In this document: in pieces, positions 1-64,000 of the stretch
Numbering within the stretch: the stretch's first letter is position 1
Layout: every line of letters starts with the position of its first letter
DNA from: Pseudomonas graminis
GTDB lineage: Bacteria > Pseudomonadota > Gammaproteobacteria > Pseudomonadales > Pseudomonadaceae
Reading direction: 5' to 3'
Assembly (NCBI RefSeq): GCF_013201545.1
Contig: NZ_CP053746.1
Location: forward strand, 3,548,501-3,612,500
DNA length: 64,000 bases
The notes under the pieces: generated by a model
Databases searched by the model: none
What the model saw: only the letters and a program-made list of their open reading frames with translations
What the model was told of the DNA's origin: nothing
Program-made: the position numbers and the translations under genes

Positions 1-226
1 AGATAGCGGGCAGCTCACTGGCTTGAGCGGCCAGGTCGCGACGAATCGCGCTGATCACCCATTCCAGCTGCACGGGGGTGTGCAGTTGAGCGTAGGACAC
101 GCAGCGGCGGATGTTGGTGCCTTCTTCGTTGCGCAGAGTCAACAGAACGCCACCGTCCGGACGCGGCTGGGTGGTGACTTCGAAATCGGAAAATACGGAT
201 GCGAATTTTTCTTGGATGAAAGTCAT
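1..226 (-). CDS. DUF3509 family protein (3' end cut by window)
   Basis: The reverse-strand frame opens with ATG at 226 (MTFIQEKFASVFSDFEV...) and runs off the window start, giving about 75 codons. The sequence, with a VTTQPRPDGGVLLTLRN core and an RRCVSYAQL segment, resembles the small soluble DUF3509 proteins found mainly in Pseudomonas, which are about 90 residues long and have no assigned function. Little of the family should be missing. The AT-rich bases at 290-350 upstream are the likely promoter region. Confidence 0.8.
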   Translation of the reverse strand, partial: MTFIQEKFASVFSDFEVTTQPRPDGGVLLTLRNEEGTNIRRCVSYAQLHTPVQLEWVISAIRRDLAAQASELPAI

Positions 227-711
227 GTCTAGAGGCTCCATTGCTCATGGGATAACAAGCTTGGAATGACTAGTGCAGTGACTGTGCCAGCTTTTGAGCT
301 TAAATAAATATCAATTAAATCAACGGTTTACAGATTTCTGAAAAATATTGCCTCGTGCAATATGCATGAATGCCGCTCGTGCATCCTGCAATTTACCGGA
401 GTGGGGAGTAGGGGATGGGTGTGGCGAGGGGAGCGCTTGCCCATTGCGGACATAACTGAGACAGCGGTATCCCGGATTTATTTCACTACGTTGCTGAAAT
501 TTTCGCAGCACACCGTTGGCCGCCCCTATCGGTCTGATTGAAACCGCTGACTGGGCGCCCGAAACTGAAGCTGACATTGTGGATGCCCATTGTGCGGTGG
601 CGCCATCAGTGGAACTAGACGCTTTGTCCAGGGCTCCTAGAGTGCCTGGCCTTAGATCGCCGCACCCGTTGATTGATCCCGCGCAATGCCTTGCGCTACT
701 GGAGTTATGTA
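227..711. other. Intergenic region between divergent genes
   Basis: Nothing convincingly coding is seen in these 485 bases. Bases 290-360 are clearly AT-rich and probably hold the promoter of the leftward DUF3509 gene. The rest has the GC content of coding DNA, but the short frames lack ribosome-binding sites and family-like sequence. Confidence 0.5.
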
Positions 712-1248
712 ATGTCTGAAGCCCCCAACACGCCCGGTTCTGCCACGCGCATGACAGACGAAGAAGCACTGGAGTTTGCCGAGCAGGTATTCGACCGGGC
801 CCGTGCCGGCGACGCCCCGATGCTCGACCGGCTGCTGGAAAACGGCTTGACCCCCAACCTTCGTAATCACAAAGGCGACACGCTGTTGATGCTGGCCAGC
901 TATCACGGTCATCAAGACGCCGTGCGTGTACTGCTCAAGCACAAGGCTGACCCCGAGTTGCGCAATGACAACGGTCAGAGCCCGATCGCAGGGGCTGCTT
1001 TCAAGGGCGATCTGGAAACCGTGAAGATCCTTGTCGAAGGCGGCGCAGATGTCGAAGGCGCATCGGCCGATGGTCGGACAGCATTGATGATGGCGGCGAT
1101 GTTCAACCGTACGGCCATCGTCGACTACCTGATCTCAAAGGGTGCCAATCCTCACATTCAGGATGCCAAGGGCGTTACTCCCTTGATGGCCGCGCAAACG
1201 ATGGGCGCGACCGAGACCGCCGAGCAGCTCACCCGTCTGGGGGCGTAA
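712..1248 (+). CDS. Ankyrin repeat domain protein
   Basis: 178 residues starting MSEAPNTPGSATRM. The ATG at 712 is chosen over an in-frame ATG at 673 because GGAG lies 7 bases before it. About four ankyrin repeats fill residues 45-175, with the usual G-T/S-LM-A, GH-VV-LL and GAD/N signatures (for example GDTLLMLASYHGHQDAVRVL and GRTALMMAAM). There is no signal peptide or membrane segment, so it is probably a cytosolic protein-binding scaffold. It resembles the AnkB-type proteins encoded beside catalase genes in Pseudomonas, but no catalase gene is present here and the partner is unknown. Confidence 0.85.
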   Translation: MSEAPNTPGSATRMTDEEALEFAEQVFDRARAGDAPMLDRLLENGLTPNLRNHKGDTLLMLASYHGHQDAVRVLLKHKADPELRNDNGQSPIAGAAFKGDLETVKILVEGGADVEGASADGRTALMMAAMFNRTAIVDYLISKGANPHIQDAKGVTPLMAAQTMGATETAEQLTRLGA

Positions 1249-1314
1249 GCGATAGAGGCGCGCAGCATTTCCAGCTATCCTGCGCGCCTGTTTCCTGCCC
1301 TCGGACGATCTGCC

Positions 1315-1839
1315 ATGAACGCTTCACTCATCGAATTCATCAGCAAGATCAGCTCCGGCTGCATGAGCGATGAAGAAATCGGAAAAATCGCCGACGAGGC
1401 CGCCCAGGCTTACGCCGACCCCGATGCATTCCTGACCGCCAATCCCGATATCAATTTTGACGACACGTTCCCGATCCCGCTGGGAGAGTGGGTTGTCATC
1501 GGCAGCCTCCCCGACACCGTCTTGCTTCAGGCCGATACCTATCCTGACCTGCTCACCGAGATCATGGCGTCGTTCGGCCCGAACGTTCCGTTCAATATCA
1601 AGCCCAAGCAACTGGTCAAGGCCGAGCCGCTGGTGGCGTTGAACCGCATTCAGGTGCAGCTTTCCAGCATGAACAAGGACATGGGCGGTTATGTGCTGAT
1701 GGACATCAGCGAGCCTCTGGACCATGTGTTGCAAACAGTGCTGGTCTACGGCACCGACGTTGAGCGGGTCATGGCCCTTGGCGTCGAGCTCGGGATATTG
1801 ATAGAGCCTGCGCTGGAGGCGCTCAAGGCGCAGATTTGA
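1315..1839 (+). CDS. Conserved hypothetical protein, acidic, 174 aa
   Basis: The frame MNASLIEFISKISSGCMSDEEIG... has good codon use and ends 66 bases after the ankyrin gene begins a gap. I do not recognise the family. It looks soluble and acidic, with a helical N-terminal third, a central segment with several prolines (IPLGEWVVIGSLPDTVLLQ) and no membrane segment or obvious catalytic motif. It may share a transcript with the ankyrin gene, which is on the same strand 66 bases upstream. Confidence 0.7.
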   Translation: MNASLIEFISKISSGCMSDEEIGKIADEAAQAYADPDAFLTANPDINFDDTFPIPLGEWVVIGSLPDTVLLQADTYPDLLTEIMASFGPNVPFNIKPKQLVKAEPLVALNRIQVQLSSMNKDMGGYVLMDISEPLDHVLQTVLVYGTDVERVMALGVELGILIEPALEALKAQI

Positions 1840-1948
1840 TCTTCGCCAGCGGCCTTTGCTGCGCCGCTAAATATCCCTGCCAACCCACGGAACCCTCATT
1901 GCAGGCCACCACTCTCAAGTGGGCAAGCCTTCAATAAGGAGCAACACC

Positions 1949-2140
1949 ATGGGTTCTACCTTCAACGGTCTGATTGGCCTCATTATTCTGGCGCTGGATA
2001 TCTGGGCCATCATCAACGTGCTGAAAAGCGGCGCGGAAACCGGGAAGAAAATTCTCTGGATTTTGCTGATTGTCATCCTGCCAGTGCTGGGCCTGATTAT
2101 CTGGGCAATCGCCGGCCCGCGTGGCAACGTGCGTATCTAG
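1949..2140 (+). CDS. PLDc_N domain small membrane protein
   Basis: 63 residues, MGSTFNGLIGLIILALDIWA..., with AAGGAG 8 bases before the ATG at 1949. There are two hydrophobic helices (residues about 6-24 and 33-56) joined by the short polar turn KSGAETGKK. This is the layout of PLDc_N (phospholipase D-nuclease N-terminal) peptides: LIxLLDIWAI...W.LLIVLLPVLGLIIW..AGPR. It is probably an inner-membrane peptide of unknown function. A strong terminator follows directly. Confidence 0.85.
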   Translation: MGSTFNGLIGLIILALDIWAIINVLKSGAETGKKILWILLIVILPVLGLIIWAIAGPRGNVRI

Positions 2141-2183
2141 TAACATGCATCTCTAGAAGCGCAGCTAGGCTTCAGAACACATG

Positions 2184-2216
2184 ACGCCCGACTGGCCTGG
2201 CCAGTCGGGCGTTTTT
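2184..2216 (+). terminator. Rho-independent terminator after the PLDc_N gene
   Basis: A 14-bp perfect stem (ACGCCCGACTGGCC with its complement at 2199-2212) is followed by a T run. It ends transcription from the 712-2140 block before speE. Confidence 0.9.
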
Positions 2217-2339
2217 GTCTGGGCGGATCACCCTCGCGCCACCACGACATTCGACCTGTCATGCTCCGCGACGTAGAATGCGCGCCTTCTTGTGGGCGGC
2301 CTGCCGTCCTGTCATCAGTAGTTATCGGGGACTCCCTCC

Positions 2340-3200
2340 ATGAGCGATTATCAAGAAACGTTGTACGAAGGCTACGGTCAGCGCTTTCGCATGGAAAAAA
2401 TGCTGCATGAAGTGCGCACCGAGCATCAGCATCTGGTGATTTTCCAGAACCCGCGCATGGGCCGCGTCATGGCGCTGGACGGCGTGATTCAGACCACTGA
2501 AGCCGACGAGTTCATCTATCACGAGATGCTCACCCACGTACCGATCCTGGCCCACGGCCGCGCCAAACGCGTCCTGATCATCGGCGGTGGCGATGGCGGC
2601 ATGCTGCGCGAAGTCGCCAAGCACGCGACGGTCGAGCACATCACCATGGTCGAGATCGACGGCACCGTGGTCGAGATGTGCAAGGAATACCTGCCGAATC
2701 ACTCCAAAGGCGCTTTCGATGATTCGCGTCTGAACCTGGTGATCGACGACGGCATGCGCTTTGTCGCCAACACCGAGGAAAAATTCGACGTCATCATTTC
2801 CGATTCGACTGACCCGATCGGGCCGGGCGAAGTGCTGTTCTCGGAGAACTTCTATCAAGCCTGCCATCGCTGCCTCAACGAAGGCGGCATTCTGGTCACG
2901 CAGAATGGCACGCCGTTCATGCAGCTGAGCGAAGTGCAGACCACGGCAGGGCGTATGAATGGCCTGTTTGCCGACTGGCATTTCTATCAGGCAGCGGTGC
3001 CCACCTATATTGGCGGCGCAATGACGTTCGCCTGGGGCTCGACGGATTCCCAGCATCGCAAGATTTCACTGGATACCTTGCATCAGCGATTCGCCGGCAG
3101 CGGCATCGTCACCCGTTACTACAACCCTGAGGTCCACATCGGGGCCTTCGCATTGCCGCAGTATGTGCTTCAGGCGATCAGCAAACCTAGCAACGCCTGA
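2340..3200 (+). CDS. speE: Spermidine synthase (polyamine aminopropyltransferase)
   Basis: 286 residues, the usual length. The enzyme transfers the aminopropyl group of decarboxylated S-adenosylmethionine to putrescine, giving spermidine and methylthioadenosine in the cytosol. Family hallmarks are visible in order: the N-terminal [13 protein letters not shown] strand region, the [11 protein letters not shown] nucleotide-binding loop near residue 85, the [10 protein letters not shown] acidic strand, the D(D)GM motif, and [15 protein letters not shown] with the catalytic-region Asp. It stands alone, and only a weak Shine-Dalgarno (GGGGA) precedes the start. No speD is present in the window. Confidence 0.95.
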
Positions 3201-3211
3201 CGGCTGCTGGT

Positions 3212-3261
3212 GTTACGTAAACCTGACATCCCCGCCTCAATGTCAGGTTTGCGTAACTTTT
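3212..3261. terminator. Large inverted repeat after speE (terminator or operator)
   Basis: Two 18-base arms (3212-3229 and 3240-3257) pair with one G-U-type mismatch around a 10-base spacer, and TTTT follows. Placement just after the speE stop suggests a terminator, but the same site is only 70 bases before hipB, so an operator role is possible. Confidence 0.6.
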
Positions 3262-3293
3262 ACTTGCTCGTCACTCATGTCACGTATACCTTC

Positions 3294-3309
3294 CATTCAT
3301 TCTTGAATG
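3294..3309. promoter_or_regulatory. Dyad CATTCA-N4-TGAATG upstream of hipB, candidate HipB operator
   Basis: This is a perfect 6-base dyad 18 bases before the hipB start, where an autoregulatory antitoxin would bind. A looser GTCACG...CGTGAC pair encloses it (3280-3324). HipB proteins are known to repress their own operon; that this dyad is the site is inference. Confidence 0.4.
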
Positions 3310-3326
3310 TTATGCAGGCGTGACAA

Positions 3327-3578
3327 ATGGACGCGACGTTATTGCTCGAACGTCTGGGCCGTCAGATCGAGGAAATGCGCAAATCCCGCGGCCTTACTCA
3401 GGTTCAGCTGGCCTACCAGTCGGGCATGACTCGGCAAAAGCTCGCCGAAGTTGAAAAAGGCAGCCCGACCGTGGCGGTGAATTTCTACGCCAAGGTCCTG
3501 GCCGCGTTGAATGCCGAGATAAAAGTCGTCTCCGCCCGACGCCCGACCTTTGAAGAGCTGCGCGAGGTGTTCCAGTGA
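3327..3578 (+). CDS. hipB: HipB-type antitoxin, XRE helix-turn-helix
   Basis: 83 residues. An XRE helix-turn-helix occupies residues about 8-62 (IEEMRKSRGLTQVQLAYQSGMTRQKLAEVEKG). The length, the C-terminal tail EELREVF and the gene immediately downstream fit the DNA-binding antitoxin of a HipBA module. It would bind and inhibit HipA and repress the shared promoter. The stop overlaps the hipA start (GTGA at 3575-3578), so the pair is translationally coupled. Confidence 0.85.
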   Translation: MDATLLLERLGRQIEEMRKSRGLTQVQLAYQSGMTRQKLAEVEKGSPTVAVNFYAKVLAALNAEIKVVSARRPTFEELREVFQ

Positions 3579-4786
3579 AACCGCTGGATCGCGTACGCAT
3601 TTTTACCCCGGAGGGTGAGAGCGGTGAGCTGTCGGCAGCGGAGTCAGGCGACTACCTGTTTCGCTACGGCCTGGACGCGAGTCCGGCGGCGCAGATCAGC
3701 CTGACCATGGGCGTGCGCGATGCGGCCTACGTATCGCGCAGCCTGCACCCGGTTTTCCAGATGAACCTGCCCGAAGGCTTCGTGCTGGAACAGTTGCGCA
3801 ATCGCCTCGCCAAAACCACACCCATCAATCCCATGCTGCTGATGGCATTGACCGGCAGCGGTTCGCCGGTCGGCCGCGTGGCCGTGGCTTCGCCCATGAT
3901 CGACGACTTGCTGGGTGGTGCGGGCCCGGTCGCAGGCAAAAGCCTGGGCCAGATACTCAGCTGGGACGGGACGCAGGATCTGTTTGCCGAACTGGTCGAT
4001 CAGTACATTTTGCGCACGGGGATTTCAGGCGTTCAGCCCAAGGTCATCGTGCCCGACTCGGACTTTGTCACGGACCCGAAAGCCACGCTGTTGATGCCCG
4101 AATTGATCGTCAAGTCGGGGAGGGCGGACTTCCCAGGGCTGGCCGTCAATGAGTACGTGTGCATGGACGCTGCGCGCAGAGCCGGCATACCGGTACCGGA
4201 ATTTTATCTGTCGGATAATCGCCAGCTGTTCGTGATGCGCCGTTTTGATCGGGACGCTGAGCAACGCGCCATCGGCTTCGAGGACATGGCCGTGCTGATG
4301 GGCCTGGGCACGGAACAGAAATACGATTCGAGCTACGAAAACATCGCCAAGGCCATTCGCCTGTTTTGCGCGCCGGAGCAGGTGCGTGATTCGCTGGACC
4401 AGTTCTTCGACATCGTTGCGCTCAGTTGCATGGTCGGCAACGGCGATGCGCACCTGAAGAACTTCGGGGTGCTGTACCGCGATCCTTTGGGGGCAGACGC
4501 ACGACTGGCCCCGGCCTACGACATCGTCAATACCACCGCGTATATAAAGGATGACGCGCTTGCCCTGCGCCTGGATGGCTCGAAAAGCCTGTTCGGTTCA
4601 AGGCTAGGCATCCTGACCCTGGCGTCGACCTGTGACATCCGCAAACCGAACCTGCGCATCGCGCGGCTGATCGCGGCAGTGCAGGCGTCGCTGCAGGACA
4701 ACGCCTCGCTCAGCACCCATGCACCTCATGTTTTCGAAGCCATCGAACACGCCGTCGAGCGGTATGCCCAGACATTCAAGGTTTGA
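3575..4786 (+). CDS. hipA: HipA-family serine/threonine kinase toxin
   Basis: 403 residues from a GTG start overlapping hipB by 4 bases. HipA toxins phosphorylate a cytosolic target (in E. coli the glutamyl-tRNA synthetase), arresting translation and promoting persistence. The N-terminal subdomain (residues 1-100) is in the same chain. The kinase core shows SGVQPKVIV (phosphate-loop region near 150), VMRRFDR, NGDAHLKNFGVLY (catalytic Asp and Asn) and the metal-binding Asp in APAYDIVNT. All key residues are intact, so it should be active. The substrate is not predictable from sequence. Confidence 0.9.
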   Translation: MKPLDRVRIFTPEGESGELSAAESGDYLFRYGLDASPAAQISLTMGVRDAAYVSRSLHPVFQMNLPEGFVLEQLRNRLAKTTPINPMLLMALTGSGSPVGRVAVASPMIDDLLGGAGPVAGKSLGQILSWDGTQDLFAELVDQYILRTGISGVQPKVIVPDSDFVTDPKATLLMPELIVKSGRADFPGLAVNEYVCMDAARRAGIPVPEFYLSDNRQLFVMRRFDRDAEQRAIGFEDMAVLMGLGTEQKYDSSYENIAKAIRLFCAPEQVRDSLDQFFDIVALSCMVGNGDAHLKNFGVLYRDPLGADARLAPAYDIVNTTAYIKDDALALRLDGSKSLFGSRLGILTLASTCDIRKPNLRIARLIAAVQASLQDNASLSTHAPHVFEAIEHAVERYAQTFKV

Positions 4787-5057
4787 GCGCCATTGAGGGC
4801 TTTGTAAGAAAATATGAGAGGCGGCATTAATGAACGGAATTTTCACCGTTTCTTCGGGAAGATTCGCGCCGTCTCAAGCCCGGCACCTGATTGAGGTAAA
4901 TGTTTGTACCGATCCGTCATGAAGAATGCGCGGCATCGGTGGTAAACCGCGGAGGTTCACGTAATATTTGGCCCCCGCAGCCCGGACCGGCATTTTCGAT
5001 GCGGTCGGGCGCACAGCTTTTTGAACCTAAACCTGAATCCAACGGATCCCACAACAC

Positions 5058-7130
5058 ATGGCCAAAACGGACGCCCCGGCGCGCGCGCCGCAACCTACCG
5101 TCAAATCGCACCTGGCCTATACGCTCCTGAGCGGCCTGGTGCTGATGGTCCTGTACACCCTTTTGCGCGTTGCGCTGCTGGTCTATAACCGCGAAGGCAT
5201 CGGCGCGACGCCGGCTTCGACGTTCGTCGAGGCGTTCGGCAATGGCCTGCGATTCGATCTGCGTCTGGTCGTGTACATCCTGATTCCCCTTCTGCTGTCG
5301 CTGTTCAGCGCGCGCATGATGGCGGCCCGTGGGGTGTTTCGCTTCTGGCTGACGCTGGTTGCAAGCCTGACCGCGTTCTTCGGCCTGATGGAGATGGATT
5401 TCTACCGTGAATTCCACCAGCGCCTGAATGGCCTGGTTTTCCAGTATGTCAAAGAAGACCCGAAAACCGTTCTGAGCATGATCTGGTACGGCTATCCGGT
5501 GGTTCGCTATCTGCTGGCCTGGGCACTGCTGACCTGGCTGCTGAGCCTGGTCTTCAAAGGGGTTGATCGCCTGACCCGGCCCCGTGGCGGCTTCAACGTT
5601 GCCAGCGCCGACAACCGCGTGGTCGCGCCGCTGTACAAGCGCGCCGTGGTTTTTCTGCTGTGTCTGGTGGTGGCCGTCATCGCCGCTCGCGGCACCCTGC
5701 GTCAGGGCCCGCCGCTGCGTTGGGGCGATGCTTACACCACTGAATCCAACTTCGCCAACACCCTGGGCCTGAACGGCACGTTGACGCTGATCGCGGCGGC
5801 CAAGAGCCGGATGTCCGAGGACCGTGACAACATCTGGAAAGCGACCTTGCCTCAGGCCGAAGCCCAGCAGATCGTCCGCGACATGCTGCTGACCGCCAAC
5901 GACAAGCTGATCGATCCAGAAAAAGCTGCGGTGCGTCGCGATTTCACGCCGCCGGCGGCCAACACGCTGCCGATCAAGAACGTCGTCGTGATCCTGATGG
6001 AAAGTTTCGCTGGCCATTCCGTGGGGGCGCTGGGTGATGAATCAAACATCACACCTTACTTCGACAAACTGTCCCAGGAAGGTCTGCTGTTCGATCGTTT
6101 CTTCTCCAATGGCACGCACACCCATCAGGGCATGTTCGCGACCATGGCATGCTTCCCGAACCTGCCGGGCTTCGAGTACCTGATGCAGACGCCGGAAGGC
6201 AGTCACAAGCTGTCCGGTCTGCCGCAGCTGCTCAGCGCGCGCAAGTATGACGACGTTTACGTCTACAACGGTGACTTCGCCTGGGATAACCAGTCCGGCT
6301 TCTTCAGCAACCAGGGCATGACCAACTTCATTGGCCGCAATGACTTCGTGAATCCGGTGTTCTCGGACCCGACCTGGGGTGTGTCCGACCAGGACATGTT
6401 CGACCGTGGCGCCGAAGAACTGAAAGCCCGCGAAGCCAAAGGCAAGCCGTTCTATGCCTTACTGCAAACCCTGTCCAACCACACGCCGTACGCACTGCCG
6501 GCCAATCTGCCGGTCGAGCGCGTGACCGGGCATGGCACCCTGGATGAACACCTCACCGCCATGCGTTATTCGGACTGGGCGCTGGGTCAGTTCTTCGAGA
6601 AGGCCAAGAAAGAGCCGTACTACAAAGACACGCTGTTTGTGGTCGTCGGTGACCACGGCTTCGGCAACAACGAGCAGATCACCGAGATGGACCTGGGCCG
6701 CTTCAACGTGCCGATGCTGATGATCGCCCCGGGCCTGCAAGACAAGTTCGGCAAGCGCAACAGCATCGTCGGCACGCAGATCGACATCGTGCCGACTATC
6801 ATGGGCCGCCTGGGTGGCGACACCGTGCACCAGTGCTGGGGCCGCGACTTGCTCAATCTGCCGGCGGGAGACGAGGGCTTCGGTGTGATCAAGCCATCGG
6901 GCAGCGAGCAGACCGTGGCGCTGGTCACCGGCAACCGGATCCTGATCGAACCCAAGGAAATGGAGCCGAAGGTCTACAGCTACGAGTTGGGCACCAAGCC
7001 CCACGCCGAGCTGATGCCGAATGCGCCCGACGTCACCGAGTTGCGCAAGAAGCTCGACAGCTTCCTGCAGACCGCGACCAGGAGCCTGCTGGACAACACG
7101 GCAGGGGTCAAAGACGCCAAGCCACAATAA
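5058..7130 (+). CDS. LTA synthase family membrane protein (sulfatase-fold phosphoglycerol transferase-like)
   Basis: 690 residues. Four to five membrane helices lie in residues about 20-215, followed by a large periplasmic sulfatase/alkaline-phosphatase-fold domain (about 255-610). Visible signatures are VVVILMESFAGHS (metal-ligand Glu), GTHTHQGMFATMACFPNLPG (nucleophile Thr region), ALLQTLSNHTPY and VVVGDHGFGN (metal-ligand Asp-His). Gram-negative relatives act on envelope glycans or lipids, for example by adding phosphoglycerol or phosphoethanolamine. The substrate here is unknown because Pseudomonas lacks lipoteichoic acid. The gene is monocistronic, with 271 bases of featureless upstream DNA and a strong terminator after it. 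Confidence 0.9.
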   Translation: MAKTDAPARAPQPTVKSHLAYTLLSGLVLMVLYTLLRVALLVYNREGIGATPASTFVEAFGNGLRFDLRLVVYILIPLLLSLFSARMMAARGVFRFWLTLVASLTAFFGLMEMDFYREFHQRLNGLVFQYVKEDPKTVLSMIWYGYPVVRYLLAWALLTWLLSLVFKGVDRLTRPRGGFNVASADNRVVAPLYKRAVVFLLCLVVAVIAARGTLRQGPPLRWGDAYTTESNFANTLGLNGTLTLIAAAKSRMSEDRDNIWKATLPQAEAQQIVRDMLLTANDKLIDPEKAAVRRDFTPPAANTLPIKNVVVILMESFAGHSVGALGDESNITPYFDKLSQEGLLFDRFFSNGTHTHQGMFATMACFPNLPGFEYLMQTPEGSHKLSGLPQLLSARKYDDVYVYNGDFAWDNQSGFFSNQGMTNFIGRNDFVNPVFSDPTWGVSDQDMFDRGAEELKAREAKGKPFYALLQTLSNHTPYALPANLPVERVTGHGTLDEHLTAMRYSDWALGQFFEKAKKEPYYKDTLFVVVGDHGFGNNEQITEMDLGRFNVPMLMIAPGLQDKFGKRNSIVGTQIDIVPTIMGRLGGDTVHQCWGRDLLNLPAGDEGFGVIKPSGSEQTVALVTGNRILIEPKEMEPKVYSYELGTKPHAELMPNAPDVTELRKKLDSFLQTATRSLLDNTAGVKDAKPQ

Positions 7131-7147
7131 CGGCAGCCACATGAAAA

Positions 7148-7173
7148 ACGCCCCGAGACCGGGGCGTTTTTTT
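7148..7173 (+). terminator. Rho-independent terminator
   Basis: The stem ACGCCCCG / CGGGGCGT with an AGAC loop and a T run lies 17 bases after the LTA-synthase-like gene. Confidence 0.92.
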
Positions 7174-7299
7174 GGGGCCGCGCATTATGAGTTGAAGCTA
7201 TGAAGCTCCGGCGTGCGCTGACGATTCGGGTTGAACGTCGTTGCGCCGCAAGGGTCAAGATCAACAGGCTGTAGTCAGGCCTTTACTGAGGAGACATTG

Positions 7300-7536
7300 A
7301 TGAAAGTGTGGACTATTTCGTTTCTGGACAAAGACGGTGTGCAGCAAACCCTCGATCTTGAATCCGATCACCGTCCCAGTGAAGAAGAGGCTGCGCAGCA
7401 ACTCCGTCCGATCCTGTTTCCGGTCGCCAGTGATCTTGATCTGATCGACCTCGACGGTCGCACTGCCGAGCCCACCGTGAAGACACTCAAAGAGCAGAAC
7501 GCGGTACAGATCATCTCCATCGTCGAGGCTTCGTAA
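7300..7536 (+). CDS. Hypothetical protein, 78 aa
   Basis: The ATG at 7300 has GAGGAG 6 bases upstream, which rules out the earlier in-frame ATG at 7231. The product MKVWTISFLDKDGVQQTLDLE... is small, acidic and soluble, with an alternating strand pattern at the N-terminus and no motif I recognise. It stands alone between two terminator- or gap-bounded genes. Codon use and the ribosome-binding site support a real gene. Confidence 0.7.
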   Translation: MKVWTISFLDKDGVQQTLDLESDHRPSEEEAAQQLRPILFPVASDLDLIDLDGRTAEPTVKTLKEQNAVQIISIVEAS

Positions 7537-7785
7537 GAAGCCTGCATTTCACGGCATCCTGCCAATTGGCAACGCGCTATCAATGGGCGTACTCTGCCAG
7601 CGAGGTCGGTGATGCATCTACCCGAGTCCGCTCGCGTACGTATGCCCGTTTTGTAAAGCGCACCGGCCTTGTCAGCGACATGCTTGAGTCCCGGGCGGCA
7701 GATGACCTGCCGCTACACGCCTCGCCCTCGAGGGGTGTTTCGGGATAGTTGAAACTCTATCTATCGTTGCATAGGAGGACGTTTC

Positions 7786-8124
7786 ATGAGCACAGCCTAT
7801 CAAGAAGACGTCAGCAGCCATGTTCTGCGCTGCATGAAAGAAGGCGGTTTCGACTTCGCACGCATTCACCCCATTGAGTTCTATGCCACCTTTCCGGATG
7901 AGGACCGGGCGCGTCAGGCTGCGGAAAAATTTCGTGGCGAGTCAGTCAATGTCCAGCTCAATGCACTGGAAGACGGTGCCTGGCACCTGGAACTGAGCAA
8001 AGTGATGTACGCCACCTACGACGGGATAGGCGATTTCGAGCAGGATTTCCAGACCGCGATTGTCGGCCTGGACGGGGAGGTCGAAGGCTGGGGCGTCAAA
8101 CAGGTACTCCAGCGCCTTCATTGA
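7786..8124 (+). CDS. rraB: Ribonuclease E inhibitor RraB family protein
   Basis: 112 residues after a GGAGGA site. The sequence MSTAYQEDVSSHVLRCMKEGG..., with the IEFYATFPDEDRARQAAEKF core and the C-terminal EVEGWGVKQV, fits the RraB/DUF695-like fold of about 110-140 residues. RraB binds RNase E and alters which transcripts the degradosome cleaves. It is a single gene; 7537-7785 upstream holds its promoter but no clear boxes. The family assignment is by resemblance of the core and C-terminus, so the specific regulatory role is inferred. Confidence 0.8.
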   Translation: MSTAYQEDVSSHVLRCMKEGGFDFARIHPIEFYATFPDEDRARQAAEKFRGESVNVQLNALEDGAWHLELSKVMYATYDGIGDFEQDFQTAIVGLDGEVEGWGVKQVLQRLH

Positions 8125-8221
8125 CATTGAGGCGCTGACGCCATTGCGCCGATCTTCAAACGCTGTCTCCCGGCTCCACGACAAAAGTGGGGCGGGAGAT
8201 GCACCGAGCTGAATCACAGGC

Positions 8222-8249
8222 AAAAAAAAGCCGCTCTCTTGGGAGCGGC
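8222..8249 (-). terminator. Rho-independent terminator, leftward
   Basis: The stem GCCGCTC (8230-8236) / GAGCGGC (8243-8249) is followed on the minus strand by eight T residues. On the plus strand there is no T run, so it serves leftward transcription. Confidence 0.75.
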
Positions 8250-8342
8250 GGAAAGGGAATATCGGTTGTCTGCAGCGATGCTGCGAATAAGGTTTTGTAG
8301 CCAATCGCCTTGTGTGATCCGGCGGGTTGGTCTGCGGTATGG
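8229..8342 (-). ncRNA. Candidate minus-strand small RNA ending at a strong terminator
   Basis: On the minus strand a CATAAT box (about 8349-8354) could start an RNA near 8342. It would run through a GCAGC-ATC-GCTGC hairpin and end at the GCCGCTC/GAGCGGC stem followed by eight U residues. No leftward protein gene lies upstream to need that terminator. The -35 is poor, the start is a guess, and I do not recognise the RNA. Confidence 0.35.
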
Positions 8343-8493
8343 GGCGATTATGCTCAGCTCACGTACCGCGCGGAAATGAACTCTGGCTATGCGCGCGATA
8401 GTTTTTCCAAGCGCGGGACGCTTCGCCATGGAGCGTCAGGTAACAGGTCAGGGCGCATCGCGCACAGGAATGGTGCGAGCGCTCCGGCTCTTT

Positions 8494-8511
8494 AAATCAA
8501 CCCGTTGATTT
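8494..8511. promoter_or_regulatory. Perfect dyad upstream of the ATP-grasp trio
   Basis: AAATCAAC-CC-GTTGATTT is a perfect 8-base dyad 69 bases before the ATG at 8580, a typical operator position. No regulator gene adjoins it. Confidence 0.35.
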
Positions 8512-8579
8512 TCAAGCGTTTATGCCGATGGCACGGGCCTTGCGAAGGCTCTGGTGTCCATGGTGACAAGGAGTACGGC

Positions 8580-9989
8580 ATGATCCGCACCTTTTATGAC
8601 GAGATGTACGATGCGGGCGGCATAGTCCGTCCGCATTATCGGGAATTCGCCCGCTGGCTGGGCGAAGCGCCGCCTGAGTTGCTCGCTCAGCGCCGGCGTG
8701 AGGCCGATTTGTTGTTTCATCGCGCCGGGATCACGTTCACGCTGTACGGCGACGAGCAGGGCACCGAGCGGCTCATCCCCTTCGATACGATTCCGCGCAG
8801 TATCCCGGCCAGCGAATGGCGGGTGGTGGAGCGCGGTTGCATTCAGCGCGTCAAGGCGCTGAACATGTTTCTCGCTGACCTTTATCATGATCAGCGCATC
8901 ATCAAGGCCGGGATCATTCCCGCCGAACAGGTCCTCGCCAATGAGCAATACCAGTTGGCGATGCAGGGACTGAATCTTCATCGCGACCTGTATTCGCATA
9001 TCTCCGGCGTCGATCTGGTGCGTGATGGCGATGGCACGTATTACGTGCTCGAAGACAACCTGCGCACCCCCAGCGGCGTGAGCTACATGCTCGAAGACCG
9101 CAAGATGATGATGCGGCTGTTCCCCGAGCTGTTCGCCGCGCAACGCATCGCGCCCATCGATCACTATCCGAATCTGCTGCTGGACACCCTGAAAAGCTCG
9201 AGTCCGCTGGATAACCCCAGCGTCGTCGTGCTGACTCCCGGGCGCTTCAACAGCGCGTTTTTCGAGCATGCGTTTCTCGCCCGTGAAATGGGCGTCGAAC
9301 TGGTCGAAGGCGCCGATCTGTTCGTGCGCGATGACCGCGTCTTCATGCGCACCACGGACGGGCCGAAAGCGGTCGACGTGATTTACCGCAGGCTCGACGA
9401 CGCATTCCTTGATCCGCTGGCGTTCAATCCGGATTCGATGCTCGGCGTGCCGGGCCTGCTGGCCGCCTACCGCTCCGGCAATGTTGTGCTGGCCAATGCC
9501 ATCGGCACCGGCGTGGCGGACGACAAGTCGGTCTACCCCTTCGTGACCGACATGATCCGTTTCTACCTCGACGAAGAGCCGATCCTCAAGAACGTGCCGA
9601 CCTGGCAGTGCCGCAAGCCCGAAGAGCTGTCCCACGTGCTCGCCAACCTGGGCGATCTGGTGGTCAAGGAAACCCAAGGCTCCGGCGGTTACGGCATGCT
9701 CGTCGGTCCCGCCGCCACTGCCGCCGAAATCGAGTCGTTCCGGGCGCGGCTCAAGGCCAAGCCCCACGCGTACATCGCCCAGCCGACCTTGTGCCTGTCG
9801 ACCTGTCCGACCTTCGTCGAGAACGGCATCGCCCCACGCCACATCGACCTTCGCCCGTTCGTCCTGGCTGGCCGCGAAACCCGTGTAGTGCCCGGCGGTC
9901 TCACGCGCGTTGCCCTGCGCGAAGGCTCGCTGGTGGTGAATTCGTCGCAGGGTGGTGGAACCAAGGACACCTGGGTGGTCGAGGATTAA
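8580..9989 (+). CDS. Circularly permuted type 2 ATP-grasp protein
   Basis: 469 residues from the ATG at 8580, preceded by AAGGAG. This start is preferred over an upstream frame start at 8505 because of the ribosome-binding site and because the family begins MIRTFYDEMYD. It corresponds to the former DUF404/DUF407 proteins, a circularly permuted ATP-grasp predicted to form amide bonds with ATP. Visible motifs are YVLEDNLRTPSGVSYMLEDR, VVKETQGSGGYGM (ATP-binding loop) and HIDLRPF near the C-terminus. It heads a three-gene operon with an alpha-E protein (12 bases downstream) and a transglutaminase, an arrangement widely conserved in proteobacteria. The product of the pathway is unknown. Confidence 0.93.
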   Translation: MIRTFYDEMYDAGGIVRPHYREFARWLGEAPPELLAQRRREADLLFHRAGITFTLYGDEQGTERLIPFDTIPRSIPASEWRVVERGCIQRVKALNMFLADLYHDQRIIKAGIIPAEQVLANEQYQLAMQGLNLHRDLYSHISGVDLVRDGDGTYYVLEDNLRTPSGVSYMLEDRKMMMRLFPELFAAQRIAPIDHYPNLLLDTLKSSSPLDNPSVVVLTPGRFNSAFFEHAFLAREMGVELVEGADLFVRDDRVFMRTTDGPKAVDVIYRRLDDAFLDPLAFNPDSMLGVPGLLAAYRSGNVVLANAIGTGVADDKSVYPFVTDMIRFYLDEEPILKNVPTWQCRKPEELSHVLANLGDLVVKETQGSGGYGMLVGPAATAAEIESFRARLKAKPHAYIAQPTLCLSTCPTFVENGIAPRHIDLRPFVLAGRETRVVPGGLTRVALREGSLVVNSSQGGGTKDTWVVED

Positions 9990-10001
9990 GGATGCCTGCC
10001 A

Positions 10002-10961
10002 ATGCTAAGTAGAACTGCCTCGGATTTATATTGGATGTCGCGGTACCTGGAGCGCGCCGAAAACCTCGCGCGGATGCTCGACGTCAGTTACTCGCTGTCG
10101 CTGATGCCACAGGACGGACGCGGGGATGGCCTCAATGAAATCGCCATGCCACTGCTGATCACTGGAACCCTGGACGATTACCTGGAGCGCCACGGCGACC
10201 TGCACGCCGAGCGCTTGCTGCACTTTTTCGCGCTGGACGCCGAAAACCCGGCCAGCATCTTCAGCTGTCTGGGTGCGGCGCGGGCCAGTGCCCACGCAGT
10301 ACGCGGGCGTATTACTGCGGACATGTGGGAAAACATCAACGCCACCTACCTGGAAATTCGCGGCATCGCCGAACAGGGGTTGAGTCGCTACGGAATGAGC
10401 CGTTTCTGTGAGTGGGTCAAGGAGCGTTCGCACCTGTTCCGCGGCGCCACCTATGGCACCATCATGCGCAACGACGCCTTCCGTTTCATTCGTCTGGGCA
10501 CATTCATCGAGCGCGCCGACAACACCCTGCGCATGCTCGATGCGCGATATGAAATGCTCGAATTGCGCGGCCCGTCCGCCAACGCGGCGGCAGACAGTTC
10601 CGCCGCCGGCTATTACCAATGGAGTGCGCTGTTGCGCGCGTTGTCGTCATTCGAGGCGTACACGGAGGTTTATCGCGATGCACCGGGTGCCCGTCAGGTC
10701 GCCGAATTGCTGCTGTTGCGTGCGGACATTCCGCGCTCATTGCGTGCGTGTCTGGAGGAGCTGGACATCATTCTCGCCAGTCTGCCGGGGGCCAATGGCC
10801 GTCCCGCCCAGCGTCTGGCCGCCGAGCTGGACGCTCGCCTGCGCTACACCGGCATCGACGAGATCCTCGATGAAGGCCTGCATGAGTGGTTGAACGAATT
10901 CATCCCACTTCTGGCCCAACTGGGTAGCGTCATTCACACTTCTTACCTGGAGGCTGCATGA
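10002..10961 (+). CDS. Alpha-E domain-containing protein
   Basis: 319 residues, starting MLSRTASDLYWMSRYLERAENLARMLDV, the canonical opening of the all-helical alpha-E (DUF403) family. The conserved RxxERADNTLRMLDARYE helix lies near residue 170. The fold is helical and soluble, and no catalytic site is established. Conserved neighbourhood with a circularly permuted ATP-grasp and a transglutaminase suggests it is a partner or carrier in an amide-forming or peptide-modifying pathway. It overlaps the next gene by 4 bases. Confidence 0.93.
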   Translation: MLSRTASDLYWMSRYLERAENLARMLDVSYSLSLMPQDGRGDGLNEIAMPLLITGTLDDYLERHGDLHAERLLHFFALDAENPASIFSCLGAARASAHAVRGRITADMWENINATYLEIRGIAEQGLSRYGMSRFCEWVKERSHLFRGATYGTIMRNDAFRFIRLGTFIERADNTLRMLDARYEMLELRGPSANAAADSSAAGYYQWSALLRALSSFEAYTEVYRDAPGARQVAELLLLRADIPRSLRACLEELDIILASLPGANGRPAQRLAAELDARLRYTGIDEILDEGLHEWLNEFIPLLAQLGSVIHTSYLEAA

Positions 10962-11809
10962 GACTCTCAATTAGCCACGAGACCACCTATCACTACGACG
11001 ATCAGGTCCGCGCCAGCATCCAGTATTTGCGTCTGACTCCCCATGACAGCGAGCGCCAGCAGGTGCTGAGCTGGCAATTGGCATTGCCGCGCCCGGTGCG
11101 TGCTCAGATCGATCCCTTCGGCAATATTCTCCACGTCCTGACGCTGGACGAACCCCATGAAGCCATCGTCATTGGCGCGCGTGGCCAGGTCGAGATCGAC
11201 GAGAAGCGCGAGGCGGAACATGAAAGCCAGTCTGCGTTGCCGTTCCTGCGCTTTACCCGCCTGACCGAGGCTGACGAAGCGATTCGCGCCTTTGCCATCG
11301 CGCAGACCCACAAGCGCACCGACCGCACCGCGCTGATCGATATGATGCACGCGCTCAACGAGCACATCACCTACACGCCAGGCTCGACAGCCGTCGACAC
11401 GAGCGCCGCACAAGCGTTCGCCAATCGCGTCGGCGTGTGTCAGGACCACACCCATGCGTTTCTGGCCTGCGCCCGCAGTCTGGGGGTGCCGGCGCGCTAT
11501 GTGTCGGGTTATCTCTGCAGCGACAGCAGCGAGCATCTGTCCAGCCATGCGTGGGCGGAGGCGTGGATTGACGACGCCTGGTACAGCTTCGACGTGACCA
11601 ATCAATTGGCGATCCCGGAGCGGCATCTGAAGCTCGCCGTCGGCCTGGATTACCTGGACGCCTGCCCGGTGCGCGGCATGCGCCGTGGCGGTGGTTGCGA
11701 GCAGATGCACGCCAAGGTGGTGGTGTCGCCCTCGGCGCCGATCGCTATGCCGGCGGCTGCGAAAAAGCCAGCGCCGGCGCCGATGATTCAGGTGCAACGC
11801 CAGGGCTGA
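10958..11809 (+). CDS. Transglutaminase-like cysteine peptidase family protein
   Basis: 283 residues; its ATG overlaps the alpha-E stop. An N-terminal beta domain (residues 1-100, opening MRLSISHETTYHYDD) precedes a papain-like core with Cys161 (RVGVCQDHTHAFLACARSLGVPARYVSGYL), His197 (SHAWAEAWID) and Asp212 (FDVTNQ), so the triad is complete. It probably cleaves or transfers an amide bond, and in this context may process the product of the ATP-grasp partner. The C-terminal 30 residues are Ala/Pro-rich and probably disordered. There is no signal peptide, so it should act in the cytosol. Confidence 0.93.
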   Translation: MRLSISHETTYHYDDQVRASIQYLRLTPHDSERQQVLSWQLALPRPVRAQIDPFGNILHVLTLDEPHEAIVIGARGQVEIDEKREAEHESQSALPFLRFTRLTEADEAIRAFAIAQTHKRTDRTALIDMMHALNEHITYTPGSTAVDTSAAQAFANRVGVCQDHTHAFLACARSLGVPARYVSGYLCSDSSEHLSSHAWAEAWIDDAWYSFDVTNQLAIPERHLKLAVGLDYLDACPVRGMRRGGGCEQMHAKVVVSPSAPIAMPAAAKKPAPAPMIQVQRQG

Positions 11810-11824
11810 TCAACCCGTAGCGGT

Positions 11825-11846
11825 CGAGCGTTCAGAAGAACGCTCG
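11825..11846. terminator. Hairpin after the transglutaminase gene
   Basis: A perfect 9-bp stem CGAGCGTTC / GAACGCTCG with an AGAA loop lies 15 bases after the stop. No T run follows, so it may protect the 3' end or attenuate rather than terminate. Confidence 0.45.
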
Positions 11847-12007
11847 GCGGCCATCAGCCGAACGGCGCGCTACTCGGTGCGCCTGAATGCCACCCCCAAG
11901 ATCCCAAAACTTCGCGAGTTCAATACGCGATACCCGCACGGCCGCCGGTGACCTGCAGGACACAGGCAAGTCGGGGGTCGGGGCTGCGCTTGCAAGCGGC
12001 AGGATGC

Positions 12008-12109
12008 TCAGCCAAACAGGCGGGTCATGTTGGGCAGGATGAGCAGCAGCGTAGTGGCGAAAACAATTAATCCAGCCTGGCGTATTTTCGAGCGTTTGAA
12101 TTTGAACAT
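12008..12109 (-). CDS. 33-aa single-helix membrane peptide
   Basis: The frame opens at the ATG at 12109 with AAAGG 8 bases upstream on the minus strand. The product begins MFKFKRSKIRQAG, a very basic N-terminus, then has a helix of about 15 residues (LIVFATTLLLILP) and ends NMTRLFG. This is the positive-inside plan of a small inner-membrane peptide. It is isolated in a region without other genes and its function is unknown. Its small size keeps confidence moderate. Confidence 0.5.
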   Translation of the reverse strand: MFKFKRSKIRQAGLIVFATTLLLILPNMTRLFG

Positions 12110-12594
12110 AGTGGATGCCTTTCTTGTTATTCCTGAGCGACAGAAACCCATGGGCCTTGGGTATAACCAAAGCGAGGGTTGGCAAAGGTGAGGCAAAAGA
12201 GCAGGTGCCCCGATCAGCAGATCGCAAGCGGCAGGCGCTGGGTGAATCGTTTTTGTTGTGGCGCCACTGCTACTGACTAAACCTTAGAGCCCACGTGCTG
12301 TGCGGCTTAGATCGTTAAGGATTAACCCACTCGATTTTTATTGCTTTACCACATTTGGCGAATAGCTATCACTCAGATATTCGCTTGCTAGACACCTGCG
12401 TACCAAACCGCCCTGGTTCAATAGCTCGCTACCGTTCGTCAGAGTCCGAAACTTCCCACAACCAGCTACCCTGTCAACCGATCAGGCGAAAGATCGCGCT
12501 GTGTGATACCGCTTATGATAGACAGTGCTCCCATGACAGTTCGACTGTCGATCGCGCCAATAAAAAGACAGTTCATCGGGTTAACGAGGACAGG
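12110..12594. other. Upstream region of the thiolase operon
   Basis: There is no gene in these bases. TATGAT at 12514-12519 could be a -10 box for the thiolase operon, but no good -35 is spaced to it. In-frame codons extend the thiolase frame to 12355, but they lack a ribosome-binding site and family-like sequence. Confidence 0.4.
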
Positions 12595-13800
12595 ATGACC
12601 GAAGCGTTTATTTACGATGCCTTGCGCACGCCGCGGGGCAGGGGCAAGCCGGATGGCGCCTTGTACAGTGTCAAACCGGTGGATCTGGTGGCGGGGCTGC
12701 TGAAAGAACTGCAAGTGCGCAATCACCTCGACACCCACCACGTTGATGACATTGTGCTGGGCTGCGTGACGCCCATCGGCGATCAAGGCGCCGATATTGC
12801 CAAAACCGCAGCGCTGGTCGCCGATTGGGCCGCCAGCGTGGCCGGGGTCCAGATCAACCGGTTTTGCGCATCCGGGCTTGAGGCGGTGAATCTGGGGGCG
12901 ATGAAGATCCGCTCCGGGTTCGAGGATCTGTTGGTGGTCGGCGGCGTGGAATCGATGTCGCGGGTGCCGATGGCCAGTGACGGCGGCGCCTGGATGCTGG
13001 ACCCGCAAACCAGCCTGCACACTCACTACACGCCCCAGGGGATCGGCGCCGACCTGATCGCAACCCTTGAAGGCTTCAGCCGCGATGACGTGGATATGTT
13101 CGCCGTGCAATCCCAGCACAAAGCGGCGCTGGCCCGGGAGCGGGGCGCATTCCGCCGTTCGCTGGTGCCGGTCAGGGACCAGAATGGCCTGCTCTTGCTC
13201 GACCATGACGAGTTCATCCGCCCCGACACGACACGGGAGGCGTTGGGCAAACTGCGCCCCAGTTTTGAGGCGATCGGCAAAATGGGCTATGACGCCACGG
13301 CGCTGCGCGTCTACAGCCACGTTGAGCGCATTGAGCACGTGCACACGCCGGGCAACAGCTCCGGCATCGTCGATGGCGCCGCCTTGATGCTGCTCGGCAC
13401 CGCGCAAAAAGGTCAGGCGCTGGGGCTGCGGCCCCGGGCACGCATTGTGATGACGGCGGTGACCAGCACCGATCCGACCATCATGCTCACAGGTCCCGCG
13501 CCCGCCACGCGCAAAGCCCTGGCGCGAGCGGGGCTGACCATCGATGACATCGATCTGTTCGAGGTCAACGAGGCCTTTGCCTCGGTGGTGCTCAAGTTCA
13601 TCAAGGACTTGGACATCGACCCCGACAAGGTCAACGTGAACGGCGGCTCGATCGCCCTCGGCCATCCACTGGGTGCCACGGGCTGCATCATTCTCGGAAC
13701 ACTGCTCGATGAGCTGGAAGCCCGGCAATTGCGCTACGGCCTGGCGACCCTGTGCGTCGGCGGCGGCATGGGCATCGCGACGATCATTGAGCGGGTGTGA
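12595..13800 (+). CDS. Acetyl-CoA C-acyltransferase (thiolase)
   Basis: 401 residues from the ATG at 12595 (GAGGACAGG just upstream). It cleaves 3-ketoacyl-CoA with CoA, or condenses two acyl-CoA in reverse. Hallmarks are the nucleophile Cys91 in [35 protein letters not shown] (catalytic His) and [12 protein letters not shown] (second catalytic Cys). Length and motifs match the FadA/FadI type. It is followed after 67 bases by a hydratase/dehydrogenase, so the two make a beta-oxidation pair. This is probably a secondary copy rather than the main fadBA, in which fadB comes first. The chain-length range cannot be inferred. Confidence 0.93.
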
Positions 13801-13867
13801 GCGTGAAGCACGATAACCACTTCGCCGACCGCCTTTATCCGACAACCGTTTCAGGAAGAACGACCGC

Positions 13868-16009
13868 ATGACCGATGCCATTCGCTATGAAACCGGCCAG
13901 GATCAGATCGTCACGCTGACCCTGGACATGCCCGGCCAGCAGGCCAATACCCTGAACGCGGCGTACCGCCAGGCCATGGCCGACACCCTCGAGCGCCTGC
14001 AGTCAGACAAAGACGCCATCGTCGGTGTGATCATTCGTTCGGCGAAGAAGACGTTCGTTGCCGGCGGCGACCTCAACGAGCTGAGCCAGGTCGACGCCGC
14101 CCGCGCGGCCGCCTTCTACCAGATGACCATGGACCTCAAGGCTCAGCTTCGGACGCTGGAAACCTACGGCAAGCCGGTGGTGGCGGCCATTGAGGGCTCG
14201 GCTCTGGGCGGTGGCCTGGAGCTGTGCCTGGCCTGTCACCATCGCATTGCACTGAATGGCGGCCACATAAAATTGGGCTTGCCGGAAGTCACCCTCGGTT
14301 TGCTTCCGGGCGGGGGCGGCACGGTGCGGCTGGTGCGCATGTTGGGGCTGGAAAAAGCGCTGCCGTTGCTGATGCAAGGCCGGACGATGGGCGTTGACCA
14401 TGCCTTGAAGACCGGTGTGATCGATCAGCTGGCCAGCGATGCCGAGGACCTGATGGCCAAGGCGCGCGCGTGGATTCTGGCCAATCCGGTACCGATCAAA
14501 GCGTGGGATCAACCAGGGTTTCAGTTGCCTGGCGGCACGCCTGCGCACCCGAACGTGGCACAGATGCTGGCCATCGCGCCGTCAATCCTGCGCAGCAAAA
14601 CCTGGGGATGCTATCCGGCGCCGGAGAAAATTCTGGCGGCCGCTGTGGAAGGCGCCCAGGTGGATTTCCACACGGCAGAAAAAATCGAAGCGCGTTACTT
14701 CACCGAGCTGGCTACCGGACCCATCGCCAAAAACATGATCGGCAGCTGGTTTCAGCTCAACCGGGTCAAGGCCGCCGAGGCGCGGCCCAAGGCGCCGCCG
14801 GTGTTCAACATGCGCAAGGTCGGCATCCTCGGCGCAGGGCTGATGGGCGGCGGCATTGCCTATGTTTCGGCGGTGGCGGGCGTCAGCGTTATCCTCAAGG
14901 ACGTCAACCTGGCGGCCGCGCAGAAGGGCAAGGATTACTCTGTGCGGTTGCTGAACAAGCAGGTTGCCAGTGGCCGCATCACCGAGGCCCAGCGCGACGC
15001 CGTGCTGGGCCGGATCAAGCCGACCGGCCGCGACAGCGATCTGGAAGGCTGCGATCTGATCATCGAGGCGGTGTTCGAAAATCGCGAGCTAAAAGCCCAG
15101 GTCAGCGCCGCTGCCGAGCAAGTGGTGGTGCCCAATGCGGTCATCGCGTCCAACACCTCGACGCTGCCGATCACCGGACTGGCCAGCGCCATCAGCCGGC
15201 AGGAGCGCTTCATCGGCCTGCATTTTTTCAGCCCGGTGGAGAAGATGCGCCTGGTGGAAATCATCAAGGGCGCGCGCACCAACGACATGACCCTGGCGCG
15301 GGCTTTTGACTTCGTTCAGCAGATCGGCAAGACCGCGATTCTGGTCAATGACTCCCGCGGTTTCTTCACCTCGCGGGTGTTCGCCACTTTCGCTGACGAA
15401 GGCATTGCCATGCTCGGCGAAGGTGTCAGTGCGCCGATGATCGAGACCGAGGCGCGCAAGGCCGGTATGCCTGTGGGGCCGTTGGCGGTGTCTGATGAAG
15501 TGTCGCTGCGGCTGATGCACCAGATTCGCCAGCAGGCGCGCAAGGATCTGGCCGAGCAGGGCGTCGACCTTGCCGGGCATCCGGCCGACGCCGTCATCGA
15601 GCAGCTGTTGAATGAATTCGATCGCGCAGGAAAAGCCTCCGGCGGCGGGTTTTACGACTACCCCGACGCCGCGCCCAAGCATTTGTGGCCGGAGTTGAAG
15701 ACCCGATTCGAGAAGCCCGACGCACAGATCAGCGGCCAGGATATTCGTGACCGCTTGCTGTTCATTCAGGCGCTCGAAACCGTGCGCTGCATGGAAGAGG
15801 GTGTGTTGCGATCAACCGCGGACGCCAACGTCGGGTCAATGCTGGGTATCGGCTTTCCGGCCTGGACCGGCGGGGCGTTGCAGTTCATCAACCAGTATGG
15901 GCTCAAGCCGTTCATTACCCGTGCTCGCGCCTTGGCCGAGCGCTATGGCGAACGCTTTCAACCGCCAGCGTTGCTGCTGGAGAAAGCCGAGGAGGGCTCG
16001 CTGTTCTAG
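13868..16009 (+). CDS. Multifunctional enoyl-CoA hydratase / 3-hydroxyacyl-CoA dehydrogenase (FadB/FadJ type)
   Basis: 713 residues, with AGGAAG before the ATG. The N-terminal crotonase domain (1-190) has the oxyanion-hole segments AGGDLNELS and EGSALGGGLELCLA, and the Glu in LPEVTLGLLPGGGG. The central NAD-binding domain starts VGILGAGLMGGGIAYVSA near residue 316 and carries HFFSPVEKM with the catalytic His. Two C-terminal HCDH domains follow. It hydrates enoyl-CoA and then oxidises the 3-hydroxyacyl-CoA, feeding the thiolase encoded just upstream. Gene order (thiolase first) resembles FadI-FadJ rather than FadB-FadA. Confidence 0.93.
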   Translation: MTDAIRYETGQDQIVTLTLDMPGQQANTLNAAYRQAMADTLERLQSDKDAIVGVIIRSAKKTFVAGGDLNELSQVDAARAAAFYQMTMDLKAQLRTLETYGKPVVAAIEGSALGGGLELCLACHHRIALNGGHIKLGLPEVTLGLLPGGGGTVRLVRMLGLEKALPLLMQGRTMGVDHALKTGVIDQLASDAEDLMAKARAWILANPVPIKAWDQPGFQLPGGTPAHPNVAQMLAIAPSILRSKTWGCYPAPEKILAAAVEGAQVDFHTAEKIEARYFTELATGPIAKNMIGSWFQLNRVKAAEARPKAPPVFNMRKVGILGAGLMGGGIAYVSAVAGVSVILKDVNLAAAQKGKDYSVRLLNKQVASGRITEAQRDAVLGRIKPTGRDSDLEGCDLIIEAVFENRELKAQVSAAAEQVVVPNAVIASNTSTLPITGLASAISRQERFIGLHFFSPVEKMRLVEIIKGARTNDMTLARAFDFVQQIGKTAILVNDSRGFFTSRVFATFADEGIAMLGEGVSAPMIETEARKAGMPVGPLAVSDEVSLRLMHQIRQQARKDLAEQGVDLAGHPADAVIEQLLNEFDRAGKASGGGFYDYPDAAPKHLWPELKTRFEKPDAQISGQDIRDRLLFIQALETVRCMEEGVLRSTADANVGSMLGIGFPAWTGGALQFINQYGLKPFITRARALAERYGERFQPPALLLEKAEEGSLF

Positions 16010-16158
16010 CGCCGGCTCCCGGTTGTGGCGTATGAAGTGCTGCGACAGCCGGGGTTCAGCTGACGACAGCGTGCGGCCACAACTGGGCCTTGCCTTGCCC
16101 TGGCCTTCAAGGCAGGCTTGGTCCCACGCATTTTCGCTTTGTCGCTTCAGGAATTTTT

Positions 16159-16881
16159 ATGTCGTTACGCATCTGCATTCTGGAAACCGACGTTCTTCGC
16201 CCGGAGCTGGTCGATCAATACCAGGGGTACGGGCGGATGTTCGAGAAGCTCTTCGCCCGCCAACCGGTGCCTGCGGAATTTGTCGTCTACAACGTCATGC
16301 AGGGCGACTACCCGCCGGATGACGAGCAGTTCGACGCGTATCTGATCACCGGCTCCAAGGCCGATTCCTTCGGTACCGATCCGTGGATCGAAACCCTGAA
16401 AACCTACCTTCTGGAACGCTACAAGCGCGGCGACAAGTTGCTGGGGGTTTGTTTCGGCCATCAGTTGCTGGCGCTGCTCCTGGGTGGCAAGACCGAACGC
16501 GCGCCACAGGGGTGGGGCGTCGGGATCCATCACTACAACCTCACACCGACCCAGCCGTGGATGACGCCGGCGCTGGACAAACTCACGCTGCTGATCAGCC
16601 ATCAGGATCAGGTCACCGCACTCCCTGAAGGCGCGACGGTCATTGCCACCAGCGATTTCTGCCCGTTCGCCGCGTATCACATCAACGACCAGGTGCTGTG
16701 CTTTCAGGGGCACCCGGAATTCATCCACGACTATTCGCGCACGCTGCTCGATATTCGCCAGGACGCGCTGGGCGAACAGGTCTACGGCAAGGGCATCGCC
16801 AGCCTGGAAGAAGACCACCATGGCACGGCGGTGGCGGAATGGATGATGCGGTTTGTGGCGAACAAGCGACCGGTAAACTGA
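16159..16881 (+). CDS. Class I glutamine amidotransferase-like protein
   Basis: 240 residues beginning MSLRICILETD, from the ATG at 16159; an earlier in-frame start at 16090 lacks family sequence. The triad is Cys98 in LLGVCFGHQLLA (nucleophile elbow), His in FQGHPEF and the Glu two residues on. The protein is a stand-alone GATase1 of the GuaA-like group, which hydrolyses the gamma-glutamyl amide of Gln or of gamma-glutamylated amines. It may deglutamylate small amines, but no polyamine pathway genes adjoin it. A REP pair lies downstream and it is convergent with corA. Confidence 0.88.
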   Translation: MSLRICILETDVLRPELVDQYQGYGRMFEKLFARQPVPAEFVVYNVMQGDYPPDDEQFDAYLITGSKADSFGTDPWIETLKTYLLERYKRGDKLLGVCFGHQLLALLLGGKTERAPQGWGVGIHHYNLTPTQPWMTPALDKLTLLISHQDQVTALPEGATVIATSDFCPFAAYHINDQVLCFQGHPEFIHDYSRTLLDIRQDALGEQVYGKGIASLEEDHHGTAVAEWMMRFVANKRPVN

Positions 16882-16936
16882 CAGCGTGGTTGTGCTCATT
16901 TTGCAACCACGCAGGTGCATCTGCTGAACGATCAAT

Positions 16937-17028
16937 TGTGGGAGCGAGCTTGCTCGCGAAGGGGCTGGAACATCCGCTACATCTACGGCGGCTGAAACGC
17001 CGCCTTCGCGAGCAAGCTCGCTCCCACA
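16937..17028. repeat. Inverted REP pair (REPIN), GAGCAAGCTC core
   Basis: The arms at 16937-16961 and 17004-17028 are reverse complements with the core GAGCGAGCTTGCTCGCGAA, separated by about 42 bases. The pair lies between convergent genes, the usual REPIN setting. Confidence 0.9.
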
Positions 17029-17115
17029 GATTGAGAGTTCGTCAGTCCCCACGCCGAGCCCGGAGGGAGCACCCGGTGAGTCATTGAAGATTCAATACCA
17101 TGGCGCGCCAACCCG

Positions 17116-18087
17116 TCAAAGCCACCCCGACCGCTTGAAGCTCGCGAACAACACCCCGCACCCGCCGACAATGACACCCAACACCATGTAATACCCGTAG
17201 TGCCAGGTCAGCTCCGGCATGTTCTCGAAGTTCATCCCGTAAATGCCGGCGATGGCAGTGGGGAATGCCAGAATCGCGGCCCAGGCGGCAAACTTGCGCT
17301 GGGTCAGGCTCTGCCGGGAAGACTCCAGCAGCAGGCTGATTTCGATGGTCTGGCTGGCGATGTCGCGCAGGTTGGACAGGTCTTCCATCTGCCGTTTGAC
17401 GTGGATTTCCACGTCACGGAAGTACGGGCGCATGTTCTTGTCGATGAAGGGGAAGCTGAGCTTCTGCAGCTCCTCACCGATCTCGACCATCGGCGCTACA
17501 TAGCGGCGCAGGCGCAGCAGATCGCGACGCAGAGCGTGGATGCGGTGGATGTCGGACTCGTTGAGGTCCTTGCGCAGCACGTTGTGCTCAAGCTCTTCGA
17601 GCTCGCAGTGAATGGCCTCGGTGACCGGCTGGTAGTTCTCGGTGACGAAGTCCAGCAGCGCATAAAGCACGAAATCTTCTCCGTGCTCCAGCAGCAACGG
17701 CCGCGCCTCGCAACGTTGGCGCACCGCCCCGTAGGACTTCGAATCACCGTTGCGCGAGGTGATGACGTAGCCCTTGCCGGCGAAGATGTGGGTTTCGATG
17801 AAGATCAGCTTGCCGTTCTCGCGGATGGGCGCGTAGGTCACGATGAACAACGCGTCGCCGAAGGTTTCCAGCTTAGGCCGGCTGTGGACCTCCAGGGCGT
17901 CTTCGATGGCCAGCTCGTGCAGGTTGAACTGCCGTTGCAGCGTGGTCAGTTCTTCCAGGCCCGGGTGCTCCAGGCCGATCCAGACGAAATGCCCCGGTTT
18001 CGCCGCCCAGGTCGCGCCTTCGTCGAGGGAGATATTGGTGACTTTCTTTCCGGCACTGTAAACGGCAGCGGCAACCACTCGACCCAT
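17116..18087 (-). CDS. corA: CorA family magnesium/cobalt transporter
   Basis: 323 residues. CorA forms a pentameric inner-membrane channel for Mg2+ and Co2+. The long cytosolic N-terminal domain (about 1-255) is rich in charged helices. Two membrane helices follow near the C-terminus (about 262-283 and 294-315), and between them is the selectivity motif YGMNFENMPE with the invariant GMN. Length and layout are typical. It is monocistronic and leftward, convergent with the GATase gene. An Mg2+-sensing leader is not visible in the short upstream gap. Confidence 0.93.
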   Translation of the reverse strand: MGRVVAAAVYSAGKKVTNISLDEGATWAAKPGHFVWIGLEHPGLEELTTLQRQFNLHELAIEDALEVHSRPKLETFGDALFIVTYAPIRENGKLIFIETHIFAGKGYVITSRNGDSKSYGAVRQRCEARPLLLEHGEDFVLYALLDFVTENYQPVTEAIHCELEELEHNVLRKDLNESDIHRIHALRRDLLRLRRYVAPMVEIGEELQKLSFPFIDKNMRPYFRDVEIHVKRQMEDLSNLRDIASQTIEISLLLESSRQSLTQRKFAAWAAILAFPTAIAGIYGMNFENMPELTWHYGYYMVLGVIVGGCGVLFASFKRSGWL

Positions 18088-18179
18088 AATGTCTGCTTCT
18101 TCTTTTAGGGAGAACTGACGCGCAGCTTAGCGCGCTCCCTGATCAGAGTCGGCGGATTTAAACGAGTTCGCAGGTTTTT

Positions 18180-18935
18180 TCAGTGCTGTTCAGCGTCCGT
18201 TTGGATGGCGGCCGTGAACCCTCGGAGTTGAGCGTCCATGCTGGCGATGCCGGCCTGCATCTGGCCATGACAGCGTGCGATGAGCTGCGGGATGTCTTCG
18301 CTCGTCAGGCCCGCTGTCGGGATCGCGGGCAGCGTGCGGATGATCACCTCACCACTGTCCCATCGATTCAAATTCATGCTGCGCACGTAGGTGCTCACGC
18401 ACACGGGCACGATAGGCACACCGGCCTCGATCGCCATCTGAAACGCTCCACGCTTGAACGCCAGCAACCCCTGACCCTTGTTGCGTGTGCCTTCGGGGAA
18501 CACCCAGATTGAAGTGTCTTTGTGCTGCAGGGTTTCGGTGGTCTGGAGAATGGCGCGGCGTGCCCGCTGCGGGTTGCCGCGATCGATCAGCACGTTGCCC
18601 GCCAGCCAGAATAGCTGGCCAAAGAACGGCACCCACTTGAGGCTCTTCTTGCCGATGCAGACCGTGCGCGGCGGCACGATGTTGCCGAGGACAAACAGAT
18701 CGTAATTGGACTGGTGATTACAGATGATCACGCAAGGCCTGGCGTGCTCGAACTGCGGGCTGAGCTGCGCATTCAGGCGCAGCCCGAGAATTCCCATGGC
18801 GGGGAGGGCGTAGAGGCGAGCACACAGGCGGCTGTTGTCAGGGTTGAACGGGCGGCACAAGCCAAGCAAAAGACCTAGCGCGCCAGCGACAAGAAAGTGC
18901 AGGCCCATCAACAACATACGCAATACGAACAGCAT
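18180..18935 (-). CDS. 1-acylglycerol-3-phosphate O-acyltransferase (PlsC family)
   Basis: 251 residues from the ATG at 18935; the in-frame ATG 23 codons earlier would add polar residues atypical of the family. It acylates lysophosphatidic acid to phosphatidic acid at the inner membrane. An N-terminal helix (1-28) precedes the block I motif NHQSNYD (His74, Asp79), block II GKKSLKWVPFFGQ, block III VFPEGTRNKG and block IV VPIVPV. Pseudomonads usually carry several such paralogues, so the specific role of this one, for example chain-length preference, is not clear. Confidence 0.9.
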   Translation of the reverse strand: MLFVLRMLLMGLHFLVAGALGLLLGLCRPFNPDNSRLCARLYALPAMGILGLRLNAQLSPQFEHARPCVIICNHQSNYDLFVLGNIVPPRTVCIGKKSLKWVPFFGQLFWLAGNVLIDRGNPQRARRAILQTTETLQHKDTSIWVFPEGTRNKGQGLLAFKRGAFQMAIEAGVPIVPVCVSTYVRSMNLNRWDSGEVIIRTLPAIPTAGLTSEDIPQLIARCHGQMQAGIASMDAQLRGFTAAIQTDAEQH

Positions 18936-19087
18936 GCAAAAACCACCCGGTAGGCGAAAAGCCGCGCAGTGTACGGATGTGCACTGGAATCGGCAATCGG
19001 CCACGGGCCGGGCGGAGGGTCAGGAATTTAACGGGATGTTTCGGGGGAATGCGCTGCAGGGGAATGCAGCGCGTTGTCGGTGATGCC

Positions 19088-19777
19088 TCAGAGCGGGATA
19101 TGACGATCCAGCTCGATCGCCCGGTCGAGGGTCTCGAGGAATTCCTTGCGCACTTTTAGCTTGGTCTGCTTGTGGGCGCGCATGTTGATCTTCTTCATCT
19201 GCAGCGCCACGGTGCGCGCGGCTTCGGTGAGTTCTTCCGGGGCGACTACTTTGTCGAAGAAGCCGGCTTGCAGCGCGCCCTTGGGGTCGAACATTTCGCC
19301 GCAGATCACCGAGCGACCGAAGGCACTTTTGCGCAGGCGGTCACGGGCCAGTTCGATGCCGGCGTGGTGCATGGTCATGCCGATTTGCACCTCGTTCAGA
19401 CCAATGCTGAACGGACCCTCGACGCCGATGCGGTAATCCGCCGACAGCAGCAGGAAGGCACCTTTCGCGACAGCATGGCCGCCGCACGCGACCACGATGG
19501 GGAACGGGAACGACAGCATGCGCCGCGCCAGCGTGGAGCCTTCGGCGACCAGGGCCATGGCGGCTTCCGGCGACGAGGTCATGATTTTTAGATCGTACCC
19601 GCCCGAGAGAATCCCCGGCTGGCCGGTGATGATCACCACGGCGCGGTCCTGCTCGGCGCGGTCGAGTGCGGCATTGAACGCGGCGACCACCTCGTTGCTG
19701 ATAGCGTTGACCTTGCCGTTGGCCAGGGTCAGCGTCGCAACGCCGTCATCCAGTTGATAGGCGACCAAATCACTCAT
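19088..19777 (-). CDS. Crotonase / enoyl-CoA hydratase family protein
   Basis: 229 residues from the ATG at 19777, with AGGA upstream. It has a crotonase fold with the oxyanion-hole segments LSGGYDLKIM (residues about 62-71) and VACGGHAVAKGAFLLLSADYRIG. At the usual first catalytic Glu position it reads LNEVQIGMTMHHAG. The family includes hydratases, isomerases and carboxylases acting on acyl-CoA. At 229 residues it is slightly short. It is a single leftward gene with no pathway partner, so the substrate is open. Confidence 0.88.
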   Translation of the reverse strand: MSDLVAYQLDDGVATLTLANGKVNAISNEVVAAFNAALDRAEQDRAVVIITGQPGILSGGYDLKIMTSSPEAAMALVAEGSTLARRMLSFPFPIVVACGGHAVAKGAFLLLSADYRIGVEGPFSIGLNEVQIGMTMHHAGIELARDRLRKSAFGRSVICGEMFDPKGALQAGFFDKVVAPEELTEAARTVALQMKKINMRAHKQTKLKVRKEFLETLDRAIELDRHIPL

Positions 19778-19916
19778 GGAGCGAGTCCTTTTTTGTTTTG
19801 AAGTGGCGCAGACGTTACCCACCCGGCAGGGCAAGGTAAAGCGCAAAGGATGACTGGCAAGTCAGGGGGCGGGTCGCCAGGCCTGGCGACCCTGAGATCA
19901 AGCGGAGAGGGCGCGG

Positions 19917-20210
19917 TTAAACCTCGACTTCGTTCAGTTCGCAGTACTCTTCCCAGTCCATGTCCAGTGCCTCGGCCGCTTCTTTGTGCGCAGCAAGGCG
20001 CAGTTCCTTCAGTTGCTCCGGGGTTTCGGCAATGAAGGTCAGCGCCAGCTCCCAGGTCGGGATGCCCAGATTTTCGGCTTCGTCTTCGAAGGCCCAGAGG
20101 GTCTGCTGTTGCTGCTCTTTCGGACTCAAATCCTGGATTTCAGCCTGCAACATCGGATTGGTCACGATGTACTTCGCCAAGGCAGCTTCGGTCCAGTCGT
20201 TTGCGTTCAT
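19917..20210 (-). CDS. DUF6388-like small acidic protein
   Basis: 97 residues, MNANDWTEAALAKYIVTNP..., from the ATG at 20210. It is strongly acidic and helical, with an EQQQQTLWAFEDEAE segment and a C-terminal DMDWEEYCELNEVEV. It resembles the Pseudomonas DUF6388 family, whose function is unknown. There are no membrane segments. The family name is from memory of sequence character, so it is tentative. Confidence 0.7.
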   Translation of the reverse strand: MNANDWTEAALAKYIVTNPMLQAEIQDLSPKEQQQQTLWAFEDEAENLGIPTWELALTFIAETPEQLKELRLAAHKEAAEALDMDWEEYCELNEVEV

Positions 20211-20402
20211 GCGGGGGTGATCTCCTGTGGGTCGAGCTGACGTGTTGCTGTGGGTGGGATGCTGAGGTGAGTCGCGATTGTGCGTGATGTGAATCACTGG
20301 CGCCAGCGGCACGCGACCCGTCGGTCGGGGTAGCCTCGCGGGTAGGTTCTCAACGAAAAGGGCCCGCTTTGCAGCGAGCCCTGGGTCAATGGCGTCGGAC
20401 TG

Positions 20403-21905
20403 TCAACCGATCGCCATCGGCTTCTTTACGTTGCGATGTGCGTTATTGCCGAGTAACGGGTGCGGACCCATGGCGCCGTACACGCCGACCGGTTCCGGGA
20501 AGGTGCGCAGCAGCGTGATGTACAACAGCGCCGCCAGGCCAAGGGTGATCGGCAGACTGATGTCGATGCCGCCCGCGAGATTGCCAAGCGGACCGATAAA
20601 CTGCCCCGGCAAATTGACGAAGCACAGGCCCACCGCCGCGCTCGGAAGCCACGCGCCCAGTCCGCGCCAGTTCCAGCCGTGCTCGAACCAGTAATGACCG
20701 CCGCTCTGGCCACGGGTGAACACCTGCAGGTCTGCCGGGTGATAGAAGCCACGGCGAACGATCAGGCCCAGCACCATGATGACGATCCACGGCGAGGTGC
20801 AGGTGACGATCAGCACCGCGAAGGTCGACACGCTTTGCACAAGATTGAAGGCGAAACGGCCGATGAAGATGAAGGCGATGGCCGCGATGCCGATCAGAAT
20901 CGTTGCCTGAGCCCGGTTGAGCAGGCGCGGAAACATGCTCGACATGTCCAGCCCGGTGCCATAGAGCGACGTTGTGCCGGTCGACATCCCGCCGATGATC
21001 GCGATCAGGCACACCGGCAGAAAGAACCAGCTGGGCGAGACCGCCAGCAGGCCGCCGACGTAGTTGTTGTCCTCGATGTATTGCGGCGCCTGGGTGGCCA
21101 CGATGGTCGCCGTGCACAGGCCGAACAGAAACGGAATCAGCGTGCAGATCTGTGCCAGAAACACCGACGCCATGATGCGTTTTTTCGATGTCTGGCGTGG
21201 GATATAGCGCGACCAGTCGCCGAGAAAGGCACCGAAGGACACCGGATTGCTCATCGCCAGAAGCGCAGCGCCTATGAACGCCGCCCAGAATCCCTCGCTG
21301 CCACGATTGAGCGTACCGGCGAAGCCCGCATCGAAGCTGCCGCTGAAGGCAAGGATACCCAGCAGGAACAACAGGCTTGAAGCGAACACCGCGATCTTGT
21401 TGACCCACAGCATGAAGCGGAAACCGTAGATGCACACCACCAACACCAGCACGGCGAAAACGCCATAGGCCAGCGCCAGAGTGAAGTCGTTTTCCGGCAG
21501 GCCGACCATGCGTTTGGCGCCGCCGATCAACGCATCCCCCGAACTCCAGACCGACAGCGAGAAGAACGCCACCGCTGTGAGCAGCGACAGAAACGAGCCG
21601 ACGATGCGCCCGTGAACGCCAAAATGCGCGCCGGACGAGACCGCGTTGTTGGTGCCGTTGAGGGCACCGAACAGGCCCATCGGCGCGAGGATGATCGACC
21701 CGAGCACAACGCCCAGCAGGATGGCCCAGACGCCGGCCTGGAATGACAGGCCGAACAGCACCGGAAAACTCCCGAGCACGGCGGTGGCGAAGGTGTTGGC
21801 GCCGCCGAAAGTCAAACGAAACAAGTCGAGGGGCGCAGCGTCGCGCTGATGGTCAGGGATCTGTTCGACCCCGAAGGTTTCGATCGTGGTGGTGGGGTGG
21901 CCCAT
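20403..21905 (-). CDS. NCS1 family purine/cytosine permease
   Basis: 500 residues with about twelve hydrophobic helices. NCS1 transporters import nucleobases or related compounds with H+ or Na+. Family features are the N-terminal R(A/D)xxxDLFRLTFGGANTFAT, the LSFQAGVWAILLGVVLG helix and GTNNAVSSGAHFGVHGRIVGS. SNPVSFGAFLGDWSRYIP, with its conserved D-W-S-R-Y, closes the middle. It resembles CodB-like cytosine permeases, but no cytosine deaminase gene is nearby. A SnoaL-like protein gene lies 186 bases upstream on the same strand and may be co-transcribed. Confidence 0.9.
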   Translation of the reverse strand: MGHPTTTIETFGVEQIPDHQRDAAPLDLFRLTFGGANTFATAVLGSFPVLFGLSFQAGVWAILLGVVLGSIILAPMGLFGALNGTNNAVSSGAHFGVHGRIVGSFLSLLTAVAFFSLSVWSSGDALIGGAKRMVGLPENDFTLALAYGVFAVLVLVVCIYGFRFMLWVNKIAVFASSLLFLLGILAFSGSFDAGFAGTLNRGSEGFWAAFIGAALLAMSNPVSFGAFLGDWSRYIPRQTSKKRIMASVFLAQICTLIPFLFGLCTATIVATQAPQYIEDNNYVGGLLAVSPSWFFLPVCLIAIIGGMSTGTTSLYGTGLDMSSMFPRLLNRAQATILIGIAAIAFIFIGRFAFNLVQSVSTFAVLIVTCTSPWIVIMVLGLIVRRGFYHPADLQVFTRGQSGGHYWFEHGWNWRGLGAWLPSAAVGLCFVNLPGQFIGPLGNLAGGIDISLPITLGLAALLYITLLRTFPEPVGVYGAMGPHPLLGNNAHRNVKKPMAIG

Positions 21906-22091
21906 GGGATGTTCCTGCGCGCTGTCGTGTTGTTATGGGGCCGACGCAAAAGCGCTGGCGCGTTATCTCGACCGGTGAACCCGATCGTGGCATTGGCAGT
22001 GGTCGGCATTGCGACCATGAATCAGATTGAGCAGCGTGTTGCAGGTGGGGCAGCCTCTGAGGGGCTACTCGCCACTGAGCGCGCGTGCGCG

Positions 22092-22490
22092 CTAGCCCGT
22101 CTTCACCGACAGGTGTTCGTGGCACGCCAGCCAGCGCGCGCCATATCGCCGAAAGACGATGGTTTCACGCTCGCTGAAATGGCTTTCTTCATCGCCGAAG
22201 CGAACGTGGGTGTCGACGTCATGCATGAAAATGGCCACATCGCCTTGCAGACTGATGTGCGCGTTGCGCGATTGGCAACCCAGAACGGCAAAGCCATCGG
22301 CTTGCCATCCCGCCCACACATCGCTGTAAGCGGCGCGGGACAGCAAGGGCGCGGGCAGCGTGTGGAAGAGGAAGGTGGCGTCTTCAGCGAATGCCGCAAA
22401 GTAGGCGTCCGTGTCGTTGCTGGCGAACGCGTCGATGAGCGTTTTTGCCGCGTGCTGAACGGCGTCGTGGCGGGTGTCGGTGGAGGTCAT
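22092..22490 (-). CDS. NTF2/SnoaL-like (DUF4440-type) protein
   Basis: 132 residues, MTSTDTRHDAVQHAAKTLIDAFASNDTDAYFAAFAEDATF..., the opening helix pattern of SnoaL/DUF4440 cone-fold proteins. The C-terminal strands (THVRFGDEESHFSERETIVFRRYGARWLACHEHLS) complete the fold. The family includes ketosteroid-isomerase-like enzymes and unassigned proteins. It precedes the NCS1 permease on the same strand, so it may act on the imported compound, but that is inference only. Confidence 0.85.
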   Translation of the reverse strand: MTSTDTRHDAVQHAAKTLIDAFASNDTDAYFAAFAEDATFLFHTLPAPLLSRAAYSDVWAGWQADGFAVLGCQSRNAHISLQGDVAIFMHDVDTHVRFGDEESHFSERETIVFRRYGARWLACHEHLSVKTG

Positions 22491-22655
22491 GGCCGGCTCG
22501 TTTTTGTGATTCTGGCGATGGGGTCCGACTTTAAGCAGCTCTCACGGGGCATCACATCGGCGCCGGTAAAAACTTAGTTCAGAGAATTGAGAAGTAATGG
22601 TGAGCGGCAAGCCTCAAGCGACAAGCCGCGGGTAATCAGTAAGCAGACGGCGCTG

Positions 22656-23090
22656 TCAGTTACCTGAGGATCTCATCAGGCCGCTTTTGACGGGCTGACG
22701 AACCCGGCCACCCGAAGGATCGAAGCAGGCGCTGTCGTATCGCGGCGCGGTGCAGGTGGAAGGCAGCGCGGGTGGCGGGGGGCGGATGCTTTGCAGGCGA
22801 TCGGCAATTTCTCGCTCGTTGGTGATGATCAGCTTTCTGCGTCGGCTCACTTGTAGAATTTCGGTGGCGTTCTTGTTGAGACGGTAGGGGAAATCGGTCT
22901 CCTCCCACTCGCTGGAAAGCCGGGACGGAGGCGGCCGCTGAACGCTTGATTCGCCCACGTAGGTCGGGCAAGGGCTTTGGGCGAAACTGATAGCGCCGTT
23001 TGCGGCGACGCACTTGAAGACGTCGCCGTTTGCCATGTCGCACAAGAGCAACGTCATGACAGCGGCGGACAGTGCTGGAATTCTGATCAT
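22656..23090 (-). CDS. DUF4124-like secreted protein
   Basis: 144 residues with a signal peptide (MIRIPALSAAVMTLLLCDMANG) followed by DVFKCVAANGAISFAQSPCP. This is the Y/F-x-C-x(4)-G-x(3)-F/Y-x(2)-x-P-C layout of DUF4124, with the two Cys likely in a disulfide. Periplasmic or envelope location is predicted. The C-terminal half, basic with a PPPPALPSTC stretch and two further Cys, has no known domain. It is a single leftward gene. Confidence 0.75.
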   Translation of the reverse strand: MIRIPALSAAVMTLLLCDMANGDVFKCVAANGAISFAQSPCPTYVGESSVQRPPPSRLSSEWEETDFPYRLNKNATEILQVSRRRKLIITNEREIADRLQSIRPPPPALPSTCTAPRYDSACFDPSGGRVRQPVKSGLMRSSGN

Positions 23091-23157
23091 CGGAACCTCC
23101 CTGGATGGCGCAAGGCTACCATCTGAGAGGTTCGGCTGTCAGTCACGCTGATGGGGA

Positions 23158-23652
23158 TCAGTGGGTTTCGTGGGCGGCTTTCTGGACTTTCGCCAGCGCG
23201 AGTGCTGCGAACATGTCGGCGTCACCTTGCAGCACCTTGAGGTGATCTTCGACATGGTCGGCGCTCGAGCGCGGTGCTTCGGAGTCAACCAGTCGGGTCA
23301 CTTCGCACAATGCATTCGCCGTGATCCACAGGCTCTGGCGCAACTGGCTGATGATTTTCACCATGCTTTCCGAGCTGTCGAGATCGGCTGCGCTCTCCCT
23401 GTCCTGATTCGTCACCACCGTCGAAAACGTGGGTATTTCAGCGCGGGCAGAGGCGTCTACCCCAGTGACAACGCGGTTGATGTCCACTCCCGCGGCGGCG
23501 ATCTTGAACAGATAATCTGCCCTGGGCAACCGCTGCCCGCTTTCGTAATGTCCCTGAGCGTTGGCTTCCACACCACCGATGGCGCCCAGCGCGCTTTGAG
23601 TCAATTTCAAACGTTTTCTTTCTTGGCGCAAACGTTTACCGATGCCATTCAT
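23158..23652 (-). CDS. XRE family transcriptional regulator
   Basis: 164 residues. The N-terminal helix-turn-helix (residues 5-60: RLRQERKRLKLTQSALGAIGGVEANAQGHYESGQRLPRADYLFKIAAAG) is of the lambda-repressor class. The rest is helical (about 85-160), without the LexA-type peptidase of a full cI. The HTH ends with D-INRVVTG, typical of phage-derived regulators in Pseudomonas. It may be a domesticated prophage repressor. No phage genes adjoin it, but tRNA-Ser lies about 470 bases away on the same strand. Confidence 0.85.
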   Translation of the reverse strand: MNGIGKRLRQERKRLKLTQSALGAIGGVEANAQGHYESGQRLPRADYLFKIAAAGVDINRVVTGVDASARAEIPTFSTVVTNQDRESAADLDSSESMVKIISQLRQSLWITANALCEVTRLVDSEAPRSSADHVEDHLKVLQGDADMFAALALAKVQKAAHETH

Positions 23653-24082
23653 TTACCTTCTCCTGCGAATTCGCACCCTGCATGTGTCTCTCGCGGGTGC
23701 GCAATGGGGGCCGGAATACGGACTGTTTTCTTTTGGGGTAGCGCTATCCGTGTACGGGAATTGGAGTCATTCACAGTACGACGGGTAGACCTTAGCTGCT
23801 AAAACACCCAAATGGCGATTTTTCCGACGCTTTGCGTGGAAAAATAAACGCGGGGCGATTCTAGTTATTCAGGTGGGTTGGGTCACGCAACGGTTTGCAG
23901 GGTGGAATGTTGCCAGCAGGGGCAGATACCACACCGCCCTACCAGTCAATGAGGGCGCAGTGGGAACGAGCCTGCTCGCGAAGAGACGTTGTGGCCTGAG
24001 AAGATCGGACGGTAGACATGCCGTCTTCGTGAGCACTGTTCACTCTTGCATGAACAGTGTTTACCAAGGGCCAGAAACAAAA
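23653..24082. other. Intergenic region before tRNA-Ser with one REP
   Basis: No gene is seen. A single degenerate REP arm with a GAGCCTGCTCGCGAAG core lies at 23960-23983. Bases 23800-23870 are relatively AT-rich and could hold the XRE promoter. No attachment-site repeat of the tRNA end is seen. Confidence 0.5.
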
Positions 24083-24112
24083 ATCCCCGCACGCCATGAG
24101 CGTTGCGGGGAT
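24083..24112 (-). terminator. Terminator downstream of tRNA-Ser
   Basis: The stem ATCCCCGCA (24083-24091) / TGCGGGGAT (24104-24112) is flanked by A-rich and T-rich runs, so it can work in both directions. On the minus strand it follows tRNA-Ser. Confidence 0.85.
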
Positions 24113-24122
24113 CTTTTTAATG

Positions 24123-24212
24123 TGGCGGTGAAGGAGAGATTCGAACTCTCGATACAATTTCTTGTATACACACTTTCCAGGCGTGCTCCTTAAGCCACTC
24201 GGACACTTCACC
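24123..24212 (-). tRNA. tRNA-Ser (anticodon GGA)
   Basis: 90 nucleotides on the minus strand including an encoded CCA. The acceptor stem is GGTGAAG/CTTCACC with G as discriminator. The anticodon loop reads CTGGAAA, and the GAGAGTTCGAATCTCTC T-arm is intact. The long variable arm (TATACAAGAAATTGTATCG) confirms a class II tRNA. It reads UCC and UCU codons. Confidence 0.97.
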
Positions 24213-24376
24213 GTATCTCTTCAGACGTTCAGTCTGTCGAGGCGCGCTAATGTAGTCGAAAGCTTTGTTGAAGGCAAAACTTTTTTTCAGAATTTTCATG
24301 CGCTTAAGCAAAAAGCGCGAAGCCCCGGCTCCTTACCAGCGTCCGGGGCTTTGCGTCGACGGCGAGGGCGCGTGGA

Positions 24377-25126
24377 TCAGGCGCCGAAGCCGCCGTCGAT
24401 GGTCAGGCTGGCCCCGGTGACGTAGCCCGCTTCGGGACCGGCGAGGTAGGCGACCATGGCGGCGATTTCTTCGGATTTGCCGTAGCGCGGGATGGCCATC
24501 AGGCCCATCAGTGTGTCGGCGAAGTCGCTGTCGGCCGGGTTCATGTCGGTGTCGACCGGGCCGGGCTGGACATTGTTGATGGTGATGCCGCGTGGGCCGA
24601 GGTCGCGGGCCAGGCCTTTGGTCAGGCCGACCAGCGCCGACTTGCTCATGGCGTAGACGCCGCCACCGGCGAAGGGCATGCGATCAGCGTTGGTGCTGCC
24701 GATGTTGATGATGCGACCGCCTTCTTTCATGTGCCGTGCAGCTTCCTGACTGACGATGAACACGCTGCGTACGTTGATGGCAAGGGTTCGGTCGAAATCC
24801 TCAAGGGTGAATTCTTCGAGCGGCGCAATGGCCAGCACGCCGGCGTTGTTGACGAGGATGTCGAGGCCGCCGAACGTCTCAACGGTCTTGGCGACGGCGC
24901 CGCGAATGTCCTCGGCGTTGGCGCTGTCGGCCTTGATGGCCAAGGCTTTGCCGCCGGCTGCGGTGATGCTGTCTTGCAGTTCCTGTGCTTTGGCTTCCGA
25001 GCTGACGAAGGTGAAGGCCACTGATGCGCCTTGTTCCACCAGCCGTTTGACGATCGCGGCGCCGATACCGCGGGAGCCGCCTTGTACCAATGCCGTTTTA
25101 CCGATCAGATTAGTGGGGTGCGTCAT
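24377..25126 (-). CDS. BdcA-like short-chain dehydrogenase/reductase
   Basis: 249 residues of a classical SDR. The cofactor loop reads QGGSRGIG (residues 15-22), then come NNAG, the catalytic Ser/Tyr/Lys region with YAMSKSAL, and PGPVDTDMNPADSDF. The sequence closely follows E. coli BdcA (YjgI), a cyclic-di-GMP-binding biofilm-dispersal protein of this fold, including GGRIINIGSTNADRMPFAGG and MAIPRYGKSEEIAAMVAYLAGPEA. An NADPH-dependent reductase activity or a c-di-GMP role are both possible. A LysR gene diverges 110 bases away and is the likely regulator, whereas E. coli uses a TetR. Confidence 0.88.
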   Translation of the reverse strand: MTHPTNLIGKTALVQGGSRGIGAAIVKRLVEQGASVAFTFVSSEAKAQELQDSITAAGGKALAIKADSANAEDIRGAVAKTVETFGGLDILVNNAGVLAIAPLEEFTLEDFDRTLAINVRSVFIVSQEAARHMKEGGRIINIGSTNADRMPFAGGGVYAMSKSALVGLTKGLARDLGPRGITINNVQPGPVDTDMNPADSDFADTLMGLMAIPRYGKSEEIAAMVAYLAGPEAGYVTGASLTIDGGFGA

Positions 25127-25236
25127 GTCGATCTCCGATAGAGGTGAAGAGTGGGTTGATGGACATGAGTATCCGCCGGCGATTACCCGCGCGGTAGCCG
25201 GTAATCGAGATAGTCTGTGTAAACCGGAAGTTGTGA

Positions 25237-26169
25237 GTGAATGCGATGGAAAACTTCAGCAGCATTGAATGCTTCGTGCGCAGTGCCGAGGTCGGCAGCT
25301 TTGCCGAGGCTGCACGCCGGCTGAGCCTGACACCCGCCGCGGTGGGCAAGAGCGTCGCCAAGCTTGAGGCGAAGCTGGGCGTGAGACTGTTCCAGCGCAG
25401 CACGCGCAAGTTGACGCTGACCGAGGCCGGCCAGCGGTTTCTCGGCGAAGTCAGTGCCAGCCTCAACACCATCCAGAACGCTGTCGCCAACCTGGCCAGC
25501 GCCGAAGGCAGTCCCGCCGGCACGTTGAAAGTCAGCGTCGGCACCGTGTTCGGATGCCTGTACGTGGTGCCGCTGCTGGGTGAATTCCTGCGCCGCTATC
25601 CGGCCATCACCCCCGACTGGCATTTCGATAACCGGCAGGTTGACCTCATCGGGCAGGGCTTCGACGCAGCCATCGGCGGTGGCTTCGATCTGCCCCAGGG
25701 CGTTGTCGCCCGCAAGCTGGCGCCCGCTCACCGCGTACTGGTCGCGTCGCCGCAATGGCTGGAAGCCCACGAAGGCATCACGCATCCGGACGACTTGCAC
25801 GACTGTGACGGCATTCTGATCCGTTCGCCGCAAACCGGGCGGATCCGTTCCTGGCCGTTGAGCCATCGCAGCCAAGAGCAAAGCCCGCTGCGCATGAAGG
25901 TGCGCATGACCCTGAGCGATTCCGAGGCTGCCTGCCGCGCGGCGAGCCAGGGTCTGGGCGTCGCGCTGGTGAGCATGCCGTTCGCGCTGCCACACCTGCG
26001 CAGCGGTGCGCTGCAACGGGTGCTGCCGGAGTGGTATGTCGAGGACGGCAACATTTCCATCTATTACAGTGGGCACAAATTACTGCCGGGCAAAACCCGC
26101 GCGTTCGTCGACTTCATCATCGAACAGTTCGCCGAACAGCAATGGGCGCGGCATTTCAGCGCTGTTTGA
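25237..26169 (+). CDS. LysR family regulator, divergent from the SDR gene
   Basis: 310 residues from a GTG at 25237, chosen because GGAAG lies 6 bases before it; an ATG 9 bases further in would be spaced poorly. The winged HTH occupies residues 5-65 (FVRSAEVGSFAEAARRLSLTPAAVGKSVAKLEAKLGVRLFQR). The effector domain opens TLKVSVGTVFGCLYVVPLL. Members of this subgroup usually control an adjacent oxidoreductase. The shared 110-base promoter region with the SDR gene fits that. Confidence 0.9.
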   Translation: MNAMENFSSIECFVRSAEVGSFAEAARRLSLTPAAVGKSVAKLEAKLGVRLFQRSTRKLTLTEAGQRFLGEVSASLNTIQNAVANLASAEGSPAGTLKVSVGTVFGCLYVVPLLGEFLRRYPAITPDWHFDNRQVDLIGQGFDAAIGGGFDLPQGVVARKLAPAHRVLVASPQWLEAHEGITHPDDLHDCDGILIRSPQTGRIRSWPLSHRSQEQSPLRMKVRMTLSDSEAACRAASQGLGVALVSMPFALPHLRSGALQRVLPEWYVEDGNISIYYSGHKLLPGKTRAFVDFIIEQFAEQQWARHFSAV

Positions 26170-26282
26170 TTATGCAAACGCTAGCTGCTGACGCAGCGCC
26201 TGAGAGCGTGCGGTCCCATTGAATTCAGCGTCAGACAATCAGCAAAGCGGGGTACGCCCCTACAGTCATGAAAGGAAGAGCA

Positions 26283-26843
26283 GTGGATATCCATCACAAA
26301 GCGGCGCTGGTCCTCATCGACATGCAGCAGGGCATCAACCACCCCAAGCTGGGCCGGCGCAACAACCCTGACGCCGAGCAGCGCATGCTGAAACTGCTGA
26401 GCGCCTGGCGCGACAGCGGCCGCACGGTGATTCATGTGCGGCATTTCTCCCGCTCACCGGATTCTGTGTTCTGGCCGCAGCAATCAGGTGTCGAGTTTCA
26501 ACCGGCGTTTATGCCGTGGGACGACGAAGGCGAGTTGCACAAACAGGTGCCCGATGCGTTCTGCCATTCGGCGCTGGAAGGTTGGCTGCGTGCGGACGGG
26601 ATCAATCAGGTGGTGATCGTTGGTGTGGTGACCAACAACTCCGTGGAGTCGACCGCGCGCACTGGCGGCAATCTCGGCTTCGAGGTCATCGTGCCCCACG
26701 ATGCCTGCTTCACCTTCGACGGCGCGGACTTCTTCGGTCAGCCACGCAGTGCCGAGGACATCCACGCCATGTCGCTGGCCAACCTGCACGGTGAGTACGC
26801 GCAGGTGGTGGCGACCGAGGCTATTTTGCGTGCTATCAGCTAA
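26283..26843 (+). CDS. Isochorismatase-fold hydrolase with Ser in the nucleophile position
   Basis: 186 residues from the GTG at 26283, favoured because AAGGAAG precedes it; an ATG at 26268 would add five residues. It has an isochorismatase-like fold: Asp13 in LIDMQQG and Lys87 are the expected catalytic pair. The motif that normally holds the catalytic Cys reads GVVTNNSVESTAR, so Ser120 takes its place. Members with Cys hydrolyse amides such as nicotinamide, while relatives without it (PhzD, EntB) hydrolyse isochorismate ethers. The substrate is unknown. Confidence 0.85.
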   Translation: MDIHHKAALVLIDMQQGINHPKLGRRNNPDAEQRMLKLLSAWRDSGRTVIHVRHFSRSPDSVFWPQQSGVEFQPAFMPWDDEGELHKQVPDAFCHSALEGWLRADGINQVVIVGVVTNNSVESTARTGGNLGFEVIVPHDACFTFDGADFFGQPRSAEDIHAMSLANLHGEYAQVVATEAILRAIS

Positions 26844-26869
26844 GCCGCGCTTGAGGCTCGATGCTCATC

Positions 26870-28315
26870 TCAAGCGTGCTGCACACCCGCACGCTTGAGC
26901 AGTTTTTTGCAGCGTTCCGACAGATGCACCACGCGCAGGTGTTTGCCCGCCTTCTGGTAGCGCTCGCGCAGGGTTTTCAGCGCCGCGATGGCGGAATAGT
27001 CCACGAAGATCAAGTGGCGGCAGTCCAGCGTGACGTGCTGCGGATCGTTGAGGTGATCGAACTGATCCAGGAACGGCGTGGTGGAGGCGAAGAACAGCGT
27101 GCCGTGCAGGTGATACATCTTGCTGCCGTCGGGCTCGATATGGCTGTCGGCGTACAGCTCGCGGGCCTGTTGCCAGGCGAAGTTCAGCGCCGCGATGAGG
27201 ATGCCGAACAGCACGGCGGTGGCGAGATCGGTGAGGACGGTGACGATGGTCACGGCGATAATCGCGAAGACATCGTTGAGCGGGACTTTGCGCAGCACGC
27301 GCAGGGAGGCCCAGGCGAAGGTCTGCTGGGCCACCACGAACATCACGCCGACCAGCGCCGCCAGCGGAATGCGTTCGATGAGGGGCGAGAGGAACAGCAC
27401 GAACATCAGAATCATCACGCCGGCGACGATGCCTGACAGACGACCGCGGCCGCCGGAACTCAGGTTGATCACCGTCTGGCCGATCATTGCGCAGCCGCCC
27501 ATGCCGCCGCACAGGCCGGACGCCAGGTTGGCGACGCCGAGGGCGACACATTCGCGGTCGGGGTAGCCGCGGCTCTCGGTGATTTCGTCGGTGAGGTTCA
27601 GGGTCAGCAGGGTTTCCAGCAGACCGACCAGCGCCATCAGGATCGCGTAGGGCGCGATGATCCGCAGGGTTTCCAGATTCCACGGCACGTCCGGCAGCGA
27701 CAGGCCCGGCAGACCGCCGGCGATGTGCGCCATGTCGCCGAGGGTGCGCGTCGGCAGGTCGAACAGGTACACCAGCAGGCCGACGCCGAGAATGGCAACG
27801 AGTGCGGGCGGCACCGAGCGGGTCAGCCGCGGCAGCAGGTACACCACGGCCATGGTCAGGGCCACCAGGCCAATCATCAGATAGAGCGGCGTGCCGCTGA
27901 GCCAGCTTTCGCCGATTTTGAAATGTTCCAGCTGCGCCATGGCGATGACGATCGCGAGGCCGTTGACGAACCCGAGCATGACCGGATACGGCACCATCCG
28001 CACCAGCTTGCCCAGACGCAGCAGCCCGAACGCGATCATCACCAACCCGCCCAGCAACACCGTCGCCAGCAGGTATTGCACGCCGTGCTGCACCACCAGC
28101 GCCACGATGACCACGGCCATCGAACCCGCCGCGCCGGAAACCATGCCGGGACGCCCGCCGAACAGCGCAGTCAGCGTGCAGATAATGAACGCGCCATACA
28201 GGCCCATCAGCGGGTTAAGGTGCGCGACCAGCGCGAAGGCGATGCACTCGGGCACCAGGGCGAAAGAAGTGGTGAGTCCGGCGAGGACATCGGCGCGAAG
28301 ACGGGCGGGTTTCAT
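26870..28315 (-). CDS. SulP family anion transporter with STAS domain
   Basis: 481 residues from the ATG at 28315, preceded by AGGAA. There are about ten to twelve hydrophobic helices in residues 5-390, with the SulP signature LVPECIAFALVAHLNPLMGLYGAF. A cytosolic STAS domain (about 395-475, with VTLDCRHLIFVDYSAIAALKTL) follows. SulP proteins move sulfate, bicarbonate or organic anions. The EGLLETLLTLNLTDEIT-like segment and the absence of sulfur genes nearby leave the anion open. It converges with the isochorismatase gene and diverges from the MFS gene. Confidence 0.92.
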   Translation of the reverse strand: MKPARLRADVLAGLTTSFALVPECIAFALVAHLNPLMGLYGAFIICTLTALFGGRPGMVSGAAGSMAVVIVALVVQHGVQYLLATVLLGGLVMIAFGLLRLGKLVRMVPYPVMLGFVNGLAIVIAMAQLEHFKIGESWLSGTPLYLMIGLVALTMAVVYLLPRLTRSVPPALVAILGVGLLVYLFDLPTRTLGDMAHIAGGLPGLSLPDVPWNLETLRIIAPYAILMALVGLLETLLTLNLTDEITESRGYPDRECVALGVANLASGLCGGMGGCAMIGQTVINLSSGGRGRLSGIVAGVMILMFVLFLSPLIERIPLAALVGVMFVVAQQTFAWASLRVLRKVPLNDVFAIIAVTIVTVLTDLATAVLFGILIAALNFAWQQARELYADSHIEPDGSKMYHLHGTLFFASTTPFLDQFDHLNDPQHVTLDCRHLIFVDYSAIAALKTLRERYQKAGKHLRVVHLSERCKKLLKRAGVQHA

Positions 28316-28501
28316 GAAATTCCTGAAGGGCGGGGTGCAAAGGGAGGGGATGTTACGGAATGTGAACGCAGACGGCCAGTCGGTGGGATGCCACACCCTG
28401 CCGCGTTTTACTCATTCTTCATGTGTCCCGTTACCCCTGATTGTGTAAGGATGTTTCCCTCGAACAGCACGCCGATTCCCGTCATCAAGGCTCGGCACGT
28501 C

Positions 28502-29692
28502 ATGAAGGACAGAACACGGATGCTCGCTGCGCTCAGACACTACCCGGCTTCAGTCAATCTCCTGCTTTCTTCGTCGCTGTTTCTGACGCTGGGCAGGGCA
28601 ATTACCTTGCCGTATCTGGTGATTTACCTTTCTTCGAATTTCGTTTTGAGCATGAGCGACATCGGCCTGGTCGTCGGTGGCGCGCTGATCGTCGGCTCGT
28701 TGCTGAGCCTGTATGGCGGCTATCTCACCGACAAACTGTCCAGTTATCGGTTGATCCTCAGCTTCACCGGGTTCTTCGTCGCCGGTTTCATCGGCATGTG
28801 CGTGACCGGCAAGCTGTGGCTGTTCTTCCTGTTTCTGGTGTCCTTCAATTTCGCGTATTCGGTCATCGATATCGTGGTCAAGGCGGCGTTTGGCAAGCTA
28901 TTGCCAGTGGCCGATCAAAGCAAAGTGTTCTCGGTGCGCTACACCCTGATCAATATCGGCTATGCCGTCGGGCCATTCATTGGCGCAGGATTGGCGCACT
29001 GGAACATGAAGCTGCCGTTCGTGATGTCGGCCACTCTGGGCCTGGGTTTTTTCCTGGTTTACGCGATGTACGGAGACCGCAAGCTGAGCTCGGCGGACCC
29101 TGCCAACGCACCGATTTCCTTCATCGCCGTCGGACGCATCCTGCTCAAGGATTACCGGCTGGTGTGCTTCACCGTCGGCGGCGTGCTCAGCGCGGTGGTG
29201 TTCGGGCAGTTCACGGCCTACCTGTCGCAATACCTGGTCACCACGACCACGCCGGAATTCACTTATCAGGTGATCAGCTCGGTGGTCGCGGTGAACGCGG
29301 CAGTGGTGATCTGCTTGCAGTACCTGGTCGGCAAACGCATCAGCCATCAGTACCTCAATCAGTGGCTGACTGCAGGTTTCAGCCTGTTCCTGATGGGCGT
29401 GGTCGGGTTTGCCTTGTCGACGACGGTGCTGCACTGGTCGCTGGCGGTGGCGGTGTTCACCCTCGGCGAGATCATCGTGTTCCCGGCCGAGTACATGTTT
29501 ATCGACCGCATCGCACCCCCCCATTTGCGCGGCATGTATTACGGCGCGCAGAACCTCTCCAACCTCGGCGGCGCCCTGGGGCCGGTGTTGTGCGGCTTTG
29601 TGTTGGCGGCGTTCATCATTGCCGGCGGCTGTTTCTATCTACTGGGCGCCTCGTATTCCAGACGCCACGACCAAAACTCCACTGCGCAGTGA
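28502..29692 (+). CDS. MFS transporter, about 396 aa
   Basis: From the ATG at 28502 the product MKDRTRMLAALRHYPASVNLLL... has 12 predicted helices and the MFS loop motif GGYLTDKLSSYR between helices 2 and 3. The frame stays open far upstream, but that stretch is antisense to the SulP gene. In-frame alternatives are ATG 28451 (AAGG directly against it) and ATG 28520. The similarity is to drug/efflux-type MFS proteins such as YdeE/MdtH, with no substrate assigned. Confidence 0.85.
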   Translation: MKDRTRMLAALRHYPASVNLLLSSSLFLTLGRAITLPYLVIYLSSNFVLSMSDIGLVVGGALIVGSLLSLYGGYLTDKLSSYRLILSFTGFFVAGFIGMCVTGKLWLFFLFLVSFNFAYSVIDIVVKAAFGKLLPVADQSKVFSVRYTLINIGYAVGPFIGAGLAHWNMKLPFVMSATLGLGFFLVYAMYGDRKLSSADPANAPISFIAVGRILLKDYRLVCFTVGGVLSAVVFGQFTAYLSQYLVTTTTPEFTYQVISSVVAVNAAVVICLQYLVGKRISHQYLNQWLTAGFSLFLMGVVGFALSTTVLHWSLAVAVFTLGEIIVFPAEYMFIDRIAPPHLRGMYYGAQNLSNLGGALGPVLCGFVLAAFIIAGGCFYLLGASYSRRHDQNSTAQ

Positions 29693-29701
29693 AGCGTTTC
29701 G

Positions 29702-30862
29702 ATGACCGTTTTGTCTCCACTTGAGGCCTGGCAGCAGGCCGTTGATGGCCAGGGTTTTCAGCCTGACGAAGCCCAGCGCAATGCCGCACTGCATTTGCAG
29801 GCGTGTTGGCAGGCGCTGAACGACGGCAAGCGCGGCGGCGCGGTCAAAGGCGTTTATCTGTGGGGCCCGGTGGGGCGCGGCAAGACCTGGCTCATGGACC
29901 GTTTTTACGACAGCCTGCAGGTCCCGGCCCGCCGCCAGCATTTTCATCATTTCATGCGCTGGGTGCATCAGCGCCTGTTCCAGCTCACCGGCGTGGCCCA
30001 GCCGCTGCAGGTGCTGGCCCGGGAACTGGCCCAAGACGTGCGCGTGCTGTGCTTCGACGAGTTGTTCGTCAACGACATCGGCGATGCGGTGATTCTCGGC
30101 GGCCTGTTGCGCGCGATGTTCGACGAGGGCGTGGTGCTGGTGTGCACCTCCAATCAATTGCCCGAGCAACTGTACGCCACCGGGCATAACCGCGAGCGCT
30201 TCGTGCCTGCGATTACGGCGATCAACCACTTTATGGAGGTTGTGTCGGTCGACGGCGGCGAGGACCACCGGCTGCACCCCGGTCAGGCGCAGCAGCGTTA
30301 CTGGGTGGTGGCCGAGCAGGGGCCGAGCGCGTTGGTGGAGGTGTTCGAGGCGCTGAGCAGCGGCGAGTCGGTGTCGATTCAGCCTGTGCCGCTGGGCCGT
30401 CGCCATGTGCCGGTGGTGCGCAGCAGCCGACCGGTGATCTGGTGCCGCTATGCCGACTTGTGCGAGCAACCGCTGGCGGCGATGGATTTCATCGAGCTGT
30501 GCGATCGCTACAAAGCGGTCTTGTTGAGTGAGGTGCCAGCGCTGAGCGCACCCCAGCGCGAGGGACGCATTGCCCGTGGCACCGAGGATGGCGTTGAACA
30601 GGTCACGGCGGGGGACCGCGAGCTGCCGCAACTGTCGCCCTATGACGATGGCGTGCGGCGTTTCATTGCGCTGGTCGACGAGTGCTATGACCGCAAGGTA
30701 CCGCTGTACGTCGAAGCCGCGATGCCGATGGCCGAGCTGTACACCGAAGGCTATCTGGCGTTTGCGTTTCGGCGCACGCTGAGCCGGTTGCAGGAAATGC
30801 AGCTGGCGCGGTTTGGTGTTGATGGTCATAGCGGTTCGCTGGACGAAAGGTCCTCTTCGTGA
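29702..30862 (+). CDS. zapE: ZapE-type cell division ATPase (AFG1 family)
   Basis: 386 residues, slightly long for ZapE. The ATPase shows Walker A GPVGRGKT (residues 55-62), Walker B VLCFDELFV, a sensor segment TSNQLPEQLY and HFMRWVHQRL. ZapE is an AFG1-like protein that associates with FtsZ at the division site under stress. The gene begins 9 bases after the MFS stop, so the two may be co-transcribed. The last codons lie inside a REP element (30854-30880), so the C-terminal DERSSS is repeat-derived. Confidence 0.85.
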   Translation: MTVLSPLEAWQQAVDGQGFQPDEAQRNAALHLQACWQALNDGKRGGAVKGVYLWGPVGRGKTWLMDRFYDSLQVPARRQHFHHFMRWVHQRLFQLTGVAQPLQVLARELAQDVRVLCFDELFVNDIGDAVILGGLLRAMFDEGVVLVCTSNQLPEQLYATGHNRERFVPAITAINHFMEVVSVDGGEDHRLHPGQAQQRYWVVAEQGPSALVEVFEALSSGESVSIQPVPLGRRHVPVVRSSRPVIWCRYADLCEQPLAAMDFIELCDRYKAVLLSEVPALSAPQREGRIARGTEDGVEQVTAGDRELPQLSPYDDGVRRFIALVDECYDRKVPLYVEAAMPMAELYTEGYLAFAFRRTLSRLQEMQLARFGVDGHSGSLDERSSS

Positions 30863-30946
30863 GCAAGCTCACTCCCACAGGTCTGGCGGCAACAGAAGAT
30901 GCGGAGTCAACTGACGATTCCGTGGGAGCGAGCTTGCTCGCGAAGG
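30854..30946. repeat. Inverted REP pair overlapping the zapE stop
   Basis: Arm one (30854-30880) contains the zapE stop codon. Arm two (30922-30946) is the reverse complement with the core GAGCGAGCTTGCTCGCGAAGG. About 41 bases separate them. Confidence 0.88.
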
Positions 30947-30995
30947 CTTACATTCAGCCGAGCCGGAGTGGCACTGGTCACTTGCCGAGAGCCAT

Positions 30996-31904
30996 TCAAG
31001 CGCGGTGGCGTCGTCGCTGGGCCAATACATGCTTGGCGCCTTCTCCCACCAGCACCATGACCGCCAGCCAGATCGGCAAGTAGGTCATCCATTCATCGCG
31101 GCCGATGGATTCGCCCAGCAGCAGCGCAACGCCCACCAGCAGCACCGGCTCGACGTAGCTCAGCAAGCCAAACACGCTGAACGCCAGCAGGCGGCTGGCG
31201 CGAATGTAGCTGACGAGGGCCGACGCACTGATCGCCCCCAGCACCGGAATCAGCACATAGAAGCGTGGGAATTGTTCCACGACCGAAGGGTTGCCCTGGC
31301 AGATGAACAGCACCGCGACGGGCAGGATCAGCAACATGTCCCACCACAGACCGCCGAGGTTGTCGGTCTTGAGCTTGCGCCGCAACACGAAGTACAGCGG
31401 ATAACCCAGGCAGACGAGCAGGGTTTCCCAGGAAAAACTGCCCAGGCGCAGCAGCTCGTTCCCCACACCGATCAGCGCGCAGCAGGCGGCGATCTTCTGC
31501 AGGTGCGACAGGTGCTCGCCGTACACCACACGCCCGGTGAGGATCATGGTCAGCGGCAGCAGAAAATACCCCAGCGACACCTCCAGGCTGCGGCCATGCA
31601 GCGGCGCCCACATGAACAGCCACAACTGCACGCCCATCAACGTCGCCGACAGCGCCATGCCTGCCAGCAGGGCAGGCGCCTGTCGCACCCGGAGGGCAAG
31701 GGCGCGGGCCAGCTTCCAGTCTCCGCTGGAGAGCATGAACAGCGTCACGCATGGCAGGGTCAGCAGCATGCGCCAACCGAAGATTTCTTCACCGCTCAAT
31801 GGCGTGAGGAGTGAGGTGTAGTAGTACATGACCGCGAACAGGCAGGAGGCCATGACCGATAACGCAACGCCCTTGTACACAGGGGCTCCTTGTTTTCGAT
31901 TCAT
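30996..31904 (-). CDS. rarD: EamA/RarD family membrane transporter
   Basis: 302 residues with ten predicted helices, from MNRKQGAPVYKGVALSVMASCLFAVMYYYTSLL. The PLSGEEIFGWRMLLTLP segment and the YVEPVLLVGVALLLGESI repeat, in the second EamA domain, match the RarD subgroup. RarD proteins were first linked to chloramphenicol resistance, but most export amino acids or metabolites, so the substrate is unassigned. It is a single leftward gene opposite the HD-domain gene. No regulator is visible nearby. Confidence 0.8.
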   Translation of the reverse strand: MNRKQGAPVYKGVALSVMASCLFAVMYYYTSLLTPLSGEEIFGWRMLLTLPCVTLFMLSSGDWKLARALALRVRQAPALLAGMALSATLMGVQLWLFMWAPLHGRSLEVSLGYFLLPLTMILTGRVVYGEHLSHLQKIAACCALIGVGNELLRLGSFSWETLLVCLGYPLYFVLRRKLKTDNLGGLWWDMLLILPVAVLFICQGNPSVVEQFPRFYVLIPVLGAISASALVSYIRASRLLAFSVFGLLSYVEPVLLVGVALLLGESIGRDEWMTYLPIWLAVMVLVGEGAKHVLAQRRRHRA

Positions 31905-32183
31905 CAGGTGTGGGATGCAGGAATGCTTTATCGGCGCGCTCTGACGACACGCTTTGACGGCACTTTATGAGGCGCTTTTTGAGGCATGGCGCGCTGCAAA
32001 GGCGCAGAGTTTATCCGAGGTGTGGCAGTCGGTCCGCAGCAATCTGGTAAACCGCAGGTGGGCTGGCAGTAAACGATGCACGTTTGGCAGAGAACGAGAC
32101 CGCGCGCCGATTGAGCCGAGATGCGCCGTCGCCCAGACTTCTCTTCAACGCGCCACCCCGGTGCGGCCGCTGGAGAGATTCCC

Positions 32184-32825
32184 ATGACTCAATCGATTGC
32201 TGGTATCAAGATCCCCGACAGCGCGCTGGCCCGCGCCACCACCGAGTACATCCGCGAGCAGGAAGATGACCTGCTGTTCAATCACTCGCGCCGGGTGTTT
32301 TTGTGGGGCGCGCTGACCGGTGAGCGCAAGGGGCTGGCCTACGACGCCGAGCAGCTTTACGTCGGGGCGATGTTTCATGATTTGGGTCTGGTGGCGCAGC
32401 ATCGCAGCGCGGACCTGCGTTTCGAGGTGGATTCGGCCAATGCGGCGCGGGCGTTCATGCAGCCGTTCGGGTTGTCGGAGGGGGATGTGGAGCAGGTCTG
32501 GTTGTCGATTGCGTTGCACACGACGCCGGGCGTGCCTGAGCATTTGCGGCCGAACGTGGCGCTGGTGACGGCGGGCGTGGAGATGGATGTGCTGGGCATC
32601 AATTACGGGCAGTTCAGTGATGAGCAGCGGGAGGTGGTGACCCATGCTCACCCGCGCGGTGAAGACTTCAAGGAATGCATTTTGTGTGCGTTTGCGGATG
32701 GGTTTCGGCATAAGCCCGACACCACCTTCGGCACCGTTAACGCGGATGTACTGGTGGACGAAGACCCGTCGTTCAAGCCGCTGAATTTTGTGGAGATTAT
32801 TCGGCAGTCGGCCTGGAAGGCGTGA
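32184..32825 (+). CDS. HD domain-containing protein
   Basis: 213 residues from the ATG at 32184, with GGAGAG 8 bases before it; an earlier ATG at 32121 lacks a site. The metal-binding residues are His34, His65-Asp66 in GAMFHDLGL and His112, the HD phosphohydrolase pattern. The length and the opening SHRVxxWG-like segment NHSRRVFLWG resemble cyanamide-hydratase-like and other small HD hydrolases. The substrate is unknown. It is followed by a repeat block with no further genes. Confidence 0.85.
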   Translation: MTQSIAGIKIPDSALARATTEYIREQEDDLLFNHSRRVFLWGALTGERKGLAYDAEQLYVGAMFHDLGLVAQHRSADLRFEVDSANAARAFMQPFGLSEGDVEQVWLSIALHTTPGVPEHLRPNVALVTAGVEMDVLGINYGQFSDEQREVVTHAHPRGEDFKECILCAFADGFRHKPDTTFGTVNADVLVDEDPSFKPLNFVEIIRQSAWKA

Positions 32826-32836
32826 TCCTTCATCAC

Positions 32837-33140
32837 GATCAAGGGCGTCGGCCTAACGGCCTCGGGTTTCGCCTTCGGCGACTTACTTTTGAAAAGCACC
32901 AAAAGTAAGCAAAAGTGCCTGCTCCTGGTTGGGCCCTTCCTTCGTCAGGGTGCCTTCACTCCGGTCCCGCTCCGTGGGCCCGCCGCCATCCGCCATCCAT
33001 GGCGGGGGGCGGCTCTCGCGGCATCCATGCCGCTCGGCCCACGGAGCGAGACCTGCGTTCAGCCTGCACCAAAGTCGCGATGGGTGTCGTCTGGGCCTTT
33101 TGTGTTTGAAGAGCAAAAGCAGATCAAAAGCAGATCAAAG
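32837..33140 (+). repeat. Structured dispersed repeat, copy A
   Basis: This is a non-coding block of about 300 bases that begins with GATCAAGGG and ends with two GATCAAAG units. It has tandem hairpins: GGCC-TAAC-GGCC (32850-32861), TCGCC-TTC-GGCGA (32869-32881), CTTACTTTTG / CAAAAGTAAG (32882-32909), and a long-range stem 32964-32980 with 33036-33052. The inner hairpins CGCCAT/ATGGCG and GCGGCAT/ATGCCGC lie within. Copies B and C share the layout but differ in stem sequence. Short ORFs across it are spurious. Confidence 0.85.
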
Positions 33141-33280
33141 GCTTCCCGGCTGAAGCCGGTCCTACAGAATGTACGCAGCGCTTTTCGTAGGACCGGCTTT
33201 AGCCGGGAAGGCGTCGGGCGCCGCGCTGCAAAATGATGGGTGTACGCACAGGCCTCTTTCCCGGCTGAAGCCGGTCCCAC
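33141..33280. repeat. REP cluster, CCGGCT-AAGCCGG core
   Basis: Three arms, at 33141-33165, 33187-33211 and 33258-33280, alternate in orientation. Their cores are GCTTCCCGGCTGAAGCCGG or its complement, ending CCTAC or CCCAC. Confidence 0.85.
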
Positions 33281-33293
33281 TGAAGCAATCGAT

Positions 33294-33345
33294 CGTTCCC
33301 ACGCTCCGCGTGGGAATGCACCCTTTGACGCTCCGCGTCCGTGTC
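33294..33345. repeat. CGCTCCGCG short repeat
   Basis: The palindrome GTTCCCACGCTCCGCGTGGGAA is followed by a second CGCTCCGCG. Such units recur widely between Pseudomonas genes. Confidence 0.6.
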
Positions 33346-33510
33346 TTCGAGGGCGAGTGAGGCGTTTATGAGGCTGCTGCCTTCAACATCCCTTCTTCGG
33401 CATTGTTTCAAGCTTTGTTAGGCTGGTCCCTCTTTCGAGGGGGCTGATTTCATTTACATCGCTTCACCGTAAATGGATCCGCCTCCGTCCAAGCATTCAA
33501 CGGAGCGGCA

Positions 33511-34662
33511 ATGACTTCCATCAGCACCGCAGCGCCTGTGGTTCCGGGGCGGCTGGAGCAGTTTTCGACGCGTATCGCTTTTTTTGTCACCGGGTTCAGC
33601 ATGTCGGCCTGGGCGCCGCTGGTGCCTTATGCGAAAAGCCGTCTCGGCCTGGACGACGCCGGCCTCGGGTTGTTGCTGTTGTGCCTGGGCATTGGCTCGA
33701 TTGTGTCGATGCCACTGGCCGGGGCGATGACGGTGCGTTATGGCTGTCGGCGTCTGATCGTGATAACGGGCGCCATCGCCTGTGTGTGCCTGCCTTTATT
33801 GGCGACCCTCAGCTCGGTGCCGCTGATGGTCGCCACGCTGTTTGTCTACGGCGCGAGCATGGGTGCGCTGGGTTGCGTGACCAACATTCAGGCGATCATC
33901 GTCGAGCGGGCGAGCGGCAAGACCATGATGTCCGGGTTTCACGGGCTGTTCAGTTGCGGCGGGATTCTAGGGGCGGCGGGGGTGTCGGCGTTGCTGAGTG
34001 TCGGCGTCTGGCCATGGCTGGCGATGGCCTTCGTTGCGCTGTTCATTGCCTTGGCGCTTTATAAAGCCGCGCCCCATTTGTTGCCCTATGGCAGCGAGCC
34101 GGGCGGGCCGGCGTTTGCGATTCCCCGGGGCGTGGTGTTGTTCATCGGTTTGATGTGCTTCACGGTGTTCCTCACGGAAGGCGCGATGCTCGATTGGAGC
34201 GCGGTGTTCCTCAGCGCCCAGCGCGGGGTTGAACCGTCTTACGCGGGATTCGGTTATGCGGTGTTCGCGCTGTTCATGGCAATCGGGCGCCTGTGCGGCG
34301 ATCCGATTGTCCGGCGCCTCGGTGTGCACAAGATCATTCTGTTTGGCGGGCTGTGCGCGGCGGCCGGGATGACCGTCGCGACGTTGATCCCGGTCTGGCA
34401 GGCGGCGTTGTGCGGGTACGCGCTGGTGGGCATCGGCTGTTCCAACATCGTGCCGGTGTTTTACAGCGCGGTCGGTCGGCAGAAGACCATGCCGGAAAAC
34501 GTGGCAGTGCCGGCGATCACCACATTGGGTTACATCGGCATTTTGATGGGCCCGGCGGGGATCGGGTTCGTCGCCCACCTCAGCAGCCTCGGCGCGGCGT
34601 TCATGATCATCGCCTTGATGCTGCTGGGTGTGGCGGTCAGCGGACGGTTCCTGCGGGTGTGA
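33511..34662 (+). CDS. MFS transporter, YbjJ-like
   Basis: 383 residues with 12 helices, starting MTSISTAAPVVPGRLEQFSTRIAFFVTGFSMSAWAPLVPYAK. The MFS motif GAMTVRYGCRR follows helix 2, and a second ALFMAIGRLCGDPIVRRLG lies in the C-terminal half. It resembles the YbjJ-type inner-membrane proteins, whose substrate is unknown. It begins 165 bases after the last repeat with no ribosome-binding site of note (GGAGCGGCA). It converges with the carboxymuconolactone decarboxylase-family gene. Confidence 0.88.
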   Translation: MTSISTAAPVVPGRLEQFSTRIAFFVTGFSMSAWAPLVPYAKSRLGLDDAGLGLLLLCLGIGSIVSMPLAGAMTVRYGCRRLIVITGAIACVCLPLLATLSSVPLMVATLFVYGASMGALGCVTNIQAIIVERASGKTMMSGFHGLFSCGGILGAAGVSALLSVGVWPWLAMAFVALFIALALYKAAPHLLPYGSEPGGPAFAIPRGVVLFIGLMCFTVFLTEGAMLDWSAVFLSAQRGVEPSYAGFGYAVFALFMAIGRLCGDPIVRRLGVHKIILFGGLCAAAGMTVATLIPVWQAALCGYALVGIGCSNIVPVFYSAVGRQKTMPENVAVPAITTLGYIGILMGPAGIGFVAHLSSLGAAFMIIALMLLGVAVSGRFLRV

Positions 34663-34677
34663 TGCCAGTAACGGGAA

Positions 34678-35115
34678 TCAGCTCGGCATCATCGCAAAGC
34701 CGACGCCGAAACGGTTCCAGGCGTTGATGGTGGCGACGGCCAGGGTGATGTTGACCACCTCGGCTTCGCTGTAGTGCTTGAGCAACGCTTCGTACTGATG
34801 CTGCGGCGCGCGGTGCACGGGCAGCAGGGTCAGGCTTTCGACCCAGGCGAGTACGACTTTTTCCTTCTCGGTGAAGAATTCGGTTTCTTCCCACACGCTT
34901 AGGGTCTGCAGACGGGCCTCGGTTTCGCCGGCCTTGCGTGCGTCATTGGCGTGCATGTTGACGCAATACGCACAGCCGTTGAGCTGGGAGGCACGCAGAC
35001 GGATCAGCTCCAGCAGCGAATGATCCAGCCCGGATTTGCTCAGCGCCGTCTCCAGGCCGAGCATGGCTTTATAGGCTTCCGGCGATTTCTGGGCCCAGTT
35101 GATTCGGTTGTTCAT
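34678..35115 (-). CDS. Carboxymuconolactone decarboxylase / AhpD-like protein
   Basis: 145 residues from the ATG at 35115, with GAAGAGAG upstream. The AhpD-type active-site motif is LRASQLNGCAYCVNMHANDAR, whose CxxC plus His are the redox and proton-relay residues of alkylhydroperoxidases. The fold is all helical and small, typical of CMD proteins used in peroxide or thiol redox chemistry. It sits next to a PACE efflux gene without an obvious pathway. Confidence 0.9.
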   Translation of the reverse strand: MNNRINWAQKSPEAYKAMLGLETALSKSGLDHSLLELIRLRASQLNGCAYCVNMHANDARKAGETEARLQTLSVWEETEFFTEKEKVVLAWVESLTLLPVHRAPQHQYEALLKHYSEAEVVNITLAVATINAWNRFGVGFAMMPS

Positions 35116-35233
35116 GTTGAGTGCTCTCTTCAAAGTGACCGGCGCAAGCCGCTGGATGTGGCGAAATGTTACGCCCGCGCTGCGGCCCGTCGAATAGCCA
35201 ATGAAGGAGGTTTAGAGGAGACCAATCACGCCG

Positions 35234-35722
35234 CTATCGATCTGCGGCGCACGGTTGCGGGCGGTCGAGCAGACGCTCGCGAATCCGGTCGTACGCCAGG
35301 TTGAACAGCATCGTGTACGGCAGAAACAGCAGCAACAGGCCGATGTCCAGCACAAAGGCTTCCAGCAGGCTGATCGACAGCCACCACGCCACCATCGGTA
35401 CCACCATGAACACCAGCCCCACTTCAAAGCTGATGGCATGCAGTGCCCGCGCCTTGAGATTCAGGGCAAGACCCAACCGGGCGCGCAGACGGTCGAACCC
35501 GGCGTTGAAGACCATGTTCCAGAGCATGGCGACCGTGGAAATCATCACCGTCATCGCGCCCATCTTGCCGATGGACTGGCCGAGCACCCAGGCCAGCCCG
35601 GGCGCGAACATCAGCACGCCGATCAGCTCGAACAGCAGCGCATGCAGGGCGCGCTCTTTGAGTGACTTTCGTGAAACGACCGGCTTCGCGGTCTTATGGG
35701 GCATGAGGGGGTTCAGAGGCAT
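35234..35722 (-). CDS. PACE-family multidrug efflux transporter
   Basis: 162 residues from the ATG at 35722; a GTG at 35734 would add four. There are two repeats of a pair of helices, each opening with ALHALLFE or ALHAISFE and closing with NMVFNAGFDRLR or NLAYDRIRERL. These are the duplicated bacterial transmembrane pair domains of PACE proteins (AceI type), which export biocides such as chlorhexidine and short diamines. The conserved Glu in each repeat (HALLFE, HAISFE) is present. A LysR gene diverges from it, as AceR does in Acinetobacter. Confidence 0.9.
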   Translation of the reverse strand: MPLNPLMPHKTAKPVVSRKSLKERALHALLFELIGVLMFAPGLAWVLGQSIGKMGAMTVMISTVAMLWNMVFNAGFDRLRARLGLALNLKARALHAISFEVGLVFMVVPMVAWWLSISLLEAFVLDIGLLLLFLPYTMLFNLAYDRIRERLLDRPQPCAADR

Positions 35723-35790
35723 GTCGATGATCACTTTCTCGCGGGCAGGTGTGCATTGTCGGGGCGCAATAGACTAGAGTGAAAATCGGT

Positions 35791-35811
35791 CCCATCGGAA
35801 AAACCGATGGG
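35791..35811. promoter_or_regulatory. Dyad CCCATCGG-N5-CCGATGGG between PACE and LysR genes
   Basis: This is a perfect 8-base dyad in the shared 120-base promoter region, well placed to be the LysR operator. It is also a potential hairpin with an AAAAA loop. Confidence 0.5.
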
Positions 35812-35842
35812 GACGTCACATGCACTTCAGAGGTGTCCTTCC

Positions 35843-36730
35843 GTGAGCTATTCCCCCGAAGCCCTTGAAGCCTTCGCGCAGACCATCGCGCTGGGCTCGT
35901 TCAGTGCCGCCGCCCGCCGCCTGGGCAAGAGCCAGTCGACCATCAGCGAGGCCATTTCGCGGCTGGAAATTGATCTGGGCCTGGAACTGTTTGATCGCTC
36001 GACCCGCCATCCGGCGCTGACCGAAGCGGGCAGGGCGCTGGAAGGGCGCATCGAGGATGTACTTGCGGCGTCCGATACGCTGCGTCGCGCGGCGGGGCGT
36101 CTGGCGGAAGGCATGGAGCCGCGCCTGACGCTGGTGCTGTCCGATGCCAACCAGTTCGCTGAATTTCAGGCGCGCATGACCGAACTCGATCAGCGCTTTC
36201 CGGAGCTGGAACTGGAGTGTGTGTTTGCCGAACACGGTGACGCGATTAACTTGATCCAGAGCGGTCGGGCGTCCCTGGGACTGCTGTCGGCCCAGGCCTC
36301 GTACCCGCCGGAAGTGGGCTACGCGACCATCGTCGAGCGCGCTGACTTCGGCATCTTCGTTTCCCACAACCACCCGCTGGCGGCTGAGGAGGCCGTTGAT
36401 TACCACCATCTGGCGCAGCATCGGGCGTTGCGCCTGAACACCATCGTTGACGAGAGCGTGCCCACCGACGACCTGCCCAGCGGCGCGCGACGCAGCTGGT
36501 CAGCGCCCAATTACCTGCTGTTGATGGACATGGCGATCTTCGGATTCGGCTGGTCGGCGCTGCCGCGCTGGTTGGTCAGCACCTGCGGTCAGGGCCGGTT
36601 GAAGGAACTCAAGGTGCCGGGCTGGCCGCGCAGTTCAGCGGTCGACGTGATCTGGTCCCGGCAAAAAAGCCTGGGCCCGGCGGGGACCTGGTTGCTGGAT
36701 ACGCTGCTGGAGGGTCGGGGAGGCTATTGA
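35843..36730 (+). CDS. LysR family regulator, divergent from the PACE gene
   Basis: 295 residues from the GTG at 35843, with AGAGG upstream; the frame opens further up at 35807 but that start lies inside the dyad. The HTH is EAFAQTIALGSFSAAARRLGKSQSTISEAISRLEIDLGLELFDR. The effector domain begins RLTLVLSDANQFAEF. Divergence from the PACE transporter parallels AceR-AceI, suggesting it induces efflux in response to a diamine or biocide. That parallel is inference from position. Confidence 0.88.
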   Translation: MSYSPEALEAFAQTIALGSFSAAARRLGKSQSTISEAISRLEIDLGLELFDRSTRHPALTEAGRALEGRIEDVLAASDTLRRAAGRLAEGMEPRLTLVLSDANQFAEFQARMTELDQRFPELELECVFAEHGDAINLIQSGRASLGLLSAQASYPPEVGYATIVERADFGIFVSHNHPLAAEEAVDYHHLAQHRALRLNTIVDESVPTDDLPSGARRSWSAPNYLLLMDMAIFGFGWSALPRWLVSTCGQGRLKELKVPGWPRSSAVDVIWSRQKSLGPAGTWLLDTLLEGRGGY

Positions 36731-36736
36731 TCCGGC

Positions 36737-37663
36737 TCACTCCGGTCCGCCCTCCAAAACAAACCCCTCCGGCATTTCCTGGGCGAAGGCGTTCACCACC
36801 TCGCGAGTCAGGCCGACGATGTCTTCCACCAGTTCCATGCCCGCGCCGGTGCGCCAGCTGGCGACGATGTCCATCAGCGGCGGCAGCGGCACGTTCTCGA
36901 TCAGCGTCAGCACGCCTTGGGCCAGTTCGCCATGCACCAGTGTCACCGGCAGCGCGCCGATGCCGAAGCCATCGCGCACCAGGCGGGTAATGGCCGAGGC
37001 CGAGTTCACGCAGTTGATCCGTGGCGTGACGATGTTGGCGGTGTGCAGCATGTTGAGGATGTCCTGGTGCGGCCGCGAGTTGCGCGAGAACGTGACGATG
37101 CGCGCCTCGGCGATCTCCTCCAGGGTCACGTCCGGACGGTCGAACGCCGAGCCGGTCGGCACCACCCAGCGCAGGGGGTAGCGCGCCAGCACCGCGTTGC
37201 GCACGCTGTCGAAACGCAGCACGTCGGTCTGGAAAATGATGTCCTGATAACCCTTTTCCAGTTGCGAGCAGAGGTTGCTGGCGGTCTCGGCGGTGAGCTC
37301 GATTTCCAGGTTCGGGTAACACTTCATCAGGCGTGTTACCAAGGGGCTGAGCCAGGTGTGTATCACCGTATCCATGGCGCCGATGCGGATGCGGCCGCGC
37401 ACTTGGCTCGGGTCCTTGATCGCCGCCTTCATGCTTTGCATCGTGTCCATGATGTGCTCGGCGTATTCCAGCACGCGCGCGCCCTCTTGGGTCAGTGACA
37501 CGCCTCTGGAATCCCGGACGAACAGGCGCACGCCCATTTCGTCCTCCAGCGCGGCAATGCGGCTGGAGATGGAGGCCTGGGTGCTGAACAGTTTTTCCGC
37601 CGTCAGGCGAAAGCTTTTCAGTCGTGCGACCCAGACGAAGGTTTCCAGAAACTTGAGATTCAC
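36737..37663 (-). CDS. LysR family regulator, divergent from DUF969/DUF979
   Basis: 308 residues from a GTG at 37663 preceded by AAGGAAA. The upstream open frame (to 37789) adds residues unlike the family. The HTH is FVWVARLKSFRLTAEKLFSTQASISSRIAALEDEMGVRLFVR; the effector domain begins RIRIGAMDTVIHTWLSPLV. It is probably the activator of the divergent membrane pair 317 bases away. Confidence 0.9.
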   Translation of the reverse strand: MNLKFLETFVWVARLKSFRLTAEKLFSTQASISSRIAALEDEMGVRLFVRDSRGVSLTQEGARVLEYAEHIMDTMQSMKAAIKDPSQVRGRIRIGAMDTVIHTWLSPLVTRLMKCYPNLEIELTAETASNLCSQLEKGYQDIIFQTDVLRFDSVRNAVLARYPLRWVVPTGSAFDRPDVTLEEIAEARIVTFSRNSRPHQDILNMLHTANIVTPRINCVNSASAITRLVRDGFGIGALPVTLVHGELAQGVLTLIENVPLPPLMDIVASWRTGAGMELVEDIVGLTREVVNAFAQEMPEGFVLEGGPE

Positions 37664-37980
37664 CGTGGGATTTCCTTGAGCAATTGAGCGCCACTGCAGG
37701 CACAGGATGAGGTGCAGACGGCACACCCGGGGCGGCACGGCCTGTGCAAAGACAGCACTGGAACAGCAGGTTACATGCCACTCCGGCAACAGAAAATCTT
37801 ATGGCCCATAGCGGGTTTTTCCCGTTGGACGCCCCGGCGCGACTGCGGTGCCATGGGGCAACGGCGCTGTGACTCCGTTGGGCCTGGCCTGAGCATAAGT
37901 GCTGGCGTCCGCTTGTTTCTCAAACACGTTCCTCATTCGTGCCCCAGCAAGGTACCGCCACTGCCAACGAGAACCCCAAC
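37664..37980. other. Divergent promoter region, LysR / DUF969
   Basis: No gene is convincing here. The 317 bases should hold both promoters and the LysR site, but I see no clear dyad. Confidence 0.4.
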
Positions 37981-38709
37981 ATGCAAACCGCTATCAACCT
38001 CTGGCCGCTGCTTGGCGTGCTGGTCATCGTTCTGGGCTTCGTCCTGCGTTTCAACCCGATGCTGGTCGTGGCGCTAGCCGCCCTGGCCACCGGCCTTGCT
38101 GCCAGCATGCCGCTGGAAACCATCCTGGCGACCATCGGTACCGGCTTTATCAAAACCCGCACGCTGCCGCTGATCATCCTTCTGCCGCTGGCGGTGATCG
38201 GTTTGCTGGAACGCCACGGCCTGCGTCTGCACGCGCAGAACTGGATCGCCCGGTTCACCGGCGCCACGGCCGGACGCCTCCTGATCGCGTACCTCTTCGT
38301 GCGGGAAACCACTGCAGCGCTGGGGCTGACCAGCCTCGGCGGCCACCCGCAAATGGTGCGGCCGTTGCTAGCGCCCATGGCCGAGGGCGCTGCCGAATCC
38401 CGTTTCGGTAAGTTGCCCGAGGCGTTGCGCATCAAGCTGCTGGCGTTGTGCGCGGCGACCGACAACGTTGGCCTGTTTTTCGGCGAAGACATCTTCGTCG
38501 CGTTCGGTGCGATTGCGCTGATGCACACCTTCCTGCTCGGCTCCGGTATTGATGTCGACCCGATGCACATCGCCTTCTGGGGGATTCCGACAGCGATCTG
38601 CGCGTTCGTCATCCACGCCATCCGCCTGCACCGTTTCGATCAGCGCCTGAACCGTGAATTGACGGTGCTGCCGCCGGCCTCCGCAGTGGATAGGGAGCTA
38701 ACGCAATGA
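37981..38709 (+). CDS. DUF969 membrane protein
   Basis: 242 residues from the ATG at 37981 with several hydrophobic helices: INLWPLLGVLVIVLGFVLRFNPMLVV, ILATIGTGFIKTRTLPLIILLPL, and others. It is a DUF969 protein, always found beside DUF979. The pair makes a two-subunit inner-membrane system linked by gene context to pyroglutamate and peptide metabolism, but transport has not been shown by any residue here. No pcp or oxoprolinase gene adjoins it in this window. It overlaps the next gene by 4 bases. Confidence 0.88.
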   Translation: MQTAINLWPLLGVLVIVLGFVLRFNPMLVVALAALATGLAASMPLETILATIGTGFIKTRTLPLIILLPLAVIGLLERHGLRLHAQNWIARFTGATAGRLLIAYLFVRETTAALGLTSLGGHPQMVRPLLAPMAEGAAESRFGKLPEALRIKLLALCAATDNVGLFFGEDIFVAFGAIALMHTFLLGSGIDVDPMHIAFWGIPTAICAFVIHAIRLHRFDQRLNRELTVLPPASAVDRELTQ

Positions 38710-39656
38710 TCATTTCCATTCAATACCTGTACTGGCTGGCGGGCGTGATTCTGGCGATCACGGCGTTCATGACCGCGACCGACCGGACCAACCCCAAGCG
38801 CTGGACCACCGGGCTGTTCTGGGGCCTGTTCGCCATCGCGTTTCTGGTTGGCGAGAAGCTGCCACCGGTGTGGGTGGGCATCGGCGTGATCGTCATGGCG
38901 GTCATCGCCGGGTTCGGCGGCGTGGGTTTCGGTCAGCATGAGAACCTCAACGACCGGGCGCGGCGGGAGAGTGCAGGGCGCTTGAAGAACAAGCTGTTCA
39001 TTCCGGCGCTGGCGATTCCTCTGGTCACGGTGATTGGCGCGGTGCTGCTGAAGAACATCAAGTTCGGCGAAGTTTTTCTGCTGGACCCGGCCAACAGTAC
39101 CTTCGTGTCGCTGGGGATTGGCAGCTTGGTGGCGCTGGCCCTGGCCTGCTGGCTGACCCGCGACACGCCGGTGCAGGCCATGCGCGAATCGCGGCGCTTG
39201 ACCGAAGCGCTGGGTTGGGCGCTGGTGCTGCCGCAGATGCTGGCGATGCTCGGCCTGGTGTTCAACGACGCGGGCGTTGGCAAGGCCGTGGCGCACCTGG
39301 CGACGGCGTACATCAACCTGGATTTCCGCCTGGTCGCGGTGATGGTGTATGTCCTCGGCATGGCGCTGTTCACCATCGTCATGGGCAACGGCTTTGCCGC
39401 GTTTCCGGTGATGACCGGCGGGATCGGCGTGCCGGTGCTGGTGGGCATGTACGGCGCCAATCCGGCGGTGATGGCTGCCATCGGCATGTTCTCGGGCTAC
39501 TGCGGCACGCTGATGACCCCGATGGCGGCCAACTACAATCTGATTCCCGCAGCGTTGCTGGAACTGCCCGACAAATACGCCGTGATCAAAGCGCAAATCC
39601 CCACCGCGCTGGCGATGCTGGTGGCGAATATTCTGCTGCTGTATTTCCTGATGTAG
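38706..39656 (+). CDS. DUF979 membrane protein
   Basis: 316 residues with about eight helices, including VGEKLPPVWVGIGVIVMAVIAGFGGVGFG and the conserved NGFAAFPVMTGGIGVPVLVGMYGANPAVMAAIGMFSGYCGTLMTPMAANYN segment. It is the obligate partner of DUF969; the genes overlap at ATGA, so the subunits are translated in step. The role may be uptake of a small amide such as 5-oxoproline, which is a prediction from context in other genomes. A terminator follows. Confidence 0.88.
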   Translation: MIISIQYLYWLAGVILAITAFMTATDRTNPKRWTTGLFWGLFAIAFLVGEKLPPVWVGIGVIVMAVIAGFGGVGFGQHENLNDRARRESAGRLKNKLFIPALAIPLVTVIGAVLLKNIKFGEVFLLDPANSTFVSLGIGSLVALALACWLTRDTPVQAMRESRRLTEALGWALVLPQMLAMLGLVFNDAGVGKAVAHLATAYINLDFRLVAVMVYVLGMALFTIVMGNGFAAFPVMTGGIGVPVLVGMYGANPAVMAAIGMFSGYCGTLMTPMAANYNLIPAALLELPDKYAVIKAQIPTALAMLVANILLLYFLM

Positions 39657-39668
39657 ATGCAGCGCCTC

Positions 39669-39696
39669 GCCCGCAGGCTCCTGCGGGCAGCTTTTT
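39669..39696 (+). terminator. Terminator after the DUF979 gene
   Basis: GCCCGCAG / CTGCGGGC with a GCTC loop is followed by AGCTTTTT. It separates the membrane pair from the deo genes. Confidence 0.8.
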
Positions 39697-39758
39697 GCGG
39701 GCAAACCCCTCCCTCAGCTCGTTCAACTGCGCAAAGTTCGATGATGTTTCATCTCCAT

Positions 39759-39772
39759 CGCAAACGTTTGCG
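39759..39772. promoter_or_regulatory. LacI-family-like operator palindrome
   Basis: CGCAAACGTTTGCG is a perfect 14-base palindrome centred on the CG of AAACGTTT, the core of LacI/PurR/RbsR-type operators. It is 217 bases before deoK. The window has no LacI-family gene, so the binding protein would be encoded elsewhere. Confidence 0.5.
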
Positions 39773-39911
39773 CGAATCCATGGTCTGTACGACCAGTGGC
39801 TGCAATCCCTCTGCCTCAGGGCTTCCGACCCGCTTCCCGCGAACGCCGTGTGCGCCCGATACCAAGCCGCATGTCTTCCTTGGAAGAAATAGGTTGAATA
39901 GTCACACAAAA

Positions 39912-39927
39912 TGTTATTTAAATAACA
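39912..39927. promoter_or_regulatory. DeoR-type operator upstream of deoK
   Basis: TGTTATTTAAATAACA is a perfect 16-base palindrome. It has the length and outer TGTTA...TAACA of the E. coli DeoR site (TGTTAGAATTCTAACA). It lies 62 bases before deoK. Confidence 0.75.
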
Positions 39928-39988
39928 AAAATAAAACCGCGACGGTGGCTCATTCTTCGGGCCCAGCGCGTGAACAAGGTACTCACAC

Positions 39989-40909
39989 ATGAACAAGATC
40001 GCGGTCATCGGCAGCAACATGGTGGATTTGATCACCTACATCGACCGGATGCCGGCGCAGGGCGAGACCCTCGAAGCACCGAATTTCGCCATGGGCTGCG
40101 GCGGCAAGGGCGCCAATCAGGCCGTTGCCGCGGCCAAACTGGGCGCTGACGTGTTGATGCTGAGCAAGGTCGGCGACGACATGTTCGCCGACAACACGCT
40201 GGGCAACTTCAAGCGTTACGGTATCGACACCCAGTTCGTGCAGCGCGTCCCAGGTGTTTCCAGTGGCGTGGCGCCGATCTTCGTGCAGAGCGATTCCCAC
40301 AACAGCATCCTCATCGTCAAAGGCGCCAACGCGCACCTGAAACCTGCTGACATCGACGCTGCCCAGGCCGCGTTGCGCGACTGCACGCTCATCGTGCTGC
40401 AACTGGAAATCGAGCTGGAAACCGTCTACTACGCCATCGAATTCGCCAAGGCCAACGGCATTCCGGTGCTGCTCAATCCCGCCCCAGCGGTGAAGGGCTT
40501 GAGCCGCGAGCACTTGTCGCAGCTGGACTTCTTCATCCCGAACGAAACCGAACTGGCGCTGGTCACCGGGCTGGTTATCAACTCGGTGGATTCGGCCCGC
40601 GCGGCCGCCCTGCAACTGGTGCAGGACGGGATTCGCCACGTCATTGTCACCCTGGGTGAAAAGGGCGCGCTGTACGTCGGCGAAGAGGGTGAGTTTCGCG
40701 TTGAAGGCATCAAGGTCGATGCCCGCGACACCACCGGCGCCGGCGACGCCTTTATCGGTTGCTTCGCTCGCCACTGGAGCGAAGACGGCGACATGCGCAA
40801 CGCCATGACCCGCGCCGTGGCCTATTCGGCTTGCTCGGTCACCGGCCTTGGCACCCAGAGTTCCTACCCGGACGCTGCCGCGTTCAGCCACTTTCTCGAC
40901 ACCCTTTGA
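39989..40909 (+). CDS. deoK: Deoxyribokinase (ribokinase family)
   Basis: 306 residues of the PfkB/ribokinase family. The N-terminal motif is GCGGKGANQAVAAAKLGADV and the catalytic motif is DTTGAGDAFIGCF with its base Asp. It phosphorylates a pentose at O5 with ATP; the surrounding permease, mutarotase, DeoR and deoC genes point to 2-deoxy-D-ribose rather than ribose. Length is usual. The gene opens a rightward operon with the deoxyribose permease and mutarotase, under the 16-base DeoR-type palindrome upstream. Confidence 0.88.
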   Translation: MNKIAVIGSNMVDLITYIDRMPAQGETLEAPNFAMGCGGKGANQAVAAAKLGADVLMLSKVGDDMFADNTLGNFKRYGIDTQFVQRVPGVSSGVAPIFVQSDSHNSILIVKGANAHLKPADIDAAQAALRDCTLIVLQLEIELETVYYAIEFAKANGIPVLLNPAPAVKGLSREHLSQLDFFIPNETELALVTGLVINSVDSARAAALQLVQDGIRHVIVTLGEKGALYVGEEGEFRVEGIKVDARDTTGAGDAFIGCFARHWSEDGDMRNAMTRAVAYSACSVTGLGTQSSYPDAAAFSHFLDTL

Positions 40910-40977
40910 GCCGCCGCGTCTTGCCGATCGCCTGATCGGCGGGGCGGGGTATTCCCTGTACTTCCCGGAGAACAACA

Positions 40978-42309
40978 ATGACAAAGCCCGCGCTCCAACA
41001 ATCACCGGACGGGTTCTACCTGAACCGCACGCCGTGGTTCGCCTTCCTGCTGCTGTGCTGCTGTTTCGCACTGTGGGCGGCGGCCGCGAGCATGAACGAC
41101 GTGCTTATCGCGCACTTCAAGAAAGCCTTCCTGCTCAGCGATGTGCAGACCTCGTTCGTGCAATCGGCGTTCTACCTCGGTTACTTCTTCGTGGCGATTC
41201 CGGCGGCGATGGTCGTCAGACGTTTCAGCTACAAGACCACCATCCTCATCGGTCTGGTGCTGTACATGGCGGGCTGCTCGCTGTTCTTCCCCGCAGCGTC
41301 GATGGCCAAATACGGCATGTTCCTGATGGCGCTGTTCGTCATTGCGGCCGGCCTGGCCTTCCTCGAAACCGCCTGCAACACCTACTCGACGCTGATGGGG
41401 CCGCGTGAAACCGGGACCCGCCGCCTGAACATTTCCCAGACCTTCCACCCGTTCGGCGCGATGACCGGGGTGTACGTCGGCAGCTTCGTGATGTTCAAGG
41501 ACACCGACGCCACCCGCGAGCAGTTGACGCAGATGAGCGCCTCGGAAGCCGCAGTCCAGCAACTGCAGATGATCCAGTCGACGCTGCTGCCGTACAAATG
41601 GATGATCGCGGTGCTGGTGCTGATGTTCGTGCTGATCGCGTTCACCAAGTTCCCGGCGTGCAAGGGCAAGGTCACGGCCAACGTCAAATCGAGCAGCATT
41701 GGCTAGAGCCTGTCGCGTCTGTGGCGCAACCCGCGCTTCACGTTCGGCGTGCTGGCGCAGTTTCTGTATGTCGGTGCGCAAGTCGGCGTGTGGAGTTTCA
41801 CCATTCGCCTGGCGATGCAGATGGGCGGGATGAACGAGCGCAGCGCCTCGTGGTTCTTGCTGACCACCTTCGCCGCGTACTTCGTCGGCAAGATGGTCGC
41901 CAACCTGTTGATGCGCAAGATGTCCCCGGCCAAGGTGCTGGCAATCTACGGCGTACTGGCCATCGTCCTGTTGGCGTACACGATTCTGGTGCCGAACATC
42001 AGCGCGGTGTATGCGGCGGTGGGTGTGAGTATTTTCCTGGGTCCGTGCTGGCCGACCATCTATGGCCTGACCATCGACGGCTTGGGTGAAGACACCGGTG
42101 TTGGCGGTTCGCTGCTGGTGATGAGCATTGTCGGCGGCGGCGTGATGCCGATCTTCCAGGGCCTGCTCTCCGACGCCACCGGCGGCAACATGCAGATCGC
42201 CTATATCGTTCCGCTGCTGTGCTTCGTGGCGATCGTCGCCTACGCCATCAAGTGCATGCGTGATCCGCTGCCGGCCCAGGCTCCGGCGGGTGCGGTGACC
42301 GCATCATGA
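40978..42309 (+). pseudogene. deoP: Deoxyribose permease (MFS, FucP-like) broken by one in-frame TAG
   Basis: The reading frame from 40978 to 42309 is continuous except for TAG at 41704-41706, so one base change would restore about 443 residues. Upstream of the stop lie helices 1-6 with LCCCFALWAAAASMNDVLIAHFKKAF; downstream, RLWRNPRFTFGVLAQFLYVGAQVGVWSF continues the FucP family with helices 7-12. The stop falls in the cytosolic loop between the halves. The family imports fucose or deoxyribose with H+. A GTG at 41749 might allow a separate second half. It may be a true loss, a recent mutation or a sequencing error. Confidence 0.85.
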
Positions 42310-43367
42310 AGACGGCCGACAAGCGCACCACGATTTCGCTGCACCCGGAGCTGTTCAGCGGCGATGAAAAAACGTTGCTGGAATCCGCGGACTTCCGCGT
42401 GCTGGCCTGGACCTATCCCAGCGGCGTGAAAGCCTTGGCGCTGGAAAATGATCGCGGCCGGGTCGTGGTGCTGCCGTATCAGGGGCAGATGGTCTGGTCA
42501 GCGGTGTTCGATGGCTGCGACCTGACCATGCGCAACATGTTCGAGCAGCCGCGCCCGAGCCCGACGGTGATTGGCACCTACGGCTGCTTCATGTTCCACA
42601 GCGGGATTTTGCGCAACGGCTGCCCGACGCCGGAAGACGATCACCCGTTACACGGCGAAATGCCCTGCGCGCCGATGGACAGCGCCTGGCTGGAAATCGG
42701 CGAGGACGCGGGCGGTGGGTTTCTGCGCATCGGCGGCGAGTACGAATACGTGATGGGCTTTGGCGACCACTATCGCGCCAGGCCCAGCGTGACCTTGCGC
42801 CCGGGTTCAGCGCTGTTCGACATCGGCATGGACGTGCGCAACCTGGCCGGCAAGCCGATGGAGTTGATGTACATGGCGCACATGAACTACGCCTACGTCG
42901 ACGGCGGACGTTTCGTCGAGCCATTGGGCATGGCGCGCACGCGGGTTCGCAGCAGCGTGCCGGCCCACGTCAAGCCGACGCCGGCGTGGTCGGCGTACAT
43001 GGCCGAGCTGACAGAAGAACCTTCGCGGCTGGACAGCCTGAGCACGCCTGAGTTGTACGACCCGGAGATCGTCTGCTTCTTCGACGGCGTGCACGCGGAC
43101 GCCCAAGGCAATGCGCATTTCCTGCTCAAGCACCCTAAGGGTCCGGCGTTTTACACGCGTTACCAGCCGGCGCAGTTCGACCATGCGGCGCGGTGGATTC
43201 TGCACAACGCTGATCAGCAGGTGGCCGCGTTTGTGTTGCCCGCGACCTGTGAGCCCGAGGGTTATCTGGCGGAGAAGGCCAAAGGCAATGTGCGCCAGTT
43301 AGGCGCGGGGGAAACCGCGTCGTTCAGCGTGACGACGGGGTATCTGGGGGCTGAAGAGGTGTTGTAG
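42306..43367 (+). CDS. deoX: Aldose 1-epimerase family protein (DeoX-like, DUF4432)
   Basis: 353 residues, overlapping the permease end by 4 bases. The fold is that of galactose mutarotases, with GTYGCFMFHSGILRNGCPTPEDDHPLHGEMP (conserved His residues of the sugar-binding face) and MYMAHMNYAYVDGG. In the Salmonella deoxyribose operon deoQKPX, deoX encodes a related protein of uncertain exact role. Interconverting the anomers of 2-deoxyribose for the kinase is a reasonable guess. The operon order matches K-P-X. Confidence 0.85.
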   Translation: MKTADKRTTISLHPELFSGDEKTLLESADFRVLAWTYPSGVKALALENDRGRVVVLPYQGQMVWSAVFDGCDLTMRNMFEQPRPSPTVIGTYGCFMFHSGILRNGCPTPEDDHPLHGEMPCAPMDSAWLEIGEDAGGGFLRIGGEYEYVMGFGDHYRARPSVTLRPGSALFDIGMDVRNLAGKPMELMYMAHMNYAYVDGGRFVEPLGMARTRVRSSVPAHVKPTPAWSAYMAELTEEPSRLDSLSTPELYDPEIVCFFDGVHADAQGNAHFLLKHPKGPAFYTRYQPAQFDHAARWILHNADQQVAAFVLPATCEPEGYLAEKAKGNVRQLGAGETASFSVTTGYLGAEEVL

Positions 43368-43434
43368 CTGGAAAGCGGGTTAAAACGCTGACGGCCTTTA
43401 TTCGTGCCCAAATGCAGGGTCTGTACGCGGTCAC

Positions 43435-43550
43435 TGTAGGAGCTGCTGGAGGTTACGACAGTGGCGAACGCGGTAGGTCAGTTGCCCATTCGCTGACAGA
43501 CAGGTCGCGTTCGCCACCAAGGTGGAGCCCCACCCCGGCGGCTCCTACAG
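43435..43550. repeat. Imperfect inverted repeat between deoX and deoR
   Basis: TGTAGGAGC...GGCTCCTACA form the outer ends, and TGGCGAACGCG / CGCGTTCGCCA pair inside (about 43471-43516). It is a long cruciform-type repeat of another REP class, without coding potential. Confidence 0.6.
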
Positions 43551-43584
43551 ATTCGGCGCTCGCCAAAACAAGGCGGCGTGTTGC

Positions 43585-44355
43585 TCAAACCACCCACCGC
43601 GCTCCATACCCCTCAATCAAATCCCGATAGGCTTTGGGCAGCTTCTTGTCGCTGACCACCACATGAAAGTCCTGCAGCGTTGCGAAATGCGCCGTGCGCA
43701 CGGCGTCGAACTTGGAGTGATCGGCCAGCAACATGCAGTGCCGGGCCTGGCGCAGGACCTTTTGCTTGACCTCCACTTCATTGAAATTGAAGCAGGTCAC
43801 GCCAAGCTCGTCGCTGACCCCGGCCGCTGAAACGAACGCCCAGGTCAGGCGGATGCCATCGAGAATGGTCGCTTCGCTGTGGTGCTCAAACACCTGATTC
43901 TTGCGATGAAAGGTGCCACCGCACAGCACGATGGAACAGTTGGGCTTCTGCTGCAGCTTGAGCAAGACGTTGAGGGAGTTGCACACGGCGGTGAATTCCA
44001 GCTCGTCCGGAATGAAGTCGATGACGAAAGGGATCGTCGTACCGCAGTCGAAAAACACCGTATCGCCGGGTTGAATGAACGCGGCGGCGAGCTTGCCGAC
44101 CCGGCGCTTCTCCTCGACGTGGCGGGTGCCTTGCTCGGTGACTTTGTAATCGCTGGCCTCGGACGGATCAAATGCCAGGGTGATATGCCCGCCCAGCAGG
44201 TGAAACTTGTCGGGGTGCCGGGTCAGGTCGCGACGCAGGGTCATCTCCGAAACGTCCAGCAGGGCGGCCATTTCCTTCAGGTGAATGGCCTTCTGATCTT
44301 GCAGGGCTTGCTGGATCAGCTTGATACGGTCGGATTTTTTACTGTCCACGGGCAT
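43585..44355 (-). CDS. deoR: DeoR repressor of the deoxyribose genes
   Basis: 256 residues from the ATG at 44355. The N-terminal DeoR-type HTH (KEMAALLDVSEMTLRRDLTRHPDKFHLLGG) and the sugar-phosphate-binding domain (EEKRRVGKLAAAFIQPGDTVFFDCGTT, LLADHSKFD) follow E. coli DeoR closely along the chain. DeoR represses deo genes and is released by deoxyribose-5-phosphate. It is divergent from deoC, and operator-like 16-mers lie between them. Confidence 0.92.
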   Translation of the reverse strand: MPVDSKKSDRIKLIQQALQDQKAIHLKEMAALLDVSEMTLRRDLTRHPDKFHLLGGHITLAFDPSEASDYKVTEQGTRHVEEKRRVGKLAAAFIQPGDTVFFDCGTTIPFVIDFIPDELEFTAVCNSLNVLLKLQQKPNCSIVLCGGTFHRKNQVFEHHSEATILDGIRLTWAFVSAAGVSDELGVTCFNFNEVEVKQKVLRQARHCMLLADHSKFDAVRTAHFATLQDFHVVVSDKKLPKAYRDLIEGYGARWVV

Positions 44356-44374
44356 TCCGATTGTCGAATGGATA

Positions 44375-44411
44375 TGGTAAAAAAATAACATTCATTGTTA
44401 TATTTACAACA
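44375..44411. promoter_or_regulatory. Two tandem DeoR-like operator halves between deoR and deoC
   Basis: TGGTAAAAAAATAACA (44375-44390) and TGTTATATTTACAACA (44396-44411) resemble the 16-base palindrome before deoK. Their starts are 21 bases apart, two helical turns. A further dyad ATAACA-TTCAT-TGTTAT spans 44385-44401. Confidence 0.6.
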
Positions 44412-44485
44412 TAAAACGATGCGCTCAGGCATGAAGCTTAAAGCGTGTCGCCGGTTACCGCCTCACTATCAGGAAACGATTGTCC

Positions 44486-45166
44486 ATGAAGATCGAACCC
44501 GCAGCACTCGCCCAGTACATCGACCACACCTTGCTGGCCGCTGACGCCAGCCGCGAGCAGATCGCAACCCTGTGCCGCGAGGCTCAGGAGCACGGATTCT
44601 ATTCGGTGTGCGTGAACTCTGGCCAGGTGCCGTATGCCGCCTCGTTGCTGGAAGGTGCGTCCGTCAAGGTCTGCGCCGTAGTTGGCTTTCCGATGGGCGC
44701 CGGGCTGAGCGACACCAAGGCTTTCGAAGCGAAGCAGGCCATTGCCGCCGGCGCGGGCGAGATCGACATGGTGCTGAACATTGGCTGGCTGAAAGACGGC
44801 CTGTTCGACGAAGTACGCGACGACATCGCTGCCGTCAAAGACGCCTGTGGTGCAGTGCCGCTGAAGGTCATCTTCGAAACCTGCCTGTTGGACGACGCGC
44901 AGAAAACCCGCGCCGCCGAGATCTGCCGTGACCTCAACGTCGCCTTCGTCAAAACCTCCACCGGCTTCAGCCGCAGCGGCGCAACCGTGGAAGACGTGGC
45001 CTTGATGCGCAAGGTCGTGGGGCAGGGCGTAGGCGTGAAAGCGTCCGGTGGCGTGCGCGATTACACCACCGCAGTGGCGATGATCGAAGCGGGCGCAACG
45101 CGACTGGGCACCAGTTCCGGGATCGCGATTGTCAGTGGTGTGGCGGCCTCGGGCTCGGGTTACTGA
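44486..45166 (+). CDS. deoC: 2-Deoxyribose-5-phosphate aldolase
   Basis: 226 residues from the ATG at 44486, with AGGAAA 9 bases before it; a TTG at 44480 is too close to the site. The TIM-barrel aldolase splits deoxyribose-5-phosphate into acetaldehyde and glyceraldehyde-3-phosphate. Visible residues are [25 protein letters not shown], the K of VFKT-like FVKTSTGFS (Schiff-base Lys) and [10 protein letters not shown]. It completes the deoxyribose pathway with deoK, and would be induced by deoxyribose-5-phosphate through DeoR. Confidence 0.95.
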
Positions 45167-45311
45167 TTCTGCGGGGGGCGGGGTGGGGTGCTGACCCTCG
45201 CAGGGTGCTGACCATTGCAGGGTCCTGGCCTTTCGACAGAAAGAATGCCCCACACCGCCAATGAGTGGCAAACTGCCGGTGCACTTACTTCTGCACCGGA
45301 CACCTTTCTCA

Positions 45312-46265
45312 ATGCAAACATTCTCCCTGTCGCGGCTCAAGGCCCGCTGGTTCTTCTGGCTGTGCATGCTGGTGATCGTCGTCGGTCTGCCGGTCGGTTG
45401 CGCGGCGTTGCAGCACAAGGAGCGTGAGCTGGTCTTCATGATCGAGCCCGGCACCGCGAGCTGGTACCGCGGCCTGCCGTCCGATGTGCAAGAGCTTGAG
45501 CTCAAGGGGCCAACCTTCGGCCTCGGGCAGAACATTCATGCCTGGTGGTGGCCTTCGGAGAAGAACGACGCCCCAGCCATCCTTTACCTGCACGGTTCGC
45601 GCTGGAACCTCACCGGCCAGTTGTTCCGCATCGAACAACTGCGCGCCCTGGGGTTTTCCATCCTCGCCATCGATTACCGCGGCTTCGGCCAGAGCAAGGG
45701 CCAGTTGCCTTCGGAAGCGTCGGTCTATGAAGACGCGCGCATTGCCTGGGAGCGCTTGAAGCAGATCCAGCCGGACCCGCAAAAGCGCCTGATCTACGGG
45801 CATTCGCTGGGTGGGGCCGTGGCCGTCGACCTCGCCGCCGAACTGGGCCGGGACGCGCAGAAAGGTAACGAGCCCATTCAGGCGCGAGGCCTGATCATCG
45901 AATCGACCTTCACTAACCTCGCCGACGTCGCGTCCTCGGTCGCCAGCAAACGCACCTCGTTGCCGGTGCGCTGGCTGGTCTCGCAGAAATTCGACTCCAT
46001 CGACAAGATCGCCGACGTGCACATGCCGGTGCTGATCGTGCATGGCACGGCGGATCAGTTTGTCGCGCCGCAATTCAGCGAAGCGCTGTTCGAAGCGGCG
46101 CAGGAGCCAAAGAACCTGCTGATGGTGCCGGGCGGTAACCACAACAACAGCATGAATCTCGGGCGCCAGGCTTACAGTCAGGCGATCCAGAACCTGCTCA
46201 ACGAGAAGCCACCGGCGGTGCATGCGTCCAGTGCATCGGCGGCGTTGCTCAAGCAACCCGGTTAG
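45312..46265 (+). CDS. Alpha/beta hydrolase, membrane-anchored
   Basis: 317 residues from the ATG at 45312. One N-terminal helix (residues 12-31, RWFFWLCMLVIVVGLPVGC) anchors or exports it; the Cys after the helix does not sit in a good lipobox. The hydrolase core shows YLHGS, AIDYRGFGQS, the nucleophile elbow GHSLGG, and HGTADQFV (acid) with a C-terminal GGNHNN (His). The resemblance is to the S33/ABHD group of esterases. The substrate is unknown. Downstream is an AraC gene. Confidence 0.85.
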   Translation: MQTFSLSRLKARWFFWLCMLVIVVGLPVGCAALQHKERELVFMIEPGTASWYRGLPSDVQELELKGPTFGLGQNIHAWWWPSEKNDAPAILYLHGSRWNLTGQLFRIEQLRALGFSILAIDYRGFGQSKGQLPSEASVYEDARIAWERLKQIQPDPQKRLIYGHSLGGAVAVDLAAELGRDAQKGNEPIQARGLIIESTFTNLADVASSVASKRTSLPVRWLVSQKFDSIDKIADVHMPVLIVHGTADQFVAPQFSEALFEAAQEPKNLLMVPGGNHNNSMNLGRQAYSQAIQNLLNEKPPAVHASSASAALLKQPG

Positions 46266-46332
46266 GCCTTTTTCACGACGGCGGCCGGTGTCCTCTCAAT
46301 GCACCTGCCGTCCACTGCCGCGAGCGCTGCCG

Positions 46333-47172
46333 ATGGACACCCATGCAGACGAAGACGCCCACCTGACCCCTTCCACGCGGGACTGGGTACTGCGTGCCGC
46401 GCCGCTGCCGCAGATCGAGCGGATCGAGGCGTACTTTCATGGCCACGGCTTCGAGATGCACCGCCACGACACCTACGCCATCGGCCACACGATGTCGGGG
46501 GTGCAGAGCTTTCAGTACGGCAAGGCGTTGGTCAACAACCTGCCGGGGCAGACGATGGTGCTGCACCCGGACGAGGCCCATGACGGCCACGCCGGGACCG
46601 AAGACGGCTTTCGCTACCGGATGTTCTATCTGGAACCGGCGATGATTCAGCAGGTGCTCGGCGGCAAGCCGCTGCCGTTTATCAAGGGCGGGGCGTCGAA
46701 TGATCCGCGCCTGTTCAGGGCGACGCAGGCGCTGCTTTCAGACCTGAACACCGCGCTGGATCCTCTGGAACTGGACGATGCGATCTACGACCTCGCCATC
46801 GCTCTGCAAGCAGCCGCCGGAGTGCGCAAAGGCCGCCAGAGCGTCAACTACGCCGGCGCGCAACGTGCGCGGGAAATGCTCATGGCCAGTCTGGAGCAGG
46901 GCGTCAGCCTCACCGATCTGGAACAGGCCAGCGACACCGATCGCTGGCGCCTGTCGCGGGATTTCCGCGTGCTGTTCGGCACCACGCCCTATCGCTACCT
47001 GACCCTGCGCCGGCTGGACCTGGTGCGTCATTCGATAGCGTTGGGCGTCTCGCTCAGCGACGCGTCGGTGATGGCCGGATTTTCGGACCAGAGCCACATG
47101 ACGCGGCATTTCGTGAAGACCTTCGGCTACCCGCCGGGGCGGTGGTTGAAGATGTTGGCGGCGCGCGCATAA
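46333..47172 (+). CDS. AraC family regulator
   Basis: 279 residues from the ATG at 46333, starting MDTHADEDAHLTPS. An N-terminal AraC cupin-like domain (EAYFHGHGFEMHRHDTYAIGHTMSGVQSFQYGK) lies in residues about 30-150. The C-terminal double HTH (ASDTDRWRLSRDFRVLFGTTPYRYLTLRRL...GVSLSDASVMAGFSDQSHMTRHFVKTFGYPPGRW) ends it. Its targets are unknown. It follows the hydrolase by 67 bases and may be co-transcribed. Confidence 0.9.
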   Translation: MDTHADEDAHLTPSTRDWVLRAAPLPQIERIEAYFHGHGFEMHRHDTYAIGHTMSGVQSFQYGKALVNNLPGQTMVLHPDEAHDGHAGTEDGFRYRMFYLEPAMIQQVLGGKPLPFIKGGASNDPRLFRATQALLSDLNTALDPLELDDAIYDLAIALQAAAGVRKGRQSVNYAGAQRAREMLMASLEQGVSLTDLEQASDTDRWRLSRDFRVLFGTTPYRYLTLRRLDLVRHSIALGVSLSDASVMAGFSDQSHMTRHFVKTFGYPPGRWLKMLAARA

Positions 47173-47190
47173 GGGGATTAAACACACCTT

Positions 47191-47329
47191 GTGGGACCGG
47201 CTTTAGCCGGGAAAGCTTCAGGCGTCACGCTGCAAAATGGATGGCGTACACACCGGCCTCTTCCCGGCTAAAGCCGGTCCCACTAATTTCACGCGGTCAT
47301 CCTGTAGGACCGGCTTTAGCCGGGAAAGC
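47191..47329. repeat. REP cluster, CCGGCTTTAGCCGG core
   Basis: Three arms at 47191-47216, 47261-47283 and 47304-47329 alternate in orientation with the core GGACCGGCTTTAGCCGGGAA. Confidence 0.88.
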
Positions 47330-47440
47330 GTCAGTTGCAACAACGCAAAACCGGATGCACCCATCGTGCAATAACGTACAAGACCCTACCCACCCCGCGC
47401 TCTAGATTGGCCCCACATCAACCCCTTCGGAGCCGCCCTT

Positions 47441-47821
47441 GTGTCCACGTCCAACATTCATCACACCCCCGTCAATTTCGCCCAGAAATACAGCCTGTTC
47501 ACCGAGCAGTGGCAGCCCAAAGTCATTGCGCAGATGAACGACTACCAGTTCAAGCTGGCACGACTGGAAGGAGAGTTTCTCTGGCACAGCCACGCTGACA
47601 CCGACGAAACCTTCATCGTGCTCGAAGGCCGTTTGCGCATCGATTTCCGCGAAGGGTTCGTCGAACTCAATGCGGGCGAGCTGTACGTAGTCCCCAAGGG
47701 CGTCGAGCACAAACCCTACGCCGAGAAGGAGGTGAAGCTGATGCTGATCGAGCCCAGCGGCGTCATCAACACTGGCAGCGACACCAACGAGCGCACCGCG
47801 CAGAACGACGTCTGGATCTGA
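47441..47821 (+). CDS. Cupin domain protein
   Basis: 126 residues from a GTG at 47441 with GGAG upstream. The cupin metal-ligand motif is WHSHADTDETFIVLEGRLRIDF (two His and Glu), with the second motif VVPKGVEHKPYA. The fold is a single small beta barrel. Its activity is unknown. It ends one base before the stop of the convergent LysR gene and is not an obvious part of the itaconate locus. Confidence 0.88.
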   Translation: MSTSNIHHTPVNFAQKYSLFTEQWQPKVIAQMNDYQFKLARLEGEFLWHSHADTDETFIVLEGRLRIDFREGFVELNAGELYVVPKGVEHKPYAEKEVKLMLIEPSGVINTGSDTNERTAQNDVWI

Positions 47822-48742
47822 CTACGCCTCGGGCGGCGCGGGCTCGGTTTCAGCTTCGGGCGCAGGCAACAACACCGCAATCAACGCCCTGACCACCCCC
47901 GGCAGGGCGTCCAGTTCGCGGACCAGGATGCTTCGTTCGCGCACAGCCCACGGCTCGTCGAGCTCGATGGTCACCAGCTCCATCGTCCGACTGTGCCGCA
48001 ACGCTGCCGACTCCGGGATCACCCCGATGCCTACCCCGGCTTCGACCATCCGGCAGATGGCTTCGAAGCTCGACACCTGAATCCGCAGCGACAGGCTCTG
48101 CCCCAGCCGCTCGACGTGATCGCGCAGAAAACTCAGCAGCGTGCTGCCTTCGTGCAGGCCGATGTGCTGGAACGCCAGGGTCTGCTTGAAAGTGACTTTT
48201 TTCTCAGTCGCCAGCTCATGGCCCACTGGCACGGTCAGCACCAGGCGGTCGGTGCTGAAGTGGATGACCTGCAAACCCGCCGCTTCCACCGGGCCGGCGA
48301 TGATGCCCATGTCGGTGCTGCCGTCGAGCACGCCGCGCACGATGTCCCGGGACAGGCGCTCTTGCAGATCCACCGTGACGCCTGGCCGTTTCGCCAGAAA
48401 CCCTGCCAGCACTTCCGGCAGAAACTCGGTAACGGCAGTGGTGTTGGCGAAGATGCGAATGTGCCCGGCCGAATCGGTGCCGTAGCGGGTGAACTCACTT
48501 TTCAGGTAATCCACCTGGCTCATGATCAGCCGCGCGTGTTTGAGCAAGCGCTGACCGGCAGGGGTCAGCTCGACCCCGCGGCTGTCGCGGTACAGCAGGC
48601 GCGTGCCGAGTTGGCCTTCCAGCGCTTTGATCCGCGCGCTGGCGGCGGCAGGTGAGAGAAAGGCCCGGCGCGCCCCCTGGGTCAGGCTCGGCGATTCGCC
48701 GATGTGAATGAAGAGACGCAAGTCAGCCAGGTCGAAATGCAT
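47822..48742 (-). CDS. LysR regulator of the itaconate locus (RipR-like, PA0877-like)
   Basis: 306 residues from the ATG at 48742; HTH is HIGESPSLTQGARRAFLSPAAASARIKALEGQLGTRLLYR, and the effector domain begins HIRIFANTTAVTEFLPEVL. It is divergent from the itaconyl-CoA hydratase gene, as PA0877 is from PA0878. It probably senses itaconate or its CoA ester and activates the operon. The site is probably the dyad at 48767-48789. Confidence 0.88.
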   Translation of the reverse strand: MHFDLADLRLFIHIGESPSLTQGARRAFLSPAAASARIKALEGQLGTRLLYRDSRGVELTPAGQRLLKHARLIMSQVDYLKSEFTRYGTDSAGHIRIFANTTAVTEFLPEVLAGFLAKRPGVTVDLQERLSRDIVRGVLDGSTDMGIIAGPVEAAGLQVIHFSTDRLVLTVPVGHELATEKKVTFKQTLAFQHIGLHEGSTLLSFLRDHVERLGQSLSLRIQVSSFEAICRMVEAGVGIGVIPESAALRHSRTMELVTIELDEPWAVRERSILVRELDALPGVVRALIAVLLPAPEAETEPAPPEA

Positions 48743-48766
48743 GGTGGGTGTCCGGACGCTGCAGGA

Positions 48767-48827
48767 GGCGTTCAGCATACCCGAACGCCGCTATACGCAA
48801 ATGCAAATTCACAGAATGCCGGCGCAC
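48767..48827. promoter_or_regulatory. Conserved element between the LysR and ich genes
   Basis: The dyad GGCGTTC-N9-GAACGCC (48767-48789) is followed by a conserved ACGCAAATGC-NN-ATTC segment. A copy lies before dctP at 54647-54707; the two agree at 45 of 61 ungapped positions. It is 25 bases from the LysR start and 83 bases from ich. Confidence 0.75.
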
Positions 48828-48871
48828 TTCCATGATCGGGCCATAACAACAAACCCAGAGGGTTTACGCCC

Positions 48872-49711
48872 ATGAGCGCTGCAGCGTCACCCGTGGATTT
48901 TACGGCCTGGATTGGCCGCACCGAAGAAGCCCAGGATCATCTGAGCGTGAACCTGATCAAGCGCATCGCGGCGACCTTTGGCGAGCCCACGCCCGCTGTC
49001 GGCGACCCGCTACCGCCCCTGTGGCAGTGGTGTTTTTTCCAGGAGCCGGTGTTCGAAGCGCAACTCGGCGGCGACGGCCATCCAGCGCGTGGCGGCTTCC
49101 TGCCTCCGGCGGACAATCGCAATCGCATGTGGGCCGGTGGCCGAGTCGAGTTCATCCAGCCGCTGAAAGTCGGCGCTGACGCCCATCGCCTGTCGACCAT
49201 TCTGCACATCGAAGAAAAGCACGGCCGCACCGGCTCACTGCTGTTCGTAACGGTGCGCCACGATTACTCGCAACACGGCGAATTGTGCGTGCGTGAAGAG
49301 CAGGACATCGTCTACCGCGAACCCAATCCGCCGAAACTCAACAGTGGCGACGCGCCGGAGCAGGGCGAGTGGAGCGAGGTCATCGAACCGACGCCGACCC
49401 TGTTGTTCCGCTACTCCGCCGTGACCTTCAACGGCCACCGCATTCATTACGACCACCCCTACGTCACTGACACCGAAGGCTATTCCGGCTTGGTCGTGCA
49501 CGGGCCGATGATCGCCACGTTCAACCTGCGCGCGTTCATTCGCGCCCATCCCGACAAGCGTGTGCGGCATTTCGCCTATCGCGGCGTGCGCCCGTTGAAC
49601 GTGCCTGCGGCGTTCCGCGTCGGCGGCCGAATCGTCGAGCCGGGCAAGGCGCAGCTGTGGGCCGGTAATGACGCCGGCGTCGCCCAGAGTGCCGAAGTCG
49701 TTTTTGACTGA
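48872..49711 (+). CDS. ich: Itaconyl-CoA hydratase (MaoC-like, FAS1-dehydratase type)
   Basis: 279 residues, beginning MSAAASPVDFTAWIGRTEEAQDHLSVNLIKRIAATFG, the opening of the Meh/Ich hotdog-fold hydratases. The second hotdog carries FNGHRIHYDHPYVTDTEGYSGLVVHGPM, whose Asp-His pair is catalytic. It hydrates itaconyl-CoA to citramalyl-CoA. Identity as Ich rests on matching the order of the P. aeruginosa locus (PA0878) as well as the sequence. It starts the catabolic operon. Confidence 0.88.
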   Translation: MSAAASPVDFTAWIGRTEEAQDHLSVNLIKRIAATFGEPTPAVGDPLPPLWQWCFFQEPVFEAQLGGDGHPARGGFLPPADNRNRMWAGGRVEFIQPLKVGADAHRLSTILHIEEKHGRTGSLLFVTVRHDYSQHGELCVREEQDIVYREPNPPKLNSGDAPEQGEWSEVIEPTPTLLFRYSAVTFNGHRIHYDHPYVTDTEGYSGLVVHGPMIATFNLRAFIRAHPDKRVRHFAYRGVRPLNVPAAFRVGGRIVEPGKAQLWAGNDAGVAQSAEVVFD

Positions 49712-49774
49712 ATCTTTCTTCTTTACAGCCCGGCGCGCCGATCCCGTGGCCGCCGGTCGATGCGAGTGGACACC

Positions 49775-50938
49775 ATGAATCCCTACGAAAACGAAGACCT
49801 CAATGCCATCCGTGACGGCGTGCGCGCGCTGTGTGTGCAGTTTCCGGCCGAGTACTGGCGCAAGATCGATGAACAGAAAGGCTTCCCGGAAACCTTCGTC
49901 AAGGCGCTGACCGATGAAGGCTGGCTGTCGGCGATGATCCCGGAAGAATACGGCGGGTCCGGTCTGGGCCTGGCGGAAGCTTCGGTGATCCTCGAAGAAG
50001 TGAACGCCTGCGGCGGTAATTCCGGCACCGTCCACGGCCAGATGTACAACATGTTCACCCTCTTGCGTCACGGCAGCGACGCGCAGAAAAGTTACTACCT
50101 GCCCAAGCTCGCCAGCGGCGAACTGCGTCTGCAATCCATGGGCGTGACCGAACCGAGCACCGGCACCGACACCACCAAGATCAAGACCACGGCGGTGAAG
50201 CAGGGCGACAAGTATGTGATCAATGGCCAGAAGGTCTGGATCTCCCGCGTCCAGCATTCCGACCTGATGATCCTGCTGGCGCGCACCACGCCACTGGCCG
50301 AGGTGACCAAGAAGTCCGAAGGCATGTCGATCTTCCTTGTCGACCTGCGCGATGCTATCGGCAACGGTCTGACCGTGCAGCCCATCGCCAACATGGTCAA
50401 CCACGAAACCAACGAGCTGTTCTTCGACAACCTCGAACTGCCCGCCGAGAGCCTGATCGGCGAGGAAGGCAAAGGCTTCCGCTACATCCTCGACGGCCTG
50501 AATGCCGAACGTACGTTGATCGCCGCCGAGTGCATCGGCGACGGCCGCTGGTTTATTGAAAAGTCCGCCGCCTACGCCCGTGATCGCGTGGTGTTTGGCC
50601 GCCCGATCGGGCAGAACCAGGGCGTGCAGTTCCCCATTGCCGAAGCGCACATCGAAATCGAAGCGGCGGACCTGATGCGCTGGCGTGCCTGCGAGGAATA
50701 CGACAGCGGCAAGAACGCCGGTGCCAGCGCCAATATGGCCAAGTACCTCGCAGCGAAAGCGTCATGGGAAGCGGCCAATGCCTGCCTGCAAACCCACGGC
50801 GGGTTTGGCTTTGCCTGCGAGTACGACGTGGAGCGCAAATTCCGCGAGACCCGTCTGTATCAGGTCGCGCCGATCTCCACCAACCTGATTCTTTCCTACG
50901 TCGCCGAGCACCTGCTCGACCTGCCGCGCAGCTTCTGA
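49775..50938 (+). CDS. Acyl-CoA dehydrogenase (PA0879-like)
   Basis: 387 residues from the ATG at 49775 with GAGTGGA upstream. It has the usual FAD acyl-CoA dehydrogenase layout: N-terminal helices, the middle beta domain (QSMGVTEPSTGTDTTKIKTTAVKQGDKYVINGQKVWIS) and the C-terminal helices with QTHGGFGFACEYDVERKFRETRLYQVAPISTNLI. The position after ich matches PA0879. Its exact substrate in itaconate metabolism is not established. Confidence 0.9.
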   Translation: MNPYENEDLNAIRDGVRALCVQFPAEYWRKIDEQKGFPETFVKALTDEGWLSAMIPEEYGGSGLGLAEASVILEEVNACGGNSGTVHGQMYNMFTLLRHGSDAQKSYYLPKLASGELRLQSMGVTEPSTGTDTTKIKTTAVKQGDKYVINGQKVWISRVQHSDLMILLARTTPLAEVTKKSEGMSIFLVDLRDAIGNGLTVQPIANMVNHETNELFFDNLELPAESLIGEEGKGFRYILDGLNAERTLIAAECIGDGRWFIEKSAAYARDRVVFGRPIGQNQGVQFPIAEAHIEIEAADLMRWRACEEYDSGKNAGASANMAKYLAAKASWEAANACLQTHGGFGFACEYDVERKFRETRLYQVAPISTNLILSYVAEHLLDLPRSF

Positions 50939-50948
50939 GGACGCCAAA

Positions 50949-52298
50949 ATGAGCCACACCCAGGCATTGGCGGGTTTCCTCGCCGAGCTGACCTACGAGC
51001 AGATTCCCGGCGTCGTGCTGGACCGCACCGAAGACCTGTTCCTCGACTGGATCGGCTCGGCGCTGGCCAGCCAGGGCGCGCGGCCGATTCCGTTGTTCGA
51101 GCGCTACGCCGAACGCATGGGCCCGCAACAGGGCAAGGCGAAGATTCTGGTCAGCGGTCGCGGCACCTCGGCGTACTTCGCCGCGCTGGTCAATGGCGCG
51201 TCTTCGCACTTGGTCGAGCAGGACGATCTGCACAACAGTTCAGTGCTGCACCCCGCGACAGTGGTGTTCTCGGCGGTGCTCGCAGCGGCTCAGGACCTCG
51301 GCAAAACAGGCCAGGATTTACTGCTGGCGTCGGTTGCCGGTTACGAGGCGGGCATCCGCATCGGCGAATTCATGGGCCGCTCGCACTACCGCATCTTCCA
51401 CACCACCGCGACGGTCGGCACCCTCGCTGCGGCGGTGGGCGTCGGCAAGCTGCTGAATTTCGACAAAGAGCAGTTCATCAACCTGCTGGGCACGGCGGGC
51501 ACCCAGGCCGCCGGGCTGTGGGAGTTTTTGCGTGACGCGGCCGATTCCAAACAGCTGCACACCGCCAAGGCCGCCGCCGATGGCCTGCTAGCGGCGTACC
51601 TCACCGAAGACGGCCTGACTGGTGCGCGCAACATTCTTGAAGGTGATCAGGGCATGGCCGCGGGGATGTCCAGCGACAGCGATCCGGCGAAGCTCTCCGA
51701 TCGCCTCGGCAGCCGCTGGGCGCTGGTCGAGACCTCGTTCAAGTTTCACGCCTCGTGCCGCCATACCCATCCGGCGGCCGATGCCTTGCTGCACCTGATG
51801 CAGCGCGATGGCCTGCGCCACGAGCAGATCGCCAAGGTCGTCACCCGGGTTCATCAGGGCGCCATCGATGTGCTTGGTCGGGTCGATGTGCCGCAGACCG
51901 TGCACCAGGCGAAGTTCTCCATGGGCGCCGTGCTCGGGCTGATTGCGGTTCACGGCAGTGCGCAGTTGATCGAATTCCGCGACCTGGCCCTGAGCGATGC
52001 CGACGTCGCGGCCTTCCGCGAAAAGGTCACGATGGAGCTGGACCCGGAGGTTGACAGCGCTTATCCAGCGCGCTGGCTGGGTCGGGTGATCGTGACCACC
52101 ACCGATGGCCGCACCCTTAGCGCCGGCATCGATGAGCCGAAGGGCGACCCGGGCAACACCCTGTCGCGGCCTGAGCTGGAGGACAAGGTTCAGCGCCTGC
52201 TGGCGTTCTCCGGCGCACGCACGGTGGAGCAGGGCACGGCGTTGATTCAGCGGGTCTGGCAGCTGCGCGATGCGCAGGATTTGGTCACTTTGATCTAG
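50949..52298 (+). CDS. MmgE/PrpD family protein (PA0881-like)
   Basis: 449 residues, beginning MSHTQALAGFLAELTYEQIP. MmgE/PrpD proteins are 2-methylcitrate dehydratase-like; the conserved SHLVEQDDLHNSSVLHPATVVFSAVLAAA and KFHASCRHTHPAADALL segments are present. PA0881 is its counterpart. It starts 10 bases after the dehydrogenase stop. In P. aeruginosa a VOC protein gene (PA0880) lies between the two; here that gene is absent. Confidence 0.92.
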   Translation: MSHTQALAGFLAELTYEQIPGVVLDRTEDLFLDWIGSALASQGARPIPLFERYAERMGPQQGKAKILVSGRGTSAYFAALVNGASSHLVEQDDLHNSSVLHPATVVFSAVLAAAQDLGKTGQDLLLASVAGYEAGIRIGEFMGRSHYRIFHTTATVGTLAAAVGVGKLLNFDKEQFINLLGTAGTQAAGLWEFLRDAADSKQLHTAKAAADGLLAAYLTEDGLTGARNILEGDQGMAAGMSSDSDPAKLSDRLGSRWALVETSFKFHASCRHTHPAADALLHLMQRDGLRHEQIAKVVTRVHQGAIDVLGRVDVPQTVHQAKFSMGAVLGLIAVHGSAQLIEFRDLALSDADVAAFREKVTMELDPEVDSAYPARWLGRVIVTTTDGRTLSAGIDEPKGDPGNTLSRPELEDKVQRLLAFSGARTVEQGTALIQRVWQLRDAQDLVTLI

Positions 52299-52314
52299 GG
52301 CGAACGCCAACCCT

Positions 52315-52403
52315 TGTAGGAGTGAGCTTGCTCGCGATTGCAGTGTGTCAGCCCCATCAGCCCTGACTGACAAAATGCTATCGCGAGCAAGCTCACTCCT
52401 ACA
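52315..52403. repeat. Perfect REPIN inside the itaconate operon
   Basis: The arms TGTAGGAGTGAGCTTGCTCG (first 20 bases, 52315-52338) and its exact complement (52380-52403) pair perfectly over 24 bases. The pair lies in the gap between the MmgE/PrpD gene and ict. Confidence 0.9.
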
Positions 52404-52427
52404 GGGGATTTGAAGAGGTTTACGAAC

Positions 52428-53627
52428 ATGACTCAACAAAACCCGCGTCCTCTGGACGGCATCACCGTCGTCAGCCTCGAGCACGCCATCGCGGCGCCGT
52501 TCTGCACCCGGCAACTGGCGGATCTCGGTGCCCGGGTCATCAAGATCGAGCGCCCCGGCGTCGGCGATTTCGCCCGTGGCTACGACCAGCGCGTCGACGG
52601 ACTGGCCTCGCATTTCGTCTGGACCAATCGCTCCAAGGAAAGCCTGACCCTGGACCTCAAGCAGGAACAGGCCGGTGACATTCTTCAATCGCTGCTCGGC
52701 AAGGCCGACGTGCTGGTACAGAACCTGGCGCCGGGCGCCGCGGCCCGCATGGGCTTGTCGTTCGAAGCCCTGCACGAACGCTTCCCACGCCTGATCGTCT
52801 GTGACATTTCCGGCTACGGCGAAGGCGGGCCTTACGAGAAGAAGAAGGCCTACGACCTGTTGATTCAGAGCGAGGGCGGCTTTTTGTCAGTCACCGGCGG
52901 CCCCGGCGACAACGAGATGGCCAAGGCCGGATGTTCCATCGCCGACATCGCTGCCGGCATGTATGCCTACACCGGGATACTGTCGGCGCTGATGCTGCGG
53001 GACAAGACCGGGGTGGGCAGCCGCATCGACGTCAGCATGCTGGAAAGCCTGGTGGAGTGGATGGGGTATCCGATGTACTACGCCTACCGCGGCGCGCCGC
53101 CACCGCCTCGGGCCGGCGCATCCCACTCGACGATCTATCCCTACGGGCCGTTTCCCACCGGCGGGGGCGGCACGATCATGCTGGGTTTGCAGAATGAGCG
53201 CGAGTGGGCGCTGTTCTGCGAGAAGGTTCTGCTTGATCCGCCGCTGGCCACTGACGAGCGCTTTTCGGCAAACTTCAAGCGCTCGGAAAACCGTGAGGCG
53301 CTGCGGGAGATCATCGTCGACGGCTTCGCCTCGTTGAGCGTCGATGAGGTGGTTGCCCGTCTGGAAGACGCTCAGATCGCCAATGCGCGGGTCAACGACA
53401 TGCAAGGCGTCTGGGACCATCCGCAGCTCAAAGCGCGCGACCGATGGCGCGAAGTCGACAGCCCGTCCGGCCCGCTGCCGTCGCTGCTGCCGCCGGGCCA
53501 GAACACCGCGTTCACGCCGCGCATGGACGGCGTGCCGGGCCTGGGCCAGCACACCGGCAGCATCCTCGGCGAGCTAGGGTTTTCGACTGAAGACCAGGCG
53601 CGGATGGCAGCGGGCGGAGTGGTCTGA
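52428..53627 (+). CDS. ict: Itaconate CoA-transferase (CaiB/BaiF family)
   Basis: 399 residues from the ATG at 52428, with GAAGAGG 9 bases upstream. It is a family III CoA-transferase that moves CoA from succinyl-CoA to itaconate. Visible are the N-terminal GITVVSLEHAIAAPFCTRQLADLGARVIKIE, the catalytic Asp173 in CSIADIAAGMYA, and GGPGDNEMAKAG. Its position matches PA0882 (ict/ripA). Together with ich and ccl it makes the three-step itaconate pathway to pyruvate and acetyl-CoA. Confidence 0.9.
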   Translation: MTQQNPRPLDGITVVSLEHAIAAPFCTRQLADLGARVIKIERPGVGDFARGYDQRVDGLASHFVWTNRSKESLTLDLKQEQAGDILQSLLGKADVLVQNLAPGAAARMGLSFEALHERFPRLIVCDISGYGEGGPYEKKKAYDLLIQSEGGFLSVTGGPGDNEMAKAGCSIADIAAGMYAYTGILSALMLRDKTGVGSRIDVSMLESLVEWMGYPMYYAYRGAPPPPRAGASHSTIYPYGPFPTGGGGTIMLGLQNEREWALFCEKVLLDPPLATDERFSANFKRSENREALREIIVDGFASLSVDEVVARLEDAQIANARVNDMQGVWDHPQLKARDRWREVDSPSGPLPSLLPPGQNTAFTPRMDGVPGLGQHTGSILGELGFSTEDQARMAAGGVV

Positions 53628-53669
53628 ACCTCTACCTTGCCGCGCGGGCCTATCGTCACGTCTTGCAAC

Positions 53670-53756
53670 TGTAGGCGCGCTTGCCCGCGAAATGGCCGCA
53701 ACATCTGCCACATCATCAGCGGATGGAGGGCAGTCATTGCGAACAAGCGCCCACAG
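53670..53756. repeat. Degenerate inverted REP pair before ccl
   Basis: The arms TGTAGGCGCGCTTGCCCGCGAA (53670-53692) and its loose complement (53735-53756) are diverged from the canonical core. They lie between ict and ccl. Confidence 0.6.
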
Positions 53757-53791
53757 CGTCGGGATGACCCCCTTTTTCAGGAGCTTCAACT

Positions 53792-54616
53792 ATGCCAAAA
53801 ACCATCATCCGCTCCGCACTGTTCGTCCCCGGCAGTCGCCCCGATCGTTTTGCGAAGGCGCTGGCGGCGGGCGCTGACGCGGTGATCGTCGATTTCGAAG
53901 ACGCCGTTGAAGAGCCCCTCAAGCGCCAGGCGCGGGACAATCTTGCGGCCTTTTTAAGCGACAACACACAAGCCTCAGTGTGGGTGCGGGTCAATGCGCC
54001 GACCCATGCTGAGCATGCGGACGATCTGGCGTTTTGCGAGCAATACGCGGGCGTCGCCGGGGTGCTGCTGCCGAAGGTCGAATGCGCTGCTCACGTCGCG
54101 GCCGTCTGGCAGACAGGCAAGCCGGTCCTGCCGATCATCGAAAGCGCCAAAGGCCTGCTGGCCCTGGAGCAGATCGCCCGTTCCCCGGGGGTTGAGCGTT
54201 TGTCGTTTGGCGGGCTCGACCTGGCGCTGGACCTGAACCTCAACAGCGGCACCCACGCCGCGCAGATGTTTCTCGATCAGGCGCGGATGTCGGTGCAATT
54301 ACATTCGAGGGGCGCCGACCTGTTGCCACCGTTGGACGGCGTTCACCCGGCCATCGGCGACCCACAAGGCTTGCACCGCGCCATTCGCCACGCGTACGAC
54401 ATGGGATATGGCGGCGCGTTGTGCATCCATCCGGCGCAAGTGCCGGTGATCCACGCCGCTTTAGCCCCCAGCATCGATGACCTGAACTGGGCGCAAAAGG
54501 TGATCAATGCCAGCGCAGCGGCCAAGGGGGCAGGGGCGTTTCAGCTGGAAGGGCAGATGGTCGACGCGCCGGTGCTACTGCGTGCTCAGCGGCTGCTGGC
54601 GTTGGCGACGGGGTGA
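53792..54616 (+). CDS. ccl: (3S)-Citramalyl-CoA lyase (HpcH/CitE family)
   Basis: 274 residues, MPKTIIRSALFVPGSRPDRFAKALAAGADAVIVDFEDAV... of the citrate-lyase beta/HpcH TIM-barrel family. The Arg and Glu/Asp metal ligands appear in VDFEDAVEE and the GGLDLALDLN segment; KVECAAHV and CIHPAQVPVIHAA complete the fold. It cleaves citramalyl-CoA to pyruvate and acetyl-CoA. The order matches PA0883 (ccl/ripC). It ends the catabolic half of the locus. Confidence 0.9.
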   Translation: MPKTIIRSALFVPGSRPDRFAKALAAGADAVIVDFEDAVEEPLKRQARDNLAAFLSDNTQASVWVRVNAPTHAEHADDLAFCEQYAGVAGVLLPKVECAAHVAAVWQTGKPVLPIIESAKGLLALEQIARSPGVERLSFGGLDLALDLNLNSGTHAAQMFLDQARMSVQLHSRGADLLPPLDGVHPAIGDPQGLHRAIRHAYDMGYGGALCIHPAQVPVIHAALAPSIDDLNWAQKVINASAAAKGAGAFQLEGQMVDAPVLLRAQRLLALATG

Positions 54617-54646
54617 ACCGCGTTGACTCGAGGTTTAACGCATCAG

Positions 54647-55790
<1,144 letters not shown>

Positions 55791-55910
55791 GCCCTTCAGT
55801 CCCTTCTCGCTACAGACCGTGACGGCCCGGCGGCCACCCATGTCGTGGGTGGTCCCCCTTCACGGCCGTCTCTACACCCGGCTAGGTTCGGCTTCGTTCG
55901 GAGAATGCTT

Positions 55911-56543
55911 ATGCACCCGCTGACGCGACTGTGGGAGCATCTGGAGGAGGGCATCATTGCCTTTCTGCTGGCTGCCATGACCCTCGTGACTTTCGTCTAC
56001 GTGGCGTTGAACAACATCTACACCCTGTTTTATTCCCTCAGCGATCAGTGGGCGGTGAGCAGCGACTTTTTCGCCGCGATTGGCGACCACCTGATGGGCT
56101 ACGCCCAAGGCATGACCTGGAGCGTGGCACTGACCAAAGCGCTGTTTGGCTGGCTGATCTTCTTTGGGATTTCCTACGGCGTGCGCACGGCGGGCCACCT
56201 GGGCGTCGACGCGCTGGTCAAGAAAACCAGCAAGCCGGTCCAGCGCATTCTGGCGATGCTGGCCTGCGCCTGCTGCCTGGCCTACGCCGGTCTGTTCCTC
56301 GTCGCCAGTTACAAGTGGGTGTCGGCGCTGTTCGTGGCCGGCATCGGCGCCGAAGACCTCGACCGGTTCGGCATCGAGGTCGCGTACATCGCGATCATCG
56401 TGCCGATCGGCTTTGGCCTGGTGATCGCGCGCTACCTGGAAATCCTCTACCGCATTTGGACGCACCGGCAGACCGGGTTGGGTCTGGCCGACGAAGCGGC
56501 TGAAGCGAGCAAACTCGCCAACCCTGCCGAGGAGCAGCACTGA
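55911..56543 (+). CDS. TRAP transporter small membrane subunit (DctQ)
   Basis: 210 residues; the ATG at 55911 is favoured over 55905 because of the GGAG spacing. There are four predicted helices: EGIIAFLLAAMTLVTFVYVAL, ALTKALFGWLIFFGISYGVRTAGHLGVDAL, LAMLACACCLAYAGLFLVASY, and EVAYIAIIVPIGFGLVIARYLEIL. The layout is that of DctQ, which joins with DctM. The stop overlaps the dctM start by one base, so they are translated in step. PA0885 counterpart. Confidence 0.9.
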   Translation: MHPLTRLWEHLEEGIIAFLLAAMTLVTFVYVALNNIYTLFYSLSDQWAVSSDFFAAIGDHLMGYAQGMTWSVALTKALFGWLIFFGISYGVRTAGHLGVDALVKKTSKPVQRILAMLACACCLAYAGLFLVASYKWVSALFVAGIGAEDLDRFGIEVAYIAIIVPIGFGLVIARYLEILYRIWTHRQTGLGLADEAAEASKLANPAEEQH

Positions 56544-57826
56544 TGACTGTTATCTGCCTGTTCCTGCTGCTCTTCGTTTTCATGTTCCTGGGCGTGCCCA
56601 TCGCCATTTCCCTGGGCTTGTCCGGCGCCGTTTCGATCCTGCTGTTCAGCCCTGACTCGTTGAGTTCGCTGGCGATCAAACTGTTCGAAACCTCCGACAG
56701 CTACACCTTTCTGGCAATTCCTTTCTTCCTACTGTCCGGCGCCTTCATGACCACCGGCGGGGTGGCACAGCGGCTGATCGACTTCGCCAACGCGTGCGTG
56801 GGCCACATTCGCGGCGGCCTGGCGATTGCGGCGGTGCTGGCGTGCATGCTGTTCGCGGCGCTGTCCGGTTCATCGCCCGCTACCGTTGCAGCCGTGGGTT
56901 CCATCGCCGTCGCCGGCATGGTGCGCTCCGGTTATCCGAAAGAATTCGGTGCCGGGATCATCTGCAACGCCGGGACGCTGGGGATTCTAATTCCGCCTTC
57001 CATCGTGATGGTGGTGTACGCCGCCGCGACGGAAACCTCGGTTGGCAAGCTGTTCATCGCGGGTGTGATTCCCGGCATCCTGCTGGGTCTGGCGCTGATG
57101 GTGGTGATCTACATCGTCGCCCGCGTCAAGAAACTTCCGGCCCAGCCACGGGTGACCTTCCGCCAGTGGTTGCACACGGCGCAACGGGCGTTCTGGGGGT
57201 TGATGCTGCTGGTGATTATCCTCGGCGGGATCTACAGCGGGATGTTCACCCCGACCGAAGCGGCGGCGGTGGCGGCGGTGTACTCGGCGTTCATCGCGCT
57301 GTTCGTCTACAAGGACATGAGCTTCAAGGACTGCCCGAAGGTGCTGCTGGAATCAGGGCGCCTGTCGATCATGCTGATGTTCATCATCGCCAACGCCATG
57401 CTGTTCGCTCACGTCCTGACCACGGAGCAGATTCCGCAGCAGATTACCGCCTGGGTCATCTCCGAGGGCCTCACCCCGATCGGCTTCCTGATCATGGTGA
57501 ACATTGTCCTATTGGTCGCGGGCAGCTTCATGGAGCCGTCGGCAATCATCCTGATCCTGGCGCCGATCTTTTTCCCGATCGCGATGAAACTCGGCATCGA
57601 TCCGATTCACCTGGGCATCGTCATGGTGGTCAACATGGAGATCGGGTTGGTCCACCCTCCGGTGGGGCTGAACCTGTTCGTGACGTCTGCGGTGACGGGT
57701 CTGACGTTGGGCGAGACTATTCGTGCGGCGCTGCCGTGGTTGTCGATCCTGCTGGTGTTTCTGTTGCTGGTGACGTACGTGCCTTATATCTCGCTGGCGC
57801 TGCCGAACTGGTTGGGGATGCCATGA
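56543..57826 (+). CDS. TRAP transporter large membrane subunit (DctM)
   Basis: 427 residues with about 12 helices, the full-length DctM. Family segments include PFFLLSGAFMTTGGVAQRLIDFANACVGHIRGGLAIAAVLACMLFAALSGSSPATVAAVG, EFGAGIICNAGTLGILIPPSIVMVVYA and MVVNMEIGLVHPPVGLNLFVTS, where the IPPS and PPVG turns mark the repeated half-sites. With DctPQ it imports the substrate with Na+. PA0886 counterpart. It ends the itaconate locus. Confidence 0.93.
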   Translation: MTVICLFLLLFVFMFLGVPIAISLGLSGAVSILLFSPDSLSSLAIKLFETSDSYTFLAIPFFLLSGAFMTTGGVAQRLIDFANACVGHIRGGLAIAAVLACMLFAALSGSSPATVAAVGSIAVAGMVRSGYPKEFGAGIICNAGTLGILIPPSIVMVVYAAATETSVGKLFIAGVIPGILLGLALMVVIYIVARVKKLPAQPRVTFRQWLHTAQRAFWGLMLLVIILGGIYSGMFTPTEAAAVAAVYSAFIALFVYKDMSFKDCPKVLLESGRLSIMLMFIIANAMLFAHVLTTEQIPQQITAWVISEGLTPIGFLIMVNIVLLVAGSFMEPSAIILILAPIFFPIAMKLGIDPIHLGIVMVVNMEIGLVHPPVGLNLFVTSAVTGLTLGETIRAALPWLSILLVFLLLVTYVPYISLALPNWLGMP

Positions 57827-57849
57827 GAGATGGGGGTCGTTCTTAGAGC

Positions 57850-58215
57850 CACATCAAGATCAAGATCAAGATCAAGATCTACGGCGGTCTGCCTAAGGGC
57901 AGACGTTTCGCCTTCGGCGAGTTACTTGGAAAAGCACCCCAAGTAACCAAGGGTGCCTGCTCTTGGTTGGGCCCTTCGTTCCTCAGGGTTCCCTCACTCC
58001 GACGACGCTCCGTGGGCCCGCGCCGAACGGACATCCCTGTCCTAGCGGCGCTCTCGCGGCATCCATGCCGCTCGGCCCACTGCGCGTCGTCTGCGTTCGG
58101 CCTGCACCAAAGTCGCGATTGGCGGCGTCTGAGCTTTCTGTGCATGAAGATCAAGATCAACAGCAGATCAAGATCAAGGGCAAATCAGGGGCAGATCAAG
58201 GGAGATCAAACGCTG
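57850..58215 (+). repeat. Structured dispersed repeat, copy B, with GATCAA-rich ends
   Basis: It starts with a tandem ATCAAG run (57853-57878) and ends with a series of GATCAA units. It holds GTCTGCC-TAAG-GGCAGAC (57888-57905), CGCC-TTC-GGCG, GTTACTTGG-N9-CCAAGTAAC (57921-57947), GGACA-TCCC-TGTCC, GCGGCAT-CC-ATGCCGC and an outer stem between about 58002-58018 and 58074-58090. The bases differ from copy A but the pairs are kept. Overlapping ORFs are spurious. Confidence 0.85.
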
Positions 58216-58221
58216 AGGACT

Positions 58222-58313
58222 TGTAGGAGTGAGCTTGCTCGCGAAGGGGTCGGTACATTCACCGGATTTTTGGTGTTTGGAATACAGCATTCGCGAGCAA
58301 GCTCGCTCCCACC
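58222..58313. repeat. Inverted REP pair (GAGCAAGCTC core)
   Basis: The arms at 58222-58248 and 58290-58313 share the GAGTGAGCTTGCTCGCGAAG core and are complementary except for a few bases. Confidence 0.88.
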
Positions 58314-58356
58314 GGTAGGGGGCGCTCAGCAAAATTGTTGGCGCCTGGACTGGCTT

Positions 58357-58443
58357 CTTCCCGGCTAAAGCCGGTCCCACTAAAAGCAACGCGCGCAGTC
58401 AGTGGGATCGGCGCTGATTGTAGGACCGGCTTCAGCCGGGAAG
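58357..58443. repeat. Inverted REP pair (CCGGCTAAAGCCGG core)
   Basis: The arms CTTCCCGGCTAAAGCCGG (58357-58380) and TAGGACCGGCTTCAGCCGGG (58420-58443) are complementary. They lie between the two inverted copies of the structured repeat. Confidence 0.88.
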
Positions 58444-58454
58444 CTCTTGATCTG

Positions 58455-58745
58455 CTTAAACCCGCTTTTGATCTTCGTACACAAAAAGTCCAGACACTGC
58501 CAATCGCGACTTGGGCGCAGGCTGAACGCAGACGACGCGGAGTGGCCCGAGCGGCATGGATGCCGCGAGAGCGCCGCTAAGACATGGATGTGCGTTCGGC
58601 GCGGGCCCACGGAGCGTCGTCGAAGTGAGGGAACCCGACGAAGTCGGGCCAAACCGAGAGCAAGCACCCTTGGTTACTTGGGGTGCTTTTCCAAGTAACT
58701 CGCCGAAGGCGAAATGTCTGCCCTTAGGCAGACGCTCTTGATCTA
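58455..58745 (-). repeat. Structured dispersed repeat, copy C, inverted to copy B
   Basis: On the minus strand it begins GATCAAGAGCGTCTGCC and reads like copy B, so B and C form a long inverted repeat of about 280-base arms. The GTTACTTGG/CCAAGTAAC hairpin, the GTCTGCC/GGCAGAC hairpin and an ACAT-CC-ATGT hairpin are present. It ends with GATCAAAAG and GATCAAG units. Confidence 0.85.
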
Positions 58746-58768
58746 CTGCTTTGTGGCAGACGAAAAAA

Positions 58769-58800
58769 ATCCGCGCTGCCTCGGGGAGAACAGCGCGGAT
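58769..58800 (-). terminator. Terminator after the 24-aa peptide gene
   Basis: The stem ATCCGCGCTG / CAGCGCGGAT is followed on the minus strand by a run of seven T (A run at 58763-58769). It ends the leftward two-gene unit. Confidence 0.88.
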
Positions 58801-58814
58801 CTTTAATCACTCAA

Positions 58815-58889
58815 TCAATGCACAAACAGTGCAATCAAAATAATGATCGGGATTGGAATGCCGAGGAACCACAGAAGTAGTGAACGCAT
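58815..58889 (-). CDS. 24-aa hydrophobic membrane peptide
   Basis: The ATG at 58889 has AAGGAGAG 7 bases upstream, an excellent site. The product begins MRSLLLWFLGIPIPIIILI and ends ALFVH, almost entirely hydrophobic, as one inner-membrane helix. It lies 16 bases after the stop of the 310-residue gene on the same strand and before a strong terminator, so it is the second gene of that operon. It is too short for most annotation but the ribosome-binding site and context support it. Confidence 0.75.
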   Translation of the reverse strand: MRSLLLWFLGIPIPIIILIALFVH

Positions 58890-58904
58890 GATGACTCTCC
58901 TTAA

Positions 58905-59837
58905 TCAGCGAATGCTGGAAGTAGTGGAATAAGCACGGGTTTCGACATACGTCACCGCATCACGGCGACGACCACCCCAGATAGCGGCAAGGCTTGCCAC
59001 GAACGCACCGCACAGCAGCGAAACGAAAGTCCACAGCGCAGCGGTTGCAGCGGCCTTGGCGGCAGCATCAGCAGCTTGCTGAGCTTTAAGCTTGGCGTCG
59101 GCCACAGCTTGTTTGGCCTGACCGTAAACCTGATCAACGCGCGCCTGGGCATCGGCCTGACTCAAGTTGGTACGCTGAGCGACCAGCTGTGCCAGGTAGG
59201 TGCGGTCTTCCGGAGCCAGTTGACCATCGTTGGCCATTGTCTTGGTGAAGATACGCACCACAACACCGTGGGCCGCATCATCGCTGACAGCAGCAGGGCG
59301 GTCATCGCGGAACAGCGAATCGATGTAGTAACCGTATTGATCACTGCTGGTATTGCCGGCTGCAGAACCAGCGGCAGTGGCGGCAGTACCGGCAACGCCC
59401 GCTACCGCAGTGGCGCCGGCTTTCACGCCGCTTCCGACGACGCCGCTGACAGAGCCCACGACCAGCACGGCAGCTACCAGCGTCGCGACAGCCCAGGACA
59501 GGAAGCCGTGCGCGGTGTCACGGAAATAAACTTCGTCGCCGTGCATGTTGGCCCATTTGACGCGCAGTCGACCAGCGAGATAACCGCCAAGACCGGACGC
59601 CACGATTTGCGTCAGCGCGAGCCAGACGACCGTCGAGATACCGATTGTCTTCGCGCTGGCGCCTTCGTTGGCCCAGGGCGACATCGCTGAAAAACCAAGG
59701 CCCGAGCCCAGCAAAATCAGGATCAGGGACAAGGCAGCGGCGCCGGCAGCGCCGGCAAAGATGGCACCCCAGGACACGCCCGAGACTGTGGAGGACTCTT
59801 CTACAGCGGCAGGATAAGAATCAGGTGAGACGTTCAT
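58905..59837 (-). CDS. Membrane protein of unknown function, 310 aa
   Basis: 310 residues from the ATG at 59837; the frame opens 23 codons earlier without a site. There are four predicted helices: GVSWGAIFAGAAGAAALSLILILLGSGLGFS, TVVWLALTQIVASGLGGYLAGRL, GFLSWAVATLVAAVLVVGSVSGVVGS, and AALWTFVSLLCGAFVASLAAIWGG at the C-terminus. An Ala-rich coiled helical stretch (AQARVDQVYGQAKQAVADAKLKAQQAADAAAKAAA) lies just before the last helix. The GA/GG-rich helices and the Ala-rich segment suggest an envelope stress role, but I do not know the function. Confidence 0.8.
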   Translation of the reverse strand: MNVSPDSYPAAVEESSTVSGVSWGAIFAGAAGAAALSLILILLGSGLGFSAMSPWANEGASAKTIGISTVVWLALTQIVASGLGGYLAGRLRVKWANMHGDEVYFRDTAHGFLSWAVATLVAAVLVVGSVSGVVGSGVKAGATAVAGVAGTAATAAGSAAGNTSSDQYGYYIDSLFRDDRPAAVSDDAAHGVVVRIFTKTMANDGQLAPEDRTYLAQLVAQRTNLSQADAQARVDQVYGQAKQAVADAKLKAQQAADAAAKAAATAALWTFVSLLCGAFVASLAAIWGGRRRDAVTYVETRAYSTTSSIR

Positions 59838-60180
59838 TGTGCTGCTCCGTGCGAATGATGTTGTGCTTCTCCCCATTACGGTGCACTGCCTGTGCCAAGC
59901 GCTCACCCAGATAAAAACATAATAAAATCAATGGCATGCAGAATTTGATCGCTCGTGTCGTCGTGCAAAATGCATGAGTCACGAAAACGGGCGGAGGCGT
60001 TCTGCCCGGTGAGAGTATTTCCATGACTGTCAGAGGTTTGCGACAATCTTCTGCGGCGGATTCAGGCCATTTGTAACATTTCGGCACATTCACGCCTGGA
60101 TGGTGTCTTATACCGTCAGCTCTACGGGATGACAGTTATAGTCCGCCCACGGCCCCTGTTTCTTCGAGAGGTAACTCACC
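59838..60180. other. Divergent promoter region
   Basis: No gene is seen in these 343 bases between the leftward membrane operon and the rightward GNAT gene. Bases 59905-59975 are relatively AT-rich and are the likely site of the leftward promoter. Confidence 0.45.
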
Positions 60181-60657
60181 ATGTTTATCCATCGCCCCCT
60201 GGAAGAAAAAGACGTCCCTTTCATCTGCGATATGCCCCAGAGCATTGATGAGCTCTTCTATATGTTCCCCAAGGCGGTATTCCCGCTGACCCCGGAGCAG
60301 CTCAACGAGTCCATCGCCCAGCGTTCGGACAACACGGTCATCGAGCTGGACGGCCAGGTCGTGGGATTCGCCAACTTCTCCCGCTACGATTTCAGAGGCC
60401 GTTGCTCGATGGGCAACGTCATCATTGATCCGCGCTTTCGCTCCAAAGGCGTTGGCCGCTACATGATCGGCTGCATGATGGAACTGGCCTTTGGCAAACA
60501 TGAAGCGGCGGAGCTGACTGCTTCCTGCTTCAACCATAACGTCCCGGGATTGCTGTTTTACCCCAAGCTGGGCTTCAAACCCTTCGCTATTGAAGAGCGT
60601 CAGGACAAGAAAGGCGCGCGCGTTGCACTTATTCATCTCAAGTTGCTACGCAGCTAA
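60181..60657 (+). CDS. GNAT family N-acetyltransferase
   Basis: 158 residues, with GAGAGG before the ATG. GNAT signature NVIIDPRFRSKGVGRYMIGCMMELAF (residues about 80-105) includes the acetyl-CoA pyrophosphate loop SKGVGR. LFYPKLGFKPF closes motif B. It acetylates a primary amine of unknown identity in the cytosol. The N-terminal IHRPLEEKDVPFICDMPQS is typical. Single gene, no partner. Confidence 0.9.
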   Translation: MFIHRPLEEKDVPFICDMPQSIDELFYMFPKAVFPLTPEQLNESIAQRSDNTVIELDGQVVGFANFSRYDFRGRCSMGNVIIDPRFRSKGVGRYMIGCMMELAFGKHEAAELTASCFNHNVPGLLFYPKLGFKPFAIEERQDKKGARVALIHLKLLRS

Positions 60658-61009
60658 CTCCGTAGACCGGTAAATGGCGTCGCTCGTCGGGCCTTTGACT
60701 TATGTCCGACGGATGGCTAAGCAGATATAGCACTCATTCCTCCGGTTATTCAGCCAATTAAAGCGTGAACGGGCCGAGTTCTACCGCAGTGAATCGATTT
60801 ACCTCGGCATTCCGGCGGCGGGCGACCTGAAATGAACGCGACAGAGGCTATTTGCTTCACTTTGGGGCGCGGCGTATAAGTTAAATATCCCTGTTTGCCG
60901 ACTAGCGAACGGGGCCCGGGAAACGTTTTCCCATTTGGTGTAAATGGTGATTTATGGTCAGGCGAGCGGCTGAAGGCGTCACCCAGTCCTGCCTGCGGAG
61001 GATTGGAAA
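60658..61009. other. Intergenic region before the DUF1652 gene
   Basis: There is no gene in these 352 bases. A dyad CCATTT-N5-AAATGG lies at 60931-60947, 63 bases before the DUF1652 start, and could be an operator. Confidence 0.4.
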
Positions 61010-61270
61010 ATGATTGCCTGTACGCTCTCTAACCTTGAACTGCGCAACATTATAGAAAGTGCGTTTCTGCCTTGGCGTTGCAACTGCACGGTGATAGAGG
61101 ATCGGATGACCGTTGAAGTCATCGACCCTGCCACCGAGCGCGTCGAGTTGTTCGCTTCCAATATTGCTCTGGACTCGCTCGATAATAGCCACGCCTTGTG
61201 CGCACTTATCCGTGACCTTCAGGCCGAGCTCGGGAAGGCCAGGCATTACCCGCACGCGCTGGCGAGTTGA
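61010..61270 (+). CDS. DUF1652 family protein
   Basis: 86 residues, with GGAGG 9 bases before the ATG. It starts MIACTLSNLELRNIIESAFLPWRCNC, the N-terminal pattern of DUF1652 (helix, then E-x-F-L-P-x-x-C-x-C). DUF1652 proteins are small, soluble and almost confined to Pseudomonas, with no known role. It lies 86 bases before the next gene on the same strand. Confidence 0.85.
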   Translation: MIACTLSNLELRNIIESAFLPWRCNCTVIEDRMTVEVIDPATERVELFASNIALDSLDNSHALCALIRDLQAELGKARHYPHALAS

Positions 61271-61355
61271 GCGCAGGCCTCTAGCAATAATCACCGTTCC
61301 GCCTTATGTTGGTCTGCATCGGCCACGGTGGCCAGGCGGGACATTGAGGATTTGC

Positions 61356-61808
61356 ATGGCGTACGCGCAACCCGAGATCGATGCAGTACCAGAGCACAAC
61401 CGAGCGGCGCCAGCGCGCCGCCGTCGCAAGGTCATCATCGGCGTCAGCTGCCTGCTGGGCATTGTTGTGGTTGGCGCTGCGTCGATCATCACGATGCTCG
61501 ATCGGCTCGAAATGCGGAACGCCAGCTTCCGACCGCCGATGACGTCCCTGGAGCGAGAGCAACTGCTGCCACCGGAGCCGGTGCTGGAAATCAAGCCTCA
61601 GGTTGACGGCCTGCGCTACGGGGCCGACGTGCTGCCCGCACGTCAAGGTGCGGGCGGGGAGGCCACAGCGCTTGATACAGCGCCGCCCTCTGCAGCAGTG
61701 CTGCTTTTAATCCCTCCGACCCTCGGCATTCCTGCAAACGTGGGGCCCCGATCCGGCAAACCCCTTGGCATCGCTCAGGCCGTCCACGTCCACAACGGCG
61801 CGCAGTAG
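61356..61808 (+). CDS. Hypothetical single-helix membrane protein, 150 aa
   Basis: From the ATG at 61356 with GAGGA 6 bases before it. A basic N-terminus with RRRRK (residues about 21-25) is followed by one helix (VIIGVSCLLGIVVVGAASIITML, about 26-48) and a Pro-rich periplasmic tail. The PPEPVLEIKPQVDGLRYGADV segment resembles small proteins encoded near terminal oxidases, but that resemblance is weak. I do not recognise the family. Confidence 0.6.
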   Translation: MAYAQPEIDAVPEHNRAAPARRRRKVIIGVSCLLGIVVVGAASIITMLDRLEMRNASFRPPMTSLEREQLLPPEPVLEIKPQVDGLRYGADVLPARQGAGGEATALDTAPPSAAVLLLIPPTLGIPANVGPRSGKPLGIAQAVHVHNGAQ

Positions 61809-61819
61809 CGCGAGCGTTT

Positions 61820-62134
61820 TCAATGCGTCCGGTGTAGGTGCTCATTCTCGAAGAGCAATTTGAAATGCTCTTCGCCGTTGCCTTTAACCGCATAGTGCTC
61901 GCGAACGGGCCCCGCCTCAATGCGGCCGTCCATCGCAATGCGAATGATCGATGACTTGGGCAAATAATCCGGCACATCACCAAGGATAGTCAGTTCGCGC
62001 AAGCTGTGCCCCTCGTGCTCTATCGTCGCGAGACGTACTCGGCAGGTCGCCTGCATCGGAATAGGTCCGAACAGCGTGTCCCGCGAATAATCAATTTCGG
62101 CGATGCTGGACTGATCGGTTTTATCATCATTCAT
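61820..62134 (-). CDS. Hypothetical protein, 104 aa
   Basis: From the ATG at 62134 with AGAGG 7 bases upstream. The sequence begins MNDDKTDQSSIAEIDYSRDTLFGPIPMQATCRVRLATIEHEG and ends in a His-rich segment (NEHLHRTH). It looks soluble and is mostly beta (CRVRLATIEHEGHSLRELTILGDVPDYL). I do not recognise it. It converges with the gene at 61356, ending 12 bases after it. Confidence 0.6.
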   Translation of the reverse strand: MNDDKTDQSSIAEIDYSRDTLFGPIPMQATCRVRLATIEHEGHSLRELTILGDVPDYLPKSSIIRIAMDGRIEAGPVREHYAVKGNGEEHFKLLFENEHLHRTH

Positions 62135-63015
62135 AGGTCACCTCTCTGTCCTTGGGAAAGTGCTAACACACCACAATGGAGGTACGGCAGGGCCGAATAG
62201 TTCTCAGCTGGCCATACGAAAGTATTCCATTCATCGGATGCGGCAGGGTCCTCTTGCCATTGCAGACAGCTCATTCACTTAAGAAGATGAGTAATTCTGG
62301 CGTCAATAAATGCTGGGGAACATTAATGATCATAGAAAAGTACGAGCAATAAACGACTCAAGGCGCATTGCATGTTGCGAGCAGAGTTAGTTAATGCCGC
62401 AGCGACCCGCCATTCACAGTTAAATTGCAAGGGGCGGTTATTTTATAAATCCATGGACTCAGCACGGAGCGCCGAATGGGTGGCGTCAAAATAAAAATTC
62501 CTATACAAATCAGTTGTTTATGATCCCTAACGATCGTAATCCTCTTTGTCTCGTAAAATTGACACCTCGTCAGTTCTTTGCAACTATCACTTTACGTTTT
62601 CGACTTCGCTGAACGGCGCTTAGTGCAAGCGCCCGATACTTCTTGTTCCAGGATAAATCCGTTCAGGTGCGCGATGAGTTGGCGGTAGCGTCCCTTGGGG
62701 AAAGCTGACAACAGGCGGCGCGGACTGTCGGATCGACGGAGCCTCAGCAAGGAGGTGCCGCCGTAAAAGCGGCGTTCCAGAGCCTGCGCCGGATCAATTG
62801 ACCCGGGTCGATGGTCCTGTTGTCACTGCCGCCAACGTGTCGCGCCTCATTGCGGTATTCATGCCTGCCAGATTTAGTCATTCAGTAAACAGCTCATTTT
62901 TTTCAACTCGAAAGTTCAGACATCGTCTCAGCGATAGCGGTTGAACGCGCACGGAAGTGCGGCTGTTCATGACGCAGGCGGCGATACGGTAACGACCCAG
63001 CGTGGAGTGACAATT
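62135..63015. other. 881-base stretch without a recognisable gene
   Basis: From 62280 to 62600 the DNA is clearly more AT-rich than its neighbours. A TTGACA at 62559-62564 with AACTAT 17 bases on is a weak promoter candidate pointing right. On the minus strand 62592-62822 stays open without a start codon, which may be a gene remnant or chance. The stretch ends with GGAG 8 bases before the FAD enzyme start. Confidence 0.5.
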
Positions 63016-64000
63016 ATGCAAGGAGATCATCTGGAAACCGTTTGCGGTTGTGTAGTAGGAGGTGCCGGACCTGCAGGAATGGGGCTGCTGTTCAACGCAT
63101 TGAAAAGCGGCGCCATGCCAGAACTGGCCAAGGAAGGTTTAATCATTGTCGACGCAAGTCCCACGCCGGGCACGGGTCGTCTGGGCGATTACCGAATCAC
63201 CGCCAACTCGGTCGGCGATGTGTTTCTGGATTGTCTGCGCGACCCGGCGCTGCGTGATGTATTTGAACCCCTGGAACATTCGCCCGCCTATTGGCGCATC
63301 AGACACCAGGCGCAAAGCGCGCCGCAGTTGGCGGACGTCGCTGAACTGCTGGCGGAAGCCTCGAAGCTGGTGCTCGACTTTATCGTCGAGCGCTATGGCG
63401 TGAAGTTATGGAGCAGCACGACGATCACCGAGATCGTGCGCGAAGACGATGAGTATCAGGTGTGGGTCGAGTCAGATGGCCGCAGTCGGCGTATTCGCAG
63501 CCGCGCAGTCGTCCTCAATCTGGGCGGCTGGCAGGACCCTCAGCACCTGCTCGACAGCCTGGCGGATCAAGGCCTCGCGGTGCCACCTTCGGCGCGGATC
63601 GAGAGCGCCGACGCGCTGCTGAGAATGAACGCCGTGCAGTTGCGCCACCTTTTTGCGACGACCCTGGCGGCCAAAGGGCGGGTATGCGTCGTGGGCGGCT
63701 CCCACAGCGCGTTCTCGGTGCTGGAAAACCTGGCCGACGCGCTGGAGTTTGCCGGCCTGGAGGAGGTGACGCTGGTGCACCGTTCGCCGATCCGTCTGTT
63801 TTACGAAACTGCTCAGGCCGCGCTGGATGCGGGCTATGCGTTCGATGCGGCGAGGGACGTCTGCCCGGTTTCGGGTCGGGTCAACCGCTCCGGCGGTTTG
63901 CGCTACCGGGCGCTGGACGTGGGCCGTGAAGCCCTGTCCAAGGGCCAGATCGGCAAGACCGGCGTGCGCGTGCAGTTGCTGCAAACCCATCAGGGCCCGG
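63016..64000 (+). CDS. FAD-dependent oxidoreductase (3' end cut by window)
   Basis: The frame opens at ATG 63016 with GGAG 8 bases upstream and is still open at the window end, 328 codons. The FAD-binding loop is VVGGAGPAGMG (residues 13-23), and a second dinucleotide loop CVVGGSHSAF lies near residue 228, the NADPH-binding position of lysine/ornithine N-hydroxylase-like and Baeyer-Villiger-type enzymes. It could be an N- or O-monooxygenase, but the end of the chain is missing. The remote position from any metabolic genes leaves the role open; the next genes outside the window would decide. Confidence 0.85.
   Translation, partial: MQGDHLETVCGCVVGGAGPAGMGLLFNALKSGAMPELAKEGLIIVDASPTPGTGRLGDYRITANSVGDVFLDCLRDPALRDVFEPLEHSPAYWRIRHQAQSAPQLADVAELLAEASKLVLDFIVERYGVKLWSSTTITEIVREDDEYQVWVESDGRSRRIRSRAVVLNLGGWQDPQHLLDSLADQGLAVPPSARIESADALLRMNAVQLRHLFATTLAAKGRVCVVGGSHSAFSVLENLADALEFAGLEEVTLVHRSPIRLFYETAQAALDAGYAFDAARDVCPVSGRVNRSGGLRYRALDVGREALSKGQIGKTGVRVQLLQTHQGP

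Follow-up and report, generated by a model that had tools for sequence, protein, structure and literature searches.

Copies of a dispersed Pseudomonas element each specify one structured strand that may be an Rsm/CsrA-binding RNA

Introduction

Three copies of a dispersed repeat, here called A, B and C, lie in a window of 64,000 nucleotides of the Pseudomonas graminis chromosome (the whole stretch of DNA that was analysed, with positions counted from its first letter). Each folds into the same series of hairpins with different paired bases, which raises the question of what is being preserved when the fold is kept and the letters are not. A sequence-only reading of the stretch had suggested that either a folded RNA or cruciform DNA was under selection. 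The reading that we favour, with moderate confidence, is that the three copies belong, as arms, to a dispersed chromosomal element, that each arm specifies one structured strand and that this strand is most likely an Rsm/CsrA-binding RNA, the function being proposed from sequence. The two-hairpin junction, the downstream hairpin-pseudoknot, the GGA loops, the strand specificity and the head-to-head layout of the arms are given as findings because comparison between copies shows them.

Results and discussion

Three copies share one fold with different paired bases

Copy A is a solo arm at 32837..33140 on the minus strand, with its 5' end in RNA sense near 33140 and its 3' end near 32837, and a REP pair (33143..33203, from sequence and repeat comparison) lies directly 5' of it in the same sense. 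Copies B (left arm, 57850..58215, RNA strand minus) and C (right arm, 58455..58745, RNA strand plus) are the inverted arms of a head-to-head unit at 57887..58733, the spacer of which (58221..58444, by the same comparison) contains REP sequences of two types. Over 234 nt, A and B share 80% identity, and B and C are mutually inverted at 91% and 95% identity over two aligned blocks (inverted repeats I1 and I3), with 313 nt between the inner blocks.

Direct reading of the sequence bore out the earlier observation of one fold with differing paired bases in all three copies. Hairpin III reads CTTACTTTTG/CAAAAGTAAG in A, and B and C both have GTTACTTGG/CCAAGTAAC; for the first hairpin, A has GGCC/GGCC where B and C have GTCTGCC/GGCAGAC. 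The hairpin before ATGCCGC differs in all three copies (CGCCAT/ATGGCG in A, GGACA/TGTCC in B and ACAT/ATGT in C). The outer stem of A, GTCCCGC/GCGAGAC, is likewise present, but on the plus strand used in that reading it contains a C.A mismatch, which is G.U on the minus strand; the strand itself, the RsmA/CsrA-type loops, the pseudoknot and the head-to-head pairing had been overlooked. Protein coding was rejected as an account of the copies: 14 listed open reading frames overlap them, on both strands, and the ten searched in Pfam gave no match. Rfam hits at E<=1 to mir-3158 and mir-590 (at the REPs), mir-9242 (core of A) and Leu_leader (outside) all fell under their own cut-offs and were taken as chance palindromes.

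The core of each copy is a two-hairpin junction of the TwoAYGGAY type, which we described with a covariance model of 120 nt (R1, built from 61 copies, threshold 120 bits). R1 scores 131.5 bits on A (32951..33070, minus), 141.6 bits on B (57989..58108, minus) and 124.7 bits on C (58514..58633, plus), the last being the lowest score among the 76 copies matched above threshold in the 5.52 Mb host genome. Against dinucleotide shuffles, the fold z-scores are -6.4 for the core of A and -6.1 for that of B, with a weaker -2.4 for C, in which the second hairpin has decayed.

The claim that stems change by compensation held in a larger alignment, in which paired positions did not vary independently. Cores were aligned with MAFFT without structure (211 rows, 191 after removal of duplicates) and analysed with an R-scape-like test, a purpose-written script using a G-test, average-product correction and 60 to 100 null alignments evolved along a FastTree tree with the observed substitutions. 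Among the 191 distinct cores, 12 column pairs covary at E<=0.05, and 11 of them coincide with base pairs of the fold. The remaining one is a G.A beside hairpin 1 (columns 36-55), present as G.A in 107 of the 191 cores and as a Watson-Crick pair in the remaining 84; the second G.A of this tandem is seen in the consensus only. When 61 host cores were aligned, 13 of the 36 predicted pairs had double-sided changes. A pair-counting tool applied to 130 distinct rows from other genomes found change on both sides in 32 of the 36 core pairs (shuffle mean 22.4; 10-12 with slid partners) and in 689 cells (156 in shuffles; 38-72 with slid partners), counts that lean towards the fold because the alignment was fitted to the model.

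A hairpin-pseudoknot module lies downstream of the core

A motif like GGTTACTTTT occurs downstream of the core in 181 of 190 segments, where it forms a stem with AAAAGTGACC, with a short CGCC hairpin after it; the analysis excluded the nine segments that lack the hairpin motif and a further two that lack a 7-bp stem. In A this 3' module, a long hairpin with a pseudoknot and then the short CGCC hairpin, is at 32861..32924 on the minus strand, and a second covariance model, R2, scores 63.7 bits on it (host genome coordinates G000:C1:3581361-3581424, minus). In B, sequence and covariation place the GTTACTTGG/CCAAGTAAC hairpin, with its pseudoknot partner GCACCC/GGGTGC, at 57921..57956 on the minus strand. 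No Rfam family matches the 3' module of A, B or C at E<=1.

Over 181 rows, the R-scape-like test gave 11 significant pairs in the module, nine of them in helices; the other two (45-58 and 45-71) link the pseudoknot strand to a hairpin arm and may reflect alternative pairing or a triple. The pseudoknot itself is formed between the hairpin loop and the bases just upstream, which pair over at least 4 bp in 62% of 114 distinct combinations, compared with a mean of 32% and a maximum of 40% in 200 rounds of shuffled partners. Its two strands are exchanged together between copies, for example from GCACCC/GGGUGC to AAGCCC/GGGCUU. A pairing of 5' GGGUGC with GCACCC, predicted by RNAalifold, is a possible alternative to the loop pseudoknot, and both can pair in most copies.

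One strand of each arm is structured

When one base of a G-C or A-U pair undergoes a transition, the result on a given strand is either G.U or A.C, so the strand on which the fold matters can be read from the intermediates. Placed on the tree, transitions led to G.U 104.6 times and to A.C 19.0 times (minus strand of A; mean of 20 reconstructions), an excess with a binomial p of 7e-16 on 104 v 18. The far greater number of G.U than A.C intermediates on one strand identifies the structured strand as minus in A and B and plus in C. Within the host genome, G.U and A.C cells stand at 15:1 in left mates, 16:3 in right mates and 24:3 in single arms, and since left and right mates each show the bias on their own strand, each arm is selected on its own strand. 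Of the two possibilities offered by the sequence-only reading, cruciform DNA is disfavoured: it would use both strands alike and predicts no strand bias, and was rejected on the observed 105 G.U v 19 A.C.

Strand bias alone does not separate RNA from single-stranded DNA, in which G.T wobbles give the same bias. The fold could accordingly be read as DNA, with the arms as the ends of a non-autonomous transposable element acted on at replication by a REP/RAYT- or IS200/IS605-like enzyme and with RNA uninvolved, a reading that we regard as unlikely. Each mate favours its own strand, opposite to that of its partner, a pattern not expected from a single transposing strand, and the layout of the units, taken up below, bears on the same point.

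Conserved GGA loops resemble Rsm/CsrA sites

GGA is found in the loop of hairpin 1 in 191 of 191 cores and in that of hairpin 2 in 189, and the Rsm/CsrA-like motif CANGGANG in 190 and 188 of the 191, respectively; the rows were gathered by models from copies having GGA loops, so some selection is possible in these counts. Across the 191 cores, an A stands two positions before GGA and mostly a U after it, while the base between A and GGA varies (T in 142-143 cores, otherwise G, A or absent) and the stems also change. The AYGGAY two-hairpin arrangement of TwoAYGGAY was found across the 191 copies and in A, B and C. A motif scan placed the candidate RsmA/CsrA sites of A at 33022..33029 (loop 1, CATGGATG) and 32994..33001 (loop 2, CATGGATG) on the minus strand, those of B at 58032..58039 (CAGGGATG) and 58060..58067 (CATGGATG) on the minus strand, and those of C at 58555..58562 (loop 1, CATGGATG) and 58583..58590 (loop 2, CATGGATG) on the plus strand. 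In the 64 kb window, two CANGGANG motifs within 60 nt on one strand occur in A, B and C alone, in every case on the RNA strand and with starts 28 nt apart. GGA as such occurs eight times in A, seven in B and five in C.

The high-affinity site of RsmE is described as an ANGGAX hexaloop on a stem (PMC4005645), and the motif used for Pseudomonas is given as A/UCANGGANGU/A (PMC4353343); the CANGGANG loops fit the RsmE/RsmA site as set out in these two sources. Four CsrA-family genes are present in the host genome. The presence of CsrA was uninformative as a predictor of the element, as all 59 of 59 genomes have it. The GacA box, for which PMC4353343 gives the form TGTAAG-N6-CTTACA, has no exact match in any of the 76 host copies, searched between 130 nt 5' of the core and 200 nt 3' of it.

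From these loops, a mechanism can be proposed in which transcription would run outward through each arm from the centre of the pair, and a single dimer of the RsmA/RsmE/CsrA family would bind both CANGGANG loops, the starts of which are separated by 28 nt. As some genomes carry dozens of copies, the RNAs might then titrate or buffer Rsm proteins; an alternative effect, put forward with the same reserve, is that the element RNAs are themselves silenced by Rsm proteins. In the B-C unit, a sigma-70 scan gave no promoter-like site, and the one terminator-like site present is no more than in shuffles.

Covariation within the host genome alone is block-like, and this pattern bears on a further explanation: that the element is a selfish repeat evolving neutrally, in which gene conversion or template switching between the hairpin arms maintains their complementarity and swaps helices as blocks, with no selection on folding. 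In the full-length host alignment, with its variable flanks, only three pairs are significant, all of them base pairs. With the flanks trimmed, 16 pairs are significant under a site-weighted null and 11 under a uniform null; base pairs account for 6 of the 16 and 5 of the 11, cross-terms inside the outer stem for 9 and 5, and the one remaining pair in each list (268-292) links the pseudoknot strand to a hairpin arm. Each helix exists in a few block alleles within the host genome, cross-terms inside one helix are also significant, and two loci, one of them in the host itself, have an arm that lacks the two-hairpin core but is present in its other parts, all of which would suit a neutral repeat. 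Template switching would, however, make perfect arms on both strands and not a 5:1 excess of G.U over A.C, nor does it predict a near-invariant GGA with a free preceding base or loop-to-upstream pairing above that of shuffled partners. We consider this explanation highly improbable.

At columns 45, 58 and 71 of the 3' module, as at 268 and 292 of the host alignment, a pair and a third, upstream base change together, which might reflect a base triple within the pseudoknot or two helices that form alternatively. The core-less arms (L254 at about 5063-5469, and L062, downstream of a single copy) keep their outer parts and perhaps arose by deletion between the arms of the outer stem.

Arms are arranged head-to-head with REP sequences between them

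Of 21 cases in the host in which neighbouring copies are separated by less than 3 kb, 20 are head-to-head in RNA sense. The same holds for 18 of 19 neighbours among 107 R2 matches in twelve other genomes, these pairs coming from six of the twelve and nine of them from G234, in which the spacing of the nine R2 pairs (L416, L417) is nearly constant at 390-411 nt. Two of the G234 pairs are 85% alike over 569 nt, and one passes the RF01731 cut-off.

In 63 of the 76 host arms a REP-like sequence is found in the 130 nt 5' of the core, and in no arm in the 200 nt 3' of it. Units that move as a whole are suggested by four pair loci of a single species (G017), which align over 782-839 nt at 75-90% identity as one unit of about 0.8 kb with unrelated flanks; the spacer at L170 is unlike those of the other three. 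The ends of this unit are inverted, GTACATATCCGTT on the left (read in three of four loci) and AACGGATATG or AATGGATATG on the right, and no target site duplication was seen by eye at the four loci. These inverted ends, unit-wide homology and unrelated flanks are MITE-like at the four loci of that one species. By their resemblance to the G017 loci, B and C look like one mobile unit of this kind and A like a solo arm.

It is here that transposition of single-stranded DNA finds its evidence: the placement of the REPs, the occurrence of pairs as units with inverted ends, the rarity of the element in plasmid and phage collections, the lack of a promoter-like site in the B-C unit and, as reported in PMC8450116, an insertion sequence of P. 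putida that inserts in REPs, to which G.T pairs would add an explanation of the strand bias. Besides the opposite strands of the mates, the loops speak against it in matching the consensus of an RNA-binding protein, closing pairs included, and none of the seven spacer open reading frames searched encodes a transposase.

The two arms of a pair are in several genomes of different types. In G017, arms within a pair are 69-76% alike and match arms of other loci at 93-100%, and among loci that were chosen and are not a random sample, such heterotypic mates are clear in G017, G046, G052 and G063, partly seen in G008 and not seen in G125 or G068. G026 shows the opposite, with mates as alike as, or more alike than, non-mates, and in the host genome mates are no more alike than expected by chance (0.820 v 0.835 permuted).

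In some other hosts, the spacer between the arms holds a reading frame. One such frame, of 306 aa, encodes a DpnII-MboI nuclease domain (Pfam E 5.8e-41; PADLOC Aga_Helical-REase E 3.9e-26) and lies between two head-to-head R2 modules at L385:416-1333 (G267), where it may be defence cargo. The other six of the seven spacer frames searched have no match in Pfam, PADLOC or NCBIfam, among them L410:1541-2251 (237 aa) and L414:2840-3121 (94 aa), both in head-to-head pairs. Three host spacers were read: that of B-C with its REPs, one with an IS110-like transposase gene (from sequence reading; G000:C1:3108268-3109934, near a REP) and a 2.6 kb interval with ordinary genes. Tentatively, and we think it somewhat doubtful, the element may represent mobile units of one family, with matches in 60 of 272 sampled genera of the class, that are bounded by two head-to-head arms, move whole and can carry accessory genes such as the DpnII/MboI-type nuclease. 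A pseudoknotted RNA would be encoded by each arm, and in Pseudomonas its loops would bind RsmA/CsrA. If so, mobile DNA would be tied to a global post-transcriptional regulator of its host.

The gene context allows a last explanation to be weighed, namely that the arms act in cis in the untranslated regions of neighbouring mRNAs as a terminator, a stabiliser or an Rsm-controlled leader. The 3' side does lie near genes, with the next one mostly 105-280 nt from the core, and pairs are mostly between convergent genes (12 of 18). By simple gene calls, however, the RNA strand would be in the transcript of the 5' neighbour for only 20 of 40 single arms, which equals chance, no U run follows the last hairpin in A, B or C, and a terminator scan of the B-C unit finds none after the last hairpin. 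We consider cis action, too, highly improbable as the explanation.

Relation to described RNAs and repeats

The suggestion that the element may already be catalogued was right in part: RF01731, the Rfam family of TwoAYGGAY RNA, matches the core of A, and the R200 repeat is similar in size and copy number, as judged from its description. TwoAYGGAY has the same two adjacent AYGGAY-loop hairpins in one junction on the same strand. Its match on A (32945-33074, minus) scores 43.1 bits, 0.1 bit over the cut-off of 43, and the scores of B (36.1 bits) and C (23.0 bits) are under it. A tandem G.A is reported for TwoAYGGAY (PMC4333381), comparable to the covarying G.A beside hairpin 1. The Rfam model has 168 positions and its matches stop short of the hairpin-pseudoknot module, so that the TwoAYGGAY fold is here one module of a longer, dispersed and paired element. 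TwoAYGGAY is listed as a candidate RNA of the human gut, gamma-Proteobacteria and Clostridiales in PMC2864571, and binding of CsrA has been proposed for it from motif matches (PMC4333381). In the literature searched, with most subscription journals outside its scope, TwoAYGGAY was not joined to Pseudomonas dispersed repeats and the paired unit was not described. Here TwoAYGGAY forms one part of an element that is dispersed in 76 copies through a single genome, with a fixed head-to-head layout and an additional hairpin module matched in 60 of 272 genera sampled.

The small RNAs RsmX/Y/Z and CsrB/C share with the element several GGA motifs, some in RsmE-type hairpin loops; RsmY and RsmZ of P. 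fluorescens SS101 are given eight GGA each (PMC4353343). The element differs in its dozens of copies, its large junction, its pseudoknot and the lack of a GacA box. R200 of P. fluorescens is described as 320 bp long with 60% G+C and with 47 copies in SBW25 and eight in Pf-5 (PMC2718517); on size and copy number it may be the same repeat, and the table in which it appears lists no structure. REPINs and BIMEs with RAYT are likewise inverted intergenic pairs, with REPs in the spacer and rare outside chromosomes in the collections searched. They are, however, palindromes of 20-40 nt as described, whereas the arms here are not short REP palindromes but are about 300 nt long, with a branched core and a pseudoknot, and the REPs lie beside them. 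MITEs resemble the element in being non-coding units with inverted ends and copies at different sites; they differ in that the arms here are long, covarying and strand-specific and the spacer in other hosts can hold a reading frame.

Were every arm to yield an RNA that binds Rsm/CsrA, a large population of repeats would be connected to a global post-transcriptional regulator, and strain differences in copy number would become testable regulatory differences. In work on P. putida KT2440, intergenic RNAs adjoining ISPpu8 or likely ISPpu8 sites were enriched with each of the three Rsm proteins, and the RNAs recovered include a "long palindromic region" downstream of PP_3547 (PMC7937890). By analogy with that description, such a palindromic RNA would fit a head-to-head unit, and we offer this as a lead; the element would provide a testable explanation for the Rsm-bound palindromic intergenic RNAs of that species.

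Distribution among genomes

R1 matches were found in 104 of 149 genomes of the genus, the host included, and RF01731 passes its cut-off in 30 of 59 genus genomes; both searches scored a limited number of candidates in each genome, so the copy numbers are lower bounds. Named genomes among the matches listed in a pattern scan are P. graminis, P. abietaniphila, P. petrae and unnamed Pseudomonas species. At the level of the class, R2 alone matches 74 of 369 genomes in 60 of 272 genera (host included), compared with 19 of 369 for the R1 core, with E-values of both models that are rough. In several class-level loci an R1 match, often weak, adjoins R2 on the same strand, and over 57 distinct class-level rows R2 shows 97.9% pairing and 97 double-changed cells, compared with 22.6 in shuffles, in an alignment fitted to the model. 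Scans of 21 class-level loci at the Rfam gathering score gave a single match, RF01731 in L416, and none to the 3' module. The CANGGANG loops were absent from both strands in two (L397 and L401) of nine class-level pair regions inspected.

The variant of the host had no match in 72,556 plasmid and 50,697 phage records. Two other variants matched in part three records of the plasmid collection, two of them 2.5 and 4.9 Mb in size, and one of these variants also matched two records of the phage collection over 64% and 20% of the query at 91-92% identity.

Within the host chromosome, 68 of the 76 copies lie above 2.8 Mb. Only one lies in G000:C1 0.62-2.99 Mb and most others in 2.99-5.48 Mb, so that the former interval looks like a repeat desert. 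Flanks of host copies match contigs of P. petrae and Pseudomonas sp. CFBP 13711 at up to 95% identity and P. graminis at 93-94%. The copy at 357408 is absent from a contig with 72-80% flank identity, and that at 4718839, together with its REPs, from one with about 90%; loci of gain and loss were fetched because they hold copies, and these are examples and not rates. Use of relatives as empty-site references was abandoned, as most flanking-gene matches, at 67-82% identity, are too distant for breakpoints. One genome labelled as the same species (G020) gave a sole match of 71% to the flanking genes searched and has copies that score much lower, and its label looks wrong. A contig labelled as a Pantoea MAG (L290) carries a Pseudomonas-type copy with flanks 72-80% identical to the host and is possibly from a mislabelled bin.
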